Assembly (NCBI RefSeq): GCF_007970665.1
Contig: NZ_CP042430.1
Coordinates: 1,488,001 to 1,552,000, forward strand
Length of the DNA: 64,000 bases
Reading direction: 5' to 3'
Origin: Baekduia soli
GTDB lineage: Bacteria > Actinomycetota > Thermoleophilia > Solirubrobacterales > Solirubrobacteraceae
The notes beneath the pieces are model-generated. The model had not been told where the DNA came from, did not search any database, and saw nothing but the letters and a program-made list of their open reading frames with translations. Below, piece after piece: positions 1 through 64,000 of the stretch. Position 1 is the stretch's first letter. Every line of letters starts with the position of its first letter. Both the position numbers and the translations under genes were made by a program.

Positions 1-592
1 TGGCGGTGCTCGTGACGTCGAAGAGGTCGCGCAGGCTCTCGGCGAGCTGGCGGAAGACGACCGAGGGCGACGCGTTGCGCGCGACGGCCGTCGCCAGCTG
101 GCTGAGGGCCATGTTCATGGCCTCGCCGTGGCGGACCTGGGTCACGTCGGTGCCCGAGACCATGCCGGCGAAGATCTCGCCGGCGCGGTCGCGCACCGGC
201 CCGGCCGTCATCGTGAAGGTGCGCGTGCCGCGGCGGCACTCCCAGCTCAGCGTCCGGCCCTCCAGCGCCGCGCGGTAGCGCGGCTCGAGCTCGGCCGCGA
301 GCTCGTCGGTCAGCGCCTCGGCGGGCGTGCGGCCCTCCAGCTGGGCCGCCGGGCCGGCGTAGGCCTCCAGGGCGCCGCCGTCGGCCATCGTGTGGCGCAG
401 CTCGCCGTCGAACAGCAGCACGAAGCCGTTGGGCGTCTGGCGCGCCATGGCGCGGTGCAGACCGGCGCAGCGCTCGAGATCGCGCTGGAGTGCGAGCATC
501 TCGCCGCGCAGCGCGTCGACGAGCGGGTGGCGCGCGAGGTCGTCGCCCCGATCCGCCCCGGCGGCTCGGTATGTCGGGTTGCCCATCCCCAT
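1..592 (-). CDS. PAS-GAF sensory protein, N-terminal part (cut by window edge)
   Basis: The frame runs off the left edge, so only about the first 197 residues are visible. Residues ~40-135 look like a PAS fold: a hydrophobic strand with FVLLFDGELRHTMADG, then LEGRTLSWECRRG and a closing VSGTDVTQ, the usual end of a PAS core. From ~160 (ASPSVVFRQLAESL) a GAF domain seems to begin. The output domain (kinase, PP2C phosphatase or GGDEF) would lie beyond the edge and cannot be judged. The ATG at 592 is used; another ATG in frame lies at 586, and neither has a clear Shine-Dalgarno. No partner gene is adjacent. PAS is fairly sure, GAF is tentative. Confidence 0.6.
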   Translation of the reverse strand, partial: MGMGNPTYRAAGADRGDDLARHPLVDALRGEMLALQRDLERCAGLHRAMARQTPNGFVLLFDGELRHTMADGGALEAYAGPAAQLEGRTPAEALTDELAAELEPRYRAALEGRTLSWECRRGTRTFTMTAGPVRDRAGEIFAGMVSGTDVTQVRHGEAMNMALSQLATAVARNASPSVVFRQLAESLRDLFDVTSTA

Positions 593-692
593 GGCTGGGG
601 TAGTCGGCCCGAGACGCAACTACTTGCGCCCCCTGTGACGAAATCTTGAGGTTCGGAGGCGGACCGGGTCATTCCGGTGGGCTCCGCCGCCC

Positions 693-1544
693 TCATCCGG
701 CCTGCGCCGTGGCCTCCCAGGCCGACTTGCCCAGCAGCTCGTTGATGTCGTCGAAGCTGTCGAACCGGTCCAGGAGGTGTGCGGTGGTGCCCGTGGCCAG
801 CAGCTCCCGGCAGACCTCGGTGTAGGCACGCGAGAACAGCCAGGTCTGCGTCGAGGGGAAGATCACCAGGGCGTAGCCCAGGGTCTGCAGCTCGGAGGCG
901 GGCAGCAGCTCGGTCTTGCCGGTCTCGGTCATGTTCGCCATGAGCAGCGCCCGGTCGCCGACGTGCTGCGCGATCTCGGCGAGGTCGGCGCGGTCGCGGG
1001 GCGCGTCGACGAAGACGACGTCGGCGCCCGCGTCGGCGTAGGTCAGGCAGCGGTGCATGGCGTCGGGCAGGCCCGTGACGGCCAGCGCGTCGGTCCGCGC
1101 GATGATCACCGTCTCGGGATCACGCCGGGCGGCCACCGCGGCACGGACCTTGGCCGCCATCTCCTCGGCGGGGATGACCCGCTTGCCCTCCATGTGGCCG
1201 CAGCGCTTGGGGAAGACCTGATCCTCGATCTGCACCGCGCCGGCGCCCGCGCGCTCGAGCTCGCGGACCGCGCGGGTGACGCCGGGCTCGCTGCCGTAGC
1301 CCGTGTCGGCGTCGGCGATGATCGGCACGCCGGCCACCGCGCGGATGCGCGTGACCGACTCGACCATCTCGCTGAGCCCGACGAGGCCGAGGTCGGGCAG
1401 GCCGTACTGGTGGGCGGCCACCGCGTAGCCGCCGTGGTAGACGGCCTCGAGGTCGGCCCGCTGCGCCAGCAGCGCGGTGAGCGGATCGTGGGCGCCCATC
1501 GCGATCAGGATCTCGGGCTGGTTGAGGCGCTCGCGCAGGGTCAT
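693..1544 (-). CDS. isocitrate lyase/PEP mutase superfamily lyase (methylisocitrate-lyase-like)
   Basis: A 283-residue TIM-barrel enzyme of the isocitrate lyase/phosphoenolpyruvate mutase superfamily, which makes or breaks C-C or C-P bonds next to a carboxylate in 2-oxo or 2-hydroxy acids. DADTGYG (residues 78-84) supplies metal-binding aspartates, EDQ (107-109) follows, and PKRCGH (112-117) is the catalytic-loop cysteine motif (KKCGH in isocitrate and methylisocitrate lyases), so a lyase is likelier than a mutase. It lies 11 bp downstream of the MaoC-type hydratase gene on the same strand, so the two are probably co-transcribed. Candidate substrates are methylisocitrate, dimethylmalate or oxaloacetate; the sequence does not decide. 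Confidence 0.8.
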   Translation of the reverse strand: MTLRERLNQPEILIAMGAHDPLTALLAQRADLEAVYHGGYAVAAHQYGLPDLGLVGLSEMVESVTRIRAVAGVPIIADADTGYGSEPGVTRAVRELERAGAGAVQIEDQVFPKRCGHMEGKRVIPAEEMAAKVRAAVAARRDPETVIIARTDALAVTGLPDAMHRCLTYADAGADVVFVDAPRDRADLAEIAQHVGDRALLMANMTETGKTELLPASELQTLGYALVIFPSTQTWLFSRAYTEVCRELLATGTTAHLLDRFDSFDDINELLGKSAWEATAQAG

Positions 1545-1555
1545 GGGGCGGCAGG

Positions 1556-2386
1556 CTAGTCGGCGAACGTCGCCTGCACCGGCGCGATGACCGGCGTCCC
1601 CGCGGACGTCACGCGGGCCAGCGCCGTGTCCTCGCCGGTCCACCAGACCTCGGTGGTCACGTCGTCGCCGGGGAACACAGGGCTCGTGAACCGGCCGGCC
1701 AGCGACGTCAGGCGCCGGCCGGCCCCGGCGGCGCGGGCCATCCCCAGGCCGGCGATGCCCAGCGTGCACAGCCCGTGCAGGAACGGGCGCGGCTGGCCGG
1801 CGGCGCGCGCGACCTCGGGGTCGATGTGCACCGGGTTGCGGTCGCCGCTGAGGCGGTAGAGCGCCGCCTGCTCGGGTGTCGTGGCCACGGCGAGGGTGAC
1901 GTCGGGCCTGCGCTCGGGCAACACGGGTGGCGCCGACGCCGAGGGGTCGGACCGTGGCCCGCCGAAGCCCCCGGCGCCCTCGACCCACCAGGAGCTGCGC
2001 GCGACCGCCAGCGGGCCGTCGTCATCGCCGATGGCGTCCACGCAGTCCACGAGCGCCGCGCGCCCCTTGTCCCAGACCCCGGTGACCGTGCGGGTCACGC
2101 TGCACGCCCCCTCCGGCGCCGGGCGGCGCAGCAGCTCGATGGCCTGCGTGGCGTGCAGCAGCGTGCGCACGTCGAGCCGGGCGGCCTCGATGAGGGGCGG
2201 CAGCATCCGCGTGGCGGCCGTCAGCGCGAACGTCGGGGCGACGAGCGGCCCGTCCGCGCCGGCGCCCTCGTAGAGGAACGGCAGGTCCTCGGGCAGGCGG
2301 GCGCCGATGCCCAGCGCGTAGAGGATCGCGTCGCGCTCGGTCCACGTGTGGCGGACCGGGCCGAGCTGCAGGCCGAGGATGTCCAT
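1556..2386 (-). CDS. MaoC-type (R)-specific enoyl-CoA hydratase, double hot-dog
   Basis: About 276 residues with the two-part layout of eukaryotic-type 2-enoyl-CoA hydratase 2: a degenerate N-terminal hot-dog half and a catalytic C-terminal half. The hydratase 2 signature YRLSGDRNPVHIDPEVA is present, with Asp and His as the expected catalytic pair, followed by FLHGLCTLG. Reaction by family: hydration of trans-2-enoyl-CoA to (R)-3-hydroxyacyl-CoA in the cytosol. ATG 2386 is preferred to the in-frame GTG at 2392. It is the first gene of a two-gene unit with the downstream lyase and diverges from the hydantoinase operon, so both could process acyl products of the same catabolism (inference). 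Confidence 0.82.
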   Translation of the reverse strand: MDILGLQLGPVRHTWTERDAILYALGIGARLPEDLPFLYEGAGADGPLVAPTFALTAATRMLPPLIEAARLDVRTLLHATQAIELLRRPAPEGACSVTRTVTGVWDKGRAALVDCVDAIGDDDGPLAVARSSWWVEGAGGFGGPRSDPSASAPPVLPERRPDVTLAVATTPEQAALYRLSGDRNPVHIDPEVARAAGQPRPFLHGLCTLGIAGLGMARAAGAGRRLTSLAGRFTSPVFPGDDVTTEVWWTGEDTALARVTSAGTPVIAPVQATFAD

Positions 2387-2426
2387 GGCCACAGCTTGCC
2401 CGAGCGCCGGGTGGGCAGGCGGCTCG

Positions 2427-2456
2427 TTGACGCCCGTCGTGTCGTGGTGGAACGAT
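2427..2456 (+). promoter_or_regulatory. promoter of the hydantoinase operon
   Basis: TTGACG (2427-2432) and AACGAT (2451-2456) are 18 bp apart and fit a vegetative -35/-10 pair. The start codon at 2491 then has a ~28-nt leader containing GAGGAGGAC as ribosome binding site. Confidence 0.5.
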
Positions 2457-2490
2457 GCGGCACCGAGCTCACGACGAGGAGGACCGCTGC

Positions 2491-3891
2491 ATGACCGAAG
2501 AGCGCGCCACGCTGTTGCAGGGAGGCCGGGTCGTCAGCGCCGACGGCGAGTACGACGCCGACGTCCTGGTCGTCGGCGAGCGGATCGCCGCGGTCGGCGA
2601 CGTCCAGGCGCCGCCCGGCGCCACCGTGATCGACGTGTCGGGCTGCCGCGTGCTGCCCGGGCTCATCGACAACCACACCCATCTCTCCATGCCGTTCATG
2701 GGGATGATGTCCTCCGACGACTACGACACCGGCACCCGCGCGGCCGCCGCCGGCGGCGTGACCTGCCTCGTGGACTTCGCGATCCAGCGCGAGCCCGACC
2801 AGCTGCGCTCGGCCCTGGAGGAGTGGCAGGGGCGCGCGGAGGGCGCCGCCCACGTCGACTACGGCTTCCACATGGCGATCACAAACGCCAACGAGGCCAC
2901 GATCGACGACATGCAGGCGATGACCGACGCCGGCGTCAGCTCGTTCAAGCTGTTCATGGCCTACAAGGGCGAGCTCATGACGCGCGACGACGCGATGACC
3001 GCCTGCCTGGAGCGCGCCCGCGATCTCGGCGCCCTGACGATGGTCCACGCCGAGAACGGCGACGTCATCGACCTGCTCGTCAAGCGCGCGCTGCACGCGG
3101 GGCAGACCGACGCGATCCACCACGCGCTCACCAGGCCCGAGTTCGTCGAGGCCGAGGCCACGAGCCGCGCCGCGCGCCTGGCCGAGTACACCGGCGCCTC
3201 GCTGTTCGTCGTGCACGTCACGTGCGCCGCGGCGGCCGCCGAGATCGAGGCGGCCCAGCAGCGCGGCATCGCGGTCAGCGCCGAGACGTGCACGCAGTAC
3301 CTCGTCAACACGATCGACGACCTGCGCCGCCCCGGCGTGGAGGGCTGCCACTACATCTGCTCGCCGCCGCTGCGCGACGCGTCCAACCACGAGCCGCTCT
3401 GGGACTACGTGCGCCGCGGCGTGCTCGAGTCGGTCTCGACCGACCACTGCCCGTTCACCAACGAGCAGAAGTCCCGCGGCCTGCACGACTTCAGCCTCGT
3501 GCCCAACGGCATGCCGGTCATCCAGCATCGCCTGGCCAAGCTGTGGGACGAGGGCGTGGTGGCCGGCCGCCTGACGCCGAGCCAGCTCGTGGACCGCACG
3601 TCGACGACGATCGCGCGGCGCTTCGGCCTGGCCGGCAAGGGCGCGATCGCCCCGGGCAAGGACGCCGACGTCGTGGTCTTCGACCCGGCCGCACCGCGGG
3701 ACTACGGCACCCACACGTCGTTCATGAACGTCGACTACGACGTCTACGAGGGCGAGACGGCCAGCGGGTCGGTGCGCCACACGTTCTCGCGCGGCACGCT
3801 GGTCTACGACCGCGGGCAGATCCTCACCGAGCCCGGGCACGGCCGGTTCGTCGCGCGGTCGACGGCCGTCGGGGCCGGGGTGGCCGCGTGA
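2491..3891 (+). CDS. D-hydantoinase / dihydropyrimidinase
   Basis: A 466-residue cyclic amidohydrolase that opens hydantoin or dihydropyrimidine rings to N-carbamoyl amino acids. Metal ligands fit the family: NHTHLSMPF (His62, His64), the lysine of FMAYKG (Lys159, carbamylated in relatives), HAEN, HVTC and the aspartate of STDHCPF. Length is normal. ATG 2491 was chosen over an upstream ATG because GAGGAGG sits just before it. The stop overlaps the start of the M20 hydrolase (GTGA), so translation is coupled: this enzyme makes the carbamoyl compound and the next one removes the carbamoyl group. Hydantoin, dihydropyrimidine or another cyclic imide could be the substrate. Confidence 0.92.
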   Translation: MTEERATLLQGGRVVSADGEYDADVLVVGERIAAVGDVQAPPGATVIDVSGCRVLPGLIDNHTHLSMPFMGMMSSDDYDTGTRAAAAGGVTCLVDFAIQREPDQLRSALEEWQGRAEGAAHVDYGFHMAITNANEATIDDMQAMTDAGVSSFKLFMAYKGELMTRDDAMTACLERARDLGALTMVHAENGDVIDLLVKRALHAGQTDAIHHALTRPEFVEAEATSRAARLAEYTGASLFVVHVTCAAAAAEIEAAQQRGIAVSAETCTQYLVNTIDDLRRPGVEGCHYICSPPLRDASNHEPLWDYVRRGVLESVSTDHCPFTNEQKSRGLHDFSLVPNGMPVIQHRLAKLWDEGVVAGRLTPSQLVDRTSTTIARRFGLAGKGAIAPGKDADVVVFDPAAPRDYGTHTSFMNVDYDVYEGETASGSVRHTFSRGTLVYDRGQILTEPGHGRFVARSTAVGAGVAA

Positions 3892-5162
3892 GCCTGCAGA
3901 TCGACGCCGGCCGGGTCATCGCCGACCTGCGCGAGCTCGCCGCCGCCAGCGGCGGCGAGCACGCGGGGGCCAAGCGGCTGGCGTGGTCGCCGGACTGGTC
4001 GGCCGCCCGCGAGTGGCTGGGCGGCAAGCTCGCCGAGCTGGGCGACCGCGTGACCGTCGACCGCGACGAGGCCGGCAACCTCTGGGCCCAGCTCGACGGG
4101 GACGGCAGCACCGACGGCTTCGTCGTCGTGGGCTCCCACATCGACGCGGTCCCCTCCGGCGGCTGGCTCGACGGCTGCCTCGGCGTCATGGCCGCGCTGG
4201 AGGTGCTGCGCACGCTGGCGGCGGCCGACGCGCCCCCGCCCGTGACCGTGCGCCTCGTCGACTGGGCCGACGAGGAGGGCGCGCGCTTCGGCCGCAGCCT
4301 CGTCGGCTCCTCGGCCGTCGCGGGCACACTGGACCCCGACGACGTCCGCGGGCTCCTCGACGCCCAGGGCACCACGCTGCAGGACGCGCTGGCCTCCGTC
4401 GGCGTCGACCTCGACGCCGCGGCGGGCGCTCGCTCGCGCCTGGACGGTGCCCGCGCCTACCTCGAGCTGCACATCGAGCAGGGCCCGGTGCTCCTGGACA
4501 CCGGGCGCCTGGCCTCGGCCGTCAGCGGCACGTTCGGCGACGAGCGCTACCTCATCGGCTTCACCGGCCAGTCCGCCCACGCGGGCTCGACGCCGATGCA
4601 CCTGCGCCGCGACACGCTGGCCGCCGCGGCGACCGCCGCGCTGGAGATCCGCGAGGTCGGCATCCGCCACGGGGGCGTCACGACCGTCGGCTCCATCGCC
4701 AGCTCGCCCGGGGTCATCACGGCGATCGCCGGCGCCTCGGAGATGATGCTCGACCTGCGCCACCTCGAGGCGGAGGTCCTCGCCACGATGCTCGCCGAGT
4801 GCCGGGCGGCCTGCGAGGACGCGGCGCGCACGTTCGACTGCGAGGTGGCGTTCCGGCGCGTGTTCGGCGCCACCCCGACCCCGTTCCATCCCGAGCTCGT
4901 CGCGCTCGCCCGCAGGGCGGTCGACGCCGCCGGCGGCGGGGACGGGCCCCCCATCCCGAGCGGGCCGCTGCACGACGCGACGGAGATCGGGCGCCTCGTG
5001 CCGACCGTGATGATCTTCGCCCAGTCCGATCCGCCGATCTCGCACACGGAGGTCGAGGACTCCTCCGAGGAGGCTCTGCGCGTGGCGATCGAGGCCTACG
5101 GCGCCACGGTCGGCGGGGCACTGGAGCTCGTGGCCGCCGGCGGCCTGGAGGCCGCCCGATGA
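3888..5162 (+). CDS. M20-family N-carbamoyl-amino-acid hydrolase / ureidopropionase-like
   Basis: A 424-residue zinc-dependent M20 peptidase-fold hydrolase of the N-carbamoyl-L-amino acid hydrolase, beta-ureidopropionase and allantoate amidohydrolase group. The metal set is visible: GSHIDAV (His84), GGWLDGCLGV (Asp95), DWADEEGARF (Glu129/130), LELHIEQGPVL (His195) and PISHTEVED near the C-terminus. It starts at GTG 3888, four bases into the hydantoinase stop, and ends in an ATGA overlap with the next gene. Expected reaction: N-carbamoyl amino acid plus water to amino acid, CO2 and ammonia. Context with a hydantoinase favours carbamoyl substrates over allantoate. Confidence 0.9.
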   Translation: MSLQIDAGRVIADLRELAAASGGEHAGAKRLAWSPDWSAAREWLGGKLAELGDRVTVDRDEAGNLWAQLDGDGSTDGFVVVGSHIDAVPSGGWLDGCLGVMAALEVLRTLAAADAPPPVTVRLVDWADEEGARFGRSLVGSSAVAGTLDPDDVRGLLDAQGTTLQDALASVGVDLDAAAGARSRLDGARAYLELHIEQGPVLLDTGRLASAVSGTFGDERYLIGFTGQSAHAGSTPMHLRRDTLAAAATAALEIREVGIRHGGVTTVGSIASSPGVITAIAGASEMMLDLRHLEAEVLATMLAECRAACEDAARTFDCEVAFRRVFGATPTPFHPELVALARRAVDAAGGGDGPPIPSGPLHDATEIGRLVPTVMIFAQSDPPISHTEVEDSSEEALRVAIEAYGATVGGALELVAAGGLEAAR

Positions 5163-6193
5163 TGGACTTCGGCGTGGTGCTGCAGACCGACCCGCCGGCG
5201 GCACGGGTCATCGACCTGGCCAAGCGCGCCGAGGCCTACGGGTTCTCGCACGCGTGGACGTTCGACTCCCACCTGCTGTGGGAGGAGCCGTTCGTCATCT
5301 ACAGCCGGATCCTCGACGAGACCCACAAGTTGATCGTCGGGCCGATGGTGACCAACCCCGCGACCCGCGACTGGACGGTCACCGCGTCGCTGTTCGCGAC
5401 GCTGAACGAGATGTACGGCAACCGGACGATCTGCGGCATCGGGCGCGGCGACTCGGCGGTGCGCGTCATCAACGGCAGGCCCGTGCGGCTCGCCGACCTG
5501 CGCGCGAGCATCGAGGTCATCCGCGGCCTGGCCAACGGCGAGGCGGTGGAGTACCGCGGCACCACGCTGCGGCTGTCCTGGAACCCGGCCAGCCGCCTGC
5601 CGGTCTGGGTCGCGGCCTACGGGCCCAAGGCCCTGGCGCTGACCGGCGAGGTCGGCGACGGCTTCATCCTCCAGCTCGCCGACCCCGACATCGCGGCCTG
5701 GAGCATCGCGGCCGTGCGGCGCGCCGCGGCGGCCGCGGGACGCGACCCCGACGCGATCACGATGTGCGTCGCCGCGCCCGCCTACGTCACCGACGGCACC
5801 GACGCGGGCCTGGCCCACGGGCGCGACCAGTGCCGCTGGTTCGGCGGCATGGTCGGCAACCACGTGGCCGACATCGTGGCCCGCTACGGCGCGGGCGGCG
5901 CGGCGGTGCCCACCGCCCTGACGGACTACATCGCCGGGCGCGAAGGCTACGACTACAAGGACCACGGCCGCGCCGACAACCCCCACACGGCCTTCGTGCC
6001 CGACGCCATCATCGACCGCTTCTGCCTCATCGGACCGGCCGCCGAGCACGTCGCCCGGCTGCGGGAGCTCGCCGCCCTGGGCGTCGACCAGTTCGCCGTC
6101 TACCTGCAGCACGACGCCAAGGACGCCACGCTCGGGGCCTACGGCGAGCAGGTCCTCCCGGCCGTGCACGGGCGCATCGCGGCGCCCGAGTGA
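5159..6193 (+). CDS. LLM-class F420-dependent oxidoreductase (hydantoinase operon)
   Basis: A 344-residue bacterial-luciferase-like TIM barrel of the F420-using branch, related to methylene-tetrahydromethanopterin reductase-like enzymes. It opens with MMDFGVVLQTD and carries GFSHAWTFDSHLLWEEPF, a typical flavin/F420 pocket segment, GIGRGDSAVR for the phosphate-binding region and GEVGDGFILQ. It overlaps the M20 hydrolase by four bases, so it is the third member of a strictly coupled operon. A hydride transfer to or from a ring or amide intermediate before hydrolysis is a plausible role (inference). Fgd at 20.9 kb could provide F420H2. The true substrate is unknown. Confidence 0.82.
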   Translation: MMDFGVVLQTDPPAARVIDLAKRAEAYGFSHAWTFDSHLLWEEPFVIYSRILDETHKLIVGPMVTNPATRDWTVTASLFATLNEMYGNRTICGIGRGDSAVRVINGRPVRLADLRASIEVIRGLANGEAVEYRGTTLRLSWNPASRLPVWVAAYGPKALALTGEVGDGFILQLADPDIAAWSIAAVRRAAAAAGRDPDAITMCVAAPAYVTDGTDAGLAHGRDQCRWFGGMVGNHVADIVARYGAGGAAVPTALTDYIAGREGYDYKDHGRADNPHTAFVPDAIIDRFCLIGPAAEHVARLRELAALGVDQFAVYLQHDAKDATLGAYGEQVLPAVHGRIAAPE

Positions 6194-6207
6194 GCCCTGC
6201 CGGCCCG

Positions 6208-6250
6208 TCGTGTGCGCCGGCGCACACGATCCACGTGCGCATGCGCACGT
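6208..6250. repeat. twin perfect palindromes, GTGCG-N4-CGCAC cores
   Basis: Two perfect inverted repeats lie side by side: 22 bp at 6208-6229 (core GTGCG CCGG CGCAC) and 18 bp at 6233-6250 (core GTGCG CATG CGCAC). Centres are 23 bp apart, about two helical turns, which suits paired dimeric DNA-binding proteins on one face. They start 15 bp after the oxidoreductase stop. The same core appears in the fgd promoter at 20833-20846. Confidence 0.75.
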
Positions 6251-6411
6251 CCTCGACCGTGCGGCGAACGGCGGACCGCAGATCGGGGACCACCTGTCGG
6301 TCCCGCGGGGGCGGTCGCGCACCTAGGCTGTGTCCACGCCGTCACCACCGACGGCCGACACACCAGCCGGCTCTCCTCCGGTGGTGTCGGCCGGGGGACG
6401 GACGACCCGGA

Positions 6412-6471
6412 CCCGCCCTGACCCAGCGGCCCGGGGGCGCAGCCGGCTCCCGCCCTGACCCAGCGGGCCGG
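6412..6471. repeat. 23-nt direct repeat pair
   Basis: Positions 6412-6434 and 6449-6471 are identical except for one base (C versus G at the fifth base from the end). Both contain CCTGACCCAGCGG. They sit in noncoding DNA, so codon constraint does not explain the match. Possible tandem RNA motif or protein-binding sites. Confidence 0.6.
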
Positions 6472-6580
6472 CCGCATCGGCAACGTGAGGTCGGCCGAGG
6501 CCCCTGGCGGGGGACACGACAGCTCCCGCCGGGGCGCCTCGGTCGCTCACGCCGGCCGGCGGACCTGCCCTGCGGGCGCC

Positions 6581-7237
6581 CTACGTGGCGGCCAGGTCGG
6601 TCAGCACGCGGTCGAGCTTGTCCCAGCGCTCGTCGGTCGCCCGCTCGTTGCCCGCGACCCAGGTCAGCAGCAGGTTGTGGCCGTAGCGCTTGCGCGCGAT
6701 GAACGCGGGGGCCTGGGACCGCAGGGCCTTGAACGAGAGCTGCTCCCAGGAGATGCCGTGCGCGTCGGCGGGCGCCACCGCCACCTTGGCCGTCGGGTTG
6801 TCGTCGGCGGCCAGGAGCGCGGCGATCTCCCGGCCGGGGCGCGAGCCCTTGACCACGTAGATCGTGAAGGTCCCGAACTCGGCGACCTCGGCGGTGGGCT
6901 CGTCGCCCAGGTCCAGCGTCGTGTACTGCGGCGGGTCGGTCGGGCTGCGCGTCAGCGCGGCGCCGGTCCGGCGCTTGAAGTGCGCGACGACCTGCTCGGA
7001 GGTGAACGTGCCCGACGCGGCCCGCGCCCTCGGCGTCGTGGTCGTGCCCGCCGCGGGCTCGGCGGTCGCCGTCGCCGGCGACGGCAGCGTCGCGCCGGCG
7101 GCCGGCCGCGCGGGCGTGCCGCTCGTGACGGGCAGGCGACCGGAGGCGTCAGAGGCGCCCGAGGACGACCCGCCGCCGCAGCCCGCCGCCAGCCCGAGGA
7201 CGAGCGAGGCGGACAGCGCTGCCACGAGCCGGGCCAT
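6581..7237 (-). CDS. putative lipoprotein, hypothetical
   Basis: A 218-residue exported protein of unknown function. The N-terminus MARLVAALSASLVLGLAAGC has a short basic head, a hydrophobic core and a lipobox (LAAGC, Cys20), so it is probably a lipid-anchored extracytoplasmic protein. Residues ~20-80 are a low-complexity Gly/Ser/Ala/Thr/Pro linker. The globular part from ~80 begins GTFTSEQVVAHFKRRTG and ends with NERATDERWDKLDRVLTDL. I do not recognise a named family. ATG 7237 fits the signal peptide; the longer reading upstream adds a basic tail without sense. It is divergent from the glyoxalase-fold gene, with only 40 bp between starts. Confidence 0.72.
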   Translation of the reverse strand: MARLVAALSASLVLGLAAGCGGGSSSGASDASGRLPVTSGTPARPAAGATLPSPATATAEPAAGTTTTPRARAASGTFTSEQVVAHFKRRTGAALTRSPTDPPQYTTLDLGDEPTAEVAEFGTFTIYVVKGSRPGREIAALLAADDNPTAKVAVAPADAHGISWEQLSFKALRSQAPAFIARKRYGHNLLLTWVAGNERATDERWDKLDRVLTDLAAT

Positions 7238-7277
7238 GGGCCGGGATGGTAGCCAAGGCCTGTGCGAGGATCGCCGG

Positions 7278-7706
7278 ATGACGCGATCCCTGGTGCACAC
7301 CTGCATGCGCGTGCGCGACCCCGAGGCCTCGGCCCGCTTCTACGCGGTGCTGGGCTTCGAGCGTCGCGGCGCGCTGAACTTCGACTCGGCCTACAACATC
7401 TACCTCGGCCTGCCCGGGGCCGGCGATCAGCTCGAGCTCACGGTGAACGTGGGCCGCGACGAGCCCTACGACCTCGGCGAGGGCTACAACCACATCGCCG
7501 TGACCGTCGAGGACATCGACGCCGTGCTCGCCGACCTCGACGCCCAGCTCGGCGTCGAGCCGGAGAAGCCGCCCTACCGCCCCGGCGGCCGCGACGACCT
7601 CCCGCGGATCGCGTTCGTCGCCGACCCCGACGGCTACCGCATCGAGCTCATCGACGGGGGCCGGTTCGACACGCCCCAGGACGGCCCGCACCCCTCGACG
7701 ACCTGA
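7278..7706 (+). CDS. VOC-fold protein, glyoxalase I-like
   Basis: A 142-residue vicinal-oxygen-chelate protein with paired beta-alpha-beta-beta-beta modules. It resembles lactoylglutathione lyase: LVHTCMRVRDPEASARFYAVLGFE opens module one, with QLELTVN as the expected Glu strand; NHIAVTVEDIDAVL opens module two, and GYRIELID gives the last Glu. The His/Glu/His/Glu pattern predicts a divalent metal site. Actinobacteria use mycothiol rather than glutathione, so the substrate may be a mycothiol hemithioacetal of methylglyoxal (inference). It looks monocistronic. Confidence 0.85.
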   Translation: MTRSLVHTCMRVRDPEASARFYAVLGFERRGALNFDSAYNIYLGLPGAGDQLELTVNVGRDEPYDLGEGYNHIAVTVEDIDAVLADLDAQLGVEPEKPPYRPGGRDDLPRIAFVADPDGYRIELIDGGRFDTPQDGPHPSTT

Positions 7707-7735
7707 CGCCGCGGCGCCGCTGGCGCTTCCGCGAA

Positions 7736-7764
7736 TTGTTTCTCACCTCCGCCGGCGTTATGGT
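7736..7764 (+). promoter_or_regulatory. promoter of the GMC dehydrogenase pair
   Basis: TTGTTT (7736-7741) and TATGGT (7759-7764) are separated by 17 bp in the one AT-richer patch here. Transcription would start near 7771, giving a ~35-nt leader with GGAAGG before the ATG at 7806. Confidence 0.6.
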
Positions 7765-7805
7765 CGGCGGCGGTCGAGGGTCAACAAGTGGAAGGTCGGT
7801 GTTCG

Positions 7806-8228
7806 ATGGCGACGGTCACGTCCGAGGTCGCGGCGGAGATCGAGGTGCTCACGACGCTGGTGCGGCGGATGTTCCCGCACGCGTCGTTCCCCGATGCCCC
7901 CTACGAGCGGTGCGCCGCCGCCATCCACGCCGCGGGCGACGACGACCCGCGGCTGCGGGCCCAGCTCGGCCAGGGCATCCGCGAGCTGCAGGCCCGCGGG
8001 TTCGCGGACCTCTCCGAGGACGACGCGCTCGCGCTCCTGCGGGAGATCAGCGGGACGGTCTTCTTCCAGGCCGTGCGGGCCAAGACCGTCACGACGCTCT
8101 ACGACGACCGCGAGGTCTGGGCGCTGCTGGGCTACGAGGGCGCGTCCTACGACCAGGGCGGCTACCTGGAGCGCGGGTTCGCCGACCTCGACTGGCTCCC
8201 CGCGGCGCGGATCGAGGAGGCGTCGTGA
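7806..8228 (+). CDS. gluconate 2-dehydrogenase subunit 3-like small subunit
   Basis: A 140-residue helical protein directly upstream of, and overlapping, a GMC flavoprotein gene. Position, size and the repeated hydrophobic/acidic pattern (RRMFPHASFPDAPYERCA, FFQAVRAKTVTTLYDD) match the small subunit of gluconate-2-dehydrogenase-type complexes, which supports the flavin subunit. Unlike many relatives it has no Tat or Sec signal peptide. ATG 7806 is preferred over GTG 7788 because GGAAGG lies 10 nt before it. Its stop overlaps the next start in GTGA, so the two subunits are probably made in equal amounts. Family placement is moderately sure. Confidence 0.68.
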   Translation: MATVTSEVAAEIEVLTTLVRRMFPHASFPDAPYERCAAAIHAAGDDDPRLRAQLGQGIRELQARGFADLSEDDALALLREISGTVFFQAVRAKTVTTLYDDREVWALLGYEGASYDQGGYLERGFADLDWLPAARIEEAS

Positions 8229-9880
8229 GCGGCGCGGCGGTCAACGGCTCCGCCAACGGGGCCGGCGGCGTGCGCACCGCGCAGGAGCTCGGCCGCGCGG
8301 CCCAGAGCGGCAACCACTTCGACCACGACGACGGCGACGTCGTCGTCGTCGTCGGCTCCGGAGCCGGCGGCGGCACGCTGGCCCACGAACTGTGCCGGCA
8401 GGGCGTCAAGGTCGTCGTCCTGGAGGCCGGGCCGCACCTGACGGCCGACGACTACCACCAGGACGAGTGGCCCGCGTTCAACCAGATGGCCTGGCTGGAC
8501 GCTCGCACGACGTCGGGCTCCTGGCGCGTGGCGAGCGACTTCCCCAACCTCCCGGCGTGGACGGTCAAGGCCGTCGGCGGCACGTCGACGCACTGGGCCG
8601 GCGCCTGCCCGCGCTTCAAGGACTACGAGTTCAAGGCGGCGACGACGTACGGCGGCGGGATCGACGGCGCGTCGCTGCTGGACTGGCCGATCACGCTGGC
8701 CGACCTCGAGCCCTACTACGACCGGGCCGAGGTCAAGATGGGCGTCACGCACCGCCACGGGCGCGCGCCGCTGCCGGCCAACAACAACTACACGGTGTTC
8801 GCCAACGGCGCCAAGGGCGTCGGCTACGACGGCTACGCCACCGGCCCCTACGCCACGAACGCCGAGCCCTTCGACGGGCGCCCGGCGTCCGTGCAGGACG
8901 GGTTCAACTTCCAGGGCGACAAGCACGGCGCGAAGTGGTCGACCCTGGTCGCCGAGCTGCCCAAGGCGGCGGCCACCGGCAAGCTCGACCTCCGGGCCGA
9001 CGCCCACGTCGTGCAGATCACCCACGACGCCCAGGGCCGCGCCGACGCCGTGCTCTACCTCGACGGCGACGGGGCGCTGCACCGCCAGCGGGCTCGCGCC
9101 GTGTGCGTCGCGGGCAACGCGATCGAGAGCGCGCGGCTGCTGCTGCTGTCGAGCTCGCCGTCGCATCCCGACGGCCTGGCCAACTCCTCCGGGCAGGTCG
9201 GGCGCAACTACATGCGCCATCTGACCGCCTCGGTCTACGGACGGTTCCCCAAGCCCGTGCGCATGTACCGCGGCGAGACGATGGCGGGCATCATCACCGA
9301 CGAGTCCGGCCACGACCCCGACCGCGGGTTCGCCGGCGGCTTCTACATGGAGACGCTCTCGCTCGGCCCGTCGTTCCTGGCCGCGTTCATCGACCCCGGC
9401 GCGTGGGGCCCCGACTTCACGGCGGCGATGGACGCCTACGCCCACACGGCCGGGATGTGGCTCGTCGGCGAGGACATGCCGCAGGAGACCAACCGCGTCA
9501 CGCTGAACCCCGACGTCTCCGACCAGCACGGTCTGCCCGCGCCCAACGTGCACTGCGACGACCACGCCAACGACGTGGCCATGCGCGAGTACGCGTGGGA
9601 GAAGGGCCAGGCGGTCTACGCCGCCGTCGGGGCGCGGGCCAGCTCGCGCACCCCGCCCTACCCCTCGACGCACAACCTGGGGACCTGCCGGATGAGCGAG
9701 TGCCCGCAGGACGGCGTCGTCGACGCCTGGGGGCGCGCGCACGACGTGCCGAACCTGTTCGTCTCCGACGGCTCGGTGTTCACCACGGGCGCGGCGGCCA
9801 ACCCGACCCTGACGATCGTCGCGCTGGCCATCCGCCAGGCCGAGTTCGTCGGCGAGCGGCTGCGCGACGGGACGCTCTAG
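8225..9880 (+). CDS. GMC-family FAD dehydrogenase, large subunit
   Basis: A 551-residue glucose-methanol-choline oxidoreductase that oxidises an alcohol or sugar using FAD. VVGSGAGGGTLAHEL (~residues 40-55) is the ADP-binding motif; GGTSTHWAG is the conserved segment near the flavin; the C-terminal domain has HNLGTCRM with the catalytic His and NPTLTIVALA with the paired Asn. It starts at GTG 8225 inside the small-subunit stop. No signal peptide is visible; an acidic, Gly/Ala-rich head precedes the FAD motif. Its TAG stop shares a CTAG tetramer with the opposite gene's stop. Electron acceptor and substrate are unknown. Confidence 0.88.
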   Translation: MSGAAVNGSANGAGGVRTAQELGRAAQSGNHFDHDDGDVVVVVGSGAGGGTLAHELCRQGVKVVVLEAGPHLTADDYHQDEWPAFNQMAWLDARTTSGSWRVASDFPNLPAWTVKAVGGTSTHWAGACPRFKDYEFKAATTYGGGIDGASLLDWPITLADLEPYYDRAEVKMGVTHRHGRAPLPANNNYTVFANGAKGVGYDGYATGPYATNAEPFDGRPASVQDGFNFQGDKHGAKWSTLVAELPKAAATGKLDLRADAHVVQITHDAQGRADAVLYLDGDGALHRQRARAVCVAGNAIESARLLLLSSSPSHPDGLANSSGQVGRNYMRHLTASVYGRFPKPVRMYRGETMAGIITDESGHDPDRGFAGGFYMETLSLGPSFLAAFIDPGAWGPDFTAAMDAYAHTAGMWLVGEDMPQETNRVTLNPDVSDQHGLPAPNVHCDDHANDVAMREYAWEKGQAVYAAVGARASSRTPPYPSTHNLGTCRMSECPQDGVVDAWGRAHDVPNLFVSDGSVFTTGAAANPTLTIVALAIRQAEFVGERLRDGTL

Positions 9881-11484
9881 GGCGAGGCCTTCGCGCGCTT
9901 GACGCTGCCCTTGCCGCCGGCGCCCACCACCCGGAACGCCCCGCGCATGAACGGATGGATCCGGCAGAAGTAGGTGTAGGTGCCGGCGCCCAGGTTCCTG
10001 GGCGTCTTCCAGGTGTTGCGGTTGGCCGCCGGCGTGAACCTGCCGGCGCGCCCGCCGCCGAAGGACGGCCCGTAGCCCAGCTCGCCGGAGTCGAAGCGCA
10101 CGGGGCCGTCGGCGAGGGGGTAGGCGATGCCCGTCGTGGCCGTGCAGGGCGCCTTGCACGCGGTGATCGTGTGGTAGGCGGAGGCGCGCGGCTTCATGGC
10201 CCGCGTGGCGTCGAGGTTCGTGAACGTCAGCGACCGCCCGGCCCGCACGACGGGCGGCCGGCCGGCCCGGCCGGTCATGCTCAGGTCGCCGTTGCCGTAG
10301 ATGAAGCCCTTGATATCCACGTTGGACGGCGCGGAGCCGTCGAGCAGGTCGCGGGCGTCGGGCAGGCCCGAGGACGGGTCGCCGCCGTGGTTGTCGTTCT
10401 CGGGCAGATGGCCGTGGGTCACGAGGCCGTGCCAGTCGATCGGCGTGGTGAACGGGTCGGCCGCGCCGGCCTGGATGCCGTCGGCGTACCACACCACCAT
10501 GATGCCCATGGACTCGTACCACGAGGCCTTGCCGGTGTCGTAGGTCGTGCTGACGTCGAGCGTGTCGCCGGCGCGGACGGCGACGCGCCAGTCGGGCCTG
10601 GTCGCCGTCAGCGACACATCCCAGGAGACCGCCCCGGCCGGCTCGTAGTACTTGGCCTCGGAGCGGAACAGCTCCTTGCTGACCCCGCCGCGCGTGGCCC
10701 TCAGGTCGTCCCACAGCCCGCCCGGGTGCAGGTGGCCGGCGGTCCCGACGAGCGTGACGTCGCTGGGGGCGGTCCACTGGTGCGCGACGCCGATGTCGCG
10801 CCTCTGGGCGCCCTTGGCCTGGTCGGGGAACGTGAAGCGGCCCTTGGTGCCCGTGCCCTGGTAGGCGTCGAAGACCGGGTAGGCCGCGATGCCCGCGACG
10901 TCCATCCACAGCGGGTGCACCGGGATCAGCGACTGGGCCGCCGGCTCGCTGTCGGGCAGGAAGTCCATGTCGTACTTGATGTAGACCGACGTCGGGTTCG
11001 GCGTCAGGTTGTGGATCATGTAGTTCATGATCCAGCTGTCGCTCGGGTCGTAGTGGTAGCCGTAGCCCTCGGGGAGGTTGAAGACCGTCTTCTCCTCGCC
11101 GGCCGCGAAGGTGGGGTAGTTGTTGTTCAGCCAGACGCCGTGGTGCAGGTGGATGACGTCGACGCGTGGCACGTCGTGCCCGCCCTGGGCGTTGACCTTG
11201 GTGTAGACGAGGTCGGGCCTGAAGCGCGTGATGTAGCCCGGGACCTGCGGGCGCTGGTCGTTGGGTCGCGCCTCGATCGTGTTCTGCCCGGGGGTGATCC
11301 GGATCGGCCCGTAGAGGTAGGTCAGGTGCTGCAGGCCGGGGTAGTCGGCCGAGGGCACGACCTGCACCGCCGAGATGTGCGCGCCGGGCAGGGCGGCCGC
11401 CGACGCGGGCACGGTGGCCGCCGCCAGGACGATGAGGGCGGCGGACAGGGCGACGATGCCGGCGCGGAGCGGGCGGGGCAGCAT
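9877..11484 (-). CDS. secreted copper protein: Nod19/PHM-like domain plus cupredoxin domain
   Basis: A 535-residue exported protein. Residues 1-30 are a Sec signal ending ASAAA. The central ~330 residues resemble the plant stress-up-regulated Nod19 / copper type II monooxygenase-like fold: PGYITRFRPDLVY, IHLHHGVWLN and GHLHPGG (an HxH motif) are probable metal ligands. Residues ~410-520 form a cupredoxin: AYHTI, then YFCRIHPFM supply the His, Cys, His and Met of a type 1 copper site. So it may carry both type 2 and type 1 copper and work outside the membrane, perhaps in redox chemistry. The C-terminus is basic. The tetR gene diverges from it. Confidence 0.72.
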   Translation of the reverse strand: MLPRPLRAGIVALSAALIVLAAATVPASAAALPGAHISAVQVVPSADYPGLQHLTYLYGPIRITPGQNTIEARPNDQRPQVPGYITRFRPDLVYTKVNAQGGHDVPRVDVIHLHHGVWLNNNYPTFAAGEEKTVFNLPEGYGYHYDPSDSWIMNYMIHNLTPNPTSVYIKYDMDFLPDSEPAAQSLIPVHPLWMDVAGIAAYPVFDAYQGTGTKGRFTFPDQAKGAQRRDIGVAHQWTAPSDVTLVGTAGHLHPGGLWDDLRATRGGVSKELFRSEAKYYEPAGAVSWDVSLTATRPDWRVAVRAGDTLDVSTTYDTGKASWYESMGIMVVWYADGIQAGAADPFTTPIDWHGLVTHGHLPENDNHGGDPSSGLPDARDLLDGSAPSNVDIKGFIYGNGDLSMTGRAGRPPVVRAGRSLTFTNLDATRAMKPRASAYHTITACKAPCTATTGIAYPLADGPVRFDSGELGYGPSFGGGRAGRFTPAANRNTWKTPRNLGAGTYTYFCRIHPFMRGAFRVVGAGGKGSVKRAKASP

Positions 11485-11559
11485 GGGACGGGACGGGTCC
11501 TCGGGCCAGCCGGTCGCGTGACCGGGCGGTCGGCAGGGCCACGCGAGCGTAGCGCCTTG

Positions 11560-11588
11560 TTGACCACCCGGTCAACTGCGCGTAGCGT
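11560..11588 (+). promoter_or_regulatory. tetR promoter with overlapping operator
   Basis: TTGACC (11560-11565) and TAGCGT (11583-11588) are 17 bp apart. The -35 is half of an inverted repeat, GTTGACC-ACCC-GGTCAAC (11559-11576), a typical TetR-type operator. A repressor bound here would block its own promoter and might affect the divergent copper-protein gene. Confidence 0.7.
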
Positions 11589-11597
11589 GCCCGGCAC

Positions 11598-12293
11598 GTG
11601 AGCGCGCCGAAGGGCATCCGGCTGCACCGTGACGAGCGCCGCGAGCAGCTCGTCGCCCTCGGCCTGGAGCTCCTGGGCTCCAGCCCGCACGGCCAGGTCT
11701 CCATCGGCGAGATCGCCCGCCGCGCGGGGATCTCCAAGGGCCTGCTGTACCACTACTTCCCGACCAAGAGCGACTTCGTCGTGGCCGTGCTGCGACGGTC
11801 GATGGACGAGCTGGACCGGCGCATGCGGCCGGCCGACCTCGGCGGCGGCCCGGTGGCGATCCTGGACCAGAGCCTGGACGGCTTCCTCGGCTACGCCCAC
11901 GAGCACGCCCAGGGCTTCCTGGCCGTCGTGCGGGCCCGCGGCGGCGCCGACGCCGCGATCCGCGCGGTGCTGCTGGAGGGCCGCCGGCGGCGCGTGGCGA
12001 CCATGGTCGACTTCGCCGCCGCGCTGGCCGGCCGCCCGCGTGAGCAGCTGGCCTCGCCCGGGCTGGACCTGGCGATCGAGGGCTGGCTCTCGTTCTGCGA
12101 GGGCGTGGCGGCGCGCTGGCTGGCCGAGGGCGGCGCCGACCGCGAGGCGGTGGCGCGCCTGCTGCGCGACGTGCTGCTGGCGGCCTACGCGTCGGTCGGC
12201 GTGGCCGATGGCCGCGAGGCGTTCGCGGCGCTGGCCGAGGCGGCCCGCAGCGCCGCGGGCGGGGTCTCGGGACCCGCATTGACGAACACGTAG
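11598..12293 (+). CDS. TetR-family transcriptional regulator
   Basis: A 231-residue TetR repressor. The helix-turn-helix lies at ~residues 35-60 (VSIGEIARRAGISKGLLYHYF, the usual signature ending LYHYF). The C-terminal helical domain would bind an unknown ligand; its glycine- and alanine-rich tail is poorly conserved. GTG 11598 is chosen because a -10 box lies nine bases upstream, suggesting a nearly leaderless message. It is autoregulated if the inverted repeat at 11559-11576 is its site. The 3' end overlaps the opposite glycosyltransferase gene by 109 bp. Likely targets are itself and the divergent secreted copper protein (inference). Confidence 0.88.
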   Translation: MSAPKGIRLHRDERREQLVALGLELLGSSPHGQVSIGEIARRAGISKGLLYHYFPTKSDFVVAVLRRSMDELDRRMRPADLGGGPVAILDQSLDGFLGYAHEHAQGFLAVVRARGGADAAIRAVLLEGRRRRVATMVDFAAALAGRPREQLASPGLDLAIEGWLSFCEGVAARWLAEGGADREAVARLLRDVLLAAYASVGVADGREAFAALAEAARSAAGGVSGPALTNT

Positions 12294-13429
12294 GTCTTCA
12301 GCGCCACGTAGCGGGTGACGGTGGCCACGAGGCTGGCGGCGATCAGCACGGCGAGCTCGACGCCGCGCGGCGGCGCCGGGTCCAGGCCGTGCAGCACGCC
12401 GAGCGCGCCGGCGGTGAGCCCGAGCGTGAGCGCGTAGACCGCGGCGCCGCGCAGGTGGTGGTGCAGCAGGTGGCGGCGCCCGCGCAGCCCGAAGGTCAGC
12501 CAGCGGTTGGCGGCGGTGTTGCCGACGGCGGTGACCGCGAGCGCGAGCGCGTTGGCGCCGCCGGCGCCCATGGGGCCGCGCAGCGCCAGGTACAGCAGCG
12601 CGTAGGTCACTGTCGAGGCGACTCCGACGAGCATGAAGCGCGCCAGCGGGGCCGAGAGGGCCAGCCGCGCAACGCCGTGCAGGTCGTCGACCGCGGTGCG
12701 GACGATGTCCACGCGCGAGTCGGGGTCGTCGACCCAGTCCACGGGGACCTCGTGGGTCCGCAGCCCGTGGCGCTGGGCGAGGACGAGCAGCTCGGTGTCG
12801 AAGAACCAGCCGTCGTCGCGGATCTCGGGCAGCAGCTGCCGGGCGGCCACGGCGGTCACGGCCTTGAAGCCGCACTGGGCGTCGGAGAACCGGGCGCGCA
12901 GCGTGGTGCGCAGGATCATGTTGTAGGTGCGCGAGATCAGCTCGCGCTTGGGGCCGCGCTGCACCCGCGCGCCGGCGGCCAGCCGCGAGCCGATCGCGAC
13001 GTCGCAGTGGCCCGAGAGCAGCGGGGCCACGAGCGGCAGCAGCGCCCGCAGGTCGGTCGACAGGTCGACGTCCATGTAGGACACGACGCGGGCGTCGCTG
13101 GCCGACCAGGCCTGGCGCAGCGCCAGCCCGCGGCCCTTGCGGTCCAGGCGCAGGGAGGTCACGCCGGCCAGCTCGCGGGCGAGGCGGGCGGCGATGGCCG
13201 GCGTCGCGTCGGTGCTGGCATTGTCGGCGATGACGATCCGCCACGTGAAGGGGAACGCCTCGGACAGGTGGGCGTGCAGGTGCCGGATGCCGGGCTCCAG
13301 GGCCGCCTGCTCGTTGTAGACGGGGACGACCACGTCGACGTCGACCGGCGCGGCCGGCGCCGGGAGCAGGGGGCGGGGCGAGGGCCGCGGTTCCGGTGGG
13401 CATGGGGGCACTGTCCACGCCGCCCACAA
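12185..13429 (-). CDS. GT2 glycosyltransferase fused to GtrA membrane domain
   Basis: A 414-residue protein. Residues ~30-265 are a family 2 glycosyltransferase of the dolichyl/polyprenyl-phosphate sugar synthase type: VVVPVYNE, IADNASTDAT and MDVDLSTDL (DxD nucleotide-sugar site), then SRTYNMILR. Residues ~275-390 are a GtrA-like domain with four membrane helices (FMLVGVASTVTYALLYLAL, TAVGNTAANRWLTF). Predicted job: transfer a sugar from a nucleotide donor to undecaprenyl phosphate and help move it across the membrane. It diverges from the PMT-type transferase, which would use that lipid sugar; Bacillus YkcC/YkcB is the known parallel. Start is TTG 13429 or GTG 13411. The tail runs 109 bp into tetR. 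Confidence 0.87.
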   Translation of the reverse strand: MWAAWTVPPCPPEPRPSPRPLLPAPAAPVDVDVVVPVYNEQAALEPGIRHLHAHLSEAFPFTWRIVIADNASTDATPAIAARLARELAGVTSLRLDRKGRGLALRQAWSASDARVVSYMDVDLSTDLRALLPLVAPLLSGHCDVAIGSRLAAGARVQRGPKRELISRTYNMILRTTLRARFSDAQCGFKAVTAVAARQLLPEIRDDGWFFDTELLVLAQRHGLRTHEVPVDWVDDPDSRVDIVRTAVDDLHGVARLALSAPLARFMLVGVASTVTYALLYLALRGPMGAGGANALALAVTAVGNTAANRWLTFGLRGRRHLLHHHLRGAAVYALTLGLTAGALGVLHGLDPAPPRGVELAVLIAASLVATVTRYVALKTYVFVNAGPETPPAALRAASASAANASRPSATPTDA

Positions 13430-13447
13430 GAGCGCCGTGGGATGCGG

Positions 13448-13478
13448 CTGAGAGCTCCCTGGGAGGCCCGCCTCTCAG
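13448..13478. promoter_or_regulatory. inverted repeat between divergent glycosyltransferase genes
   Basis: CTGAGAG (13448-13454) and CTCTCAG (13472-13478) form a 7-bp stem with a smaller CTCC/GGAG hairpin inside. It is the only clear symmetry in the 104-bp divergent gap and may be an operator for both genes. Confidence 0.35.
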
Positions 13479-13533
13479 GAAGGTCTGAGCAAGCGCCGGG
13501 GATCCGCCCAGGGGGCGTGCCGATGCTGGGGCC

Positions 13534-15564
13534 ATGTCGACGACGACCTCTCCCGGCCTGCGCCTCCCCGAGGCCATCAGCCCCGCCCGCGAGCGCCTGC
13601 GCGCGCTGCGCATCCCCGCCCCCGAGCTGCTGGGCCTCCTCGTCCTGGCCGCCGTGCTCGACCTCTGGGCCCTGGACCGCAACGGGTGGGCCAACACGTA
13701 CTACTCGGCCGCGGTGCGCTCGATGAGCACGAGCTGGCACGACTTCCTCTACAACGCGTTCGATCCTGCGGGCGTCATGACGGTCGACAAGCCGCCGCTC
13801 GCGCTCTGGGTCCAGGCGCTGTCGGTGCGGGCCTTCGGCTCCAGCTCGTGGAGCATGCTCGTGCCGCAGGCGCTGATGGGCGTGGCGACCGTCGGCCTGG
13901 CCTACGACCTCACGCGGCGGCGCTTCGGCCGCCCCGCCGGCTTCGTCGCCGGCCTCGTGCTGGCCACGACCCCGATCACCGTCGCCATCTCGCGCCACAA
14001 CAACCCCGACGCGCTCGTCGTGCTCTGCTCGGTCGCCGCGCTGTGGGCGATCGTCCGCGCGCTGGAGGACGGCCGGACGCGCTGGCTCGTGCTGGGCGGG
14101 ATCTGCGTCGGGCTCGGCTTCGAGACCAAGATGGGCACCGCCCTGCTCGTGCTGCCCGCCCTGGCGGCCGCCTACCTGTGGGTCGGGCCGCGCGGCCGCC
14201 TGGTCGCCGTGGGCCAGCTGCTGACCGCCGGCGCCGCGCTGGCGGTCGTCGCGCTGGCCTGGCCCGTGCTCGTCTGGCTGACGCCGGCCGCCGACCGGCC
14301 ATGGGTGTCGGGCACGGCCGACAACAGCATCTGGTCGTTGATCATGAACTACAACGGGCTCGGCCGGCTCGACGGCCAGCTCGGCGGCCCGGGCGGCGCG
14401 ACCGGGGGGCCGGGCGGCGGCCCCGGCGGCGTGTTCGGCGGGGCCACCGGTCCGCTGCGCCTGCTGGACGCCAGCCTCGGCGGCCAGGCCGGATGGCTGC
14501 TGGGCATGGCGCTCGTCGGCGGCCTGGCGCTCGTGGTGATCACCCGGCTGCGGAGGACCGACCCCCGCACGGGCTGGCTCATCGCCGCCGGCGGCGCGTT
14601 CGCCACGACCGCGGTCGCCTTCAGCTTCGCCAAGGGCATCTTCCACCCGTACTACGTGTCGATGCTCGCGCCGTTCACGGCGGTGCTCGTGGGCGCCGCC
14701 GCCGGGGTCATCCTGCGCGGCGACGTCGCCGCGCGCATCGTGGCCCCGCTGGCCATCGGCGGCGGCGTGGCCACCGAGGTCCTCGTCATCCACCGCGACG
14801 CGACCGACGAGCGCTGGCTGGTGCCCGTGCTGATCGTCGCCGGCCTGGCGGCCGCGGCCGCGCTCATCGCCCAGATGCCGCGCCTGGCGCGCGGCGCCGT
14901 GCTGGCCGTGGCCCTCGGCGCGCTGCTCATCGCGCCGGCCACGTGGGCCCAGGAGACGATCGGCCACGCCACGAGCGGCACGTTCCCCGCGGGCGGGCCG
15001 GCCTCGTCCGGCGGCTTCGGCGGTCCGGGCGGCGCCCGTGGCGGCTTCGGCGGGCCCCCGGGCGCGATGACGGGCGCCATGCGGGCGCTGCCGCCCGGCT
15101 TCGCCGCGCCGCACGGCGGCGGCACGGCCGCCGCGCCCCGCGGTGCCACGGCCGGAGCGGGCCCCGCGGGCGGCTTCGGCCGCGGCGGCGGGATGTTCGG
15201 CTCCAACAGGAACCTCGCGGCCGCGCTGGCCTACGCCAAGGCCCACGGCGGCGGGACGATCGGCGTCGCCGGCCAGCAGAGCGCGTCGGACGCGATCATC
15301 GCCTCGGGCGCCGGCGTGGCGGGCATCGGCGGCTTCTCGGGCCGCGAGAGCCAGGTCTCCGCGGCGTGGCTGGCCCAGGCCGTCCGCGACGGCCGCATCC
15401 GTTACGTGCTGACCGACGGCACGAGCGGCGGCATGGGCAACGACGGCCGCGTCGGCGCCGGCGCCCTGATGACCGCCGTGCAGAAGGTCGGCACGCAGAC
15501 CTCGGTGATCGGGCTGTACGACCTGCAGGGGAAGGCCGACGCGCTGGCCGCCACCGGGGCCTGA
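13534..15564 (+). CDS. PMT/ArnT-like membrane glycosyltransferase (YkcB type)
   Basis: A 676-residue multi-pass transferase of the protein-mannosyltransferase/ArnT superfamily, which moves sugar from a polyprenyl-phosphate carrier to an extracytoplasmic acceptor. The first periplasmic loop has YYSAAVRSMSTSWHDF and TVDKPPLALW (acidic catalytic region and family DKPP motif), followed by ~11-13 membrane helices. Two Gly-rich insertions (~residues 285-310 and 485-560) are unusual low-complexity loops. The C-terminal ~120 residues form the globular outer domain seen in YkcB-like proteins (GVAGIGGFSGRESQVSAAWL). Divergent GT2-GtrA gene is the probable donor-making partner. Acceptor (wall polymer or protein) is unknown. 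Confidence 0.87.
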   Translation: MSTTTSPGLRLPEAISPARERLRALRIPAPELLGLLVLAAVLDLWALDRNGWANTYYSAAVRSMSTSWHDFLYNAFDPAGVMTVDKPPLALWVQALSVRAFGSSSWSMLVPQALMGVATVGLAYDLTRRRFGRPAGFVAGLVLATTPITVAISRHNNPDALVVLCSVAALWAIVRALEDGRTRWLVLGGICVGLGFETKMGTALLVLPALAAAYLWVGPRGRLVAVGQLLTAGAALAVVALAWPVLVWLTPAADRPWVSGTADNSIWSLIMNYNGLGRLDGQLGGPGGATGGPGGGPGGVFGGATGPLRLLDASLGGQAGWLLGMALVGGLALVVITRLRRTDPRTGWLIAAGGAFATTAVAFSFAKGIFHPYYVSMLAPFTAVLVGAAAGVILRGDVAARIVAPLAIGGGVATEVLVIHRDATDERWLVPVLIVAGLAAAAALIAQMPRLARGAVLAVALGALLIAPATWAQETIGHATSGTFPAGGPASSGGFGGPGGARGGFGGPPGAMTGAMRALPPGFAAPHGGGTAAAPRGATAGAGPAGGFGRGGGMFGSNRNLAAALAYAKAHGGGTIGVAGQQSASDAIIASGAGVAGIGGFSGRESQVSAAWLAQAVRDGRIRYVLTDGTSGGMGNDGRVGAGALMTAVQKVGTQTSVIGLYDLQGKADALAATGA

Positions 15565-15586
15565 GCCACCGCCGGCCCGCCGACTT

Positions 15587-15613
15587 CCGGCCCGCGCTTG
15601 CATCGCGGGCCGG
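15587..15613 (+). terminator. hairpin after the PMT gene
   Basis: A perfect 10-bp stem CCGGCCCGCG / CGCGGGCCGG (15587-15596 and 15604-15613) with a 7-nt loop lies 22 bp after the stop. No T-run follows, as is common in high-GC actinobacteria. Confidence 0.6.
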
Positions 15614-15633
15614 GGGTCGCGACGATCGGCCGC

Positions 15634-17238
15634 ATGGCCTCCGCGGACTACGTCATCGCCGGAGCCGGCTCGGCCGGCTGCGTGCTCGCCAACCGCCTCA
15701 CCGAGGATCCCTCCGTCCGGGTGATCCTCGTCGAGGCCGGCGGCCGCGACCGGCACCCGAACATCAAGATCCCCGCGGCCTTCGCCAAGCAGTTCCACAC
15801 CAACCTGGACTGGGACTTCGCGACCGATCCCGAGCCGCACTGCGACGGGCGCTCGCTCTTCGTGCCGCGCGGCAAGGCGCTCGGCGGCTCGAGCTCGATG
15901 AACGCCATGCTCTACGTCCGCGGGCGCCCGCTGGACTACGACCTGTGGGAGCGCGACGGCGCCGCGGGCTGGGGCTGGGACGCCGTGCGGCCCTACTTCC
16001 TCAAGGCGGAGAACAACGAGCGGGGCGCCTCCGAGCACCACGCCGTCGGCGGCCCGCTCAACGTCGCCGACGAGCGCTCGCCGCGACCGCTGACCGCCCG
16101 CTTCCTGGCCGCGGCCGAGCAGACCGGCATCCCGCGGATCGCCGACTACAACGGGCCCGAGCAGGACGGCGCGTCGCTCTGCCAGGTCACCCAGCGCAAC
16201 GGCCGGCGCTGGAGCACCGCCGACGCCTACCTGCGCCCCGCGCTCGGGCGCCCGAACCTCGAGGTGCGCACGGGCGCCCACGTCGCCCGGATCGCCCTGG
16301 ACGGCGACCGCGCCACGGGCGTCGTGCTCCGCGGCCGCCGCGGGCGCGAGGAGGTCATCGCGGCCACGCGCGAGGTGCTGCTGTGCGCCGGCGCGATCGG
16401 CTCGCCGCAGCTGCTCATGCTGTCGGGCATCGGGCCCGCCGAGCATCTGCGCGCCCACGGCGTCGGCGTCGCGGTCGACGCGCCCGCGGTGGGGGAGAAC
16501 CTCCAGGACCACCCCTACGTGGTCTGCGTCTGGGAGGCGACGGTCGCCGAGTCGCTCTACGGCGCCGACAGGCCCAAGCCGCTGCTGGAGTGGCTCCTGC
16601 GCCGATCGGGCCCGCTGACCTCCACGGTGGCCGAGGCCTTCGCGTTCGTGCGCAGCCGCCCGGGCCTGCCCGCGGCCGACCTGCAGTACCACTTCGCGCC
16701 CGCGTACTTCGTGGACAACGGCGCGGAGGAGTTCGACGGCCACGCCTTCACGATGGGGCCCGTGCTCGTGAGCCCCAAGAGCCGCGGCAGCGTGCGCCTG
16801 CGCTCGGCCGACCCGGCGGACAAGCCGCGCATCCTGACCAACACCCTCGCCGAGCCCGAGGACGTCGCCGCGCTCGTGACCGGCGTGGAGCTCGCGCGGG
16901 AGATCGCCGCGGCGCAGCCGCTGTCGTCGATCACCGCGCGCGAGATCTACCCGGGGCCCGGCACCCGCGACGACGCCGACGTCGAGGCGTTCGTCCGCCG
17001 CACCGCCGAGCTCCTCTACCACCCGTCCGGGACCTGCCGGATGGGCGGCGAGGACGCCGTGCTGGACCCCGAGCTGCGCGTGCGGGGCGTGGAGGGCCTG
17101 CGCGTCGTCGACGCGTCGGTGTTCCCCGTGATCCCCGGCGGCAACACGAACGCGCCGACGATCATGGTGGCCGAGCGCGCCGCCGACCTCGTCCGGGGCC
17201 GGGTCCGCGCCCCGGCCGCCGCGCAGCGCGAGAGCTAG
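15634..17238 (+). CDS. GMC oxidoreductase, choline dehydrogenase-like
   Basis: A 534-residue flavoenzyme of the choline dehydrogenase/alcohol oxidase branch. It opens DYVIAGAGSAGCVLANRL (FAD ADP-binding), has GKALGGSSSMNAMLYVRG (GMC signature 1), GAIGSPQLLMLSGIGP (signature 2) and a C-terminal YHPSGTCRMG with the catalytic His plus NTNAPTIM with the partner Asn. It probably oxidises a small primary alcohol; no betaine aldehyde dehydrogenase lies next to it, so choline itself is not supported. ATG 15634 is used; an upstream in-frame ATG would run into the terminator hairpin. It is preceded by that hairpin and appears monocistronic. Confidence 0.9.
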   Translation: MASADYVIAGAGSAGCVLANRLTEDPSVRVILVEAGGRDRHPNIKIPAAFAKQFHTNLDWDFATDPEPHCDGRSLFVPRGKALGGSSSMNAMLYVRGRPLDYDLWERDGAAGWGWDAVRPYFLKAENNERGASEHHAVGGPLNVADERSPRPLTARFLAAAEQTGIPRIADYNGPEQDGASLCQVTQRNGRRWSTADAYLRPALGRPNLEVRTGAHVARIALDGDRATGVVLRGRRGREEVIAATREVLLCAGAIGSPQLLMLSGIGPAEHLRAHGVGVAVDAPAVGENLQDHPYVVCVWEATVAESLYGADRPKPLLEWLLRRSGPLTSTVAEAFAFVRSRPGLPAADLQYHFAPAYFVDNGAEEFDGHAFTMGPVLVSPKSRGSVRLRSADPADKPRILTNTLAEPEDVAALVTGVELAREIAAAQPLSSITAREIYPGPGTRDDADVEAFVRRTAELLYHPSGTCRMGGEDAVLDPELRVRGVEGLRVVDASVFPVIPGGNTNAPTIMVAERAADLVRGRVRAPAAAQRES

Positions 17239-17446
17239 GAGACGCCCGTCGGTGCAACGACGCGCGGGTCCGGCCCCCTGGGTCGGCGTTGCCCTGGACC
17301 CTGGGCGGCCTGATGGTCGGCAGCTCGATGTCGCAGGTGCGGGAGCGCCGCGTATCTGATTGACACGACGAGATCCCTCGGCCTCAAACACCCGATCCCC
17401 GGTAGCCTTTTACGTGAAGTCACCACCCCTCGCTCCAGGAGCCCGC
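17239..17446 (+). promoter_or_regulatory. 208-bp leader region upstream of metY
   Basis: The 5' part has G/C symmetry (GGGTCC near 17266 pairs with GGACCC near 17296). A TTGACA (17360-17365) is present, and TAGCCT (17403-17408) may be the -10 of metY, with CCAGGAG as ribosome binding site. I found no recognisable SAM, SAH or cobalamin riboswitch core. An RNA switch would be expected for a methionine gene, so the region deserves a covariance-model search. Confidence 0.35.
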
Positions 17447-18760
17447 ATGTCCGACGATCCCATCGCCCTCCACCCCGAGACCATCGCGCTGCACGGCGGG
17501 CAGGAGCCCGACTCGGCCACCAACGCCCGCGCGGTGCCGATCTACCAGACGACGTCGTTCGTCTTCGACGACACCGAGCACGCGGCCGACCTCTTCGCGC
17601 TGAAGGTGCCGGGCAACATCTACACGCGGATCATGAACCCGACGTGGGACGTGCTCGAGCAGCGCCTGGCGCAGCTCGAGGGCGGCATCGCGGCGCTCGT
17701 CACGGCCTCGGGCCAGGCCGCGGTGACCTACGCGGTGCTCAACGTCGCGCGCGCCGGCGACAACATCATCTCGGTCTCCCAGCTCTACGGCGGGACCTAC
17801 AACTTCTTCGCGCACACGCTGCCCCAGTACGGCGTCGAGGTGCGCTGGGCCGACGCCGACGACCCGGGCGCGGTGGCCGAACTGGTCGACGACCGCACCC
17901 GCCTGGTGTTCGGCGAGACCATCGGCAACCCGCGCCTCAACGTCCTGGACGTGCCGGCCTGGGCCGAGGCGGCTCACGCTCACGGCCTGCCGCTCATCGT
18001 CGACAACACGGTGCCCACGCCGCTCGGCGCGCGCGTCTTCGAGCAGGGCGCCGACGTCGCCGTGCACTCGCTGACGAAGTTCATCGGCGGCCACGGCACG
18101 TCGATCGGCGGCGCGATCGTCGACAGCGGGAACTTCGACTGGGTGGCCAACGGCGCCCGCTTCCCCGGCCTCGTGCAGCCCGACCCCAGCTACCACGGGG
18201 TCGTCTGGTCCGACGCGCTCGGCCCGGCCGCCTACATCGGGCGCGCCCGCACCGTGCTGCTGCGCAACACGGGCGCCGCGCTGTCGCCGTTCAACGCGTT
18301 CCTGTTCCTGCAGGGCATCGAGACGCTGGCTCTGCGGATGGAGCGCCACAACGAGAACGCCCTGGCCGTCGCTCGCTGGCTGGCCGACCACGACGCCGTG
18401 GCCTGGGTGTCCTACCCCGGGCTGGAGGGCGACCGCTACCACGACGTCGCCGGCCGGGTGCTGCGCGGCGGCGCGGGCGCGCTGGTCACGTTCGGCGTCA
18501 AGGGCGGGCTGGAGGCCGGGCGGAGGTTCATCGAGTCCCTGGGCCTGTTCAGCCACCTGGCCAACATCGGCGACGCCAAGTCGCTGGCGATCCACAGCGC
18601 CACGACGACGCACTCCCAGCTCTCGCCCGAGGAGCTGGCCGCGGCGGGCGTCACGGAGGACACCGTGCGCCTGTCGGTCGGCATCGAGCACATCGACGAC
18701 CTCCTGGCCGACCTGGGCCAGGCGCTCGCCAAGGCCCGGACCCCGGCCGGCGCGGCCTGA
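17447..18760 (+). CDS. metY: O-acetylhomoserine sulfhydrylase (MetY)
   Basis: A 437-residue PLP enzyme of the Cys/Met metabolism family that joins O-acetylhomoserine and sulfide to give homocysteine. [20 protein letters not shown] and [15 protein letters not shown] are typical of the MetY branch, [15 protein letters not shown] binds PLP phosphate, and [15 protein letters not shown] carries the Schiff-base lysine. ATG 17447 follows CCAGGAG. It lies one base before metX, which makes its substrate, so the two form the direct-sulfhydrylation route to methionine. An upstream in-frame ATG at 17360 would overlap the promoter region and is not preferred. Confidence 0.94.
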
Positions 18761-18761
18761 G

Positions 18762-19868
18762 GTGGCGGGGCTCGCCGTCGACGGCGTGCAGCGGGTCGTC
18801 CTCCACCCGGAGGACGACCCGCTTGCCCTGGCGTGCGGGCGCACCCTCGCGCCGGTGGAGGTGGCGTTCACGACCCACGGGACGCTGGACGCCACGCGCT
18901 CCAACGCGGTCTTCGTCTGCCATGCGCTGACGGGGGACGCCGAGCCCGCGGGGCCCGACGGGTGGTGGGACGTCATGGTCGGGCCGGGCCGGCCCGTCGA
19001 CACCGACCGCTTCTTCGTGATCTGCCCCAACCTGCTCGGCGGCTGCCAGGGCACCACCGGCCCGTCCTCGATCGACCCGCGGACCGGGGCGGCCCACGGG
19101 CTGCGCTTCCCGCCGCTGGCGGTCTCCGACCTCGTCGCCGTGCACCGGCGCCTGCTGGCCCACCTCGGGATCGAGCGGCTGCACGCGGCGATCGGGGGCT
19201 CGCTGGGCGGCATGCAGGTCCTGCAGTGGCTGCTCGACGCGCCGGGGGAGATCGCCAACGCCGTCATGGTGTGCACGAGCCCGCGGCTGACGGCCCAGAA
19301 CCTCGCGCTGTCGGCGGTCGCGCGCCGGGCGATCCTCGACGACCCCGACTTCTGCGGCGGCGACTACGCGGCGCACGGAGTGCGGCCCGACCGCGGCCTG
19401 GCCTTCGCGCGCCGCCTGGCCCACGTGACCTACCTCTCGGAGGAGGGCATGGCCCGCAAGTTCGCCCGCGCCGAGCCCCCCGGGTGGGAGCGCGAGGGCG
19501 ACGGGGCGCGCTGGCTGGGGCCCGCCTACGACGTCGAGGGCTACCTCGAGCACCAGGCCGAGGCGTTCCTGGCGCGCTTCGACGCTCTGACCTACCTCTA
19601 CCTGACCCGGATCATGGACGCGTTCGACCCGCTGGGTCCGGCCGCGCGCGTCGATCCGGCCGCGCGGGCGCTGTGCCTGTCGTTCACCTCGGACTGGCGC
19701 TTCGGCCCCGAGCACGGGCGCCGCCTGGCCGCCGGCCTGCGTGCCGCGGGCGCCGGGACCGTCGTCGAGGAACTCGTGGACTCGCCCTGGGGGCACGACT
19801 CGTTCCTGCTCGCCGTCCCGGACTACCTCGAGATCGTCCGCGACTTCCTGAGCTCGGGCTCGACCTGA
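18762..19868 (+). CDS. metX: homoserine O-acetyltransferase (MetX)
   Basis: A 368-residue alpha/beta-hydrolase acyltransferase. The nucleophile elbow is GGSLGGMQ (Ser), with the aspartate in SDWRFGPEHG and the histidine in SPWGHDSFLL. NLLGGCQGTTGPSSIDP is the conserved homoserine-site region. It acetylates homoserine from acetyl-CoA; a few family members use succinyl-CoA, and sequence alone does not fully decide. GTG start, one base after the metY stop, so co-translated. The 3' end overlaps the opposite EamA gene by 46 bp. Confidence 0.93.
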   Translation: MAGLAVDGVQRVVLHPEDDPLALACGRTLAPVEVAFTTHGTLDATRSNAVFVCHALTGDAEPAGPDGWWDVMVGPGRPVDTDRFFVICPNLLGGCQGTTGPSSIDPRTGAAHGLRFPPLAVSDLVAVHRRLLAHLGIERLHAAIGGSLGGMQVLQWLLDAPGEIANAVMVCTSPRLTAQNLALSAVARRAILDDPDFCGGDYAAHGVRPDRGLAFARRLAHVTYLSEEGMARKFARAEPPGWEREGDGARWLGPAYDVEGYLEHQAEAFLARFDALTYLYLTRIMDAFDPLGPAARVDPAARALCLSFTSDWRFGPEHGRRLAAGLRAAGAGTVVEELVDSPWGHDSFLLAVPDYLEIVRDFLSSGST

Positions 19869-20767
19869 GGTGCAGGGACGGGGGAGCGGCGTGCGAGCGC
19901 GGCCCCGCCGATGCAGAGCAGGCCGCCGGCCAGCGCCAGGGCGGCGGGGCTCTCGCCGAACGCGACCCAGCCCATGAGGATCGCCAGCGGCGGCACGAGG
20001 TAGGTCGTCGACCCCATGCGCCCCGCGCTGGTCGACGACAGCGCGTAGGCCCACGTCGTGAACGCCACCGCGGTGGGGAAGAGGCCGAGGTAGGCCGTCC
20101 ACGCCAGGGCCCCGGCACCGGCGTCGCGGAGGTCGCCGGCCATCGACGGGGCGAACGGCAGGCAGCACACCGCGCCCACGCAGCAGGCCAGCCAGGTGAC
20201 CGCCAGCGGGGACGAGCGCTGTAGCAGCGGCTTCTGGGCCACGACCCCGCCGGCGTAGGTGACCGCGGCCACCAGGCACAGCGCCGCGCCCCAGCCGGCC
20301 TGGACGCCGTGGCGCGACGTCGCCGCGCCGATGAGCACCGCCCCGCCGAAGGCCACGCCGCAGCCCAGCAGGAGCGTGCGCGGGAAGCCCTCGCCGAGCA
20401 GCGCCCCGGCCAGCACCGCGATCAGCACGGGGCCGACGTTGACGAGCATGGCGGCCGTGCCGGCGTCGACGCGGCGCTCGGCGGCGTTGAGCGCCACGTT
20501 GTAGATCCCGAACCACAGCACGCCGCACAGCACCAGTCGCGCGGCGTCGGCGCGCGGCGGCAGCGGCTCGCGGCGCACGAGCACGAGCAGGCCGAGCGCC
20601 ACCGCGCCCACCAGCAGGCGCGCCAGCGACAACTCGCCCGGGCCGATGTGGCGCCCGGCCGCGCGGATGCCGACGAACGCCGACGCCCAGAGCGTGACGG
20701 TCAGCAGCGCCGCGGCCAGCGGCAGCGCGGTCGCGCGGGAGGGATGGGTGGGGGTCGCCGTGTCCAT
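19823..20767 (-). CDS. EamA/DMT-superfamily transporter
   Basis: A 314-residue membrane protein with about ten hydrophobic helices in two EamA repeats (repeat one from LTVTLWASAFVGIRAAG, repeat two from LVAAVTYAGGVVAQKPLL). Such carriers usually export amino acids or other metabolites. Position beside the methionine genes suggests an amino-acid exporter, but this is weak. ATG 20767 has TAGCGT about ten bases upstream on its own strand (20783-20778). Its last 14 codons overlap the end of metX on the other strand. It shares the divergent gap with fgd. Confidence 0.87.
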   Translation of the reverse strand: MDTATPTHPSRATALPLAAALLTVTLWASAFVGIRAAGRHIGPGELSLARLLVGAVALGLLVLVRREPLPPRADAARLVLCGVLWFGIYNVALNAAERRVDAGTAAMLVNVGPVLIAVLAGALLGEGFPRTLLLGCGVAFGGAVLIGAATSRHGVQAGWGAALCLVAAVTYAGGVVAQKPLLQRSSPLAVTWLACCVGAVCCLPFAPSMAGDLRDAGAGALAWTAYLGLFPTAVAFTTWAYALSSTSAGRMGSTTYLVPPLAILMGWVAFGESPAALALAGGLLCIGGAALARRSPVPAPQVEPELRKSRTISR

Positions 20768-20831
20768 GGGTCGCAGAACGCTAGGGGCATCACGGTTCGG
20801 CGCCCGCCGACGTGAGGTGCGCGGGCGCGCC

Positions 20832-20856
20832 GGTGCGCCAACGCACCAACTAGGGT
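20832..20856 (+). promoter_or_regulatory. fgd promoter: inverted repeat plus -10
   Basis: GGTGCG-CCAA-CGCACC (20832-20847) is a perfect inverted repeat just upstream of TAGGGT (20851-20856), the likely -10. The ATG at 20863 is six bases further on, so the message is probably leaderless. A protein on the repeat would cover the -35/-10 spacer. The core matches the twin palindromes at 6212-6248. Confidence 0.6.
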
Positions 20857-20862
20857 GCGGAC

Positions 20863-21867
20863 ATGGCTGTCCGCATCGGGTACAAGGCGTCCGCTGAGCA
20901 GTTCGACCCCGCCACGCTGCTGGAGTACTCGCGGCTGGCGGAGGCCTCGGGCCTGGAGATCGTCGCCATCTCCGACCACTTCCAGCCCTGGCGCCACAAC
21001 GGCGGGCACTCGCCCGCCGCGCTGCCCTGGCTCGGGGCGGCCGCGGGCGGGCTGGGCTCGGCCACGCTCGGCACGTCGGTCCTCACGCCCACGCTGCGCT
21101 ACGAGCCGGCGATCATCGCCCAGGCCTTCGCGACCCTGGGGTGCCTGGCGCCCGGGCGCGTGTTCCTCGGCGTCGGCACCGGCGAGGCGATGAACGAGAC
21201 GCCGGTCACCGGCGGCGAGTTCCCCGGGCGCAAGGAGCGCCGTGTGCGCATGGCCGAGGCCATCGAGCTCATCCGGCGCCTGTGGCGCGAGGAGCGCGTC
21301 GACTTCGAGGGCGAGTACTACAAGACCGATCGCGCCACGATCTACGACCGTCCCGAGACGGAGGTCCCGATCTTCGTGGCGGCCTCCGGCCCGCTGGCGG
21401 CCAAGCTCGCCGGCCGCGTCGGCGACGGCTTCATCTGCACGTCGGGCAAGAAGCCCGAGCTCTACGAGGAGCTGCTGGCCAAGGTCGGCGAGGGCGCCGA
21501 GCAGGCCGGCCGCGACGCGTCGTCGCTGCGGCGGATGATCGAGATCAAGGTCTCCTACGACCGCGACCGCCAGTACGCGCACGACGCGTGCCACTTCTGG
21601 GCGGCCCTGGCGCTCACGCCCGAGCAGAAGGAGGGGGTCGAGGACCCGATCGAGATGGAGCGCCTGGCCGACGAGAACGCCGACCGCGCGCACACCCGCT
21701 TCATCGTCTCCGACGATCCCGACGAGGTCATCGAGAAGATCGGCGTCTACCTCGACCTCGGCTTCGACGACCTGGTCCTGCACGCGCCCGGCGACGACCA
21801 GGCGCGCTTCCTCGAGCAGTTCGGCGCCGACGTGCTGCCCAAGCTGCGCGAGCGCGCCGGCAGCTAG
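20863..21867 (+). CDS. fgd: F420-dependent glucose-6-phosphate dehydrogenase
   Basis: A 334-residue luciferase-like enzyme that oxidises glucose-6-phosphate and reduces coenzyme F420. It aligns by eye along its length with mycobacterial Fgd1: GYKASAEQF, ISDHFQPWRH (Asp38, His39, Trp43), GVGTGEAMNE (Glu108), ICTSGKK and LTPEQKEGVEDPIEME with phosphate-binding lysines, and RFIVSDDPDE for the arginine. These match the residues known for Fgd1 offset by one. It would supply F420H2 to enzymes such as the one at 5159-6193. A -10 box six bases before ATG suggests leaderless translation. The stop shares CTAG with the opposite SDR gene. Confidence 0.95.
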   Translation: MAVRIGYKASAEQFDPATLLEYSRLAEASGLEIVAISDHFQPWRHNGGHSPAALPWLGAAAGGLGSATLGTSVLTPTLRYEPAIIAQAFATLGCLAPGRVFLGVGTGEAMNETPVTGGEFPGRKERRVRMAEAIELIRRLWREERVDFEGEYYKTDRATIYDRPETEVPIFVAASGPLAAKLAGRVGDGFICTSGKKPELYEELLAKVGEGAEQAGRDASSLRRMIEIKVSYDRDRQYAHDACHFWAALALTPEQKEGVEDPIEMERLADENADRAHTRFIVSDDPDEVIEKIGVYLDLGFDDLVLHAPGDDQARFLEQFGADVLPKLRERAGS

Positions 21868-22706
21868 CGGTCGGCGCCCGTCGCCGCGCGATCGCGCTCC
21901 TGGTCGCCGGCGGCGCTCGCGGCGTGGGTCCCGGCCGCCGTCGTGGTGCTCAGCGCCGTGCCGTCGCGCGAGGCCAGGACGCGCCGCACGCCCCCGGGCA
22001 GCAGCAGCCTCGCCGCCGCGGCCAGGGCGTAGGGCCGGGGGACGTAGCGCTCCGCGCGCCCGCCCGGGCCGGCGTCGATGATCGCCTCGGCGACCTTCTC
22101 GGGCGTGGAGACCATCCAGCGCGTGGAGGCGCGCCCGACCAGCTCGCGCTGCGGGAAGCCCTCCGTCGCGATGAACCCCGGGTTGACCAGGCCGACGTGC
22201 ACGCCGTGGGGCGCCTCCTCGAGGTGCAGCGCGTCCGTCCAGCCGATGAAGGCGAACTTGCTCGCCGAGTAGGCGCTGGAGCCCGGGCGCGCGACGCGGC
22301 CCGACGTGCTGGCCACGTTGACGATGCAGCTCGGCGCGCTGCGATGCAGCGCGGGCAGCAACGCCTCGGTCAGCCGGGCCTGGGCCAGGAGGTTGATCTC
22401 GATCGTCCGGCGCAGGTTGGCCGCGCCCTGCTGGGCGAAGGTCCCGCTCCAGCCTGCCCCGGCGTTGTTGACGAGCATGTCCAGGCGGCCGTGCTCGGCC
22501 TCGACGGCCTCGGCGATCCGGGCGGCGGCGCCCTCGTCGGTCAGGTCCTCGGCGAGCACGAGGGCGCCGCCCAGGACCTGGGCCAGCGCGCGCAGCCGCT
22601 CGCCCCGGCGGGCGACGAGGACGAGCTGCGAGCCCGGCTCGCGCGCCAGGCGCCGGGCCGTGGCCTCGCCGATGCCGCTCGACGCACCGGTGATGAGGGC
22701 GATCAT
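21864..22706 (-). CDS. short-chain dehydrogenase/reductase
   Basis: A 280-residue classical SDR. ALITGASSGIGEATARRL is the Rossmann cofactor motif, NNAGAGW follows, and YSASKFAF holds the catalytic Tyr and Lys. The arginines after the first strand (VARRGERL) suggest NADP(H). The C-terminal ~40 residues, rich in Ala and Thr, extend past the usual fold. ATG 22706 is preferred because GAGAGG is nine bases upstream; ATG 22715 would leave no spacing. It converges on fgd, sharing the CTAG stop. Substrate unknown. Confidence 0.88.
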   Translation of the reverse strand: MIALITGASSGIGEATARRLAREPGSQLVLVARRGERLRALAQVLGGALVLAEDLTDEGAAARIAEAVEAEHGRLDMLVNNAGAGWSGTFAQQGAANLRRTIEINLLAQARLTEALLPALHRSAPSCIVNVASTSGRVARPGSSAYSASKFAFIGWTDALHLEEAPHGVHVGLVNPGFIATEGFPQRELVGRASTRWMVSTPEKVAEAIIDAGPGGRAERYVPRPYALAAAARLLLPGGVRRVLASRDGTALSTTTAAGTHAASAAGDQERDRAATGADR

Positions 22707-22809
22707 GGCGCGCATCCTCTCACCCGGCAGGGGACGGGGTGCGGCGGCCCTGGCGGCGACGCGCTCGACCTCCCCTGGTCAGCACGATGACGTTCCGGGT
22801 CCGGCGGGC

Positions 22810-22815
22810 TAGGCT
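22810..22815 (+). promoter_or_regulatory. -10 box of the STAS gene (leaderless)
   Basis: TAGGCT ends seven bases before the GTG start, so transcription should begin at or next to the start codon. No Shine-Dalgarno is present in the gap. Confidence 0.55.
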
Positions 22816-22822
22816 AGGCGCC

Positions 22823-23161
22823 GTGGAGGGCACCCAACCACCCCCGTTCTCGGTGGACGTCCGTCAGCGCGACGACGCCGTGCTGGTCGCCGTGGCCGGT
22901 GAGCTCGACCTCGCGACGGCCGGCGAGGTCGAGACGGCCGTGATGGACCCGGTGCGCGACGCCCGGCACGTCGTGCTGGACCTGCGCGACCTCGCGTTCA
23001 TGGACTCCAGCGGCGTGCGCGTCGTCGTCGCGGCCCACCTGGCCGCCGAGGAGCACGGCGGGCGCCTCTCGCTCGTGCGTCTCGCCGAGGGCTCGCCGGT
23101 GCAGCGCGTGCTGGAGATCTCGGGGCTGGACACCGTCCTGCACCAGGTCGACGACGCCTGA
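22823..23161 (+). CDS. STAS-domain anti-sigma factor antagonist
   Basis: A 112-residue single STAS domain. VLVAVAGELDLATAGEVE is the first strand and helix; LDLRDLAFMDSSGVRVVV contains the conserved phosphorylatable serine (DSSG) of SpoIIAA/RsbV-type antagonists. By family it binds a kinase anti-sigma factor when unphosphorylated and frees a sigma factor. No anti-sigma or sigma gene is adjacent, so it is an orphan. GTG 22823 is the only start close to the promoter-like TAGGCT. A 7-bp hairpin ends the gene. Confidence 0.88.
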   Translation: MEGTQPPPFSVDVRQRDDAVLVAVAGELDLATAGEVETAVMDPVRDARHVVLDLRDLAFMDSSGVRVVVAAHLAAEEHGGRLSLVRLAEGSPVQRVLEISGLDTVLHQVDDA

Positions 23162-23181
23162 GCGCCCGTCCGTTCGGGCGC
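23162..23181 (+). terminator. hairpin after the STAS gene
   Basis: GCGCCCG / CGGGCGC with a 6-nt loop starts right after the stop codon. It separates the STAS gene from the aminopeptidase promoter. Confidence 0.55.
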
Positions 23182-23214
23182 GGGCCATGGTCCGTTTCGG
23201 ACGGATTGCGCCGC

Positions 23215-23220
23215 TATGGT
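23215..23220 (+). promoter_or_regulatory. -10 box of the aminopeptidase gene (leaderless)
   Basis: TATGGT ends six bases before the ATG at 23227, again placing the transcript start at or next to the start codon. Confidence 0.5.
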
Positions 23221-23226
23221 GCGCCC

Positions 23227-24453
23227 ATGAGCCCCGAGCCCCGCGCCGCGTTCGACGACCCCGAGCTCGTGGAGCGCTTCGCGGACCTGGTCGTCGGCTT
23301 CGGCGCCAACCTCCAGCCGGGGCAGGTGATGGCCATCGGGTCCGAGATCGGCAAGGAGGACGTCACGCGCGCGCTCGCGCGCAGCGCCTACCGCCACGGT
23401 GCGCGCTACGTCGACGTCTCCTATTTCGACCTGCACATCAAGCGGGCGCGCATCGAGTACGCCGCCGAGGACACGCTGGACTTCGTACCGCCGTGGCTGG
23501 GCGAGCGGATCGTCGAGCTCGGCAACATGCACGCGGCGCGCATCGGCCTGACCGGCCCCGCCCATCCCGGCCTGCTGGCCGGGCTGGACCCCAACCGCGT
23601 CGGGCGCGACCAGCTGCCCGCCGTCCGCGAGACGGGCCCGGTGGTCAACGCGCGCACGACGAACTGGACGGCGGTGCCCTGCCCGACGCGCCCGTGGGCC
23701 GCGCTCGTGCACCCCGACGTCGATCCCCAGGAGGCCTGGGTCACGCTGTGCGAGCAGATCGTCCACGTCTGCCGCCTGGACACCGACGACCCGATCGCCG
23801 CCTGGCGCGAGCGGGCCGACACGCTCGTCAGCGCCGCCGCGCGCGTGACCGACCGGCGCTTCGACGCGCTGCGCTTCGTCGGGCCCGGGACCGACCTGAC
23901 CGTGGGGCTGCTGCCGACCTCGAAGTTCCTGGCCGCTCGCTTCGAGACCGTCGACGGCATCCAGCACCTGCCCAACCTGCCCTCGGAGGAGATCTTCACC
24001 GCGCCGGACCCCGCCCGCGCCGACGGCGTGGTGCGCGCGACGAAGCCGCTCGTGCTCGGCGGCTCGATCATCCGCGGGCTCGAGGTCGAGTTCCGCGAGG
24101 GCCGTGCGGTGCGCATCGACGCCGAGGAGGGCGCCGAGGTCCTGCGCTCCTACGCGGCGCGCGACGAGACCGCCGACCGCCTCGGCGAGGCCGCGCTCGT
24201 CGACGGCGACGGGCGCATCGGCGCGCTGGACACCGTGTTCTTCGACACGCTCCTGGACGAGAACGCCGCGAGCCACATCGCGCTGGGCCATGCCTATGCC
24301 ATGTGCGTCGAGGACCCGGCCGACGAAGCCAGGATCAACCAGTCCTCGATCCACGTGGACTTCATGATCGGCTCGCCGGAGGTGCGCGTCCTCGGCGTGG
24401 GTACCGACGGCGCGGAGACGCCCGTGCTGACCGATGGCGCCTGGCAGGTCTGA
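23227..24453 (+). CDS. M29-family aminopeptidase (AmpS/T type)
   Basis: A 408-residue cytosolic metallopeptidase of family M29, which removes N-terminal residues using two metal ions. The expected ligand motifs are in order: LPNLPSEEIFTAPDP (Glu), LGEAALVD (Glu), FDTLLDENAASHIALGHAY (His) and SIHVDFMIGSPEV (His and Asp). Length is usual. ATG 23227 is chosen because a TATGGT box is six bases upstream; the further ATG at 23206 would precede the -10 box. No operon partner; tRNA-Ser follows at 24495. Confidence 0.92.
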   Translation: MSPEPRAAFDDPELVERFADLVVGFGANLQPGQVMAIGSEIGKEDVTRALARSAYRHGARYVDVSYFDLHIKRARIEYAAEDTLDFVPPWLGERIVELGNMHAARIGLTGPAHPGLLAGLDPNRVGRDQLPAVRETGPVVNARTTNWTAVPCPTRPWAALVHPDVDPQEAWVTLCEQIVHVCRLDTDDPIAAWRERADTLVSAAARVTDRRFDALRFVGPGTDLTVGLLPTSKFLAARFETVDGIQHLPNLPSEEIFTAPDPARADGVVRATKPLVLGGSIIRGLEVEFREGRAVRIDAEEGAEVLRSYAARDETADRLGEAALVDGDGRIGALDTVFFDTLLDENAASHIALGHAYAMCVEDPADEARINQSSIHVDFMIGSPEVRVLGVGTDGAETPVLTDGAWQV

Positions 24454-24477
24454 CCCGCCGCGGGCCCCGGGGAACGC

Positions 24478-24483
24478 TATCCT
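24478..24483 (+). promoter_or_regulatory. -10 box of tRNA-Ser
   Basis: TATCCT ends 11 bases before the mature tRNA 5' end. A good -35 is not evident. Confidence 0.45.
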
Positions 24484-24494
24484 CGCCCGCTCTA

Positions 24495-24583
24495 GGAGAG
24501 GTGCCGGAGTGGTTGAACGGGCACGACTGGAAATCGTGTGTGGGCTTCACGGTCCACCGAGGGTTCGAATCCCTCTCTCTCCG
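24495..24583 (+). tRNA. tRNA-Ser(GGA)
   Basis: An 89-nt class II tRNA. The acceptor stem GGAGAGG pairs with TCTCTCC (one G-T pair), followed by discriminator G. The anticodon stem CACGA/TCGTG encloses CTGGAAA, giving anticodon GGA, which reads TCC and TCT. A long variable arm (GTGGGCTTCACGGTCCAC region) and T-arm GAGGG TTCGAAT CCCTC are present. CCA is not encoded. The start of the variable arm and its length are typical of serine tRNAs. Confidence 0.96.
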
Positions 24584-24767
24584 CTCGGCGGCCGCCCCGC
24601 GGTGACGGTCCCGGCCCACGGCGCACGCGGCGGCGGGCTGCGGACCGCGCGGCGGCTGCTGCCGACGCGGGCGTCGTCCTCTCCCGGGACGACCGGCACC
24701 CGGGCGTGCTCGTCCCGCCGGGCTCGGGGCGCGCGACCGTGACGCTGACGCTCGTGCCCGACGTCGT

Positions 24768-24992
24768 CTAGGGGCGGTAGGTCTGGCCCCACATGCGGCG
24801 GCTGGCGTCGTCGATCGCCGTGCCGACGTCGCGCGGCACCTGACGGCGCTGGCGGCGCAGGCGCCGGCGATCGGACAGGCGCTGGGGGATGCGGTCGATG
24901 CGCCGCCGCAGCGTCGGCTCCAGGCAGTGCTCGGCGCGGACCGCGGCGCGGTCCTGCCACGAGCGCAGAACGAGATCCATCCAGGCGGCCAT
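24768..24992 (-). CDS. small basic hypothetical protein
   Basis: A 74-residue protein, very rich in Arg (RRRIDRIPQRLSDRRRLRRQ), starting MAAWMDLVLRSWQDRAAVRA. AAGGG four bases before ATG 24992 is a possible ribosome binding site; a longer form from 25037 adds 15 residues. No family recognised. It could be a small nucleic-acid-binding protein or a chance frame; coding signal is only moderate. Confidence 0.42.
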   Translation of the reverse strand: MAAWMDLVLRSWQDRAAVRAEHCLEPTLRRRIDRIPQRLSDRRRLRRQRRQVPRDVGTAIDDASRRMWGQTYRP

Positions 24993-25067
24993 CGAACCCT
25001 TGCCGACGGTACTCCGGTGCGGCGCGGCGGGCAACACCCTGCCGCGACTCGCGGGGTCCCCGGTCGG

Positions 25068-25367
25068 CTAGACGGCGCCGGCGGGCGGGACGGCGGCGGC
25101 GGCCGGGGAGAGCTCGCCGTCCTCGGGGAGCTCGGGGATGGCGATGACCACGTGGTGGCGGGAGACTGCGAGGAACTCGTGGTGGGTGCCCGGGCCCTCG
25201 TGGCCCACGAGCTCGACGGTGACGTCGGTCAGCGGGATGAAGTCGCGCTCCGACGCGTTCAGGACGTCGGAGACGCGGCTGCGGTAGCCGTCGCGCGCGA
25301 GCGTCAGCGTGCCGGCGATCCGGTGTCGGGGGGTCTCGAGGTACACGCGTTCCTGACGGGTCTGCAT
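25068..25367 (-). CDS. conserved small hypothetical protein (DUF6812-like)
   Basis: A 99-residue soluble protein beginning MQTRQERVYLETPRHRIAGT and continuing LTLARDGYRSRVSDVLNASE, RDFIPLTDVTVEL and FLAVSRHHVVIAIP. The pattern of a small beta-barrel-like strand set matches a family I recall in Thermoleophilia and other actinobacteria as a domain of unknown function. The last ~20 residues are Ala/Pro-rich. ATG 25367 is preferred over GTG 25376. It lies 75 bp downstream of the basic protein's possible upstream start and is divergent from the J-domain gene, so one regulatory gap serves both. Confidence 0.65.
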   Translation of the reverse strand: MQTRQERVYLETPRHRIAGTLTLARDGYRSRVSDVLNASERDFIPLTDVTVELVGHEGPGTHHEFLAVSRHHVVIAIPELPEDGELSPAAAAVPPAGAV

Positions 25368-25480
25368 CACCAGCACGGCATCGGCACGCCCGCGACCGGG
25401 CTTGAGCGCTCCGTGTCCGGCCGCAGCCGCGGCAGGCCGACCGGGCGCGCCGCAACGCGTGCCTTCGCGAGAATGCGGGG

Positions 25481-26158
25481 GTGGATCCGCACGCCGTCCT
25501 CGGCCTCGACCCCGGTGCGACGGCGCGCGACGTCCAGCGCGCCTACCGGGACCTGGCCAAGCGCTTCCACCCCGACCACGCCGGCGAGGGCGCGGGCGAG
25601 CTGATGATGTCGATCAACGCCGCCTACGACCTGCTTCGCGACCAGCTCGTCGAGGGCGCCGAGCCCGGGCCGCACCCCACGGCGCCCGACCCCGCCTTGG
25701 CGCCGGCCGCCGACCCCGAGCTGCAGGGCGCGTGGCTGGCGCCCGGCGTGCGGCGCGTCCTGGCCCGCGAGCTGCTGGCCGCGCTGGAGCCGGGCGAGCT
25801 GGTCGAGGAGGTCGTGCTCACGGCGACCGCCGACAGCCACGACGTCCAGCTCGTCGTCACCGATCATCGGCTGCTCTGGCTGCGCGACGACGCGATCATG
25901 GGCCGGGTGCGCTCCCTGCGCCTGCGGGAGATCACCGAGGTCGAGGCGCGGGCGGGCGGGCGCTTCCGCAGCGCCGGGCACCTGCGCCTGCGCACGGCCG
26001 ACGGGCGGCGCATGCGGTTCTTCGAGCTGCGCCCCGACGTCCTCTCGCGGATCGCGGCCGCGATCGCCGCGCGTGATCGCCCCGCCGGGCGGGGTACGAC
26101 CTTCTCGACGCACCCAACGACCGAGAGGGAACGCCATGAGCGACGGAACGACCGATGA
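25481..26158 (+). CDS. J-domain protein with C-terminal PH-like domain
   Basis: A 225-residue protein. Residues 1-55 form a DnaJ domain (DPHAVLGLDPGATARDVQRA, then RFHPDHAG with the HPD motif that stimulates DnaK). No G/F region or zinc fingers follow, so it is not a classical DnaJ. Residues ~95-195 look like a bacterial PH-type fold (GELVEEVVLTATADSHDVQL, VVTDHRLLWLRDDAIMG, RRMRFFELRP). Start is GTG 25481. The last eight codons overlap the start of the CsbD-like gene, so the two may be expressed together in stress. Client unknown. Confidence 0.75.
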   Translation: MDPHAVLGLDPGATARDVQRAYRDLAKRFHPDHAGEGAGELMMSINAAYDLLRDQLVEGAEPGPHPTAPDPALAPAADPELQGAWLAPGVRRVLARELLAALEPGELVEEVVLTATADSHDVQLVVTDHRLLWLRDDAIMGRVRSLRLREITEVEARAGGRFRSAGHLRLRTADGRRMRFFELRPDVLSRIAAAIAARDRPAGRGTTFSTHPTTERERHERRNDR

Positions 26159-26309
26159 CCTGAAGGGCCGCGCCAAGGAGGCCGCCGGCGACCTGACCGG
26201 GGACCGCGACCTCAAGAACGAGGGCAAGGTCGACCGCGCCTCGGGCTCAGTCAAGGACAAGGTCGACGACACCGCCGACAAGGTCAAGGACCTGCTCCAC
26301 AAGGATTGA
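26136..26309 (+). CDS. CsbD-like stress protein
   Basis: A 57-residue, highly charged, Lys/Asp-rich protein. DDLKGRAKEAAGDLTGDRDL and KNEGKVDRASGSVKDKVDD are the tandem motifs of the CsbD family, general-stress proteins of unknown mechanism. ATG 26136 follows GAGAGGGAACGCC. The start lies 23 bp inside the J-domain gene, in another frame. A strong 9-bp hairpin follows. Confidence 0.9.
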   Translation: MSDGTTDDLKGRAKEAAGDLTGDRDLKNEGKVDRASGSVKDKVDDTADKVKDLLHKD

Positions 26310-26322
26310 ACCGGGCGGGGTC

Positions 26323-26344
26323 GCGGCGGCCGCGGGGCCGCCGC
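26323..26344 (+). terminator. hairpin after the CsbD-like gene
   Basis: GCGGCGGCC / GGCCGCCGC, a perfect 9-bp stem with a 4-nt loop, 13 bp after the stop. Confidence 0.6.
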
Positions 26345-26380
26345 GGCCCCTGCGGCGGGCATGCCGTACGCCGGCTGGTC

Positions 26381-26386
26381 TAGGCT
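26381..26386 (+). promoter_or_regulatory. -10 box of the HU gene
   Basis: TAGGCT lies 36 bases before the ATG. The leader contains CCAGGAG seven bases upstream of the start, unlike the leaderless genes nearby. Confidence 0.45.
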
Positions 26387-26422
26387 GCGCCCACTGTCTG
26401 CCGTCGATCCAGGAGCAACCGC

Positions 26423-26710
26423 ATGAACAAGACTGAGTTCGTAGAGGCCATCGCGAAGGAGAGCGGGCTCACGAACGCCGACGCCCGCAAGGCCATCGAG
26501 GCCGTCATCTCCACCGTCGAGAAGACCCTCAAGAAGGGTGATGAGATCGCGATCACCGGCTTCGGCAAGTTCTCCGTGTCCAAGCGCGCCGCCCGCACGG
26601 GCCGCAACCCGCAGACCGGCGAGGCGGTCAAGATCAAGGCCAGCAAGGCCCCGAAGTTCACCGCCGGCGCGGGTCTGAAGACCGCCGTCAACGGCGCCCG
26701 CAAGAAGTAG
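26423..26710 (+). CDS. hup: HU-family nucleoid protein
   Basis: A 95-residue HU/IHF-type histone-like protein that bends and compacts DNA. MNKTEFVEAIAKESGLTNA begins the dimerisation helices; GDEIAITGFGKFSVSKRAA, then GRNPQTGEAVKIKASKAPKF is the beta-arm with the RNPxTG motif that enters the minor groove. It ends in a short Lys-rich tail (GARKK), with none of the long Lys/Ala/Pro tail of mycobacterial HupB. A good CCAGGAG site and a strong terminator flank it, as expected for an abundant protein. Confidence 0.96.
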   Translation: MNKTEFVEAIAKESGLTNADARKAIEAVISTVEKTLKKGDEIAITGFGKFSVSKRAARTGRNPQTGEAVKIKASKAPKFTAGAGLKTAVNGARKK

Positions 26711-26717
26711 CTCGCCG

Positions 26718-26766
26718 CAGGAGGGGCGGGGGCCGCCGCCGTTCGCCGGCGCCCCCGCTGCTCCTG
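26718..26766 (+). terminator. long hairpin terminator of the HU gene
   Basis: GCGGGGGC (26726-26733) pairs with GCCCCCGC (26751-26758), flanked by an outer CAGGAG/CTCCTG pair (26718-26723, 26761-26766). It begins eight bases after the stop. Confidence 0.7.
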
Positions 26767-26985
26767 GCCCCGCCGCGCCCCGCGCGGCCTCCTCCGTCGC
26801 CCCGGCTCCGGCCGACCCCGGTCATCGCGGCCAGAGCTCACCGGCAGCTTGGTCTCCCCGTGCTTCTCGGGAGGTTCGGATTTGCGGCTTTCCGGGCATC
26901 TGGGTTAGGCTCGCGCCCGTGACCGCCGACGTTCATTCGACGAGCGGCGCGCATCCGGGGATCAGGGACGTAGGGGAGAACGGTC

Positions 26986-29961
26986 ATGGGTCGGAGGGTC
27001 TTCATCGTCGTCGTGGCGATCACCGCAGCGCTGGCGCTGCCCGTCGGGGCGGGCGCCACCGTCGGCATCACCAAGCTCGTCGCCCAGCCCATCGCGCCGG
27101 GCGGCACGTGCAGCACGACGCCCAGCGCGGTCGACGCGCCCGCGGGCGCCCACCGCGACGTCTGCGTCGCGATCGCGATCGACACCGCCTCCGACGACGT
27201 GCGCGACCTGACGATCTCGCTGCCCGCGGGCGTCGTGGGCGACCCGGGCGCGACGAGCAGCCGCTGCTCGGCGGCGGATTTCACCGCCGGCTCGTGCGCG
27301 GCGGCCACCCGCGTCGGCGACGTCGCCTCCGACGTCACGGCGTCGCTCTTCGGCATTCCGTTCGACCAGTCCATCACGGGCGAGGTCTACAACTTGGTCC
27401 CCGGCCCCGGCGAGCCCGCCCGGCTGGGCATCGCGCTGGACCAGGGCATCGGCGCGCTGGCGCCCGTGCGGCTCACGGTCCCGATCCGCGTGCGGGTCCC
27501 CGACGCGGGCCTGGACTCCGTGACGACGGGCATCCCGAACACGGCGCTCGGCGGCCCGCTGCACGTGCACACGCTCGTGCTCACGCTGTGGGGTGGCCAG
27601 AACCACCACGCCTCGCTGGCCAAGGCCTTCATGTCGCTGCCCACGCGCTGCGACGTCGACGCCGTCACCTCCGTGCGGCTGACGTCCGACGCGGGCGCCG
27701 TGTCGACGGCCTCGACCGCGTTCCGCCCCGACCGCTGCGCGGACGTGCCGTTCACCCCGAGCCTGGAGGTCGGGCCGGCCACCGCCCCGGCCGACACGCC
27801 GGGCGCCGCCTCGGCCAAGCTCATCCTCCCGACGACCGACACGGGCACCGGCGACGACGCCCGTCGCCAGGCCTACCTCAAGGACGTGGCCCTGCAGCTG
27901 CCCGCCGGGCTGGCCCTCAACCCGCCGCTGGCCAACGGCCTGGTCCCCTGCACGCCCGAGCAGTTCGCCAAGGACAGCGACTCGGCCCCGGGCTGCCCCG
28001 ACAACACGGTGATGGGCAGCGTGGCGTTCAAGACCCCCATCTTCCCCGGCGAGACGCTGGGCGGGAAGGTGTACTTCGGCCAGCCCCAGCCGGGGCGGCC
28101 GCTCGTCAACTACATCTCGGTCGAGGACCCCCGGCTGCGGATCAAGCTCGTCGGCTACGCCACCATCGACCCCGTCACGACCGCGGTCACCGCGCACTTC
28201 GAGGACCAGCCGCAGGTGCCGTTCGAGTCCTTCGAGTTCACCTACACCGACCCGGGCGACGGGCGCGCGGCGCTGACCTCGCCGGTCGCCTGCGGCGACT
28301 ACCCGGTGACCGCGGCGATGACGCCGTGGGGCGGCGGCGCCGTCCAGGCGCCCACCAAGACGTTCGCCGTCGTCGGCTGCCTGCCCCCGGCCTTCGCCCC
28401 GACGCTGGCCGCCGGCGTCGACACGACGCAGGCCGGCGCCGACGCCGCGGTCGATGTCCGGGTCGAGCGCCCCGACAAGAACCTGCGCCTGCAGCAGCTC
28501 TCCGTGTCGCTGCCGCCGGGCCTCACCGGCGACCTGACCGCCGTGCCGCCCTGCGCGGTCGCCGACGCCCGGGCCCAGCGCTGCCCCGACGCCTCGCAGG
28601 TCGGGACGGCCACCGTGAGCGTCGGCACCGGCCCCGCGCCGCTCGAGCTGCCCGGCAAGCTCTACCTGACGTCGGGCTTCGACGGCGCGCTGGCCGGGAT
28701 GGCGGTCGTCGTCGACAGCCGGCTGCCCGCCCTGGACCTCGGGCAGATCACCGTGATGCAGAAGCTCTCGCTGCGCCCCGACGACGCCGGCATCGACGTC
28801 GTCAGCGAGGACCTGCCCCAGCAGCTGCAGGGCATCCCGACCGTCTACCGCAGCATCGACCTGCGCCTGGACCGCAAGGGCTTCATGCGCAACGCCACCT
28901 CGTGCGCGCCGCAGACGCTGCGCGGCGCGTTCTCCGCCGTCGGGGGCGAGCTGACGGCCACCGCCGAGGCGCCGTACCAGGCGACGGGCTGCGATCGCCT
29001 GGCCTTCGCGCCGAAGATCGAGACGCGTGTCGGGTCGCCGGGCCAGGTCGGCCGGGGCAGGCACCCGCCGCTGCGCGTCGTGATCCGCCAGGCCCCCGGT
29101 GAGTCGGCGATGCGCAGCACGGTCGTGACGCTGCCCGCGCGCATCGGCGTCGACCTGCGCAACACCGGCGCCATCTGCACCGCCGACCAGTTCGCGTCGC
29201 GCACCTGCCCGGCGATCTCGCGGATCGGGACGGTCACGGCGCAGTCGCCGCTGCTGCCGGCCACGCTCTCGGGCGGGGCGTACCTCACCGCGCCCGCCAG
29301 GCCGGGGCTGCCCGACCTCGGGCTCGACCTCGGGATCGTCCGGCTGCGCGGCAGCGTCACGGTCGGCAAGCGCCTGACGACGACGTTCGCGGCGATCCCC
29401 GATGTCCCGCTGACCTCGCTGGCGCTCGACCTGGCCGGCGGCCCGAAGGGCGCGCTGGTCACCACGGTGGACCAGTGCGGCCGCGACCCCCAGTTCGGGC
29501 TGACGCTGGGCTCGCAGCCGGGCCGGCGCGTGAGCACGAACGTCTACGCCGAGCTCGTGGGGTGCGGCCCGCTCAGCGGCCTGGGCGAGCTGTACGGCGT
29601 CGCCCGCCACCGGCCGACGCTGCGCCTGAAGATGACCTCGACGAAGGCGCTGCGGCGGCTGACGGTGACGCTTCCCGCGGCCCTTCGCCCCGCCTCGGCG
29701 CGCAGCGTGCGCGCCCACGGGCGCCTGGTGATGGGCGGCCGGCGGCTGGCCGGCTCGGCGGTGCGCTACGCCAAGGGCCGCGTGACGTTCACCGCGCCGA
29801 AGGGCAAGAGCGCCAAGGCGCTGCAGATCACCCTGCCGCGCGGGGTGCTGCGCACGCGCCGGGCCATCCGGGCGGGCGCCACCGTCGCGTTCAGGGTCAC
29901 GGGCACCGCGACCGACGGCCGCACGGTGAGGGCCACGATCAAGGTGCACGCGGCGAAGTGA
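26986..29961 (+). CDS. large secreted four-repeat protein, unknown function
   Basis: A 991-residue exported protein. Residues 1-24 are a signal peptide (MGRRVFIVVVAITAALALPV, then GAGA). I see four tandem modules of ~150-200 residues starting near residues 73, 300, 504 and 711. Each opens with a strand ending LPAG/LPPG/LPAR, then a Cys, a CP/Cys pair with VG or IG a few residues later (CPDASQVGT, CPAISRIGT), then L-x-G-x-(V/A)Y strands (GKVYFGQP, GKLYLTSG, GGAYLTAP), and a later Cys. The pattern suggests a disulfide-tied beta-sandwich. The last ~130 residues are basic (residues ~865-991). TAGGCT at 26906-26911 may be its -10. No enzymatic motif seen; adhesin or wall protein is a guess. Confidence 0.75.
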   Translation: MGRRVFIVVVAITAALALPVGAGATVGITKLVAQPIAPGGTCSTTPSAVDAPAGAHRDVCVAIAIDTASDDVRDLTISLPAGVVGDPGATSSRCSAADFTAGSCAAATRVGDVASDVTASLFGIPFDQSITGEVYNLVPGPGEPARLGIALDQGIGALAPVRLTVPIRVRVPDAGLDSVTTGIPNTALGGPLHVHTLVLTLWGGQNHHASLAKAFMSLPTRCDVDAVTSVRLTSDAGAVSTASTAFRPDRCADVPFTPSLEVGPATAPADTPGAASAKLILPTTDTGTGDDARRQAYLKDVALQLPAGLALNPPLANGLVPCTPEQFAKDSDSAPGCPDNTVMGSVAFKTPIFPGETLGGKVYFGQPQPGRPLVNYISVEDPRLRIKLVGYATIDPVTTAVTAHFEDQPQVPFESFEFTYTDPGDGRAALTSPVACGDYPVTAAMTPWGGGAVQAPTKTFAVVGCLPPAFAPTLAAGVDTTQAGADAAVDVRVERPDKNLRLQQLSVSLPPGLTGDLTAVPPCAVADARAQRCPDASQVGTATVSVGTGPAPLELPGKLYLTSGFDGALAGMAVVVDSRLPALDLGQITVMQKLSLRPDDAGIDVVSEDLPQQLQGIPTVYRSIDLRLDRKGFMRNATSCAPQTLRGAFSAVGGELTATAEAPYQATGCDRLAFAPKIETRVGSPGQVGRGRHPPLRVVIRQAPGESAMRSTVVTLPARIGVDLRNTGAICTADQFASRTCPAISRIGTVTAQSPLLPATLSGGAYLTAPARPGLPDLGLDLGIVRLRGSVTVGKRLTTTFAAIPDVPLTSLALDLAGGPKGALVTTVDQCGRDPQFGLTLGSQPGRRVSTNVYAELVGCGPLSGLGELYGVARHRPTLRLKMTSTKALRRLTVTLPAALRPASARSVRAHGRLVMGGRRLAGSAVRYAKGRVTFTAPKGKSAKALQITLPRGVLRTRRAIRAGATVAFRVTGTATDGRTVRATIKVHAAK

Positions 29962-29997
29962 GCGCCGCGCGGCCCGCCGCGTTGTCATGATGCGCCG

Positions 29998-31221
29998 GTG
30001 AACTTCGAGCTCAGCGACCGGTGCAAGGACTACCAGGAGCGGCTGGGGGCGTTCATGGACGAGCACGTCTACCCGGCCGAGGCGGTCTACGAGGACCAGC
30101 TGCGCGCCGCGGGCGATCCCCATCACCACGCCCCGGTGATCGAGGAGCTCAAGGCCGAGGCGCGTCGCCGCGGCCTCTGGAACCTGTTCCACCCCCACGA
30201 GGAGTGGGGCCCGGGCCTGTCCAACGTCGAGTACGCGCCGCTGGCCGAGATCATGGGCCGCAGCATCCTCGGCCCGGAGGCCTGCAACTGCAACGCCCCG
30301 GACACCGGCAACATGGAGGTGTTGACGCTCTTCGGCACGCCGGAGATGCAGGACCGCTGGCTGCGCCCGCTGCTGGACGGCGACATCCGGTCGGCGTTCG
30401 CCATGACCGAGCCGGCCGTCGCCTCCTCCGACGCCACGAACATCGAGCTGCGCATCGAGCGCGACGGTGACGAGTACGTGCTCAACGGCCGCAAGTGGTG
30501 GACGACCAACGCCCTGCACGCCAACTGCAAGGTGCTCATCGTCATGGGCAAGACCGACCCCGGCGCGGCGCCCCACCAGCAGCAGTCGATGATCGTGGTG
30601 CCGCTCGACACGCCCGGCGTCACGGTCCTGCGCAACCTCCCGGTCTTCGGCTACGTGCACCCCGAGGGCCACGGCGAGGTCGACTTCAAGGACGTCCGCG
30701 TGCCCGTGGAGAACATCCTGGCCGGCGAGGGCCAGGGCTTCATGATCGCCCAGGCCCGGCTCGGCCCCGGCCGCATCCACCACTGCATGCGCACGATCGG
30801 CGCCGCCGAGCGTGCGTTGGAGCTCATGTGCAAGCGCGCCCAGGCGCGCGTGACGTTCGGCCAGCCCGTGTCCGAGCGCGCGAACATCCAGGACTGGATC
30901 GCCGAGGCGCGCATCGACCTCGAGATGCTCCGGCTGCTGACGATGAAGACCGCCTGGCTCATGGACACCGTCGGCAACCGCCACGCGCGCGTCGAGATCG
31001 CGGCGATCAAGGTCGCCGCCCCCGAGGTCGCGCTGCGGATCATCGACCGGGCGATCCAGGTGCACGGCGGCGGCGGCGTGACCGACGACTTCCCGCTGGC
31101 CGCGATGTACGCGCACGTGCGCACGCTCCGCCTGGCCGACGGCCCCGACGAGGTGCACAAGCGCACCATCGCCCGGACCGAGCTGCGCCGGTGGGCGCCC
31201 CGAGAGGGCGCCGGCGCCTAG
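29998..31221 (+). CDS. acyl-CoA dehydrogenase, ACAD10/11-like
   Basis: A 407-residue flavoprotein of the acyl-CoA dehydrogenase superfamily, oxidising acyl-CoA to enoyl-Co[19 protein letters not shown] and GRKWWTTNA are the FAD/substrate motifs; [20 protein letters not shown] and [16 protein letters not shown] near the C-terminus are typical of the ACAD10/ACAD11/FadE36 branch, where an aspartate stands at the usual catalytic glutamate place. Start is GTG 29998, six bases after a CATGAT box. No kinase-like partner is adjacent. A 12-bp terminator hairpin follows. Substrate chain length unknown. Confidence 0.88.
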
Positions 31222-31242
31222 CGGGGCCCCGTCAACGTCGAC

Positions 31243-31273
31243 GGGCCGGCGGCACGTGCAGTGCCACCGGCCC
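31243..31273 (+). terminator. hairpin after the ACAD10/11-like gene
   Basis: A 12-bp stem with one mismatch (GGGCCGGCGGCA at 31243-31254 with TGCCACCGGCCC at 31262-31273) and a 7-nt loop. The rest of the gap to 31485 shows nothing I can name. Confidence 0.7.
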
Positions 31274-31485
31274 GCCTGGAGAAGGACCAGCTCGCTTGGA
31301 CGCCTGAGCGACGGTGCGGACGCCGGAACCCTGTCCCGAGGAGACCGACGACTGGTCGCCTCCGAGCATGCCGGATGCGCCCGCCGGGCACGAGGGGGCC
31401 CGTGCGGCGGATCACCCGATCGGGCCAAGCGTGTCCGCTCACGGCAGCACGCACTCGGCCATGCGGGACGACGATGGGACGTGCG

Positions 31486-31491
31486 TAAGAT
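31486..31491 (+). promoter_or_regulatory. -10 box of the GNAT gene (leaderless)
   Basis: TAAGAT ends six bases before ATG 31498. Confidence 0.5.
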
Positions 31492-31497
31492 CGGGGC

Positions 31498-31803
31498 ATG
31501 GACCCAGCGGTGCGCGACAACCCCGGGTCGCAGCGCTACGAGATCACGGCCGACGGCGCCGTGGCCGGGTTCGCGCAGTACCGCCTGCGGCCCGGGCTCA
31601 TCGCGTTCATCCACACCGAGGTCGACGAGGCGATGACGGGCCGGGGCCTGGGGCGCACGCTCATCGCCTCCGCGCTGCAGGACGCGCGCGCCCGCTCGCT
31701 GGCCGTGCTGCCGTTCTGCCCGTTCGTCAGCGCCTACCTCCAGCGCCACCCCGACGACCAGGACCTGGTGCCCGAGGCCTACAGGAACGACTTCGGGCTG
31801 TGA
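31498..31803 (+). CDS. GNAT-like N-acetyltransferase (YjdJ type)
   Basis: A 101-residue mini-acetyltransferase of the GCN5-related family. FAQYRLRPGLIAFIHTEVDE gives the core strands; MTGRGLGRTLIASALQDA is the acetyl-CoA-binding loop (GxGxGxx type); LPFCPFVSAYLQRHPDDQDL is the family's conserved C-terminal CPF-YxxxHP block. It overlaps the MFS exporter start (GTGA), so the two are co-translated. Substrate unknown, perhaps a protein or small amine. Confidence 0.88.
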   Translation: MDPAVRDNPGSQRYEITADGAVAGFAQYRLRPGLIAFIHTEVDEAMTGRGLGRTLIASALQDARARSLAVLPFCPFVSAYLQRHPDDQDLVPEAYRNDFGL

Positions 31804-33410
31804 CCGCCAAGCGCCTCGCCCTGCTGGCGGCGATCATGGGCTCGTTCGTGGCGGGCCTGGACGCCAGCGCGGTCAACGTCGCGCTGCCCTCGATCTCCGC
31901 CGACCTCGGCGGCGGCCTGGCGGGCCAGCAGTGGGTGGCCAACGCCTACCTCCTGGCGCTGGGGTCGCTCATCCTCGTCGGCGGCTCGCTCGGCGACCTG
32001 CTGGGCGAGCGACGGATGTTCGTGCTCGGCGTGTCGGGCTTCGGGGTGGTCTCCGTCCTGTGCGCGGCCGCCCCGTCGATCGAGGTGCTCATCGCCTGCC
32101 GCGCGCTGCAGGGCGTGTTCGGCGCGCTGCTGACGCCGAGCTCGCTGGCCGTCATCGTGTCCGCGTTCCCGCAGCGCGAGCGCGGCGCCGCGATCGGGTC
32201 CTGGACGGCGTGGGCGGGCATCGCGACGGTCGTCGGGCCGCTGGCGGGCGGCTACCTCGTCGACGCCGCCTCCTGGCGCTGGATCTTCGCCATCAACGTG
32301 CCGTTCGTCGCCATCGCCGTGACGCTCGTGCTCCGGGCGGTGCCGGCGCGCGACCCGGGCCGGGCCCGCGTCCCGGTCGACTGGGCCGGCGCGGGGCTGT
32401 GCGTGCTCGGCCTCGCCGGCCCCGTGCTGGCGCTCATCCGCCAGCCGGCGTCGGGGTGGGGCGCGCCCGACGTGCTCATCCCGGGCCTGGCGGGGCTCGC
32501 GCTGCTCGGCGCCTTCCTGGCGTGGGAGGCGCGCGCCGAGCACCCCATGCTGCCGCTGTCGCTGTTTCGCCGGCGCAACTTCGCGGTCGGCAACGCGCAG
32601 ACGTTCGCCATGTACGGCGGGCTGGGCGCCACGTTCTTCTTCCTGGTGCTCTTCCTCCAGCAGGTCGCGGGCTACGCGGCGCTGCAGGCCGGCGTGGCGA
32701 CGCTGCCGACCACGATCATCATGTTCTCGCTGTCCAAGCGCGCCGGGCGACTGGCCGACCGCCACGGCCCGCGCCTGTTCATGGGCCTGGGGCCGATCGT
32801 CGCGGCGGCCGGCCTCGCGCTCATGCTCCGCCTCGACGCGGGGCTGGACTACTGGACCGACCTGTTCCCGGCGCTGCTGCTGTTCTCGCTCGGCCTGTCG
32901 GCGACCGTCGCGCCGCTCACCGCGACCGTGCTCGCCGACGCCGACGAGCGCAACGCGGGCATCGCCTCGGGGGTCAACAACGCGGTGGCGCGCGTGGCCG
33001 GCCTGCTCACCGTCGCCGCCCTGGGCGCGGTGGGCGCGGCGTCGTTCACGGCGTCCGTCGACCGCGGGCTCGACGGCCGCCGGCTCGATCCGCAGGCCCA
33101 GCGCGTCGTCCAGGAGGCCAAGCGGCGCACCCTGGCCCGCGCCGACACCGGCGCGCTCCCGGGGCCCGAAGGCGCGGCGGTGGCCTCCGCGGTCACGGAC
33201 GCGGCCGTGCACGCCTTTCGCCTGGGCATCGGGATCGCCGCCGGCCTGGTCGCGCTCGGCGGCCTGCTCGGCCTGGCCGGGATCGTCAACCCGCGCCGGG
33301 TCGTGCGCTGCGAGGACTGTCCCGGCGGCCAGCTCGCCGGCCAGCCCGCCGACGCCGCGCGCGACCCGCTGCCGGCCGTCGCCCTGCCCGCCCGCCCCCG
33401 GACCGCCTGA
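31800..33410 (+). CDS. MFS exporter of the DHA2 (EmrB/QacA) type, 14 TM
   Basis: A 536-residue major-facilitator drug:proton antiporter with about 14 hydrophobic helices. SFVAGLDASAVNVALPSISA (helix 1 with the D-x-x-x-V-N-V-A-L-P motif D1) and GDLLGERRMF (motif A) are diagnostic; PLAGGYLVDAASWRWIFAIN is motif C and its following region. The C-terminal ~40 residues are soluble and contain CEDCPGG, an unusual small Cys pair. Starts at GTG 31800 overlapping the GNAT stop, and ends two bases before the ligase-like gene. No regulator adjacent. Confidence 0.9.
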   Translation: MTAKRLALLAAIMGSFVAGLDASAVNVALPSISADLGGGLAGQQWVANAYLLALGSLILVGGSLGDLLGERRMFVLGVSGFGVVSVLCAAAPSIEVLIACRALQGVFGALLTPSSLAVIVSAFPQRERGAAIGSWTAWAGIATVVGPLAGGYLVDAASWRWIFAINVPFVAIAVTLVLRAVPARDPGRARVPVDWAGAGLCVLGLAGPVLALIRQPASGWGAPDVLIPGLAGLALLGAFLAWEARAEHPMLPLSLFRRRNFAVGNAQTFAMYGGLGATFFFLVLFLQQVAGYAALQAGVATLPTTIIMFSLSKRAGRLADRHGPRLFMGLGPIVAAAGLALMLRLDAGLDYWTDLFPALLLFSLGLSATVAPLTATVLADADERNAGIASGVNNAVARVAGLLTVAALGAVGAASFTASVDRGLDGRRLDPQAQRVVQEAKRRTLARADTGALPGPEGAAVASAVTDAAVHAFRLGIGIAAGLVALGGLLGLAGIVNPRRVVRCEDCPGGQLAGQPADAARDPLPAVALPARPRTA

Positions 33411-33411
33411 C

Positions 33412-34158
33412 GTGCTCCTCCTCGATGTGGCGCACCCGGAGGACCCGGCGCTGGACCTCGCCGTCTCGCACGCGCTGCTGCGCCGGGTCGGCGCGGGCGC
33501 CCTGGGACCCGTCGTCCGCGTCTGCCGCCCCGGCCCGACGATGGCCTTCGGGCGCCTGGACGCGCTGCGGCCGGGTTATGGGCAGGCCGCCGCGGCCGCC
33601 GCGGCGCACGGCTTCACGCCGGTGCTGCGCCTCGGCGGCGGACGGGCCGCCGGCTACGACCACGGGTCGGTCCTCGTGGAGATCACGACGCCCACCGAGC
33701 GGATCGCCTCGGGCATCGAGGAGCGCTTCGAGGACGCCACCGCGCTGCTGGTGGCGACCCTGGAGGCCGTCGGCGCCGACCCCGCCGTCGGCGAGCTGCC
33801 CGGCGAGTACTGTCCCGGGCGGTTCTCGATCCACGCCGGCGGGCGGATCAAGGTCGCGGGGACCGCGCAGCGGTCGATCCGGGGGGCGTCGCTGGTGGCC
33901 GCGGCGATCGTCGTGGAGGGGGGCGACCGCCTCCGGGCCGCGCTGGTCGACGTCTACGCCGCGCTCGGGCTGTCGTGGGACCCTGCGACCGCGGGGGCGG
34001 TGGAGGACGTCGCCGCCGGCGTCGGGGCCGGCGACGTGCAGGAGGCGGTGCTGGACGCGCTGCGCCGGCGCGGGCCGCTGGAGCCGGCGGCCCTGGACGA
34101 CGCGACGCTGGAGCTGGCCCGCGGGCTGCGCGCCGCACACGCCGTCGACGTCCCCTGA
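33412..34158 (+). CDS. lipoate-protein ligase A / octanoyltransferase family protein
   Basis: A 248-residue BPL/LplA-fold protein. LRLGGGRAAGYDHGSVLVEI matches the RxxGGG-x-x-x-H lipoyl-binding loop, and FSIHAGGRIKVAGTAQRSIR carries the lysine of the catalytic loop. The usual cysteine of LipM-type octanoyltransferases would lie near PGEYCPGRFS, where one Cys is present, so an octanoyl transfer role is possible. It might serve the lipoyl domains of the pyruvate dehydrogenase encoded at 43.3-46.5 kb (inference). GTG start, one base after the MFS stop. Confidence 0.8.
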   Translation: MLLLDVAHPEDPALDLAVSHALLRRVGAGALGPVVRVCRPGPTMAFGRLDALRPGYGQAAAAAAAHGFTPVLRLGGGRAAGYDHGSVLVEITTPTERIASGIEERFEDATALLVATLEAVGADPAVGELPGEYCPGRFSIHAGGRIKVAGTAQRSIRGASLVAAAIVVEGGDRLRAALVDVYAALGLSWDPATAGAVEDVAAGVGAGDVQEAVLDALRRRGPLEPAALDDATLELARGLRAAHAVDVP

Positions 34159-34270
34159 GTCGGCGAACGGGGCGCCGAGGGCGGCCCGTGCGACCAGGGC
34201 GAGAGAAGGCCCCGGGGATCATGGGCGCCCGGGCATTCATGCGTCCAAGGCGCGCTCGGACCGGCAGTCA

Positions 34271-34276
34271 TAAGCT
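34271..34276 (+). promoter_or_regulatory. -10 box of the LysR gene (leaderless)
   Basis: TAAGCT ends six bases before ATG 34283. Confidence 0.5.
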
Positions 34277-34282
34277 GAGACC

Positions 34283-35191
34283 ATGGACCTGCGCCAGCTG
34301 CGCTCGCTCGTCGCCCTGGCCGAGGAGGGCCACTTCACTCGTGCGGCGGCCCGCATGCACATAGCGCAGCCCGCGCTCTCCCAGCAGATCCGGCGCCTGG
34401 AGGACGAGCTCGGCCTCGCGCTCGTGGACCGGACCACCCGCCGGGTTGCGCTGACCGACGCGGGGATCCTGCTCGTCGCGCGGGCGCGCCGCGCGCTGGG
34501 CGAGATCGACGCCGCCCGCGCCGAGCTGGCCGACCTCGCCGGGGTGCGGGCCGGGCACCTGGTCATCGGCGCCATGCAGTCGCTGGGGCCGTTCGACCTG
34601 TCCCGCCTGCTCGCCGAGTTCCACGGCCGCCACCCGGCGGTCGAGCTCACGGTGCTCGAGGAGGTCAGCGACGCGCTGCTGGCGATGGTGCGCAGCGACC
34701 AGGTCGACCTCGCGTTCGCCTCGCTGACCGAGGGCGGCGGGCAGGAGGGCATGGCGACCCAGCGCCTGGTCACCGAGCCGCTCGTGGTGCTCCTGGCGCC
34801 CGACCACCGGCTCGCTGGCCGGGGCCGCCTGCGGATCGCCGAGCTGCGCGACGAGCGCTTCATCTCCTTCCGCGAGGGCGCCGGGCTGCGGCGCATCCTC
34901 GACGCGGCCGCCCTCGAGGCGGGCTTCGAGCCCCAGATCGCGTTCGAGACCAACGAGGTGCAGCGCGCCCAGGCGCTGGCCTCGCGCGGCCTGGGCGTCA
35001 CGATCGTCCCCGAGTCCGACGGAGACCGCCAGGGACCGCCGGTCGTGGCGGTCGCGCTGCACCGCCCGGCGATCACGCGCGACGTGACGCTCGTCTGGCG
35101 CGAGGCGCGCCGGCACACCCCGGCGGCCCGCGCGTTCCTGCAGCTGGCCCGCGGCGCCGACCGGACGGGCGCTCCCGCCTCGGGGGGCTGA
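34283..35191 (+). CDS. LysR-family transcriptional regulator
   Basis: A 302-residue LTTR. MDLRQLRSLVALAEEGHFTR and AAARMHIAQPALSQQIRRLE form the winged helix-turn-helix; residues ~90-295 are the periplasmic-binding-like effector domain (GHLVIGAMQSLGPFDLSRLL). LTTRs usually control a divergent gene, but the upstream neighbour points the same way, so its target is not obvious. It ends two bases before the histidine-kinase gene, hinting at co-transcription with the two-component system. Confidence 0.92.
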   Translation: MDLRQLRSLVALAEEGHFTRAAARMHIAQPALSQQIRRLEDELGLALVDRTTRRVALTDAGILLVARARRALGEIDAARAELADLAGVRAGHLVIGAMQSLGPFDLSRLLAEFHGRHPAVELTVLEEVSDALLAMVRSDQVDLAFASLTEGGGQEGMATQRLVTEPLVVLLAPDHRLAGRGRLRIAELRDERFISFREGAGLRRILDAAALEAGFEPQIAFETNEVQRAQALASRGLGVTIVPESDGDRQGPPVVAVALHRPAITRDVTLVWREARRHTPAARAFLQLARGADRTGAPASGG

Positions 35192-35193
35192 CG

Positions 35194-36288
35194 GTGCGCG
35201 CCGCTGGGATACTGGGCCGGCTCGGGCGCCGCCAGGCGCCCGCCACGGGCATGCAGTCCGCCGACCACTTCAGCGACAACGGCGACCAGAGCGCGGTGCT
35301 CGCGCTCCAGGTCGCGCTGTCGGGCGTCTTCTCGGTGGTCGCGCTGCTGGCCTGGGCGGTCACGGGCGCCGGCTACTTCTGGCCCATGTGGGTCTGGCTG
35401 GCCGTCGGCGCGCCGTTGGCGATGCACCTCGCGCTGCGCCAGGCGCTGGAGGTCGAGCCCGGCCAGCCGCGCGGCCTGGCCGTCCACGCGGCGACGACCG
35501 GCGTGGTCTGCGGCGTGCTCATCGTCCTGTGGGGCATGACGGGGCGCGGCGCGTTCTGGCCGGTCTGGCCGCTGCTGGCGCTCGGCACCGTGCTCTCGGT
35601 GCACGTGGTGATCTTCCGCCAGTGGGACGAGCTGCCGGGCGCGCGCGAGCAGGAGCTGGCCGACCGCGTCGACGTGCTGACCCGCACGCGCCGTGGCGCC
35701 CTGGACGTCCAGGCCGCCGAGCTGCGGCGCATCGAGCGCGACCTGCACGACGGCGCGCAGGCCCGCCTCGTCGCGCTGAGCATGCAGCTCGGCCGCGCGG
35801 AGGCGCGGCTGGAGGACCGGCCCGAGGTCGCCGCGCTGCTGCGCGCCGCGCGCAGCGAGGCCAGCGCCGCGATCGCCGAGCTGCGCGACCTCGCCCGGGG
35901 CATCGCGCCGCCCGTGCTCGCCGACCGCGGCCTGGCCGCGGCGATCGAGGCCCTCGGCCGCCGCGCGGCGATCCCGGTCGAGGTCGACGTGCAGCTGTCC
36001 CGCCGCCCGCTGCCGGTGGTGGAGACCGCCGCGTACTTCGTCGTCGCCGAGGCGCTGACCAACGTGGCCAAGCACGCCGGCGGGGCGTCGGCCCGCGTCC
36101 GGGTCGCCGAGGAATCCGGGCGCCTGGTCATCGTGATCTCCGACGACGGGCCGGGCGGCGCGGACACCGACGGCGGCGGGCTCACGGGGCTGCGCCACCG
36201 CGTCGAGGCGCTGGACGGCGCGCTGGAGGTCTCCAGCCCGTCCGGCGAGGGCACCACCATCAGGGCGGAGCTGCCGTGCGAGTCGTGA
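35194..36288 (+). CDS. NarL-type sensor histidine kinase
   Basis: A 364-residue membrane kinase. Two pairs of hydrophobic segments at ~residues 30-75 and 90-130 (a 2TM-like repeat, both with the phrase FWP) anchor it; there is no large outer sensor. RRIERDLHDGAQARLVALSM holds the phosphoacceptor His of the HisKA_3 family; EALTNVAKHAGGASARVRV, then SDDGPGG and GLTGLRHRVEAL form the ATP-binding domain. GTG start. The response regulator starts 13 bp inside this gene, so the pair is translationally coupled. Signal unknown. Confidence 0.9.
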   Translation: MRAAGILGRLGRRQAPATGMQSADHFSDNGDQSAVLALQVALSGVFSVVALLAWAVTGAGYFWPMWVWLAVGAPLAMHLALRQALEVEPGQPRGLAVHAATTGVVCGVLIVLWGMTGRGAFWPVWPLLALGTVLSVHVVIFRQWDELPGAREQELADRVDVLTRTRRGALDVQAAELRRIERDLHDGAQARLVALSMQLGRAEARLEDRPEVAALLRAARSEASAAIAELRDLARGIAPPVLADRGLAAAIEALGRRAAIPVEVDVQLSRRPLPVVETAAYFVVAEALTNVAKHAGGASARVRVAEESGRLVIVISDDGPGGADTDGGGLTGLRHRVEALDGALEVSSPSGEGTTIRAELPCES

Positions 36289-36932
36289 TCGCCGAGGACC
36301 AGGCCCTCCTGCGCGAGGGCATCGTCGCGCTCCTGCGCGAGCAGGGCATCGACGTCGTCGCCCAGGCTGAGGACGGCCCCGGCCTGCTGCGGATCCTCTC
36401 GGGCCACAGGCCCGAGCTGGCGATCGTCGACGTCCGGCTGCCGCCGACGTTCACCGACGAGGGGATCCGCGCGGCGCTCGAGGCCCGCAGCCGCCACCCC
36501 GAGCTCGGCATCCTCATCCTCTCCCAGTACGTCGAGCCGGTGTACACCGCCGAGCTGCTGGACTCCGCGGGCGGCGGGATCGGCTACCTGCTCAAGGAGC
36601 GCGTGGGCGACGTGCCGGCCTTCATCGACGCCGTGCGGCGCGTGGCCGCCGGGGGCACGGCGCTGGACCGCGAGGTCGTCGCCGAGCTCGTCCGCGGCGG
36701 CCCGGGCGGCGAGGGCTCCGAGGCGCTCGACGGCCTGACCCCGCGCGAGCACGAGGTGCTCGAGCTCATGGCCGAGGGCCGCACGAACGCCGCCATCGCC
36801 CGGGCGATGGTCGTCACGCCCGGCGCGGTGGAGAAGCACATCTCGAGCATCTTCGGCAAGCTGGACCTCCCCGCCACCGACGACGACCACCGCCGGGTGC
36901 TCGCGGTGCTGACCTACCTGCGCGCCGGCTGA
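36276..36932 (+). CDS. NarL/LuxR-type response regulator
   Basis: A 218-residue two-domain regulator. RVVIAEDQALLREGIVALL starts the receiver with the acidic pair; ELAIVDVRLPPTFTDEG carries the phosphorylated Asp; YLLKERVGDV has the conserved Lys. Residues ~150-215 are a LuxR helix-turn-helix (LTPREHEVLELMAEGRTNAA, ending VEKHISSIFGKLDL). GTG 36276 is used; GTG 36285 would lose the first strand. Partner of the kinase just upstream. Confidence 0.92.
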   Translation: MRVVIAEDQALLREGIVALLREQGIDVVAQAEDGPGLLRILSGHRPELAIVDVRLPPTFTDEGIRAALEARSRHPELGILILSQYVEPVYTAELLDSAGGGIGYLLKERVGDVPAFIDAVRRVAAGGTALDREVVAELVRGGPGGEGSEALDGLTPREHEVLELMAEGRTNAAIARAMVVTPGAVEKHISSIFGKLDLPATDDDHRRVLAVLTYLRAG

Positions 36933-37007
36933 CCCGGGCCGCCGGAGGTGTGGGACCTGTGCACCAAGGTGGGGTGACCCGGCGCCGGGCGGCCCCGTTG
37001 GGTGGGC

Positions 37008-37493
37008 ATGAACGCCAAGCTCCTCTCCTGCATCGGCGCGCTGGGCGCCGCGGCCGGGCTCGTCCCCGCGAGCGCCGGCCTGGCGCAGACCGCGCCGACC
37101 ACCGTCCCCAGCCTGAAGCTCGTCGGCGCCTACGCCGTCAAGGACACCAGGATCAACCCGGGCCGCACGACGATCGCCACCGTGTTCCGCACGGCGTCCG
37201 AGCTGCCGCGCCGCTACGACGGCATGATCCGCGCGAGCGGGTTCCTCGACGGCGTCGGCCACTCGGTCGGCTCGGTCAAGGGCCGCCACGGCACGTCCCG
37301 GCACTGCTACGTCATCTACACCAACGTGGTCGACGGCCACCTGCCGGGCGGCGGCTCGTCGGCCCGCCTCGGGACCAGGCACACGCTGGAGGTCGCCGCG
37401 CGCGGGACCGACGGCGACCTCGTCGCCAAGACCCAGGTGCACATCCGCGCCCAGCGCGCGGGCGACGCCTCCGGCCGGCCGCTGGGCTGCTGA
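37008..37493 (+). CDS. small secreted hypothetical protein
   Basis: A 161-residue protein with a clear signal peptide (MNAKLLSCIGALGAAAGLVP, cleaved near ASAGLAQTA). The mature part is about 130 residues, beta-rich, with one internal Cys (RHCYVIYTN) and a final C-terminal Cys, possibly a disulfide. No family recognised. It follows the two-component genes by 75 bp and converges with the MmpL gene. It could be under control of that regulator (inference). Confidence 0.65.
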   Translation: MNAKLLSCIGALGAAAGLVPASAGLAQTAPTTVPSLKLVGAYAVKDTRINPGRTTIATVFRTASELPRRYDGMIRASGFLDGVGHSVGSVKGRHGTSRHCYVIYTNVVDGHLPGGGSSARLGTRHTLEVAARGTDGDLVAKTQVHIRAQRAGDASGRPLGC

Positions 37494-37509
37494 GCCGTTG
37501 CCCCGTCGT

Positions 37510-39720
37510 CTACGGCACCGGCGCCTCCGGCCTGAGGGGGGCCGGGACCGGGGGCGGCGGGGCGTCGTCGTCGACGGCGCCCTCCACGTTCAGGCGCGGC
37601 AGGATCCGCTCCAGCCACGACGGCAGCCACCAGTTGGCCTCGCCGATGGCCAGCATCATCCCCGGCACGAGCACGCTGCGCACGACCAGGGCGTCGAACA
37701 GCACCGCGCTGGCCAGCCCGATGCCGAACAGCTTGATGACGCGCTCGCCGCCCAGCACGAACGCGGCGAAGACCAGCACCATGATGGCGGCCGCTGCGGT
37801 GATCGTGCGCCCCGTGGCCGCGAGGCCGTGCTTGACCGCCTCGCGGTTGTCCCCGCGCCGGTGCCACTCCTCGTAGATGCGCGAGACGAGGAACACCTCG
37901 TAGTCCATGGACAACCCGAAGAGGATGGCGAAGACCATCACGGGCAGGAACGCCTCGATCGGGCCCTCGCGGCTGATGCCGATGAGCTCGGCGCCCCAGC
38001 CCCACTGGAAGATCGCGACGACGATCCCGAATGAGGCGCCGATCGACAGCAGGTTCATCACGGCGGCCATCGCGGGGATCACGAGGCTGCGGAACACCAC
38101 CATCAACAACAGGAACGACAGCAGCACGACGATCCCGATGAACAACGGCAGCTTGCCGGTCAGGACCTTCGAGAAGTCGATGAAGATCGCCGTCTGGCCG
38201 CCGACGAGCACGTGCACGCCGCCGGTCCCCGCCGCGGCGGGCACCACGTCGCGCCGCAGCCTGCGCACCAGGTCGCTCGTCGACTTGTCCTGAGGCGAGC
38301 CCTTGGGGAACACCTGGGCCAGCGCGACGCCACGGTCGCCCGTGCCGCCGACGACCGCCGAGCGGCCGGTGGCCACCACGCCGTCGGTGCGGCCCACGGC
38401 GGCCAGGACCTTGTCGAACCGCGCCTTGTCGGCGGCCGTGTTCACGCGGGCAACGAGCTGGAGGGGGCCGTTGAAGCCGGGGCCGAAGCCCTCGGCCAGC
38501 AGGTCGTAGGCCTTGCGCGTCGTCGAGCCGGCCGGGTCCGAGCCCTGGTCGGAGGAGCCCGTGCGCAGCGACAGGAACGGTGCGGCGAGGACGAGCATGG
38601 CCACCGCGGCGACGATCGCGGCCGGCAGCGGGCGCCGCTGCAGGCGGCCCGCCCACCGCGCCCAGGCCGGCGACTCGTCGGTCGTCGTGTAGGACCCGGC
38701 GGCCAGCGACCGGCGCTGGCGCCGGGTGAGGACCTTGGGGCCGAAGAAGCCCAGCAGGGCCGGCAGCAGGGTGAGCGCGGCGATCACCGTGCAGGCCACG
38801 ACGATGCTCGCGGCGACCGCGACCCCGTAGAGGAAGCTGACGCCCAGCGCGAACATGCCCAGCAGCGCGATGCAGACGGTGATCCCCGCGAAGAGGACCG
38901 CGCGCCCCGACGTGTCGATGGCCTGGACCACGGCCTCCTCGGGCGTCTTGCCGCGCATGAGGGCCTGGCGGAACCGGGTCACGATGAACAGCGCGTAGTC
39001 GACGCCGACGCCGAGGCCGATGAGCAGCGACAGCTCCGAGCTGAACGACGCCATCTGCAGGATGTGCGACAGCAGCCCGATGACGGCGATGCCGGCGGCC
39101 AGCGAGAGGCCGGTGGCCAGCAGCGGGAGGATCGCGGCCAGCAGCGACCCGAACACGAGGAGCAGGACGACCAGCGCGGCCACGAACCCGATGAAGGTGC
39201 CGCCGACGCCCTGCTGTCGGGCCTGCTGGATGACCTGGCCGCCGAGCTCGACCTGCAGCCCGCCGCCCGCAGCGTCCTGGGCCGTCGTGATGAGCCTCTT
39301 GCCGGCGCTGACGGGGACGGAGACCGGGTCGCCGTCCATGGTGACGGTTGCGTAGGCGATGCGGCCGCTGCGGGAGATCTGCGCGCCGGCGCCGGCGCCG
39401 TACGGCGACGTGACGGTCGCGACGTGCGGGAGCTTCGCGACGCGGGCGAGCATCGCCTCGACCTTCGCGCGTACGGCGGCGTCGGTCACCGACCCGCTGC
39501 GTACGGCGACGACGATGCGCTCCGTGTCGCCGGAGGCCTTGGGCGCGCTGCTCTTGAGCAGGTTCAGCGCGTCGGCGCTGTCGGTGCCGGGCAGCTTGAA
39601 GGTGTCGCGGTAGTCGCTGCCGGCCGCCCCGTGGACGGCGGAGAGCGCGACGACCGCGCCGATCCAGCCGAGCAGGACGATGCGGCGGTGGGTGTAGCAC
39701 CAGCGGGCGAGAGAGCGCAT
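37510..39720 (-). CDS. MMPL/RND-superfamily exporter
   Basis: A 736-residue membrane protein with about 12 helices in two halves, each with an outer domain after the first helix. LIGLGVGVDYALFIVTRFR (helix pair with the GxGxDY-ALF motif) and its second-half copy FGLSMDYEVFLVSRIYEEW are the proton-relay motifs of MMPL transporters, which export lipids or drugs. ATG 39720 precedes the first helix; the further upstream frame has no sense. The gene ends in a Pro-rich tail. A good operator lies in the divergent gap with the GntR gene. Confidence 0.92.
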   Translation of the reverse strand: MRSLARWCYTHRRIVLLGWIGAVVALSAVHGAAGSDYRDTFKLPGTDSADALNLLKSSAPKASGDTERIVVAVRSGSVTDAAVRAKVEAMLARVAKLPHVATVTSPYGAGAGAQISRSGRIAYATVTMDGDPVSVPVSAGKRLITTAQDAAGGGLQVELGGQVIQQARQQGVGGTFIGFVAALVVLLLVFGSLLAAILPLLATGLSLAAGIAVIGLLSHILQMASFSSELSLLIGLGVGVDYALFIVTRFRQALMRGKTPEEAVVQAIDTSGRAVLFAGITVCIALLGMFALGVSFLYGVAVAASIVVACTVIAALTLLPALLGFFGPKVLTRRQRRSLAAGSYTTTDESPAWARWAGRLQRRPLPAAIVAAVAMLVLAAPFLSLRTGSSDQGSDPAGSTTRKAYDLLAEGFGPGFNGPLQLVARVNTAADKARFDKVLAAVGRTDGVVATGRSAVVGGTGDRGVALAQVFPKGSPQDKSTSDLVRRLRRDVVPAAAGTGGVHVLVGGQTAIFIDFSKVLTGKLPLFIGIVVLLSFLLLMVVFRSLVIPAMAAVMNLLSIGASFGIVVAIFQWGWGAELIGISREGPIEAFLPVMVFAILFGLSMDYEVFLVSRIYEEWHRRGDNREAVKHGLAATGRTITAAAAIMVLVFAAFVLGGERVIKLFGIGLASAVLFDALVVRSVLVPGMMLAIGEANWWLPSWLERILPRLNVEGAVDDDAPPPPVPAPLRPEAPVP

Positions 39721-39773
39721 GCAGGACCGGGGAGGGAGGAGACGGGAGTTGTCCGGCAGCGTACCAGCGGAAC

Positions 39774-39790
39774 TGGAGATTCCGTCTCCA
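39774..39790. promoter_or_regulatory. inverted repeat operator upstream of mmpL
   Basis: TGGAGA-TTCCG-TCTCCA, extended by matching AA/TT one base further out (39771-39793). It is the type of site bound by TetR-family repressors, 54 bp upstream of the MmpL start. No TetR gene is adjacent. Confidence 0.6.
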
Positions 39791-39910
39791 CTTAACGGAT
39801 GCTTCGCGCGGGCTCCCAGCGCGGGCGGTTGGCCGCCGTCGCGGGCGCGGATGGCGCGAAGGTGGTGCGTGACCACACGAATGCGACATCGGTCCGCGAG
39901 ACTACCGTAC

Positions 39911-39920
39911 TTGTATACTA
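39911..39920 (+). promoter_or_regulatory. GntR operator overlapping the -10 of the pdh operon
   Basis: TTGTATACTA contains TATACT (39914-39919), the best -10 box in the gap, and is one base from TTGTATACAA, the site known for several FadR-class GntR repressors. ATG 39929 follows nine bases later. Confidence 0.6.
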
Positions 39921-39928
39921 GCCGACAC

Positions 39929-40621
39929 ATGCGGATCTCCCTCGCAGAGCGGGCGCTGGGGACCACCGCACGCGAGCGCGTCTACACCGCGCTGCGTGAG
40001 GCGATCGTCAGCGCCGAGCTGGCGCCCGGTCGGCGGCTCTCGGAGAACGAGCTCGCCGAGCGCCTCGGCGTGAGCCGCACGCCCGTGCGCGAGGCGCTCG
40101 TGCGTCTTCGCGAGGACCGCCTGGTGGCCATCGTGCCCCAGCTGGGCACCTTCGTGACGCTCATGGACCCCGCGGCGGTGGCCGATGCGCACTTCGTCCG
40201 CGAGGCGCTGGAGGGCGCCGCCGTCCGGCTGGCCGCGCGACGCGCGGCACCTGCCGACGTCGCGGGCCTGCGGCGGACCATCGCCGAGCAGCAGCGCGCC
40301 GACGCCGCCGGCGACGCCGACGCCTTCGACCGCCTCGACGAGGCGCTGCACCGCGACCTCTGCGCGCTGTCGGGGCGCGAGGTCGCCTGGCGCCTCAGCC
40401 AGCGCGCCCGCGGGCAGCTGGACCGCGTGCGCCGCCTCAGCCTGCCCGAGGCGGGCTTCCGCGCGCAGATGATCTCCGAGCACCGCGAGGTGGTCGACGC
40501 CGTCGCCGCCCACGACCCCGATGCCGCCGAGCAGCGCCTGCGCCGTCACCTGCGCATGGCGCTGTCGAGCCTGCCCGACATCCAGAAGTCCCATCCCGAG
40601 TACTTCGAGGAGGAGGCCTAG
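39929..40621 (+). CDS. GntR/FadR-family regulator of the pdh operon
   Basis: A 230-residue FadR-class regulator. Residues ~12-75 are the winged helix (RERVYTALREAIVSAELAPG, LSENELAERLGVSRTPVREA). Residues ~85-220 form the helical FCD ligand domain with DAHFVREALEG, LDEALHRDL and EHREVVDAV, the Asp/His metal set. It lies three bases before aceE, so it is the first gene of the operon, as pdhR is in Escherichia coli, though it is not a close PdhR homologue by eye. A TTGTATACTA site on its own -10 suggests autorepression. The effector could be pyruvate or another small acid. Confidence 0.86.
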   Translation: MRISLAERALGTTARERVYTALREAIVSAELAPGRRLSENELAERLGVSRTPVREALVRLREDRLVAIVPQLGTFVTLMDPAAVADAHFVREALEGAAVRLAARRAAPADVAGLRRTIAEQQRADAAGDADAFDRLDEALHRDLCALSGREVAWRLSQRARGQLDRVRRLSLPEAGFRAQMISEHREVVDAVAAHDPDAAEQRLRRHLRMALSSLPDIQKSHPEYFEEEA

Positions 40622-40624
40622 ATC

Positions 40625-43278
<2,654 letters not shown>

Positions 43279-43282
<4 letters not shown>

Positions 43283-44580
43283 AGCAGGTCACCGTCCCGG
43301 ACATCGGTGAGTTCAGCGACGTCGAGGTCGTCGAGGTGCACGTCGCCGCCGGCGACGAGGTCGCCGAGAACGACCCGCTCGTGACGCTGGAGACCGACAA
43401 GGCGACGATGGACGTCCCAGCGCCGTTCGGCGGCGTTGTCGAGGCCGTGCTGCTCAAGGTCGGCGACCGCGCCTCGCAGGGCACGCCGGTCGTCGCCCTG
43501 GCGGCGGCCGGGGGTGACGCGCCCGAGCAGGACGCCGTCCAGGCCTCACCGCCGACCGCGGCGGGCGCCCCGGCCGAGGCGGCCCAGGCCGACACCGTGC
43601 GCTCGGCGGTCTCCGCGGAGGCCTCGGCGCAGCCGGCGCCCGAGCCGCCCGCGCCCGCGGCCCCCACGCCCTCCGGCACGGCCGACGAGGTCTACGCCAG
43701 CCCCTCCGTGCGCCGGCTGGCCCGTGAGCTCGGCGTCGACCTGCACGCCGTCAGCGGCTCGGGGCGCAAGGGCCGCATCGTGCCCGAGGACGTCCGCGCG
43801 TTCGCCGACGGCGGCGCGCCCGCCGCCGCGGCGCAGGGCGCGTCCGACATGGGCCTCGACCTGCTGCCCTGGCCGACCGTCGACTTCGAGAAGTTCGGCG
43901 AGGTCGAGCGCGTCCCGCTGAGCCGGATCCGGAAGATCTCGGCGGCCAACCTCGCGCGCAACTGGGTGTACATCCCGCACGTCACCCACAACGACGAGGC
44001 CGACGTCACCGAGCTCGAGGCCTTCCGCAAGCAGCTCAACGCCGAGCAGTCCGACGTCAAGGTGACGATGGTCGCGCTGCTGCTCAAGGCCTCGGCGGCG
44101 ACGCTCAAGGCGTTCCCGGACATGAACTCGTCGCTGGACGGCGACGACCTCGTCCGCAAGCACTACTACCACCTGGGCTTCGCCGCCGACACGCCCAACG
44201 GCCTCGTCGTGCCCGTCGTGCGCGACGTGGACCGCAAGGGGATCCTCGAGGTGGCCGCCGAGCTCACCGAGCTGTCGGGCAAGGCCCGCGCCGGCAAGCT
44301 CGGCCCGGCCGAGATGGCGGGCGGCACGTTCACGATCTCGAGCCTGGGCGGCATCGGCGGGACCTCGTTCACGCCGATCGTCAACGCGCCGCAGGTCGGC
44401 ATCCTCGGCGCCGTGCGCACGGCGACCAAGCCCGTGTGGGACGGCACGCAGTTCGTGCCGCGCCTCATGCTGCCGTTGTCGCTGTCCTACGACCACCGGG
44501 TGATCGACGGCGCCGCGGCCGCCCGCTTCACGGCCCACCTGAGCGGCGTCCTGAGCGACCTGCGGAGGATCCTGCTTTGA
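43279..44580 (+). CDS. aceF: dihydrolipoamide acetyltransferase (E2 of PDH)
   Basis: A 433-residue E2 with one lipoyl domain (residues 1-78, lipoyl Lys41 in ETDKATMDV), a Pro/Ala linker, a peripheral-subunit-binding domain near 140-175 (YASPSVRRLARELGVDLHAV) and the acyltransferase core (195-433) ending with SYDHRVIDGAAAARF, which holds the catalytic His and Asp. One lipoyl domain instead of the three in Escherichia coli. ATG 43279 overlaps the aceE stop; GTG 43270 is an alternative. Product: acetyl-CoA from acetyl-lipoyl. Confidence 0.93.
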
Positions 44581-44666
44581 CCACGCGGAAGACCTCGCCC
44601 GGGGGGACCGGCTTCCGAGCGCGAACTCGCCCAGGGGGGCTCGCTCGCGCGGCCCGAGGAGACCAG

Positions 44667-46463
44667 ATGACCACCCTGGACGTCCTCGTCCCCGACATCG
44701 GGGACTTCACCGACGTGCCCGTCGCCGAGATCCTCGTCGCCGTGGGCGACGAGGTCGCCGCCGACGACCCGCTCGTCGTCCTGGAGTCCGACAAGTCCTC
44801 CATGGAGATCCCGGCCCCCGAGGCCGGCACCGTCAGGGAGCTGCGCGTCGCCGTCGGCGACAAGGTCGCCCAGGGCACCGCGCTCGTCGTGCTCGAGGTC
44901 GCCGCCGCGGCCGCCTCATCGGAGCCGGCCGACGCGTCGCGGGCGCCGGCGGCGACCGAGTCCGCGCCGCGGCCCGCGCCCGCCGACGACGCCGAGGACC
45001 ACCACGCGCCCGCCGCCGGCGAGGAGGGCTTCGAGCGCGGCGACGTCCACGCCGGCGTCCTCGTGCTCGGCTCGGGCCCGGGGGGCTACGCCGCCGCGTT
45101 CCGCGCCGCCGACCTCGGCCTCGACGTCGTGATGGTCGAGCGCCACGCGACGCTCGGCGGGGTCTGCCTCAACGTGGGCTGCATCCCGTCCAAGGCCCTG
45201 CTGCACATCGCCAAGGTCATCGCCGAGGCGCAGAGCGCGGCGTCCCACGGCGTGACGTTCGGCGCGCCGCAGGTCGACCTCGACGCCCTGCGCGCGTGGA
45301 AGGAGGGCGTCGTGGCCCGCCTGACGCGTGGCGTGGCCGGCATGGCCAAGGGTCGCGAGGTCCAGGTCGTCCAGGGCGAGGCCCGGTTCACCGGCCCGCA
45401 CACGCTGGAGGTCGCCGGGCCCGACGGGACGACGACGACGATCTCCTTCGACCACGCCATCGTGGCCGCGGGCTCGCGCTCGGTCCAGCTGCCGGGCATC
45501 CCGCACGAGGACCCGCGCGTCATGGACTCCACCGGCGCGCTGGAGCTCGCCGAGATCCCGGGGCGGCTGCTGGTCGTCGGCGGCGGCATCATCGGCCTGG
45601 AGATGGCGACGGTCTACGACGCCCTGGGCTCGGAGGTCACGGTCGTCGAGCTGGCCGACGGCCTCATCCCGGGCGCCGACCGCGACCTCGTCAAGCCGCT
45701 GGCGCGGCGCATCGGCAAGCGCTACGCCGCGATCCACCTGGGCACGAGCGTCGAGAGCGTGGAGGCGCGCGACGACGGCCTGCACGCGACGTTCTCGGGC
45801 GACGTGCCCGACGCGGTGTTCGACCGCGTGCTCGTCGCCGTGGGCCGCATCCCCAACGGCGCGGGCCTGGGCCTGGACGCCGCGGGCGTGACGGTGGACG
45901 AACGCGGCTTCGTGCCCGTCGACGCCCAGCGCCGCACGAACGTCGCCCACATCCTCGCCATCGGCGACGTCGCCGAGGGCCCGATGCTCGCCCACAAGGC
46001 GACCGCCGAGGGCCACGTCGCGGCCGAGGTCATCGCAGGCCACGCATCGGCCTTCGACCCGCGCGGCGTCCCGTCGGTGGCCTACACGGATCCCGAGGTC
46101 GCCTGGGTCGGCCTCACGGAGACCGAGGCGGCCGAGCGCGACGTCGCCTACGAGACGTCGGTGTTCCCGTGGTCGGCCTCGGGCCGCGCTCTGGCGGTCG
46201 ACGGCTCCACGGGCCTGACCAAGCTCCTGCGCGACCCGGAGACCGGGCGCGTGCTCGGCGCGGGCATCGTGGGCCCCAACGCCGGCGAGCTCATCGCCGA
46301 GCCCGGCTTCGCCCTGGAGATGGGCGCCGACGTCGCCGACCTCGCCCTGACGATCCACGCCCATCCGACGCTGAGCGAGACGCTCATGCTCTCCGCCGAG
46401 CTGGCCGACGGCACGATCACCGACCTGCCGAACCCGGCGGTCGCCCGCCCGGCGACGGGCTGA
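44667..46463 (+). CDS. lpd: dihydrolipoyl dehydrogenase (E3) with N-terminal lipoyl domain
   Basis: A 598-residue E3 carrying its own lipoyl domain. Residues 1-78 are lipoyl (Lys43 in ESDKSSMEIP), followed by an Ala/Pro/Asp linker to ~125, then the FAD enzyme: VLVLGSGPGGYAAAFRAADL, GGVCLNVGCIPSKALLH with the redox cysteines, VVGGGIIGLEMATVYDALG for NAD, and HAHPTLSET at the C-terminus. It reoxidises dihydrolipoamide. Such lipoyl-E3 fusions are known in PDH operons of some bacteria. ATG 44667 follows GAGGAGACCAG. The 86-bp gap after E2 has a small G/C hairpin. Ends at a 7-bp hairpin. Confidence 0.93.
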   Translation: MTTLDVLVPDIGDFTDVPVAEILVAVGDEVAADDPLVVLESDKSSMEIPAPEAGTVRELRVAVGDKVAQGTALVVLEVAAAAASSEPADASRAPAATESAPRPAPADDAEDHHAPAAGEEGFERGDVHAGVLVLGSGPGGYAAAFRAADLGLDVVMVERHATLGGVCLNVGCIPSKALLHIAKVIAEAQSAASHGVTFGAPQVDLDALRAWKEGVVARLTRGVAGMAKGREVQVVQGEARFTGPHTLEVAGPDGTTTTISFDHAIVAAGSRSVQLPGIPHEDPRVMDSTGALELAEIPGRLLVVGGGIIGLEMATVYDALGSEVTVVELADGLIPGADRDLVKPLARRIGKRYAAIHLGTSVESVEARDDGLHATFSGDVPDAVFDRVLVAVGRIPNGAGLGLDAAGVTVDERGFVPVDAQRRTNVAHILAIGDVAEGPMLAHKATAEGHVAAEVIAGHASAFDPRGVPSVAYTDPEVAWVGLTETEAAERDVAYETSVFPWSASGRALAVDGSTGLTKLLRDPETGRVLGAGIVGPNAGELIAEPGFALEMGADVADLALTIHAHPTLSETLMLSAELADGTITDLPNPAVARPATG

Positions 46464-46480
46464 CCCGGCGGGCCGCCGGG
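46464..46480 (+). terminator. hairpin ending the pdh operon
   Basis: CCCGGCG / CGCCGGG with a 3-nt loop directly after the E3 stop. Confidence 0.55.
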
Positions 46481-46495
46481 CCCCGCCCGGTTGCC

Positions 46496-46501
46496 TATCC
46501 T
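46496..46501 (+). promoter_or_regulatory. -10 box of deoC
   Basis: TATCCT ends eight bases before ATG 46510; a leaderless or near-leaderless transcript is likely. Confidence 0.5.
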
Positions 46502-46509
46502 CGCGTGCC

Positions 46510-47397
46510 ATGAGCCGCCGGCTGATCAGCGTGGATCGCGTGGGGATCGAGGAGCGCGCCGCCGCCCTGGGCCGGCGGTCCATCAAGCACGAGGCCAAGC
46601 GCCTGGGCATCGCGCTGGCCACGTCGATGATCGACCTCACGACGCTGGAGGGCGCCGACACGCCGGGCAAGGTGCGCCACCTCGCGGCCAAGGCGGTCTG
46701 CCCCGACCCGGCTCGGCCCGAGCTGCCGTCCTGCGCGGCGGTGTGCGTCTACCCCGCGCTCGTCGGCGTCGCCGCCGAGGCGCTGCGCGGCAGCGGCGTC
46801 GCGGTCGCGTCGGTGTCGACGGGCTTCCCGGCCGGCCAGACCTCGCTGGAGGTCAAGGTCGAGGAGACCCGCGAGGCCGTGGCCGCCGGCGCCGACGAGA
46901 TCGACATGGTCATCTCGCGCGACGCCTACCTCAGCGGCGACGACGCCCGCGTGGCCCACGAGATCGAGCGCGTCAAGGAGGCCTGCGGCCCGGCGCACCT
47001 CAAGGTCATCCTCGAGACCGCCGAGCTGCCGACCTATGCGCACGTCCGCCACGCCTCGCAGTTGGCGATCGACGCGGGGGCCGACGTCATCAAGACCTCG
47101 ACGGGCAAGGCCGCCACGGGCGCGACGCCCGGCGTCGTGCTCGTCATGCTGGAGACCGTCCGCGACCACGCGTGGCGCACGGGCCAGCTCGTCGGCGTCA
47201 AGGCCGCCGGCGGCGTCTCGACCACGAAGGCCGCCCTGCACATGCTCGTCCTGGTCAAGGAGACCCTGGGCGACGAGTGGCTGACGGCCGACCGCTTCCG
47301 CATCGGCGCCTCGTCGCTGCTCAACGACCTGCTCATGCAGTACGCCAAGCTGGACTCCGGGCACTACGGCCGCCCGGAGGACTTCTCCAAGGAGTAG
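46510..47397 (+). CDS. deoC: deoxyribose-phosphate aldolase
   Basis: A 295-residue class I aldolase that splits 2-deoxyribose-5-phosphate into glyceraldehyde-3-phosphate and acetaldehyde. VCVYPALV, GFPAGQ, DEIDMVI, HLKVILETAEL (Asp/Lys region), ADVIKTSTGKA (Schiff-base Lys) and GVKAAGGVST (second Lys) are in order. It is longer than the Escherichia coli enzyme (259) by an N-terminal helix, as in other actinobacteria. Two aldehyde dehydrogenase genes follow with short gaps; they would oxidise the acetaldehyde. Hence a deoxynucleoside-catabolic operon. Confidence 0.95.
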   Translation: MSRRLISVDRVGIEERAAALGRRSIKHEAKRLGIALATSMIDLTTLEGADTPGKVRHLAAKAVCPDPARPELPSCAAVCVYPALVGVAAEALRGSGVAVASVSTGFPAGQTSLEVKVEETREAVAAGADEIDMVISRDAYLSGDDARVAHEIERVKEACGPAHLKVILETAELPTYAHVRHASQLAIDAGADVIKTSTGKAATGATPGVVLVMLETVRDHAWRTGQLVGVKAAGGVSTTKAALHMLVLVKETLGDEWLTADRFRIGASSLLNDLLMQYAKLDSGHYGRPEDFSKE

Positions 47398-47400
47398 CCC

Positions 47401-48885
47401 GTGACCTCCGTCACCGCACGCCCCGACGACCCCGCCGCGCCCGGGCGGACCGCGCTGCGCTGGGACTACGCCCCCGCGCCGGAGTCCCGCGACGCCGCGA
47501 CGCTGGCCGACCGCTACGACCTGTTCATCGACGGGGCCTTCCACCCGCCCGGCGACGGGACCGTCGTGCCCACGGTCAACCCCGCCACGGAGGAGACGCT
47601 GGCCGAGGTCGCCTTCGCCGGGCCGGCCGACGTCGACCGCGCCGTGCAGGCGGCGCGTGCCGCCCAGCCCGCCTGGGCCGCGCTGCCCGCGCTCGAGCGC
47701 GGCAAGCACCTCTTCCGCATCGCGCGCCTGATCCAGGAGCGCGCCCGCGAGCTGGCGATCGTGGAGACCCTCGACGGCGGCAAGCCCATCCGCGAGTCGC
47801 GCGACGTCGACGTCCCCCTGGCCGCCGCGCACTTCTTCTCCTACGCCGGCTGGGCCGACAAGCTCTCCTACGCGGTCGCCGGCCGGCCGTTCCGCCCGCG
47901 CGGCGTCGTCGGGCAGGTCGTCCCGTGGAACTTCCCGCTGCTCATGGCGGCGTGGAAGCTCGCGCCCGCGCTGGCGACGGGCAACACGGCCGTGCTCAAG
48001 CCCGCCGAGACCACGCCGCTGACCGCGCTGCTGCTCGCCGAGATCTGCCAGGAGGCCGAGCTGCCGCCGGGCGTGGTCAACATCATCCCGGGGGCGGGGG
48101 AGACCGGCGCGGCGCTCGTGCGCGGCGAGGTCGACAAGGTCGCCTTCACGGGCTCGACGGCCGTGGGCAAGGAGATCCAGCGCGCGCTGGCCGGCCGCGG
48201 CGTCGGGCTGACGCTGGAGCTGGGCGGCAAGTCGGCCAACATCGTCTTCGAGGACGCCGCGATCGACCAGGCCGTCGAGGGCATCGTCAACGGCATCTTC
48301 TTCAACCAGGGCCACGTCTGCTGCGCCGGCTCGCGCCTGCTCGTGCAGGAGAGCGTCGCCGACGAGGTGCTGCGCAAGCTGTGGGACCGCATGCAGCGCC
48401 TACGCGTCGGCGACCCGCTGGACAAGAACACCGACGTCGGCGCGATCAACAGCGCCGAGCAGCTGCGGCGCATCGAGGAGCTCGTGGCCGCCGGCGAGGC
48501 CGAGGGCGCCGCGCGGCGCACCGTCGCGTGCGACCTGCCCGCCCGCGGCTTCTGGTTCGCGCCGACGCTGTTCACCGGCGTCGCGCCCGCGCACCGCATC
48601 TCGGTGCAGGAGATCTTCGGCCCCGTCGTCACGGTCACCACGTTCCGCACGCCGGCCGAGGCGGTCGAGCGCGCCAACAGCTCGGTCTTCGGTCTGGCGG
48701 CCGGGGTGTGGACCGACATGGGGTCCAAGGCGTTCGAGGTGGCCGCGGCGCTGCGCGCCGGCGTCGTCTGGCAGAACACCTACAACAAGTTCGACCCGAC
48801 GGCGGCGTTCGGGGGCTACAAGGAGAGCGGCTTCGGCCGCGAGGGCGGGCCCGCCGGCCTGCTGCCCTACCTGGTGATGTCATGA
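47401..48885 (+). CDS. NAD(P)-dependent aldehyde dehydrogenase
   Basis: A 494-residue ALDH. PRGVVGQVVPWNFPLLMAAW (cofactor site), FTGSTAVGKEI, LELGGKSANIVF (catalytic Glu) and FNQGHVCCAGSRLLVQE (catalytic Cys of CC) are all intact; NTYNKFDPTAAFGGYKESGF closes the fold. Start GTG 47401 is three bases after deoC. Probable role: oxidise acetaldehyde made by DeoC to acetate. It overlaps the next gene by four bases (ATGA), so it is made together with the truncated homologue. Confidence 0.93.
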   Translation: MTSVTARPDDPAAPGRTALRWDYAPAPESRDAATLADRYDLFIDGAFHPPGDGTVVPTVNPATEETLAEVAFAGPADVDRAVQAARAAQPAWAALPALERGKHLFRIARLIQERARELAIVETLDGGKPIRESRDVDVPLAAAHFFSYAGWADKLSYAVAGRPFRPRGVVGQVVPWNFPLLMAAWKLAPALATGNTAVLKPAETTPLTALLLAEICQEAELPPGVVNIIPGAGETGAALVRGEVDKVAFTGSTAVGKEIQRALAGRGVGLTLELGGKSANIVFEDAAIDQAVEGIVNGIFFNQGHVCCAGSRLLVQESVADEVLRKLWDRMQRLRVGDPLDKNTDVGAINSAEQLRRIEELVAAGEAEGAARRTVACDLPARGFWFAPTLFTGVAPAHRISVQEIFGPVVTVTTFRTPAEAVERANSSVFGLAAGVWTDMGSKAFEVAAALRAGVVWQNTYNKFDPTAAFGGYKESGFGREGGPAGLLPYLVMS

Positions 48886-49742
48886 CGCGCCGCGCGGTTG
48901 TGGCCAAGACGTACAAGCTGTACCTCGGCGGGGCGTTCGCCCGGTCGGAGTCGGGCCGCAGCGACACGGCGACCGACCACGCGGGCGAGCACGTGGCCAA
49001 CGTCCCCCGGGGCTCGCGCAAGGACGTCCGCGACGCGGTGAAGGCCGCACGCGGCGGCGCGGGCCGCTGGGCGGCCGCCACGGCCTACAACCGGGGCCAG
49101 GTGCTCTATCGCCTCGCCGAGGCGCTCGAGTCGCGCTCCGAGGAGCTCGTGCGGGCCGCCGTGGCCCAGCAGGACGTCGCCGCGGCGGCCGCCCGCGCCG
49201 AGGTCGGCGCCGCCGTCGACACGCTCGTGCACTACGCCGGGTGGACGGACAAGCTCGCGGCCGTCCTGGGCGGGATCAACCCCGTGGCGGCGCCGTACCT
49301 GTCGTTCTCCGCACCCGAGGCCACCGGGGTCGTCGCCGTGCTGGCCCCCGACGCCCCCGACCTGCTGGGCCTGGTGCGCGAGATCGCCCCGGCCCTGGCG
49401 GCCGGCAACGCGGTCGTGGCCGTGGTCTCGCGCCGCTGGCCGCTGCGGCCGCTGGACCTCGGGGAGATCGCCGGCGTCTCCGACGTCCCGGCCGGCGTGC
49501 TCAACCTCCTGACGGGGCGCCTCGACGAGCTGGTGGAGCCGCTGTGCGGGCACCGCGACGTCAACGCGATCGTCGACGCCACGGGCCGGGCCGACCTGGC
49601 GGCGACGGTCGACACGCTGGCCGCCGACACCGTCAAGCGCGTGCTGCGCCCGGCGGCAGGCGACGGGATCGGCGACGGCGCGCTCGGCCGTCTCGAGGCC
49701 CTGACCGAGCTCAAGACGGCCTGGCACCCGATCGGCGCCTGA
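48882..49742 (+). CDS. aldehyde dehydrogenase homologue lacking the catalytic domain
   Basis: A 286-residue protein similar to the first ~260 residues of an ALDH: KTYKLYLGGAFARSESGR opens, YNRGQVLYRLAEALESR follows, and VVAVLAPDAPDLLGLVREI resembles the cofactor-binding strand, but the usual PWN is changed to LAPDAP. It then ends after a short NAD-domain segment: no NQGQxC cysteine and no GGKS glutamate. So it should be inactive alone. Because it overlaps the intact ALDH gene, it may be a structural partner, comparable to the catalytically dead second ALDH part in ALDH16-type proteins (inference). No frameshift is visible downstream. Confidence 0.82.
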   Translation: MTRRAVVAKTYKLYLGGAFARSESGRSDTATDHAGEHVANVPRGSRKDVRDAVKAARGGAGRWAAATAYNRGQVLYRLAEALESRSEELVRAAVAQQDVAAAAARAEVGAAVDTLVHYAGWTDKLAAVLGGINPVAAPYLSFSAPEATGVVAVLAPDAPDLLGLVREIAPALAAGNAVVAVVSRRWPLRPLDLGEIAGVSDVPAGVLNLLTGRLDELVEPLCGHRDVNAIVDATGRADLAATVDTLAADTVKRVLRPAAGDGIGDGALGRLEALTELKTAWHPIGA

Positions 49743-49749
49743 GTCGGGG

Positions 49750-50394
49750 TCAGGTCCCCAGCGTCGCGGCGACCCAGTCGACCGCCGCCGGGACGTGGGC
49801 GGGGTCGATGTGGTGGGCGGCGTCGGACTCGTGGTACTCCACGGGCAGGCCGCCCGAGGTCAGCAGGTCCCGCGCGCGCCGGGCGAAGCCGACCTCCATC
49901 ACGGGGTCGTTGCGGCCGTGGGCGATGAACGCGCGCAGCGCGCGGCGGTCGTCCAGCGACGGCACCCAGCCCTCCACCGTGGGCACGAAGCCCGAGAAGG
50001 CCAGGATGCCCGCCGGTGCCGGGCGCCCGCCGTCCAGCCCGAGCGCGTAGCTCATCACGGAGCCCATCGAGAAGCCGCCGAACACGGTCTGCGCGGGCGT
50101 GAGCCCCGTGCGCTCCCACAGCTGGTCGTGCAGGGCGGCCAGCGCGGTCGAGGCCGCCGCGAACGTGTCGCGGTCGGGGAACCCGACGCGCGGCACGACG
50201 TACCAGTGGTGCCCGGGCCAGCCCGGCAGCGTGAGCGGCGCGCGCGGCGTGACGACGTGCAGCCGGCGCTGCGGGTCCAGGACGTCGCCGAGGCCGAGGA
50301 GGTCGTGCTCGTCCGCCCCGCGGCCGTGGTGCAGGACCAGCAGCCCGGCCGCCTCCGAGACGGCCGGGCGCTCGAGGAACGTCAGCGCGCTCAC
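49750..50394 (-). CDS. alpha/beta-hydrolase, phospholipase/carboxylesterase (MhqD-like)
   Basis: A 214-residue serine hydrolase. LLVLHHGRGADEHDLLGL is the oxyanion strand, FGGFSMGSVMSYAL has the nucleophile (G-F-S-M-G), ARNDPV-like HGRNDPVMEV gives the Asp and DAAHHIDP the His. Family members hydrolyse short esters. It is the last gene of a MarR / ring-cleaving dioxygenase-like / hydrolase set, the same trio as Bacillus MhqR/MhqO/MhqD that answers quinone stress. GTG start, overlapping the VOC gene by four bases. Confidence 0.84.
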   Translation of the reverse strand: MSALTFLERPAVSEAAGLLVLHHGRGADEHDLLGLGDVLDPQRRLHVVTPRAPLTLPGWPGHHWYVVPRVGFPDRDTFAAASTALAALHDQLWERTGLTPAQTVFGGFSMGSVMSYALGLDGGRPAPAGILAFSGFVPTVEGWVPSLDDRRALRAFIAHGRNDPVMEVGFARRARDLLTSGGLPVEYHESDAAHHIDPAHVPAAVDWVAATLGT

Positions 50395-51326
50395 GAGCGG
50401 GCCTTCGCGGCGCGGGCGGCGCGCGGGTTGACCAGAGGCGTCAGCACGCGCTCCAGCTCGGCGCGCAGGTGCTCGTGCTGGGTCGGCAGGCGCAGGGCCT
50501 CGCCGAGGTGCTCGGGGTCCTCGTCGACCGCGAAGCCGGGGGAGAGCGTCGCGATCTCGAACAGGATGCCCCGGGGCTCGCGGAAGTAGATCGAGAGGAA
50601 GTAGTCGCGGTCGATGACCGGCGTGACGTGGCCGCCGGCCTCGCCGACGCGACGACGCCAGGCGTCGTGGTCGGCGTCCTGGGAGGCCCAGGCGATGTGA
50701 TGCACGGTGCCCGCGCCCTGGCGGCCCGGCGCCTCGGGCGCGGGGTCGTAGGCCCAGTGCAGGTGGCGTTCGTCGCCCTGGAGGCGGAACTCGCCGCCGC
50801 CGAGGTCGTCGAAGCCCAGCACCTCGGTCAGCAGGGGCGAGTGCGTCGCGACGTCGTGGGTGTAGGCGCGCGCGCCCTCCAGGCCCGTGATCGCGTGCTC
50901 AGCGGGGACGTCGGGGTGGACGGCCCGCAGCGGCGGGTTGCCGTCGTCGGCGACGACGAGCTCGAGCACGAGGCCGTCGGGATCGGCGAAGCGCAGCACG
51001 CCCGGCTCGCGGCGCGTGCGGTGGCCGGCGTCGTGCAGGCGGGACTGCCAGAACTCGAGGGCCTCCGGCGCGGCCACGCCGAGCTGCAGCGTGTGGATCA
51101 TCCCGGCGCCGGCGCGGCCGGGCGCGGCGCCCGCGAACTCGAACCACGTGAGGATCGAGCCGGGCGAGCCCTGCTCGTCGCCGAAGTACAGGTGGTAGGC
51201 CTCGGGCGCGTCGAAGTTGACGGTCTTCTTGACGAGGCGCAGTCCGAGGACGTACGCGTAGAACGCGACGTTCCCGCGCGCGTCGCCGGTGATCATCGTG
51301 ATGTGGTGCAGGCCCTCGAGCTTCAT
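50391..51326 (-). CDS. two-module VOC ring-cleaving dioxygenase-like protein (MhqO-like)
   Basis: A 311-residue protein with two glyoxalase/bleomycin-resistance modules. GLHHITMITGDARGNVAFYA starts the first, and a second His set follows at TVHHIAWASQDADHD; FREPRGILFEIATLSPGF ends with the glutamate of the metal site. It fits the ring-cleaving dioxygenase group including MhqO, which destroys hydroquinones. It follows the MarR gene after 68 bp that hold two copies of an operator; expression is probably repressed until an electrophile is sensed. ATG 51326. Confidence 0.85.
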   Translation of the reverse strand: MKLEGLHHITMITGDARGNVAFYAYVLGLRLVKKTVNFDAPEAYHLYFGDEQGSPGSILTWFEFAGAAPGRAGAGMIHTLQLGVAAPEALEFWQSRLHDAGHRTRREPGVLRFADPDGLVLELVVADDGNPPLRAVHPDVPAEHAITGLEGARAYTHDVATHSPLLTEVLGFDDLGGGEFRLQGDERHLHWAYDPAPEAPGRQGAGTVHHIAWASQDADHDAWRRRVGEAGGHVTPVIDRDYFLSIYFREPRGILFEIATLSPGFAVDEDPEHLGEALRLPTQHEHLRAELERVLTPLVNPRAARAAKARS

Positions 51327-51353
51327 CGTCCGGCGCTCCTTCGGTGGCAGAAA

Positions 51354-51372
51354 ATGGTTGTGTCCGCAACTA
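51354..51372. promoter_or_regulatory. MarR operator, site B (VOC promoter)
   Basis: ATGGTTG-N6-CAACTA. On the minus strand it overlaps TATAGT (51374-51369), the likely -10 of the VOC-hydrolase operon. Confidence 0.75.
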
Positions 51373-51378
51373 TACCGT

Positions 51379-51397
51379 ATGATTGCGAGCGCAACTA
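51379..51397. promoter_or_regulatory. MarR operator, site C
   Basis: ATGATTG-N6-CAACTA, 25 bp from site B. It covers the likely -35 area of the VOC promoter and includes the marR stop codon. Confidence 0.7.
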
Positions 51398-51868
51398 GAT
51401 GGCGGCGAGGACGCGTTCCCAGAGTGCGCCGAGCTGGCGCTGCTCGGCGGCGCCGACGTGCTCGAGGAACAGCCGGCGCACACCGTCGAGGTGCGTGCGG
51501 CGCGCGTCCTGGAGGCGCCGGCGGCCGTCGGGCGTGATCTGCGCGAACGAGCCCCGGCCGTCGTCCTCGCAGGCGCGCCGCTGCAGCAGCCCGTCGGCCA
51601 CGAGGCGGTCGACCAGCCGCGTCAGCCCGCTCCGGCTAAGCAGCACGCGGTCGGCGAGGTCGGCCATCCGCGCCTGGCCCTCCTCGGCGTCGCCGACGAA
51701 CATGAGCACCTCGTAGCCGGGCACCGAGAGCCCGTGCTGCCGGCGCAGGTCGTCGTCGAGGGCGGCGGTCAGGCGGGCGTGGACCTGGAGCATCCCGCGC
51801 CACGCCTGCAGCTCCTCGGGCTGGAGGCGGTCGGGCGCCGGGATGGGAGCGGAAGGGGGAGAGGTCAT
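51395..51868 (-). CDS. MarR-family regulator (MhqR-like)
   Basis: A 157-residue MarR protein. LSVPGYEVLMFVGDAEEGQA and MADLADRVLLSRSGLTRLVD, then RLVADGLLQRRACEDDGRGS give the helix-turn-helix and wing; the dimer helices are at both ends. One Cys (RACEDDGRG) lies at the wing and could sense electrophiles, though this is only inference. ATG 51868. Its own promoter carries site A. Target genes: itself and the downstream VOC and hydrolase genes. Confidence 0.9.
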   Translation of the reverse strand: MTSPPSAPIPAPDRLQPEELQAWRGMLQVHARLTAALDDDLRRQHGLSVPGYEVLMFVGDAEEGQARMADLADRVLLSRSGLTRLVDRLVADGLLQRRACEDDGRGSFAQITPDGRRRLQDARRTHLDGVRRLFLEHVGAAEQRQLGALWERVLAAI

Positions 51869-51887
51869 GGGCTGAGCCGGGACGGTG

Positions 51888-51906
51888 ATGGTTGCAGTGT
51901 CAACTA
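51888..51906. promoter_or_regulatory. MarR operator, site A (marR promoter)
   Basis: ATGGTTG-N6-CAACTA. It overlaps TATAGT (51908-51903, minus strand), the likely -10 of marR. The same gap serves the GGDEF-EAL gene on the plus strand. Confidence 0.75.
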
Positions 51907-52004
51907 TATCGTCCCGAGCGGCCGATCCGGGGCCGGCGGCGCGCGGACGCGCATGGCGCGCGGGCGCTCCGGGGATCGGCGGACGCGGCCGATCTACCGG
52001 AACG

Positions 52005-53752
52005 ATGGCCGAGACGATCGAGCGATCCGAGCACGTGCTGCGGGCGCGGCGCACCGCGGCGCGGGCCCGCGGCGCCGTGGGCATCGCGGGCATCGCGCTC
52101 ATCGCCGGGTGGCACAGCCTGTCGTCGGGCCCGGTGCTGGCCGCGGCGGGCTTCGCGATCATCCTGGCGACCGCGCTGGTCCAGCTCCTGGCCCCGCGGC
52201 TGCGCTGGCTGACCATCGAGGAGTCCCTGGCGGGCCTCGCGGGCGTCTTCATCATCGGCCTGGGGGACCAGCGGGTCACCGTCCTCAGCGTGCTGTGGCT
52301 CTCGGCGGTCGCCAGCGGCGTGCTCGCACGCGGCGGCCGCGTGCACTGGATCGGCCGTGCCGTGCTGCTCGGCGCGCTGGCGCTGCCGGTGGTCCGCCTC
52401 GGGCGCATCGAGCACCAGCACGCCGGGCTCGTCGTCGGCGTGATCTGGCTCCTGCTGACGTGCGGGCGCCTGACGACCGAGCTCAACCGACTCCTGGCCC
52501 TCGCCCGCCACGACGCCGACCACGACGGCCTGACGGGCGCGCTCTCCCGCGCGGCGTTCCGCCGGGAGCTGGCCTCGCGCGTGCAGGACGGCCCCGTCGG
52601 CCTCCTGCTCGTCGACCTCGACAACTTCGGCCACATCAACAAGGTCAGCGGGCACGCCGCCGGCGACCGCGTCCTGGTCGCGGCCGTCGCGCGCCTCATC
52701 GAGGTCGCCGGCGCCGGCCGGCCCGTCGGTCGCCTGGGCGGCGACGAGTTCGCGATGATCACCGGCGCCGACGGCACCCAGGAGCTCGCCGCCCGCGCGC
52801 TGCAGGCGCTGTCCCTGCCCGACGAGCACGGCAACGCGCTGCGGGCGTCGGTCGGCATCGCGGCGGCGCCGCGCGACGGCGACGACGCCGACGCGCTCCT
52901 GCGCGCGGGCGACATCGCGCTGCGGGTCGCCAAGCGCAGCGGCAAGCATCAGGTCGCCGTCTACGCGGGCCAGTCGCTGACCGACGCCGGCCCGGGCGGC
53001 GCCCAGGGCGCGCTGCGCCGCCTCATCGCCGGCGAGGGCATCACGATGGTCGTCCAGCCGATCGTCGAGCCCGCCGACGGCACCATCCACGCGTTCGAGG
53101 CGCTGGCGCGCTTCCGCACCCGGGCACCGACAGCCCGCTGCACTGGTTCGCGCTGGCCGACGAGTTCGGCCTGCGCGGGCAGCTCGAGCTGGCCTGCCTG
53201 CGGGCCGCCCTGGAGCTCGTTCCCCGGCTCCCGGAGGGCAGCCTGCTCAGCGTCAACGTCTCGGGCCCGGTCCTGCTCGACGAGCGCACGCTCGCGCTCC
53301 TGCTCGAGCAGCCCGCCCTCGACCGGGTGATCGTCGAGATCACCGAGGACGCGCTCGTCCAGGACGACGCCGGGTTCCACGCCGCGCTGGCGCCGCTGGT
53401 GGCCCGCGGCGTGCGCCTGGCCGTCGACGACATGGGGGCGGGCTACTCGGGCCTGCGCCAGATCACCGCGCTGCGCCCCGCCTACCTCAAGCTGGACCGC
53501 TCGCTGGTCCGGGGCGTCGACGCCTCACCGGACCGTGCGGCGCTCATCGAGGCGCTGCTGCACTACGCCGGGCGCACCGGCGGCCTGCTCGTCGCCGAGG
53601 GCGTCGAGACGCGGTCCGAGCTGGACGCGGTGCGCCGGCTCGGCGTCCCGCTGGTCCAGGGCTTCCACTACGGGCGCCCCGGAGCGCCGTGGCCGGTCGT
53701 GCTGCCGCCCGGCCTGGCGCTCGCGGAGCCGCTCGTGCCGCGGGCTCAGTAG
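52005..53752 (+). pseudogene. GGDEF-EAL membrane protein, broken by a one-base frameshift
   Basis: A cyclic-di-GMP signalling protein of ~582 residues if repaired. The N-terminus has about five hydrophobic segments (~20-145). The GGDEF domain (DHDGLTGALSRAAFRRELAS, GRLGGDEFAMI) is intact, and EAL begins FEALARFR at 53094-53117. There the frame shifts: the reading moves from the first frame to another at the CGGG run 53121-53124, and continues TDSPLHWFALADEFGLRG with SVNVSG, VEITED, VDDMGAGYSGL, YLKLDRS, AEGVETRSE, all EAL catalytic residues. One missing G would explain it: sequencing error or recent mutation. ATG 52005 chosen. Confidence 0.82.
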
Positions 53753-54903
53753 GAGCGCGGCATCCCGAGGATGTGCTGGCCGATGTAGGTCAGCACGAGA
53801 TTGTTGGAGACCGGGGCGATGGAGTACAGCCGGGTCTCGCGGAACTTGCGCTCGATGTCGTACTCGTGGGCGAAGGAGAACCCGCCGAACGTGTCCATCG
53901 CCGCGTTGGCGGCGGCCCAGGAGGCCTCGGAGGCCAGCAGCTTGGCCATGTTGGCCTCGTCGCCGCAGGGCTTGCCCTGCTCGAACAGCCACGCCGCCTT
54001 GTAGCGCATGAGGTCGGCCGCCTGGAGCGAGGCGTGCGCCTTGGCCAGCGGGAACTGGATCCCCTGGTTGGACCCGATCGGGCGCCCGAAGATCACGCGC
54101 TCGGTGCCGTAGGCCGTGGCCTTGTCCAGGAAGAAGCGCCCGTCGCCGATGCATTCGCTGGCGATGAGGATGCGCTCCGCGTTCATGCCGTCGAGGATCT
54201 GGCGGAAGCCGTTGTCCAGCGTGCCGACCAGCGCGCTGTCGGGGATGAACAGGTTGTCGAAGAAGATCTCGGTGGTCGAGTGGTTGACCATCGTCTTGAT
54301 CGGCTTGATCGTCAGCGCGTCGCCGGCCTCGCGCATGTCGACCAGGAACGTCGACAGGCCCTGCGTCTTCTTCTCGACCTCGTCGGCCGGCGTGGTGCGG
54401 GCCAGCAGCAGCATGAGGTCGGAGTGCTCGGCGCGCGAGGTCCAGATCTTCTGGCCCGACACGCTCCAGCCGCCGTCGACCTTCTTGGCACGCGTCTGGA
54501 TCTTCGTGGTGTCCGAGCCCGCGTTGGGCTCGGTGACCGCGAAGGCCTGCAGGCGCAGGTCGCCGCTGGCGATCTTGGGCAGGTACTCGCGCTTCTGCTC
54601 CTCGCTGCCGTGGCGCAGGACGGTGCCCATCACGTACATCTGCGCGTGGCAGGCGCCCGCGTTGCCGCCCGAGGCGCAGATCTCCTCGAGGATGGCGCCG
54701 GCGTAGGTGATGGACAGCCCGGAGCCGCCGTACTCCTCGGGGATGAGGGCCGCCAGCCAGCCGTTCTCGGTGAGCGCGTCGACGAACTCGGTCGGGTAGC
54801 GGTCGGGCTCGTTCTCCTGCCAGTACTCACCGGGGAACTTGGAGCACAGGTCGCGTACGGCGGCGCGGACGCTCTGCAGGTCGTCCTCGAGGGAGAAGTC
54901 CAT
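53746..54903 (-). CDS. acyl-CoA dehydrogenase with unusual active-site segment
   Basis: A 385-residue acyl-CoA dehydrogenase. AFAVTEPNAGSDTTKIQT and SGQKIWTSRAEHSDLMLL are the flavin motifs; RVIFGRPIGSNQGIQFPLA is the helix with the arginine. At the place where most relatives have the catalytic Glu (IYEGT), it has LYSIAPVSNNLV, so the base is absent or elsewhere. ATG 54903 follows GGAGG six bases upstream. It diverges from hyuA with 253 bp between, and its 3' end overlaps the GGDEF-EAL gene by 7 bp. Probably part of the same acid catabolism. Confidence 0.9.
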   Translation of the reverse strand: MDFSLEDDLQSVRAAVRDLCSKFPGEYWQENEPDRYPTEFVDALTENGWLAALIPEEYGGSGLSITYAGAILEEICASGGNAGACHAQMYVMGTVLRHGSEEQKREYLPKIASGDLRLQAFAVTEPNAGSDTTKIQTRAKKVDGGWSVSGQKIWTSRAEHSDLMLLLARTTPADEVEKKTQGLSTFLVDMREAGDALTIKPIKTMVNHSTTEIFFDNLFIPDSALVGTLDNGFRQILDGMNAERILIASECIGDGRFFLDKATAYGTERVIFGRPIGSNQGIQFPLAKAHASLQAADLMRYKAAWLFEQGKPCGDEANMAKLLASEASWAAANAAMDTFGGFSFAHEYDIERKFRETRLYSIAPVSNNLVLTYIGQHILGMPRSY

Positions 54904-55075
54904 GATCAACCTCCGGTGGGTGGCTCGGCGCGGTGCATCGCGCGGGGTGGTGCTCGTCGGCGCGGGATGCGCCGGACCCGAGGCGGGCCAGTCTACATGG
55001 GTCTGTCTCTTTCGCTCGGGTCGCGCACGTGGTACGACAGACCGTGCCGCGATGCGGCGGGACTGGCGGAATCGT

Positions 55076-55088
55076 TAGGTCAGACTTA
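55076..55088. promoter_or_regulatory. putative GntR operator upstream of hyuA
   Basis: TAGGTCAGACTTA is nearly palindromic about GTC-A-GAC and is of the LldR/FadR-like TNGTCNGACNA kind. It lies 10 bp before the -35. TTANGTCAGACT is shared with 60364-60375. Confidence 0.5.
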
Positions 55089-55098
55089 GACGGGCGGC

Positions 55099-55128
55099 TT
55101 GACTCCGCTCCGCGGCCGGGACTAGATT
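55099..55128 (+). promoter_or_regulatory. hyuAB promoter
   Basis: TTGACT (55099-55104) and TAGATT (55123-55128) are 18 bp apart. The leader carries AGAGAGAGGG before ATG 55157. Confidence 0.7.
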
Positions 55129-55156
55129 CGCCCCGGTCAACCGTAGAGAGAGGGTC

Positions 55157-57280
55157 ATGAGCAAGAACGGGTCCGGCGGCATCTTCGTGGCGTCCGACAT
55201 CGGGGGGACGTTCACGGACACCGTGGTGATGGACGCCGACGGCGAGGTCACGCGCTACAAGGCGCCGACCACCCCCGACGAGCTCGTCCGCGGCGTGCTG
55301 GACACCTTCGCGCTGGCGGCCGCGGAGCGCGGCGTCGAGCCCACGGCGTTCATCGAGGACATCCGCCTGTTCTCCCACGGCACCACCGTCGCCACCAACG
55401 CGCTGCTGCAGCGCCGCGGCGCGCGGACCGGCGTGCTGCTGACCGAGGGCTTCGGCGACACGCTGTCCATCATGCGCGGCTACAAGGGCTTCGGGCTCGA
55501 GCAGGAGGCGCTCAAGAGCTATCAGAACCTCACGAAGCGCCACACGATCGTCGACCAGCGCCTCGTCCGCGAGATCCCCGAGCGCGTGGACTACCTGGGC
55601 CGCACCATCCGGCCGCTGGACGAGGACGCTGCCCGCGCGACCATCCGCGACCTCATCGCCGAGGGCGTCGAGGCCATCGCCATCTGCCTGCTGTGGTGCA
55701 CGATGGACCCGACGCACGAGCAGCGGGTCGCCGAGATCGTGCGCGAGGAGGCGCCCGACCTCTACGTGAGCCTCTCCTCCGAGGTCCTGCCGCGCACGAA
55801 CGAGTACGCCCGCAGCGTCACGACCGCGGTCAACGCGTTCCTCGGGCCGGAGGTGGCCGGCACGACCGCGTCGCTGCAGGCCCGCCTCGCCGACGCCGGG
55901 CTGGAGCACCACCCGCTGCTCATGCAGTCCAACGGCGGCCTGGCCTCCGTGCGCCACGCGGCCGACAAGCCCGTCGAGTTCCTGCTCTCGGGCCCGGTCG
56001 GCGGCGTGGTGGGCTCGCGCCTGACGGCCGAGAGCCTCGGCGAGCCCAACGTCGTCACCACCGACATGGGTGGCACGAGCTTCGACGTCGGCCTCATCGT
56101 CGACGGCCGGCCGCTGCTGCAGGCCACCACGAACATGGACTACCAGCCGATCGGCGTGCCGTCGGTCGCCGTCCAGACCGTGGGCGCCGGCGGCGGCAGC
56201 ATCGCCCGCATCGAGGACGGGATCCTGCACGTCGGCCCCGAGAGCGCGGGCGCCGTGCCCGGGCCCGCCTGCTACGGCGCGGGCGGCACCGAGCCGACCG
56301 TCACCGACGCCGACGTCGTGCTCGGGCTCATCAACCCCGAGACGTTCCTCGGCGGGCGGCGCAAGCTCGACCCCGAGGCGGCGCGCCAGGCCATCGCCAC
56401 CCGGATCGCCGAGCCGCTGGGCATCACGGTGGAGGAGGCGGCCTACGGCATCAAGCAGATCGTCGACTCCCGGATGGTCGACCTGGTGCGCCAGGTCACG
56501 ATCCACAAGGGCTTCGACCCGCGCGAGTTCAGCCTCGTGGCCTTCGGCGGCGCCGGGCCCGTCCACGCGCACGCCTTCGGCTCGGGCCTGTCGATCCGCA
56601 AGATCATCGTGCCGGTGACGGCCTCGGTGCACTCGGCCTTCGGCATCGCGGCCTCCGACGTCGTGGTCACGCGCGAGCGCTCCCTGGCGATGAAGACCCC
56701 GCCGGGCAGCAGCGAGGCCTCCCAGTACCTCGACCTCGACGTCATCAACGACGTCCTGGGCGGCGTCGAGAAGGACGCGGTCGCGTTCCTGCAGGAGCAG
56801 GGCTTCGACGACACGACGATCGACGTCACGCGCTTCGTGGACATGCGCTTCCGCTTCCAGATCCACGAGCTCACGATCGAGATCCCCGAGGTCCCGCTGG
56901 ACGCCGCCAAGCTCGACGCGCTGGTCACCCGCTTCATCGACACCTACGAGCAGCGCTTCGGCGAGGGCTCGGCGTTCACCGCGGCCGGCGTCGAGCTCGT
57001 CAACTGGCGCGTGGTGGCCAGCGGGCGCCTCGAGCGGCCCGAGCTCAAGGAGCAGCCCGCGGTCGACGGCGGCGGCACGCCCGAGCCGATCCGCATGGAC
57101 CGCGTCTACCACGGCGCGTGGTACGACGCGGCGGTCTACGACGAGCACGCGCTGCGCTCCGGCGTGACGTTCGCCGGGCCCGCCATCGTCGAGCTGCCCG
57201 ACACGAACATCGTCATCGGACCCGACCAGTCCGCCTCGGTGGACGGTCTCGGCAACGTCCTCATCGTCCCCGGCACCTGA
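55157..57280 (+). CDS. hyuA: hydantoinase/oxoprolinase A-type ATPase subunit
   Basis: A 707-residue actin-fold ATPase of the HyuA/acetone carboxylase beta group. VASDIGGTFTDTVVMDADGE is the phosphate-1 loop, FSHGTTVATNALLQRRGA follows, VVTTDMGGTSFDVGLIV is the second phosphate loop, and SVAVQTVGAGGGSIARI the adenosine side. Such subunits activate a ketone, hydantoin or oxoproline with ATP. Strong promoter and ribosome binding site. HyuB follows after 14 bp. Which member of the family is meant cannot be told from sequence: N-methylhydantoinase, 5-oxoprolinase and acetone-type carboxylases are all possible. Confidence 0.93.
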   Translation: MSKNGSGGIFVASDIGGTFTDTVVMDADGEVTRYKAPTTPDELVRGVLDTFALAAAERGVEPTAFIEDIRLFSHGTTVATNALLQRRGARTGVLLTEGFGDTLSIMRGYKGFGLEQEALKSYQNLTKRHTIVDQRLVREIPERVDYLGRTIRPLDEDAARATIRDLIAEGVEAIAICLLWCTMDPTHEQRVAEIVREEAPDLYVSLSSEVLPRTNEYARSVTTAVNAFLGPEVAGTTASLQARLADAGLEHHPLLMQSNGGLASVRHAADKPVEFLLSGPVGGVVGSRLTAESLGEPNVVTTDMGGTSFDVGLIVDGRPLLQATTNMDYQPIGVPSVAVQTVGAGGGSIARIEDGILHVGPESAGAVPGPACYGAGGTEPTVTDADVVLGLINPETFLGGRRKLDPEAARQAIATRIAEPLGITVEEAAYGIKQIVDSRMVDLVRQVTIHKGFDPREFSLVAFGGAGPVHAHAFGSGLSIRKIIVPVTASVHSAFGIAASDVVVTRERSLAMKTPPGSSEASQYLDLDVINDVLGGVEKDAVAFLQEQGFDDTTIDVTRFVDMRFRFQIHELTIEIPEVPLDAAKLDALVTRFIDTYEQRFGEGSAFTAAGVELVNWRVVASGRLERPELKEQPAVDGGGTPEPIRMDRVYHGAWYDAAVYDEHALRSGVTFAGPAIVELPDTNIVIGPDQSASVDGLGNVLIVPGT

Positions 57281-57294
57281 GAGAGAGGCGCACC

Positions 57295-59466
57295 ATGGCC
57301 ATCACCCCCGACGTCGCCTTCGACCCCATCACCTACGAGGTGATCTCCCACCGCCTGTGGTCGATCAACGAGGAGGGCTCGACGACGATCGCCCACGCGT
57401 CCGGCTCCCCGGTCGTCCAGGCGACGGACTACAACTTCGCGCTCTACGCCCCCAACGGCGACCTCGCCGTCAGCGGCGTGTTCTACATGCTGCCCGTCTT
57501 CGTCATGCAGATGATGATCAAGAAGACGATCGAGCTCTACGGCGACGAGCTGCGGCCGGGCGACGTCTTCATCACCAACGACCCGTTCACGGCGGGTGTC
57601 CACCAGTCCGACGTGCAGTTCGTCTCGCCCTTCTTCGAGGGCGACCGCCTGGTGGGCTGGACGGGCTGCATGGCCCATGTCATGGACGTCGGCGGCATGA
57701 ACCCCGGCTCCTGGTGTCCCACGGCGACCGAGCTGTCCCAGGAGGGCCTGCTCGTCCCGCTGCAGCGCATCGTCGACCGGGGCAAGATCGTCCAGGGCCT
57801 CTGGGATCTCATCATGAGCAACTCGCGGCTGCCCGCGATGCTGGCCAACGACTTCTCGGCCATGCTGTCCTCGCACCGCGTCGCCCAGACCCGCCTGGCC
57901 GAGGCCTGCGACCAGTACGGCGCCGACGCGATCGTCGACGTCATGCAGCACGCGATCGAGCGCACGGAGGCCCAGATGCGCGAGTGGGTGCGCGAGCTGC
58001 CCGACGGCGAGTTCGAGCACGTCGGCTTCGTCGACCACGACGGCCAGGCCAACAACCTGTACAAGGTCGCCTGCCGCCTGACGAAGAAGGACGACACCCT
58101 CACCTTCGACTTCACCGGCACCGACGACGCCATCATCGGCTTCGGCAACGCGTCGGCGCCCGGCACCTACGGCGCCATCGGCACGGCGATCATCGCGATC
58201 TTCGGCTCCAAGCTGAACTGGAACGCGGGGCTCATGCGGCCGGTGGTGGTCAACACCCCGCAGAACTCGGTCATCAGCGCCGAGCCGCCGCGCCCGATCT
58301 CGGGCGGTTCGGTGACCGCCGCGTGGATCGCGGCCGCCGGCGCGATGGCGTGCACCTCGAAGATGCTGGCCTTCCGCGAGGAGTACCACGAGTTCGTCAT
58401 GGGGCCGCCCGACGGGTCGTGGCTGCTGACGCAGTTCGGCGGCGTCAACCAGTTCGGCGAGCCGTTCGCGGTCATGTTCATGGACCCGCTGGCCTGGGGC
58501 GGCCCGGCCATGAGCACGCGCGACGGCGTCAGCACCGGCGGCTGCCTGGCCGCGCTCGGCGGCGGCTTCAACGACGTCGAGCTGCACGAGAGCCAGCACC
58601 CGCTGCTGTACCTCTGGCGGCGCGAGAACCCCGACTCCGGCGGCGCGGGACGCTACCGGGGCGGCAACGGCATCGAGCTGGCGCTCGCCGTGTACGACTC
58701 GCCCGGGATCATGTCCATCTGCGGCACCCAGGGCGCGGTCGTCCCCTCGTGCATCGGCGTGTTCGGCGCCCTGCCCGGCTCGACGTGCCTGTACGACGTG
58801 GTCGCCGACAGCGACTGGCGCGAGCGCTACGCCGCCGGGGAGTCGATCCACACGCTCGACGACATGTCGGGCACGCGGTCGGTTCCGGACGCCAAGACCA
58901 CGGTCATGATGGGCCCGACCGACGTCGTCAACAACCTGACCCAGAATGCCGGCGGACACGGTGACCCGCTGGACCGCCCGCCCGCCGAGGTCCTGGACGA
59001 CGTGCTCGGCGGCCACGTGACGCTCGAGGGCGCGCGCGAGCGCTACGGCGTCGTCGTCGACGGCCACGCGGTCGACGAGGCGGCGACCACGGCCAAGCGC
59101 GACGAGCTGCGCAGGGCGCGCCTGGCCGAGGCCACCGGCGGCGCCGGTGACTACGAGGTCGGCAGCGACCTGCCGGTGGTCGAGCGCTGGGGCGGCGTCC
59201 TGAACCTGCTGCGCTCCGGCGACGGCATCGTCGTCCAGGCCGCCGACAGCGGCGCGGTCCTGGGCCCGTTGAGCGACGAGGGCTGGCGCCACCTCGTGCC
59301 GTCCCGCACGCTGAGCGCCTGGGACGTCGGTCCCCAGGCGCGGATCGACGACCGGCTCGAGGTGCGCCAGTACCTCGACCCGATCACGGGCCGCTCCCTG
59401 TGGGTGGACCTGCTGCGCATCGGCGACCCGGTCCCGGTGGACTTCCGCCTGGCGTCGCTGGCCTGA
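57295..59466 (+). CDS. hyuB: hydantoinase/oxoprolinase B-type subunit with C-terminal acetone-carboxylase-gamma-like domain
   Basis: A 723-residue catalytic partner of HyuA. Residues 1-~615 are a normal HyuB: FDPITYEVISHRLWSINEEG, FITNDPFTAGVHQSDVQFVS, GWTGCMAHVMDVGGMNPGSW and GGVNQFGEPFAVMFMDP. The last ~105 residues are extra: AVLGPLSDEGWRHLVPSRTL, then RLEVRQYLDPITGRSLWVDL and GDPVPVDFRL resemble acetone carboxylase gamma subunits, but the zinc cysteines are missing. So this may be a fused carboxylase-type complex. It is followed by an 11-bp G/C hairpin. Confidence 0.88.
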   Translation: MAITPDVAFDPITYEVISHRLWSINEEGSTTIAHASGSPVVQATDYNFALYAPNGDLAVSGVFYMLPVFVMQMMIKKTIELYGDELRPGDVFITNDPFTAGVHQSDVQFVSPFFEGDRLVGWTGCMAHVMDVGGMNPGSWCPTATELSQEGLLVPLQRIVDRGKIVQGLWDLIMSNSRLPAMLANDFSAMLSSHRVAQTRLAEACDQYGADAIVDVMQHAIERTEAQMREWVRELPDGEFEHVGFVDHDGQANNLYKVACRLTKKDDTLTFDFTGTDDAIIGFGNASAPGTYGAIGTAIIAIFGSKLNWNAGLMRPVVVNTPQNSVISAEPPRPISGGSVTAAWIAAAGAMACTSKMLAFREEYHEFVMGPPDGSWLLTQFGGVNQFGEPFAVMFMDPLAWGGPAMSTRDGVSTGGCLAALGGGFNDVELHESQHPLLYLWRRENPDSGGAGRYRGGNGIELALAVYDSPGIMSICGTQGAVVPSCIGVFGALPGSTCLYDVVADSDWRERYAAGESIHTLDDMSGTRSVPDAKTTVMMGPTDVVNNLTQNAGGHGDPLDRPPAEVLDDVLGGHVTLEGARERYGVVVDGHAVDEAATTAKRDELRRARLAEATGGAGDYEVGSDLPVVERWGGVLNLLRSGDGIVVQAADSGAVLGPLSDEGWRHLVPSRTLSAWDVGPQARIDDRLEVRQYLDPITGRSLWVDLLRIGDPVPVDFRLASLA

Positions 59467-59483
59467 GAGCATCGTCACGCCTC

Positions 59484-59508
59484 CCCGCCCCGCCCGCGGC
59501 GGGGCGGG
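59484..59508 (+). terminator. hairpin after hyuB
   Basis: An 11-bp stem (59484-59494 with 59498-59508) with a CGC loop, all G/C, directly before the gntR gene. Confidence 0.55.
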
Positions 59509-59531
59509 CGGGGGCGTGGGAGTCCGCACCG

Positions 59532-60302
59532 ATGACCGACGACGACGACGTCACCCCGAGAGCCACGATGCCGCGCGTGCAGGTGCGGCGCATCCGCAAG
59601 GCCTCCGAGCAGGTCGCCGACCAGCTGCGGGCGCTCATCATCGGCGGCGATCTGCCGGCCGGCGCCAAGCTGCCGACCGAGCAGGGCCTGGCGACCGAGT
59701 TCGGCGTGAGCCGGGCCACGGTGCGCGAGGCGCTCACCGGCCTGTCGACGGAGGGCCTGCTGCGCACGGTCAAGGGCGTCAACGGCGGCAGCTTCGTCAC
59801 GACCCCGTCGCCCGACCGGGTCCGCGACGCGCTGAACCTCGCGGTGACGCTGCTGTCGCAGACCAACGGCGTGACGCTGGACGAGCTGCTGGAGGTGCGC
59901 GAGTACCTCGAGATCCCGGCCGCGCGCCTGGCCGCCCTGCGGCGCACCGGCGACACCCTGCGCGAGATGGCCGAGGCGATCCCCGAGAGCCCGCTCGAGC
60001 TCTCGCTCGGCACCCAGTTCGTGCACAACCGCGACTTCCACAAGGCGGTCCTGCACGCCTCGGAGAACACGCTGCTGTCCATCGCGGCCGAGCCGATCTT
60101 CTCCGTGTTGCAGACGCGGCTGTCGCGGTCGGAGATCGGGCCGGCGTTCCACCGGACGATCAACGTCCACCACCGCGCGATCCACGCGGCCATCGCCTCC
60201 GGGGACGCGGGCGAGTCCGAGCGCCAGATGCGCGAGCACCTCGCCTGGCTGAGCCCGAAGTACCGCCGGATCTGGCACGAGTTCCAAGAGTCGGGCATAT
60301 GA
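59532..60302 (+). CDS. GntR/FadR-family regulator
   Basis: A 256-residue FadR-class regulator. SEQVADQLRALIIGGDLPAG, KLPTEQGLATEFGVSRATVR form the winged helix; VREYLEIPAARLAAL, NRDFHKAVLHAS and VHHRAIHAAIASGD are the FCD metal-site helices. ATG 59532 starts it; GGGAG lies 11 bases upstream. It sits between hyuB and a CoA transferase whose promoters share a GTCAGACT site, so it is the likely local regulator. The effector is probably the pathway acid or its CoA ester (inference). Confidence 0.88.
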   Translation: MTDDDDVTPRATMPRVQVRRIRKASEQVADQLRALIIGGDLPAGAKLPTEQGLATEFGVSRATVREALTGLSTEGLLRTVKGVNGGSFVTTPSPDRVRDALNLAVTLLSQTNGVTLDELLEVREYLEIPAARLAALRRTGDTLREMAEAIPESPLELSLGTQFVHNRDFHKAVLHASENTLLSIAAEPIFSVLQTRLSRSEIGPAFHRTINVHHRAIHAAIASGDAGESERQMREHLAWLSPKYRRIWHEFQESGI

Positions 60303-60324
60303 CCCCCGGGCGCCACCGCGGCGG

Positions 60325-60354
60325 TTGACCCGTCCGTCGGGCCGCCCATATACT
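60325..60354 (+). promoter_or_regulatory. CoA-transferase operon promoter
   Basis: TTGACC (60325-60330) and TATACT (60349-60354), 18 bp apart: the best-matching vegetative promoter in the window. Transcription should start about four bases before ATG 60366. Confidence 0.75.
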
Positions 60355-60363
60355 CGGAACTGC

Positions 60364-60375
60364 TTATGTCAGACT
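60364..60375. promoter_or_regulatory. putative GntR operator over the CoA-transferase start
   Basis: TTATGTCAGACT shares 11 of 12 bases with the hyuA site (TTAGGTCAGACT at 55075-55086). It covers the start codon. The following GTCAG-N9-CTGAC (60368-60386) adds symmetry. Confidence 0.5.
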
Positions 60376-61634
60376 CTTTGCCTGACCGCGCCCGCGCTCC
60401 ATTGGCCGACCTGCGGATCCTGGCGATCGAGCAGTTCGGGGCGGGGCCGTTCGGGACGCTCCAGCTCGCCGATCTCGGCGCGGAGGTCATCAAGGTCGAG
60501 GACCCGCGCGAGGGCGGCGACGTCTCCCGCTACGTCCCGCCGTTCCAGGAGGGCGAGGACTCGATCTTCTTCGAGTCCTTCAACCGCAACAAGAAGAGCA
60601 TCTCGCTCGACCTGCGCCACCCCGACGGGCGCGCGATCTTCGAGGACCTCGTCCGCGAGGTCGACGTCGTGTTCTCCAACCTGCGCGGCGACGGCCCGGA
60701 GAAGCTCGGCCTGACCTACGCGACGCTCGGCGAGGTCAACCCGCGCGTCGTGTGCTGCTCGCTCAGCGGCTTCGGCATGACCGGGCCGCGGCGCAGCGAG
60801 GGCGCCTACGACTACGTCATCCAGGGGCTGGCCGGCTGGATGAGCCTCACCGGCGGACCCGACGAGCCGCCCATGAAGAGCGGGCTCTCGCTCGTCGACC
60901 TCGCCGGCGGCTACGTCGCCGCGATCTCCATGCTCGGGGCGGTGTGGCGCGCCCGGCGCGACGGCATCGGCGGCGACTGCGACCTGTCGCTGTTCGAGAC
61001 GGCGCTTTCGCTGACGACCTACGTCGGCACGTGGTCGGCCAGCCGCGGCTACCAGCTCGAGCGCCTGGCCAACTCGGCCCACCCGTCGATCGTGCCGTTC
61101 CAGGTCTTCTCCACCCGCGACGGCTGGCTCGTCATCGCCTGTGCCAAGGAGAAGTTCTGGCAGCGGCTGGTGGCGATCCTCAAGCGCCCCGACCTCGGGG
61201 AGCGCTACCCGCTGTTCGCCGACCGCCGCGACCACCGCGCCGAGGTCCAGGCCGAGCTGCAGGCCGAGTTCGCCAAGGACGACACGGCGGCGTGGGTCGC
61301 GGCCCTGCGCGAGGCGGGCATCCCGGCATCGGCGGTCAACGACGTCGCCGCCGCGCTCGCCGACCCGCAGGTGCAGGCGCGCGAGGTCATCGAGGAGCTC
61401 GAGCACGACACGCTGGGCTCCGTGCGCCACATCGGCAGCCCGCTGCGCATCGAGGGTGGCCGCGTGCCCGCGGGCCGTGCGCCGTTCCGCGGCGAGCACA
61501 CCGAGCAGCTGCTGGCCGACCTGTGCGGCTACGACGAGGAGGTCGTCGAGCGCCTGCTGGCCGGCGGGGCGGTCGCCGGCCCGGCGGCGCGGCCGGCGGC
61601 GGCCGTCGGCCAGACGCCTCCCGCCGCGGAGTGA
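60366..61634 (+). CDS. family III CoA transferase (CaiB/BaiF type)
   Basis: A 422-residue CoA transferase that moves CoA between organic acids through an aspartyl anhydride. PLADLRILAIEQFGAGPFGT, LADLGAEVIKVEDPREGGD and FNRNKKSISLDLRHPDG are family N-terminal motifs; KSGLSLVDLAGGY holds the catalytic Asp. The first codons (Ser TCA, Asp GAC, Ser TCT, Leu TTG) are rare for this genome, probably because the DNA is also an operator. The last ~30 residues are an Ala/Pro tail. It would activate the pathway acid for the SDR and MaoC enzymes that follow. Confidence 0.92.
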   Translation: MSDSLPDRARAPLADLRILAIEQFGAGPFGTLQLADLGAEVIKVEDPREGGDVSRYVPPFQEGEDSIFFESFNRNKKSISLDLRHPDGRAIFEDLVREVDVVFSNLRGDGPEKLGLTYATLGEVNPRVVCCSLSGFGMTGPRRSEGAYDYVIQGLAGWMSLTGGPDEPPMKSGLSLVDLAGGYVAAISMLGAVWRARRDGIGGDCDLSLFETALSLTTYVGTWSASRGYQLERLANSAHPSIVPFQVFSTRDGWLVIACAKEKFWQRLVAILKRPDLGERYPLFADRRDHRAEVQAELQAEFAKDDTAAWVAALREAGIPASAVNDVAAALADPQVQAREVIEELEHDTLGSVRHIGSPLRIEGGRVPAGRAPFRGEHTEQLLADLCGYDEEVVERLLAGGAVAGPAARPAAAVGQTPPAAE

Positions 61635-61647
61635 CGGCGAGCGCACG

Positions 61648-62403
61648 ATGGCCCCGGCACAGCGACTGACTGGCAGGACCGCGATCGTCACCGGCGCCGG
61701 CTCGGGCATGGGGCGCGCCTCCGTCGAGCGGTTCCTGGACGAGGGGGCGACGGTCGTGGCGGTCGACATCGCCTCCGCCGGGCTGGCCACGTTGCCCATC
61801 CCCGACGGCCGCGGCCACACCGCCGTCGTCGACGTGACCGACGTGGGCCAGGTCCAGGCCGTCGTCGACGAGACCGTCCAGCGCTACGGGCGCCTGGACG
61901 TGTACTTCAACAACGCCGGGGTCGCCCAGCGGGCGCGACCGGTGGAGGACACCGCCGTCGACGAGTGGTACCGCGTGCTGGACGTCAACCTGACCGCCGC
62001 GTTCCTCGCCGCCCGTGCGGTCCTGCCGCACATGCGCGCCCAGAAGGCGGGCGTCTTCATCGTCAACGCCTCGACGGCCGGGCTGCGCCCACGGCCGAAC
62101 CTGCTGGCCTACAACGCGGCCAAGGCGGGCGTCATCGGCCTGGCCCGCTCGATCGCCATCGAGGCCGGCGGCGACAACGTGCGCGCGAACGTGATCTGCC
62201 CCGTGGCCGCCAACACGCCGATGCTCGAGCAGTTCGGCTACGGCACCCACGAGGAGACCGCCGCGCTGCTGACCTCGGCGACCCCGCTGGGCCGGGTCGC
62301 CGAGCCGGAGGAGATCGCCGCCGCGGCGGCGTTCCTGGCCTCCGACGACGCCGCCTTCCTGACGGGCGTGGTCCTGCCCGTCGACGGCGGCCGCACGATC
62401 TGA
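61648..62403 (+). CDS. short-chain dehydrogenase/reductase
   Basis: A 251-residue classical SDR. TAIVTGAGSGMGRASVERF and VVAVDIASAGL (Asp after strand two, NAD preference), FNNAGVAQ, NASTAGLRPRPNLLAYNAAK (Ser, Tyr, Lys triad) and the closing VLPVDGGRTI. ATG 61648, 13 bp after the CoA transferase. In context it may oxidise a 3-hydroxyacyl-CoA or hydroxy acid. Confidence 0.92.
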   Translation: MAPAQRLTGRTAIVTGAGSGMGRASVERFLDEGATVVAVDIASAGLATLPIPDGRGHTAVVDVTDVGQVQAVVDETVQRYGRLDVYFNNAGVAQRARPVEDTAVDEWYRVLDVNLTAAFLAARAVLPHMRAQKAGVFIVNASTAGLRPRPNLLAYNAAKAGVIGLARSIAIEAGGDNVRANVICPVAANTPMLEQFGYGTHEETAALLTSATPLGRVAEPEEIAAAAAFLASDDAAFLTGVVLPVDGGRTI

Positions 62404-62457
62404 GGCGCCGCCACAGGGCGGCACCGGGTTCCCACCACGACAAGGAGCAGGACAGAC

Positions 62458-63000
62458 ATGACCGCCGAACCGCAGGAAGCCCCCAAGATCTGGCGCGGGA
62501 GGTTCTTCGAGGACTTCGAGGTCGGAGACGTCTTCCGCAGCCGCCTGGGGCGCACCGTCACCGAGGTCGACAACATCTGGTTCACGTGCCTGACGATGAA
62601 CACCAACCAGATGCACTTCAACACCGACTACTCCAAGGGCACGCGCTTCGGCAAGCCCCTGGTGAACTCGTGCCTGACGCTGGCCATCATCGCCGGCCTC
62701 TCGGTCCCGGACACGAGCGAGAACGGCACCGCCAACCTGGGCTGGACGGACATCAAGCTCCCCAACCCCGTCTTCGCCGGCGACACGCTGTACGCCGAGA
62801 GCGAGATCCTGGGCCTGCGCGAGTCCTCCTCGCGGCCCAACGTGGGCATCGTCTCCCTGCGCACGCGCGGGATCAACCAGGACGGCGTGGTCATCATGGA
62901 GTACCTGCGCACGTTCATGTGCTACCGCCGCGACGCGCCGGAGGTCCAGGACCAGTTCCCCAAGGTCGAGTCCGACTGGACCGTGGGAGAGCCGGGATGA
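62458..63000 (+). CDS. MaoC-type dehydratase
   Basis: A 180-residue single hot-dog hydratase. FEDFEVGDVFRSRLGRTVTE, DNIWFTCLTMNTNQMHFNTD and FGKPLVNSCLTLAIIAGLSV match the mesaconyl/methylmalyl-CoA dehydratase-like branch; the usual D-x4-H is altered to N-TNQMHF with the His kept. ATG 62458 follows AGGAGCAGG. It overlaps the MmgE/PrpD start (ATGA). A substrate with a branched dicarboxyl-CoA is possible. Confidence 0.88.
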   Translation: MTAEPQEAPKIWRGRFFEDFEVGDVFRSRLGRTVTEVDNIWFTCLTMNTNQMHFNTDYSKGTRFGKPLVNSCLTLAIIAGLSVPDTSENGTANLGWTDIKLPNPVFAGDTLYAESEILGLRESSSRPNVGIVSLRTRGINQDGVVIMEYLRTFMCYRRDAPEVQDQFPKVESDWTVGEPG

Positions 63001-64000
63001 CCGCCGCCGAGGCCCTCGCCGGCTTCGGGGAGGCGCTGACCTACGACGCCGTTCCGCCGGAGGTCGCGCACCGCGCGAAGCTGGGGCTGCTGGACGTCGT
63101 CGGCTGCGCGCTGGCCGCCAGCGCGGCCGGCGCCGGCACCCAGGCCCAGGCGCTCGTCCTCGACGAGCAGGGCGCCGGGCCGGCGGAGCTGTGGGACACC
63201 GGCACCGGCACGACCCCGTCGGGGGCGGCGCTGGCCAACGGCATGCTCGGCCACGCGCTGGACTTCGACGACACGCACCCGGCCGCGATGATCCACGTCT
63301 CGACGGTCGTGGCCCCCGCCGCGGTCGCCGTCGGCCAGGCCCGCGGCGCCACCGGGCGCGACCTCGTCGTCGCGCTCGTCGCCGGGACCGAGGCCACGAC
63401 GCGCCTCGGGCTCGCGACGCCGGGCGCGTTCCACGAGCGCGGGCTGCACCCGACGTCGGTGTGCGGCGTCTTCGGCGGGGCGCTGGCCGTGGCCGGCCTG
63501 CTCGGGCTGGACCGCGCGCAGACCACCGCGGCGCTGGGCATCGCGGGCAGCACGGCCTCCGGGCTGTTCGAGTTCCTGGCCGACGGGTCGGCGACCAAGC
63601 CGTTCCACGCGGGCTGGGCCGCCCACGCCTCGGTCGTCGCGGCCGGGATGGCGCGGCTGGGCGCGACCGGCCCCGCCTCGGTGCTGGAGGGGCGCTTCGG
63701 CCTGTTCCGCGCCGTGCTGGGCCAGGAGGCCGACGAGGCGCTGCGCGAGCAGGTCGCCGACCTCGGCGAGCGCTGGGAGACCCTGGCGATGGCCATCAAG
63801 CCCTACCCGGCGTGCCACCTGACCCACGCCGCGATGGACGGTGCCCAGCAGCTGCACCGCCGCGGGCTGCGCGCGGAGGACGTGGCGTCCGTGCAACTCC
63901 GGGTGCCCGAGGCGGCGGTGGGCATCGTGCTCGAGCCCGCCGCGCGCAAGGCGCGGCCCGACACGCCCTACGAGGCGAAGTTCAGCCTGCCCTTCTCCGT
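62997..64000 (+). CDS. MmgE/PrpD-family protein (cut by window edge)
   Basis: At least 334 residues; the right edge cuts it. KLGLLDVVGCALAASAAGAG, GHALDFDDTHPAAMIHVSTV (DFDDTH motif) and FEFLADGSATKPFHAGWAAH (catalytic-site region), then KPYPACHLTHAAMDG identify the 2-methylcitrate dehydratase/aconitate-decarboxylase-like fold. Members dehydrate, isomerise or decarboxylate tricarboxylates. ATG 62997 overlaps the MaoC stop. Last visible gene of the operon beginning at 60366. Confidence 0.92.
   Translation, partial: MTAAEALAGFGEALTYDAVPPEVAHRAKLGLLDVVGCALAASAAGAGTQAQALVLDEQGAGPAELWDTGTGTTPSGAALANGMLGHALDFDDTHPAAMIHVSTVVAPAAVAVGQARGATGRDLVVALVAGTEATTRLGLATPGAFHERGLHPTSVCGVFGGALAVAGLLGLDRAQTTAALGIAGSTASGLFEFLADGSATKPFHAGWAAHASVVAAGMARLGATGPASVLEGRFGLFRAVLGQEADEALREQVADLGERWETLAMAIKPYPACHLTHAAMDGAQQLHRRGLRAEDVASVQLRVPEAAVGIVLEPAARKARPDTPYEAKFSLPFS

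What the first reader, a model, noticed from the sequence alone, without database searches (positions are those of the whole stretch)
59150..59466. HyuB fused to a degenerate acetone-carboxylase-gamma domain
The last ~105 residues have the AVLGP...W and RLEVRQY...GDPVPVDF layout of acetone carboxylase gamma subunits, but its zinc cysteines are lost. This would place the enzyme nearer to ketone carboxylases than to hydantoinases and explain why a CoA transferase follows.
Basis: partly seen in the sequence, partly recalled or inferred. Interest (0 to 1): 0.6.

Follow-up and report, generated by a model that had tools for sequence, protein, structure and literature searches.

The report
HyuB with zinc-less carboxylase gamma tail
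A gene that would be annotated as a hydantoinase subunit carries at its end a full domain of the acetone/acetophenone carboxylase helper subunit whose four zinc-binding cysteines are gone, which suggests a two-gene ketone-carboxylase-like enzyme hidden under a misleading name.

Summary
Residues ~621-723 of HyuB (window 59155-59463) form a domain homologous to the gamma subunit of acetone and acetophenone carboxylases. The direct Pfam scan finds nothing. Profile-profile comparison and the predicted fold do: its best hits in the PDB are the gamma chains of 5m45, 5svb, 5svc and 5l9w (VIA Z 8.6-9.6, next 3.4). All four Zn-cysteine positions are replaced (A649, S652, D695, T698), while orthologues in a Mesorhizobium and a Bacillota MAG keep CxxC...CPxC. 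The loss defines one well-supported clade. Trees of the HyuB core without the tail, and of HyuA, put these enzymes with ketone carboxylases rather than with hydantoinases, with long reference branches as a caveat. Carboxylase activity remains inferred. The CoA-transferase argument is weak: CoA-activating enzymes lie about as often beside gamma-less HyuB in this genome (7/15 vs 5/18), though one orthologue is followed by an acetoacetate-CoA ligase. Chelation work found Zn unimportant for acetone carboxylase activity (PMC10865871), so a Zn-free gamma is plausible. Verdict: new variant of a known kind.

The parts
55157..57280 (+). hyuA, 707 aa, ATP-binding subunit; DIGGTFTD and DMGGTSFD phosphate motifs and GAVPGPACYG present
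   Evidence: (PF05378, PF01968, PF19278); motif names from PMC8453981 passages; HyuA tree
57295..59121 (+). hyuB core, residues 1-609 (PF02538 at 10-558); metal ligands D45, H103, D106, H128; Pro67 where acetone carboxylase has His111
59122..59466 (+). gamma-like C-terminal domain (residues 610-723 plus stop; ordered in the model from about residue 621), fused in frame
59239..59250 (+). former first zinc knuckle: CxxC of the orthologues is A649-A-D-S652
59377..59388 (+). former second zinc knuckle: CPxC of the orthologues is D695-P-I-T698, followed by Gly
59532..60302 (+). GntR/FCD regulator
60366..61634 (+). CoA-transferase family III, PF02515 383 bits
61648..62403 (+). short-chain dehydrogenase; relatives 44-48% identical lie beside or near the HyuB-gamma genes of L088, L123 and L124
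62458..63000 (+). MaoC-type hydratase, best NCBIfam match RipB/Ich, 187 bits (cut-off 340)
62997..64000 (+). MmgE/PrpD family protein (start assumed), runs on past the window end
53746..54909 (-). acyl-CoA dehydrogenase, divergent from hyuA (possible partner only)

Best explanation
HyuA-HyuB is a two-gene enzyme of the hydantoinase/ketone carboxylase superfamily in which the gamma subunit of ketone carboxylases is fused to the C-terminus of the beta-type subunit and has lost its structural zinc. Shown: the gamma homology, the fusion, the replacement of all four cysteines, and intact ATP motifs and metal ligands. Supported by trees: one loss of the cysteines in this clade from a Cys4 ancestor (by parsimony), and a position on the ketone-carboxylase side (subject to long-branch doubt). 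Inferred: HyuA phosphorylates a carbonyl substrate (and perhaps bicarbonate); the intermediate travels to the metal site of HyuB; a C-C bond is made to CO2, giving a beta-keto acid; the CoA transferase, SDR and MaoC enzyme then take it into a beta-oxidation-like route. Also inferred: the gamma domain serves as a packing piece held by the C-terminal arm of HyuB, which needs no zinc because covalent fusion and a repacked Ser/Asp/Thr-Gly turn replace the knuckle.
For: Fold and profile. Orthologues with Cys4 against Cys0 at the same columns. HyuB-core trees: 18 hydrolase-type rows one clade 100/98, window clade on the Apc/Acx side of a 95/91 branch; 96/98 in a 50-row tree; with one reference left out, the window clade shares an 18-row side without any hydrolase with ApcD (100/98) or with AcxA (95/63). 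HyuA tree concordant, 97/88; AU p 0.0067 against the window clade with hydrolases. Ligands D45, H103, D106, H128 match Apc D65, H123, D126, H148. The gene right after the Cys-free HyuB of a Conexibacter MAG is acetoacetate-CoA ligase (TIGR01217 758 bits, cut-off 521). A CoA-transferase III gene directly follows the Mesorhizobium orthologue, and a truncated one follows the second copy in this genome. PMC5214803 (section 7 read): gamma occurs in Acx and Apc and in no Hyd. PMC10865871 (Results part 1 read): A. aromaticum acetone carboxylase activity restored without added Zn.
Against: Two genes only, and a HyuB core of about 610 aa, nearer to CapB (581) than to ApcD (684) or AcxA (776); HyuA, 707 aa, lies between CapA (696) and AcxB (717). 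No second HyuA-type gene in the 20 kb around. Best NCBIfam scores are to caprolactamase. Acx His111, a proposed carboxyphosphate residue, is Pro67 in the window clade, while the hydrolase CapB has His there. ApcD and AcxA sit on long branches; holding them with the hydrolases is not rejected (p 0.263 HyuB; p 0.051 HyuA); and with ApcD left out one branch (89/74) sets AcxA with the hydrolases apart from the window clade, as if basal to it. CoA enzymes are not specific to gamma loci. In the 50-row tree a three-row gamma-bearing group (L053, L054, L056) and L051 fall on the hydrolase side, so a gamma tail alone does not prove a carboxylase.
Confidence: 0.55

Rival explanations
1. An ATP-dependent amide, lactam or imide hydrolase of the caprolactamase/oxoindoleacetate type that happens to carry a gamma-like tail. 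The CoA transferase activates the dicarboxylic or amino acid product.
For: Higher family scores to CapA and CapB; two-gene layout (criteria) and a HyuB core near CapB length; shared metal site in hydrolases; His111 missing; CoA-activating genes near gamma-less HyuB loci too; PF04199 putative-cyclase genes near the L084 and L087 orthologues; MaoC and CoA-transferase with best NCBIfam matches among itaconate/mesaconate and glutarate enzymes, below cut-off.
Against: Core and HyuA trees; gamma reported absent from Hyd complexes; acetoacetate-CoA ligase beside one orthologue.
Confidence: 0.33
2. The tail is a decaying vestige: after loss of zinc it has no role and drifts.
For: Tail less conserved than core: window to L084 49% against 65%, to L087 30% against 55%; function of gamma unclear in the literature.
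Against: Frame intact in the four full-length members of the clade; tails 48-58% identical between Cys-free members at 58-65% core identity, no worse than Cys4 pairs (35% tail at 51% core; 37% at 48%; 39% at 57%; 52% at 78%); S652, D695 and T698 are the same in all four; a confident gamma fold is predicted.
Confidence: 0.07
3. The Cys-free turn forms a different ligand or nucleotide site, giving gamma a new regulatory role.
For: Same Pro-x-Thr/Ser-Gly form in 12 of 12 degenerate gammas aligned; the nine of these that are in the HyuB tree need at least 5 changes of state.
Against: No ligand evidence; the same turn could be purely structural.
Confidence: 0.05

Closest known systems
Acetone carboxylase (AcxABC; X. 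autotrophicus 5M45/5SVB/5SVC)
   Same: Gamma fold of the tail (Z 9.3-9.6); HyuA- and HyuB-type subunits; metal ligands H, D, H; tree side
   Different: Gamma fused to HyuB and Cys-free; Asp45 where Acx has Glu89; Pro67 for His111; shorter HyuB core
Acetophenone carboxylase (ApcABCDE; A. aromaticum 5L9W)
   Same: Gamma fold (Z 8.6); all four metal ligands identical (D, H, D, H); gamma is held by the C-terminal arm of the beta subunit there, which fits a fusion at that end
   Different: No second HyuA-type (alpha-prime) gene in the 20 kb around; epsilon not looked for; two genes; no Zn cysteines
Caprolactamase CapAB and N-methylhydantoinase (6YRA, 7HK5)
   Same: Two-gene layout (CapAB), HyuB core length, best single-family scores
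   Different: No gamma domain; other side of the split in the HyuB tree; in the HyuA tree CapA branches between the two sides
HyuB-gamma fusions of the same genome (L030-L038)
   Same: Same fusion point after the YGVV...R linker
   Different: 10 of the 15 gamma-associated loci of this genome keep four Cys, 3 are partial; only the window gene and its second copy have none

Membership tests
Ketone carboxylase gamma (PF08882) | Direct match to the Pfam model | tested here: not met
   No hit up to E 10 for P0003, P0004, P0010, P0011; Cys4 orthologue P0013 16.6 bits, cut-off 21, and P0012 no PF08882 hit
Ketone carboxylase gamma (PF08882) | Homology by profile-profile comparison to members | tested here: met
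   hhalign prob 97.0, E 1.1e-10 against 11 domains of the genome, 30 shuffles max score 16.2 against 61.4
Ketone carboxylase gamma (PF08882) | Gamma fold | tested here: met
   Predicted model against PDB:
Ketone carboxylase gamma (PF08882) | Four conserved Zn cysteines | tested here: not met
   A649, S652, D695, T698; feature described in PMC5543143 and PMC5214803
Ketone carboxylase gamma (PF08882) | Separate small subunit | tested here: not met
   Fused in frame to HyuB
Acetone/acetophenone carboxylase | alpha- and beta-type subunits on the carboxylase side of the family tree | tested here: met
   caveat: long reference branches, and a tree with Apc and Acx on the hydrolase side is not rejected (p 0.263, p 0.051)
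Acetone/acetophenone carboxylase | Gene set acxABC or apcABCD(E) | tested here: not met
   Two genes, hyuA-hyuB; none of the 12 PF08882 matches of the genome lies in the window; one HyuA only in the 20 kb around; ApcE not looked for
Acetone/acetophenone carboxylase | ATP- and bicarbonate-dependent C-C bond formation | not testable with these tools
   needs an assay
Hydantoinase/oxoprolinase (Hyd) | Two genes hydAB | tested here: met
Hydantoinase/oxoprolinase (Hyd) | No gamma | tested here: not met
   gamma-like domain present
Hydantoinase/oxoprolinase (Hyd) | Groups with hydrolase references | tested here: not met
   AU p 0.046 and 0.0067

The most novel reading that the evidence does not exclude
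Enzymes annotated as hydantoinase B include a large branch of two-gene, beta-gamma-fused ketone (or other carbonyl) carboxylases, and their gamma domain exists in two recurrent states: a zinc knuckle and a zinc-free turn of the form (C/D)Px(T/S)G that arose several times independently. The window enzyme is a natural zinc-free gamma, which would show that gamma works by packing and not by metal.
Probability: 0.35. Interest if true: 0.65.

Novelty: new variant of a known kind. Interest (0 to 1): 0.5.

Why it matters
[quoted passage not shown] A natural enzyme with gamma covalently attached and its zinc site erased gives a direct test of what gamma does. It also warns that HyuAB pairs with a 100-residue C-terminal extension should not be called hydantoinases without a look at the tail: the annotated Rhodococcus opacus example is called hydantoinase B/oxoprolinase family protein. 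This genome alone holds 33 HyuB loci (38 matches, merged by me), 15 of them gamma-associated.

Tried and rejected
Single-sequence searches of the tail (Pfam, NCBIfam, PDB sequences) gave nothing. The first genome-contig scan, with the two-row tail alignment, found no relatives; the second, with a two-row full-length HyuB alignment, found five. Tail searches of 61 relatives and of 396 genomes of the phylum found the Cys-free form only in this genome, plus weak matches of other gammas and one unrelated-looking frame (L045). AlphaFold2 of the full-length HyuB from five rows was poor (pLDDT 54.1) and was not used. The idea that CoA-enzyme adjacency marks gamma loci was tested and not supported. 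Metal ligands do not separate carboxylases from hydrolases. His111 was tried as a marker: it is present in Acx, Apc and CapB, absent in N-methylhydantoinase, and present in 6 of 21 gamma-associated rows and 7 of 16 gamma-less rows, so it is not diagnostic. Decay was considered and thought unlikely. Literature searches for the fusion (listings only, apart from the papers named below) showed no paper on HyuB-gamma fusions or on Cys-free gamma; the library lacks most subscription journals, and domain-architecture databases could not be consulted. Papers: PMC5543143 passages; PMC5214803 passages and section 7; PMC8453981 passages; PMC10865871 passages and Results part 1 of 2; PMC11737030 whole text (acetophenone carboxylase operon in a Paraconexibacter); PMC2244623 passages. 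The role of a CoA transferase in the oxoindoleacetate pathway is recalled.

Rows dropped: of 53 HyuA and 44 HyuB frames found, one search kept 37 and 37 (fragments, split genes and odd lengths dropped; counts rechecked); over-long merged HyuA frames were cut to 720 aa; one HyuB (L064_2373451) was cut to its last 640 residues; one search skipped two HyuA without a HyuB partner, and two of its rows are one gene met twice. One search left out the partial core L064_2380920, and its ten added rows are about 500-residue partial cores. Cys-state labels were set by eye. The script kept only frames with a CPx(C/S/T/G) motif, so other degenerate forms would be missed there (26 of 28 rows printed). One search read the 29 loci returned outside this genome, not all of its matches. 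In one search one AMP-binding match below cut-off was left out (67 of 68 used).

Full report
What is there. HyuA (55157-57280) and HyuB (57295-59466, 723 aa) are adjacent on the + strand. Pfam gives the three Hydantoinase_A-type domains for HyuA and Hydantoinase_B for residues 10-558 of HyuB; the last 114 residues match no Pfam or NCBIfam family even at E 10 and no PDB sequence (best E 0.73).

It is a gamma domain. The genome (5.21 Mb, one contig) holds 12 PF08882 matches over the cut-off, none of them the window's; 11 of 12 lie in frames of 680 aa or more, downstream of a HyuB core, and one is in a 146-aa frame. Searching the genome with the window tail finds a second copy, 55% identical, at 1602390-1602698. 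hhalign of four Cys-free tails against eleven gamma domains of this genome (three of them partly degenerate) gives probability 97.0, E 1.1e-10, score 61.4, against a best of 16.2 in 30 column-shuffled controls; adding two Cys4 orthologues raises the probability to 98.3. An AlphaFold2 model from five rows (pLDDT 80.6, pTM 0.72) has as its first five Foldseek hits in 350,542 PDB chains the gamma chains of acetone carboxylase (5m45_C, 5svb_C, 5svc_C, 5svb_F) and acetophenone carboxylase (5l9w_C), probability 1.00, E 1.4e-3 to 7.9e-3; the sixth has probability 0.23. VIA-align Z is 9.6, 9.4, 9.3 and 8.6 over 94-97 residues, then 3.4.

The zinc site is gone. A scan of genome contigs with full-length HyuB found five relatives: Conexibacter MAG RYN_242 (62%), Candidatus Solirubrobacter pratensis (60%), a fragment in Conexibacter MAG RYN_258 (63%), a Mesorhizobium MAG (51%) and a Bacillota MAG (46%). 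The last two keep CGAC...CPHC and CLHC...CPHC; the window has A649-A-D-S652 and D695-P-I-T698 at those columns. Window, second copy, Conexibacter and Solirubrobacter read A or S, S, D, T. In a 50-row HyuB-core tree the Cys-free rows of this family form one clade (six rows, two of them zero-distance repeats of others; 100/98) inside a 13-row family (100/100) whose other seven members, five of them from the window's own taxonomic family, keep the four Zn cysteines. So by parsimony the cysteines were lost on the branch to this clade. In the order, 52 of 232 genomes have a gamma match; of the 29 tails that I read outside this genome, three lack the knuckle cysteines (two are identical to the tails of L085 and L084, one is a fragment) and the other 26 keep cysteine pairs, one of them read only from inside the first pair.

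Losses recur. Among 20 gamma-HyuB rows 9 have lost two or more of the four cysteines, with at least 5 changes of state on both the HyuB and the HyuA tree. In this genome the 15 gamma-associated loci split into 10 with four cysteines, 3 partial and 2 without. In 12 of 12 degenerate gammas aligned (these 9, plus L098, L107 and L109, picked because they looked degenerate) the last cysteine is Thr or Ser followed by Gly. One R. koreensis row (L051) reached S, S, D, T in a separate part of the tree.

Where the enzyme belongs. On the HyuB core with the tail cut off, 16 gamma-less HyuBs of this genome, CapB and N-methylhydantoinase form one clade (100/98), while the gamma-bearing ones, the one with a separate gamma gene, ApcD and AcxA lie on the other side of a 95/91 branch, apart from L051. 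The HyuA tree repeats this (97/88), with CapA and L080 branching between the two sides. AU tests: window clade with hydrolases p 0.046 (HyuB) and 0.0067 (HyuA); ApcD/AcxA (or ApcC/AcxB) with hydrolases p 0.263 (HyuB) and 0.051 (HyuA), so not rejected. Leaving out AcxA or ApcD does not move the window clade to the hydrolases; with AcxA as the only reference the support is lower (95/63) and an 89/74 branch sets AcxA outside the group that holds the window clade. In the 50-row tree three gamma rows of this genome move to the hydrolase side. By single-family scores caprolactamase is nearest; long branches of Apc and Acx may explain that, but it is evidence against. By published criteria (PMC5214803) the case is mixed: two genes and a HyuB core nearer to CapB in length, yet gamma present.

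Active site. D45, H103, D106 and H128 align with the metal ligands of ApcD, CapB and, with Glu for Asp, AcxA (AcxA ligands from PMC5543143). His111 of AcxA, proposed there to help with carboxyphosphate, is Pro67 in all six members of the window family aligned.

Neighbours. After hyuB come a GntR/FCD regulator, a family III CoA transferase, an SDR, a MaoC hydratase nearest RipB/Ich, and MmgE/PrpD; an acyl-CoA dehydrogenase is divergent. In the Conexibacter MAG the next gene is an acetoacetate-CoA ligase over its equivalog cut-off; in the Mesorhizobium MAG it is a CoA transferase; beside the second copy in this genome a 59-residue CoA-transferase remnant with a stop is left. Near L085 no such gene was recognised, and L088 is followed by transporter-like genes. 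SDRs 44-48% identical to the window's lie beside the orthologues in L123 and L124 and about 6 kb from that in L088. These fit ketone to beta-keto acid to CoA ester. But genome-wide, CoA-transferase III or AMP-ligase genes lie within 8 kb on the same strand of 7 of 15 gamma loci, 5 of 18 gamma-less loci and 11% of random places. The association is with HyuAB in general, so it does not single out carboxylases.

Why zinc can go. [quoted passage not shown] Chelation lowered Zn from 1.2 to 0.1 (X. autotrophicus) or 0.3 (A. aromaticum) per hexamer, and the A. aromaticum enzyme regained 97% of its activity with Fe alone; [quoted passage not shown] In Apc, gamma is embraced by the C-terminal arm of the beta subunit, so fusion at that end is sterically reasonable. 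That fusion made zinc dispensable is inference; 10 of the 15 gamma-associated loci of this genome still have the cysteines.

Verdict. Observation confirmed; interpretation partly supported. The gamma homology and the Cys loss are about as sure as sequence and predicted structure can make them (I put them above 0.95); carboxylase chemistry is a little better than even.

Noticed in passing
own genome G000 (33 loci; window locus at C1:1545322-1546968): Large expansion of HyuB: 38 PF02538 matches merge into 33 loci, 15 of them with a gamma domain (14 fused, 1 separate).
   Followed up: partly
G000:C1:1014052-1015714, 2380972-2382638, 4511277-4512745, 540273-541855: Four HyuB genes are split across frames (one match with an inner TGA), so probably broken genes or sequencing errors.
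   Followed up: no
G000:C1:1602148-1602327 (L052): A 59-residue family III CoA-transferase remnant with a stop, directly downstream of the second Cys-free HyuB-gamma gene.
   Followed up: partly
L043, L098, L107: Gammas of the acetone-carboxylase type (long N-terminal part) also show the degenerate knuckle CPxSG; L043 and L098 are in long frames, L043 with HyuB sequence upstream.
   Followed up: partly
window 51885-53752: GGDEF domain in one frame and EAL domain in another frame just downstream: a GGDEF-EAL gene with an apparent frameshift.
   Followed up: partly
L084:1984-3521 and L087:2017-2883: PF04199 cyclase-family genes together with a CoA transferase near the orthologous HyuAB-gamma in two phyla; their link to the pathway is unexplained.
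   Followed up: no
L051 tail (R. koreensis plasmid): Second, separate Cys-free gamma with S..S and D..T replacements like those of the window clade.
   Followed up: partly
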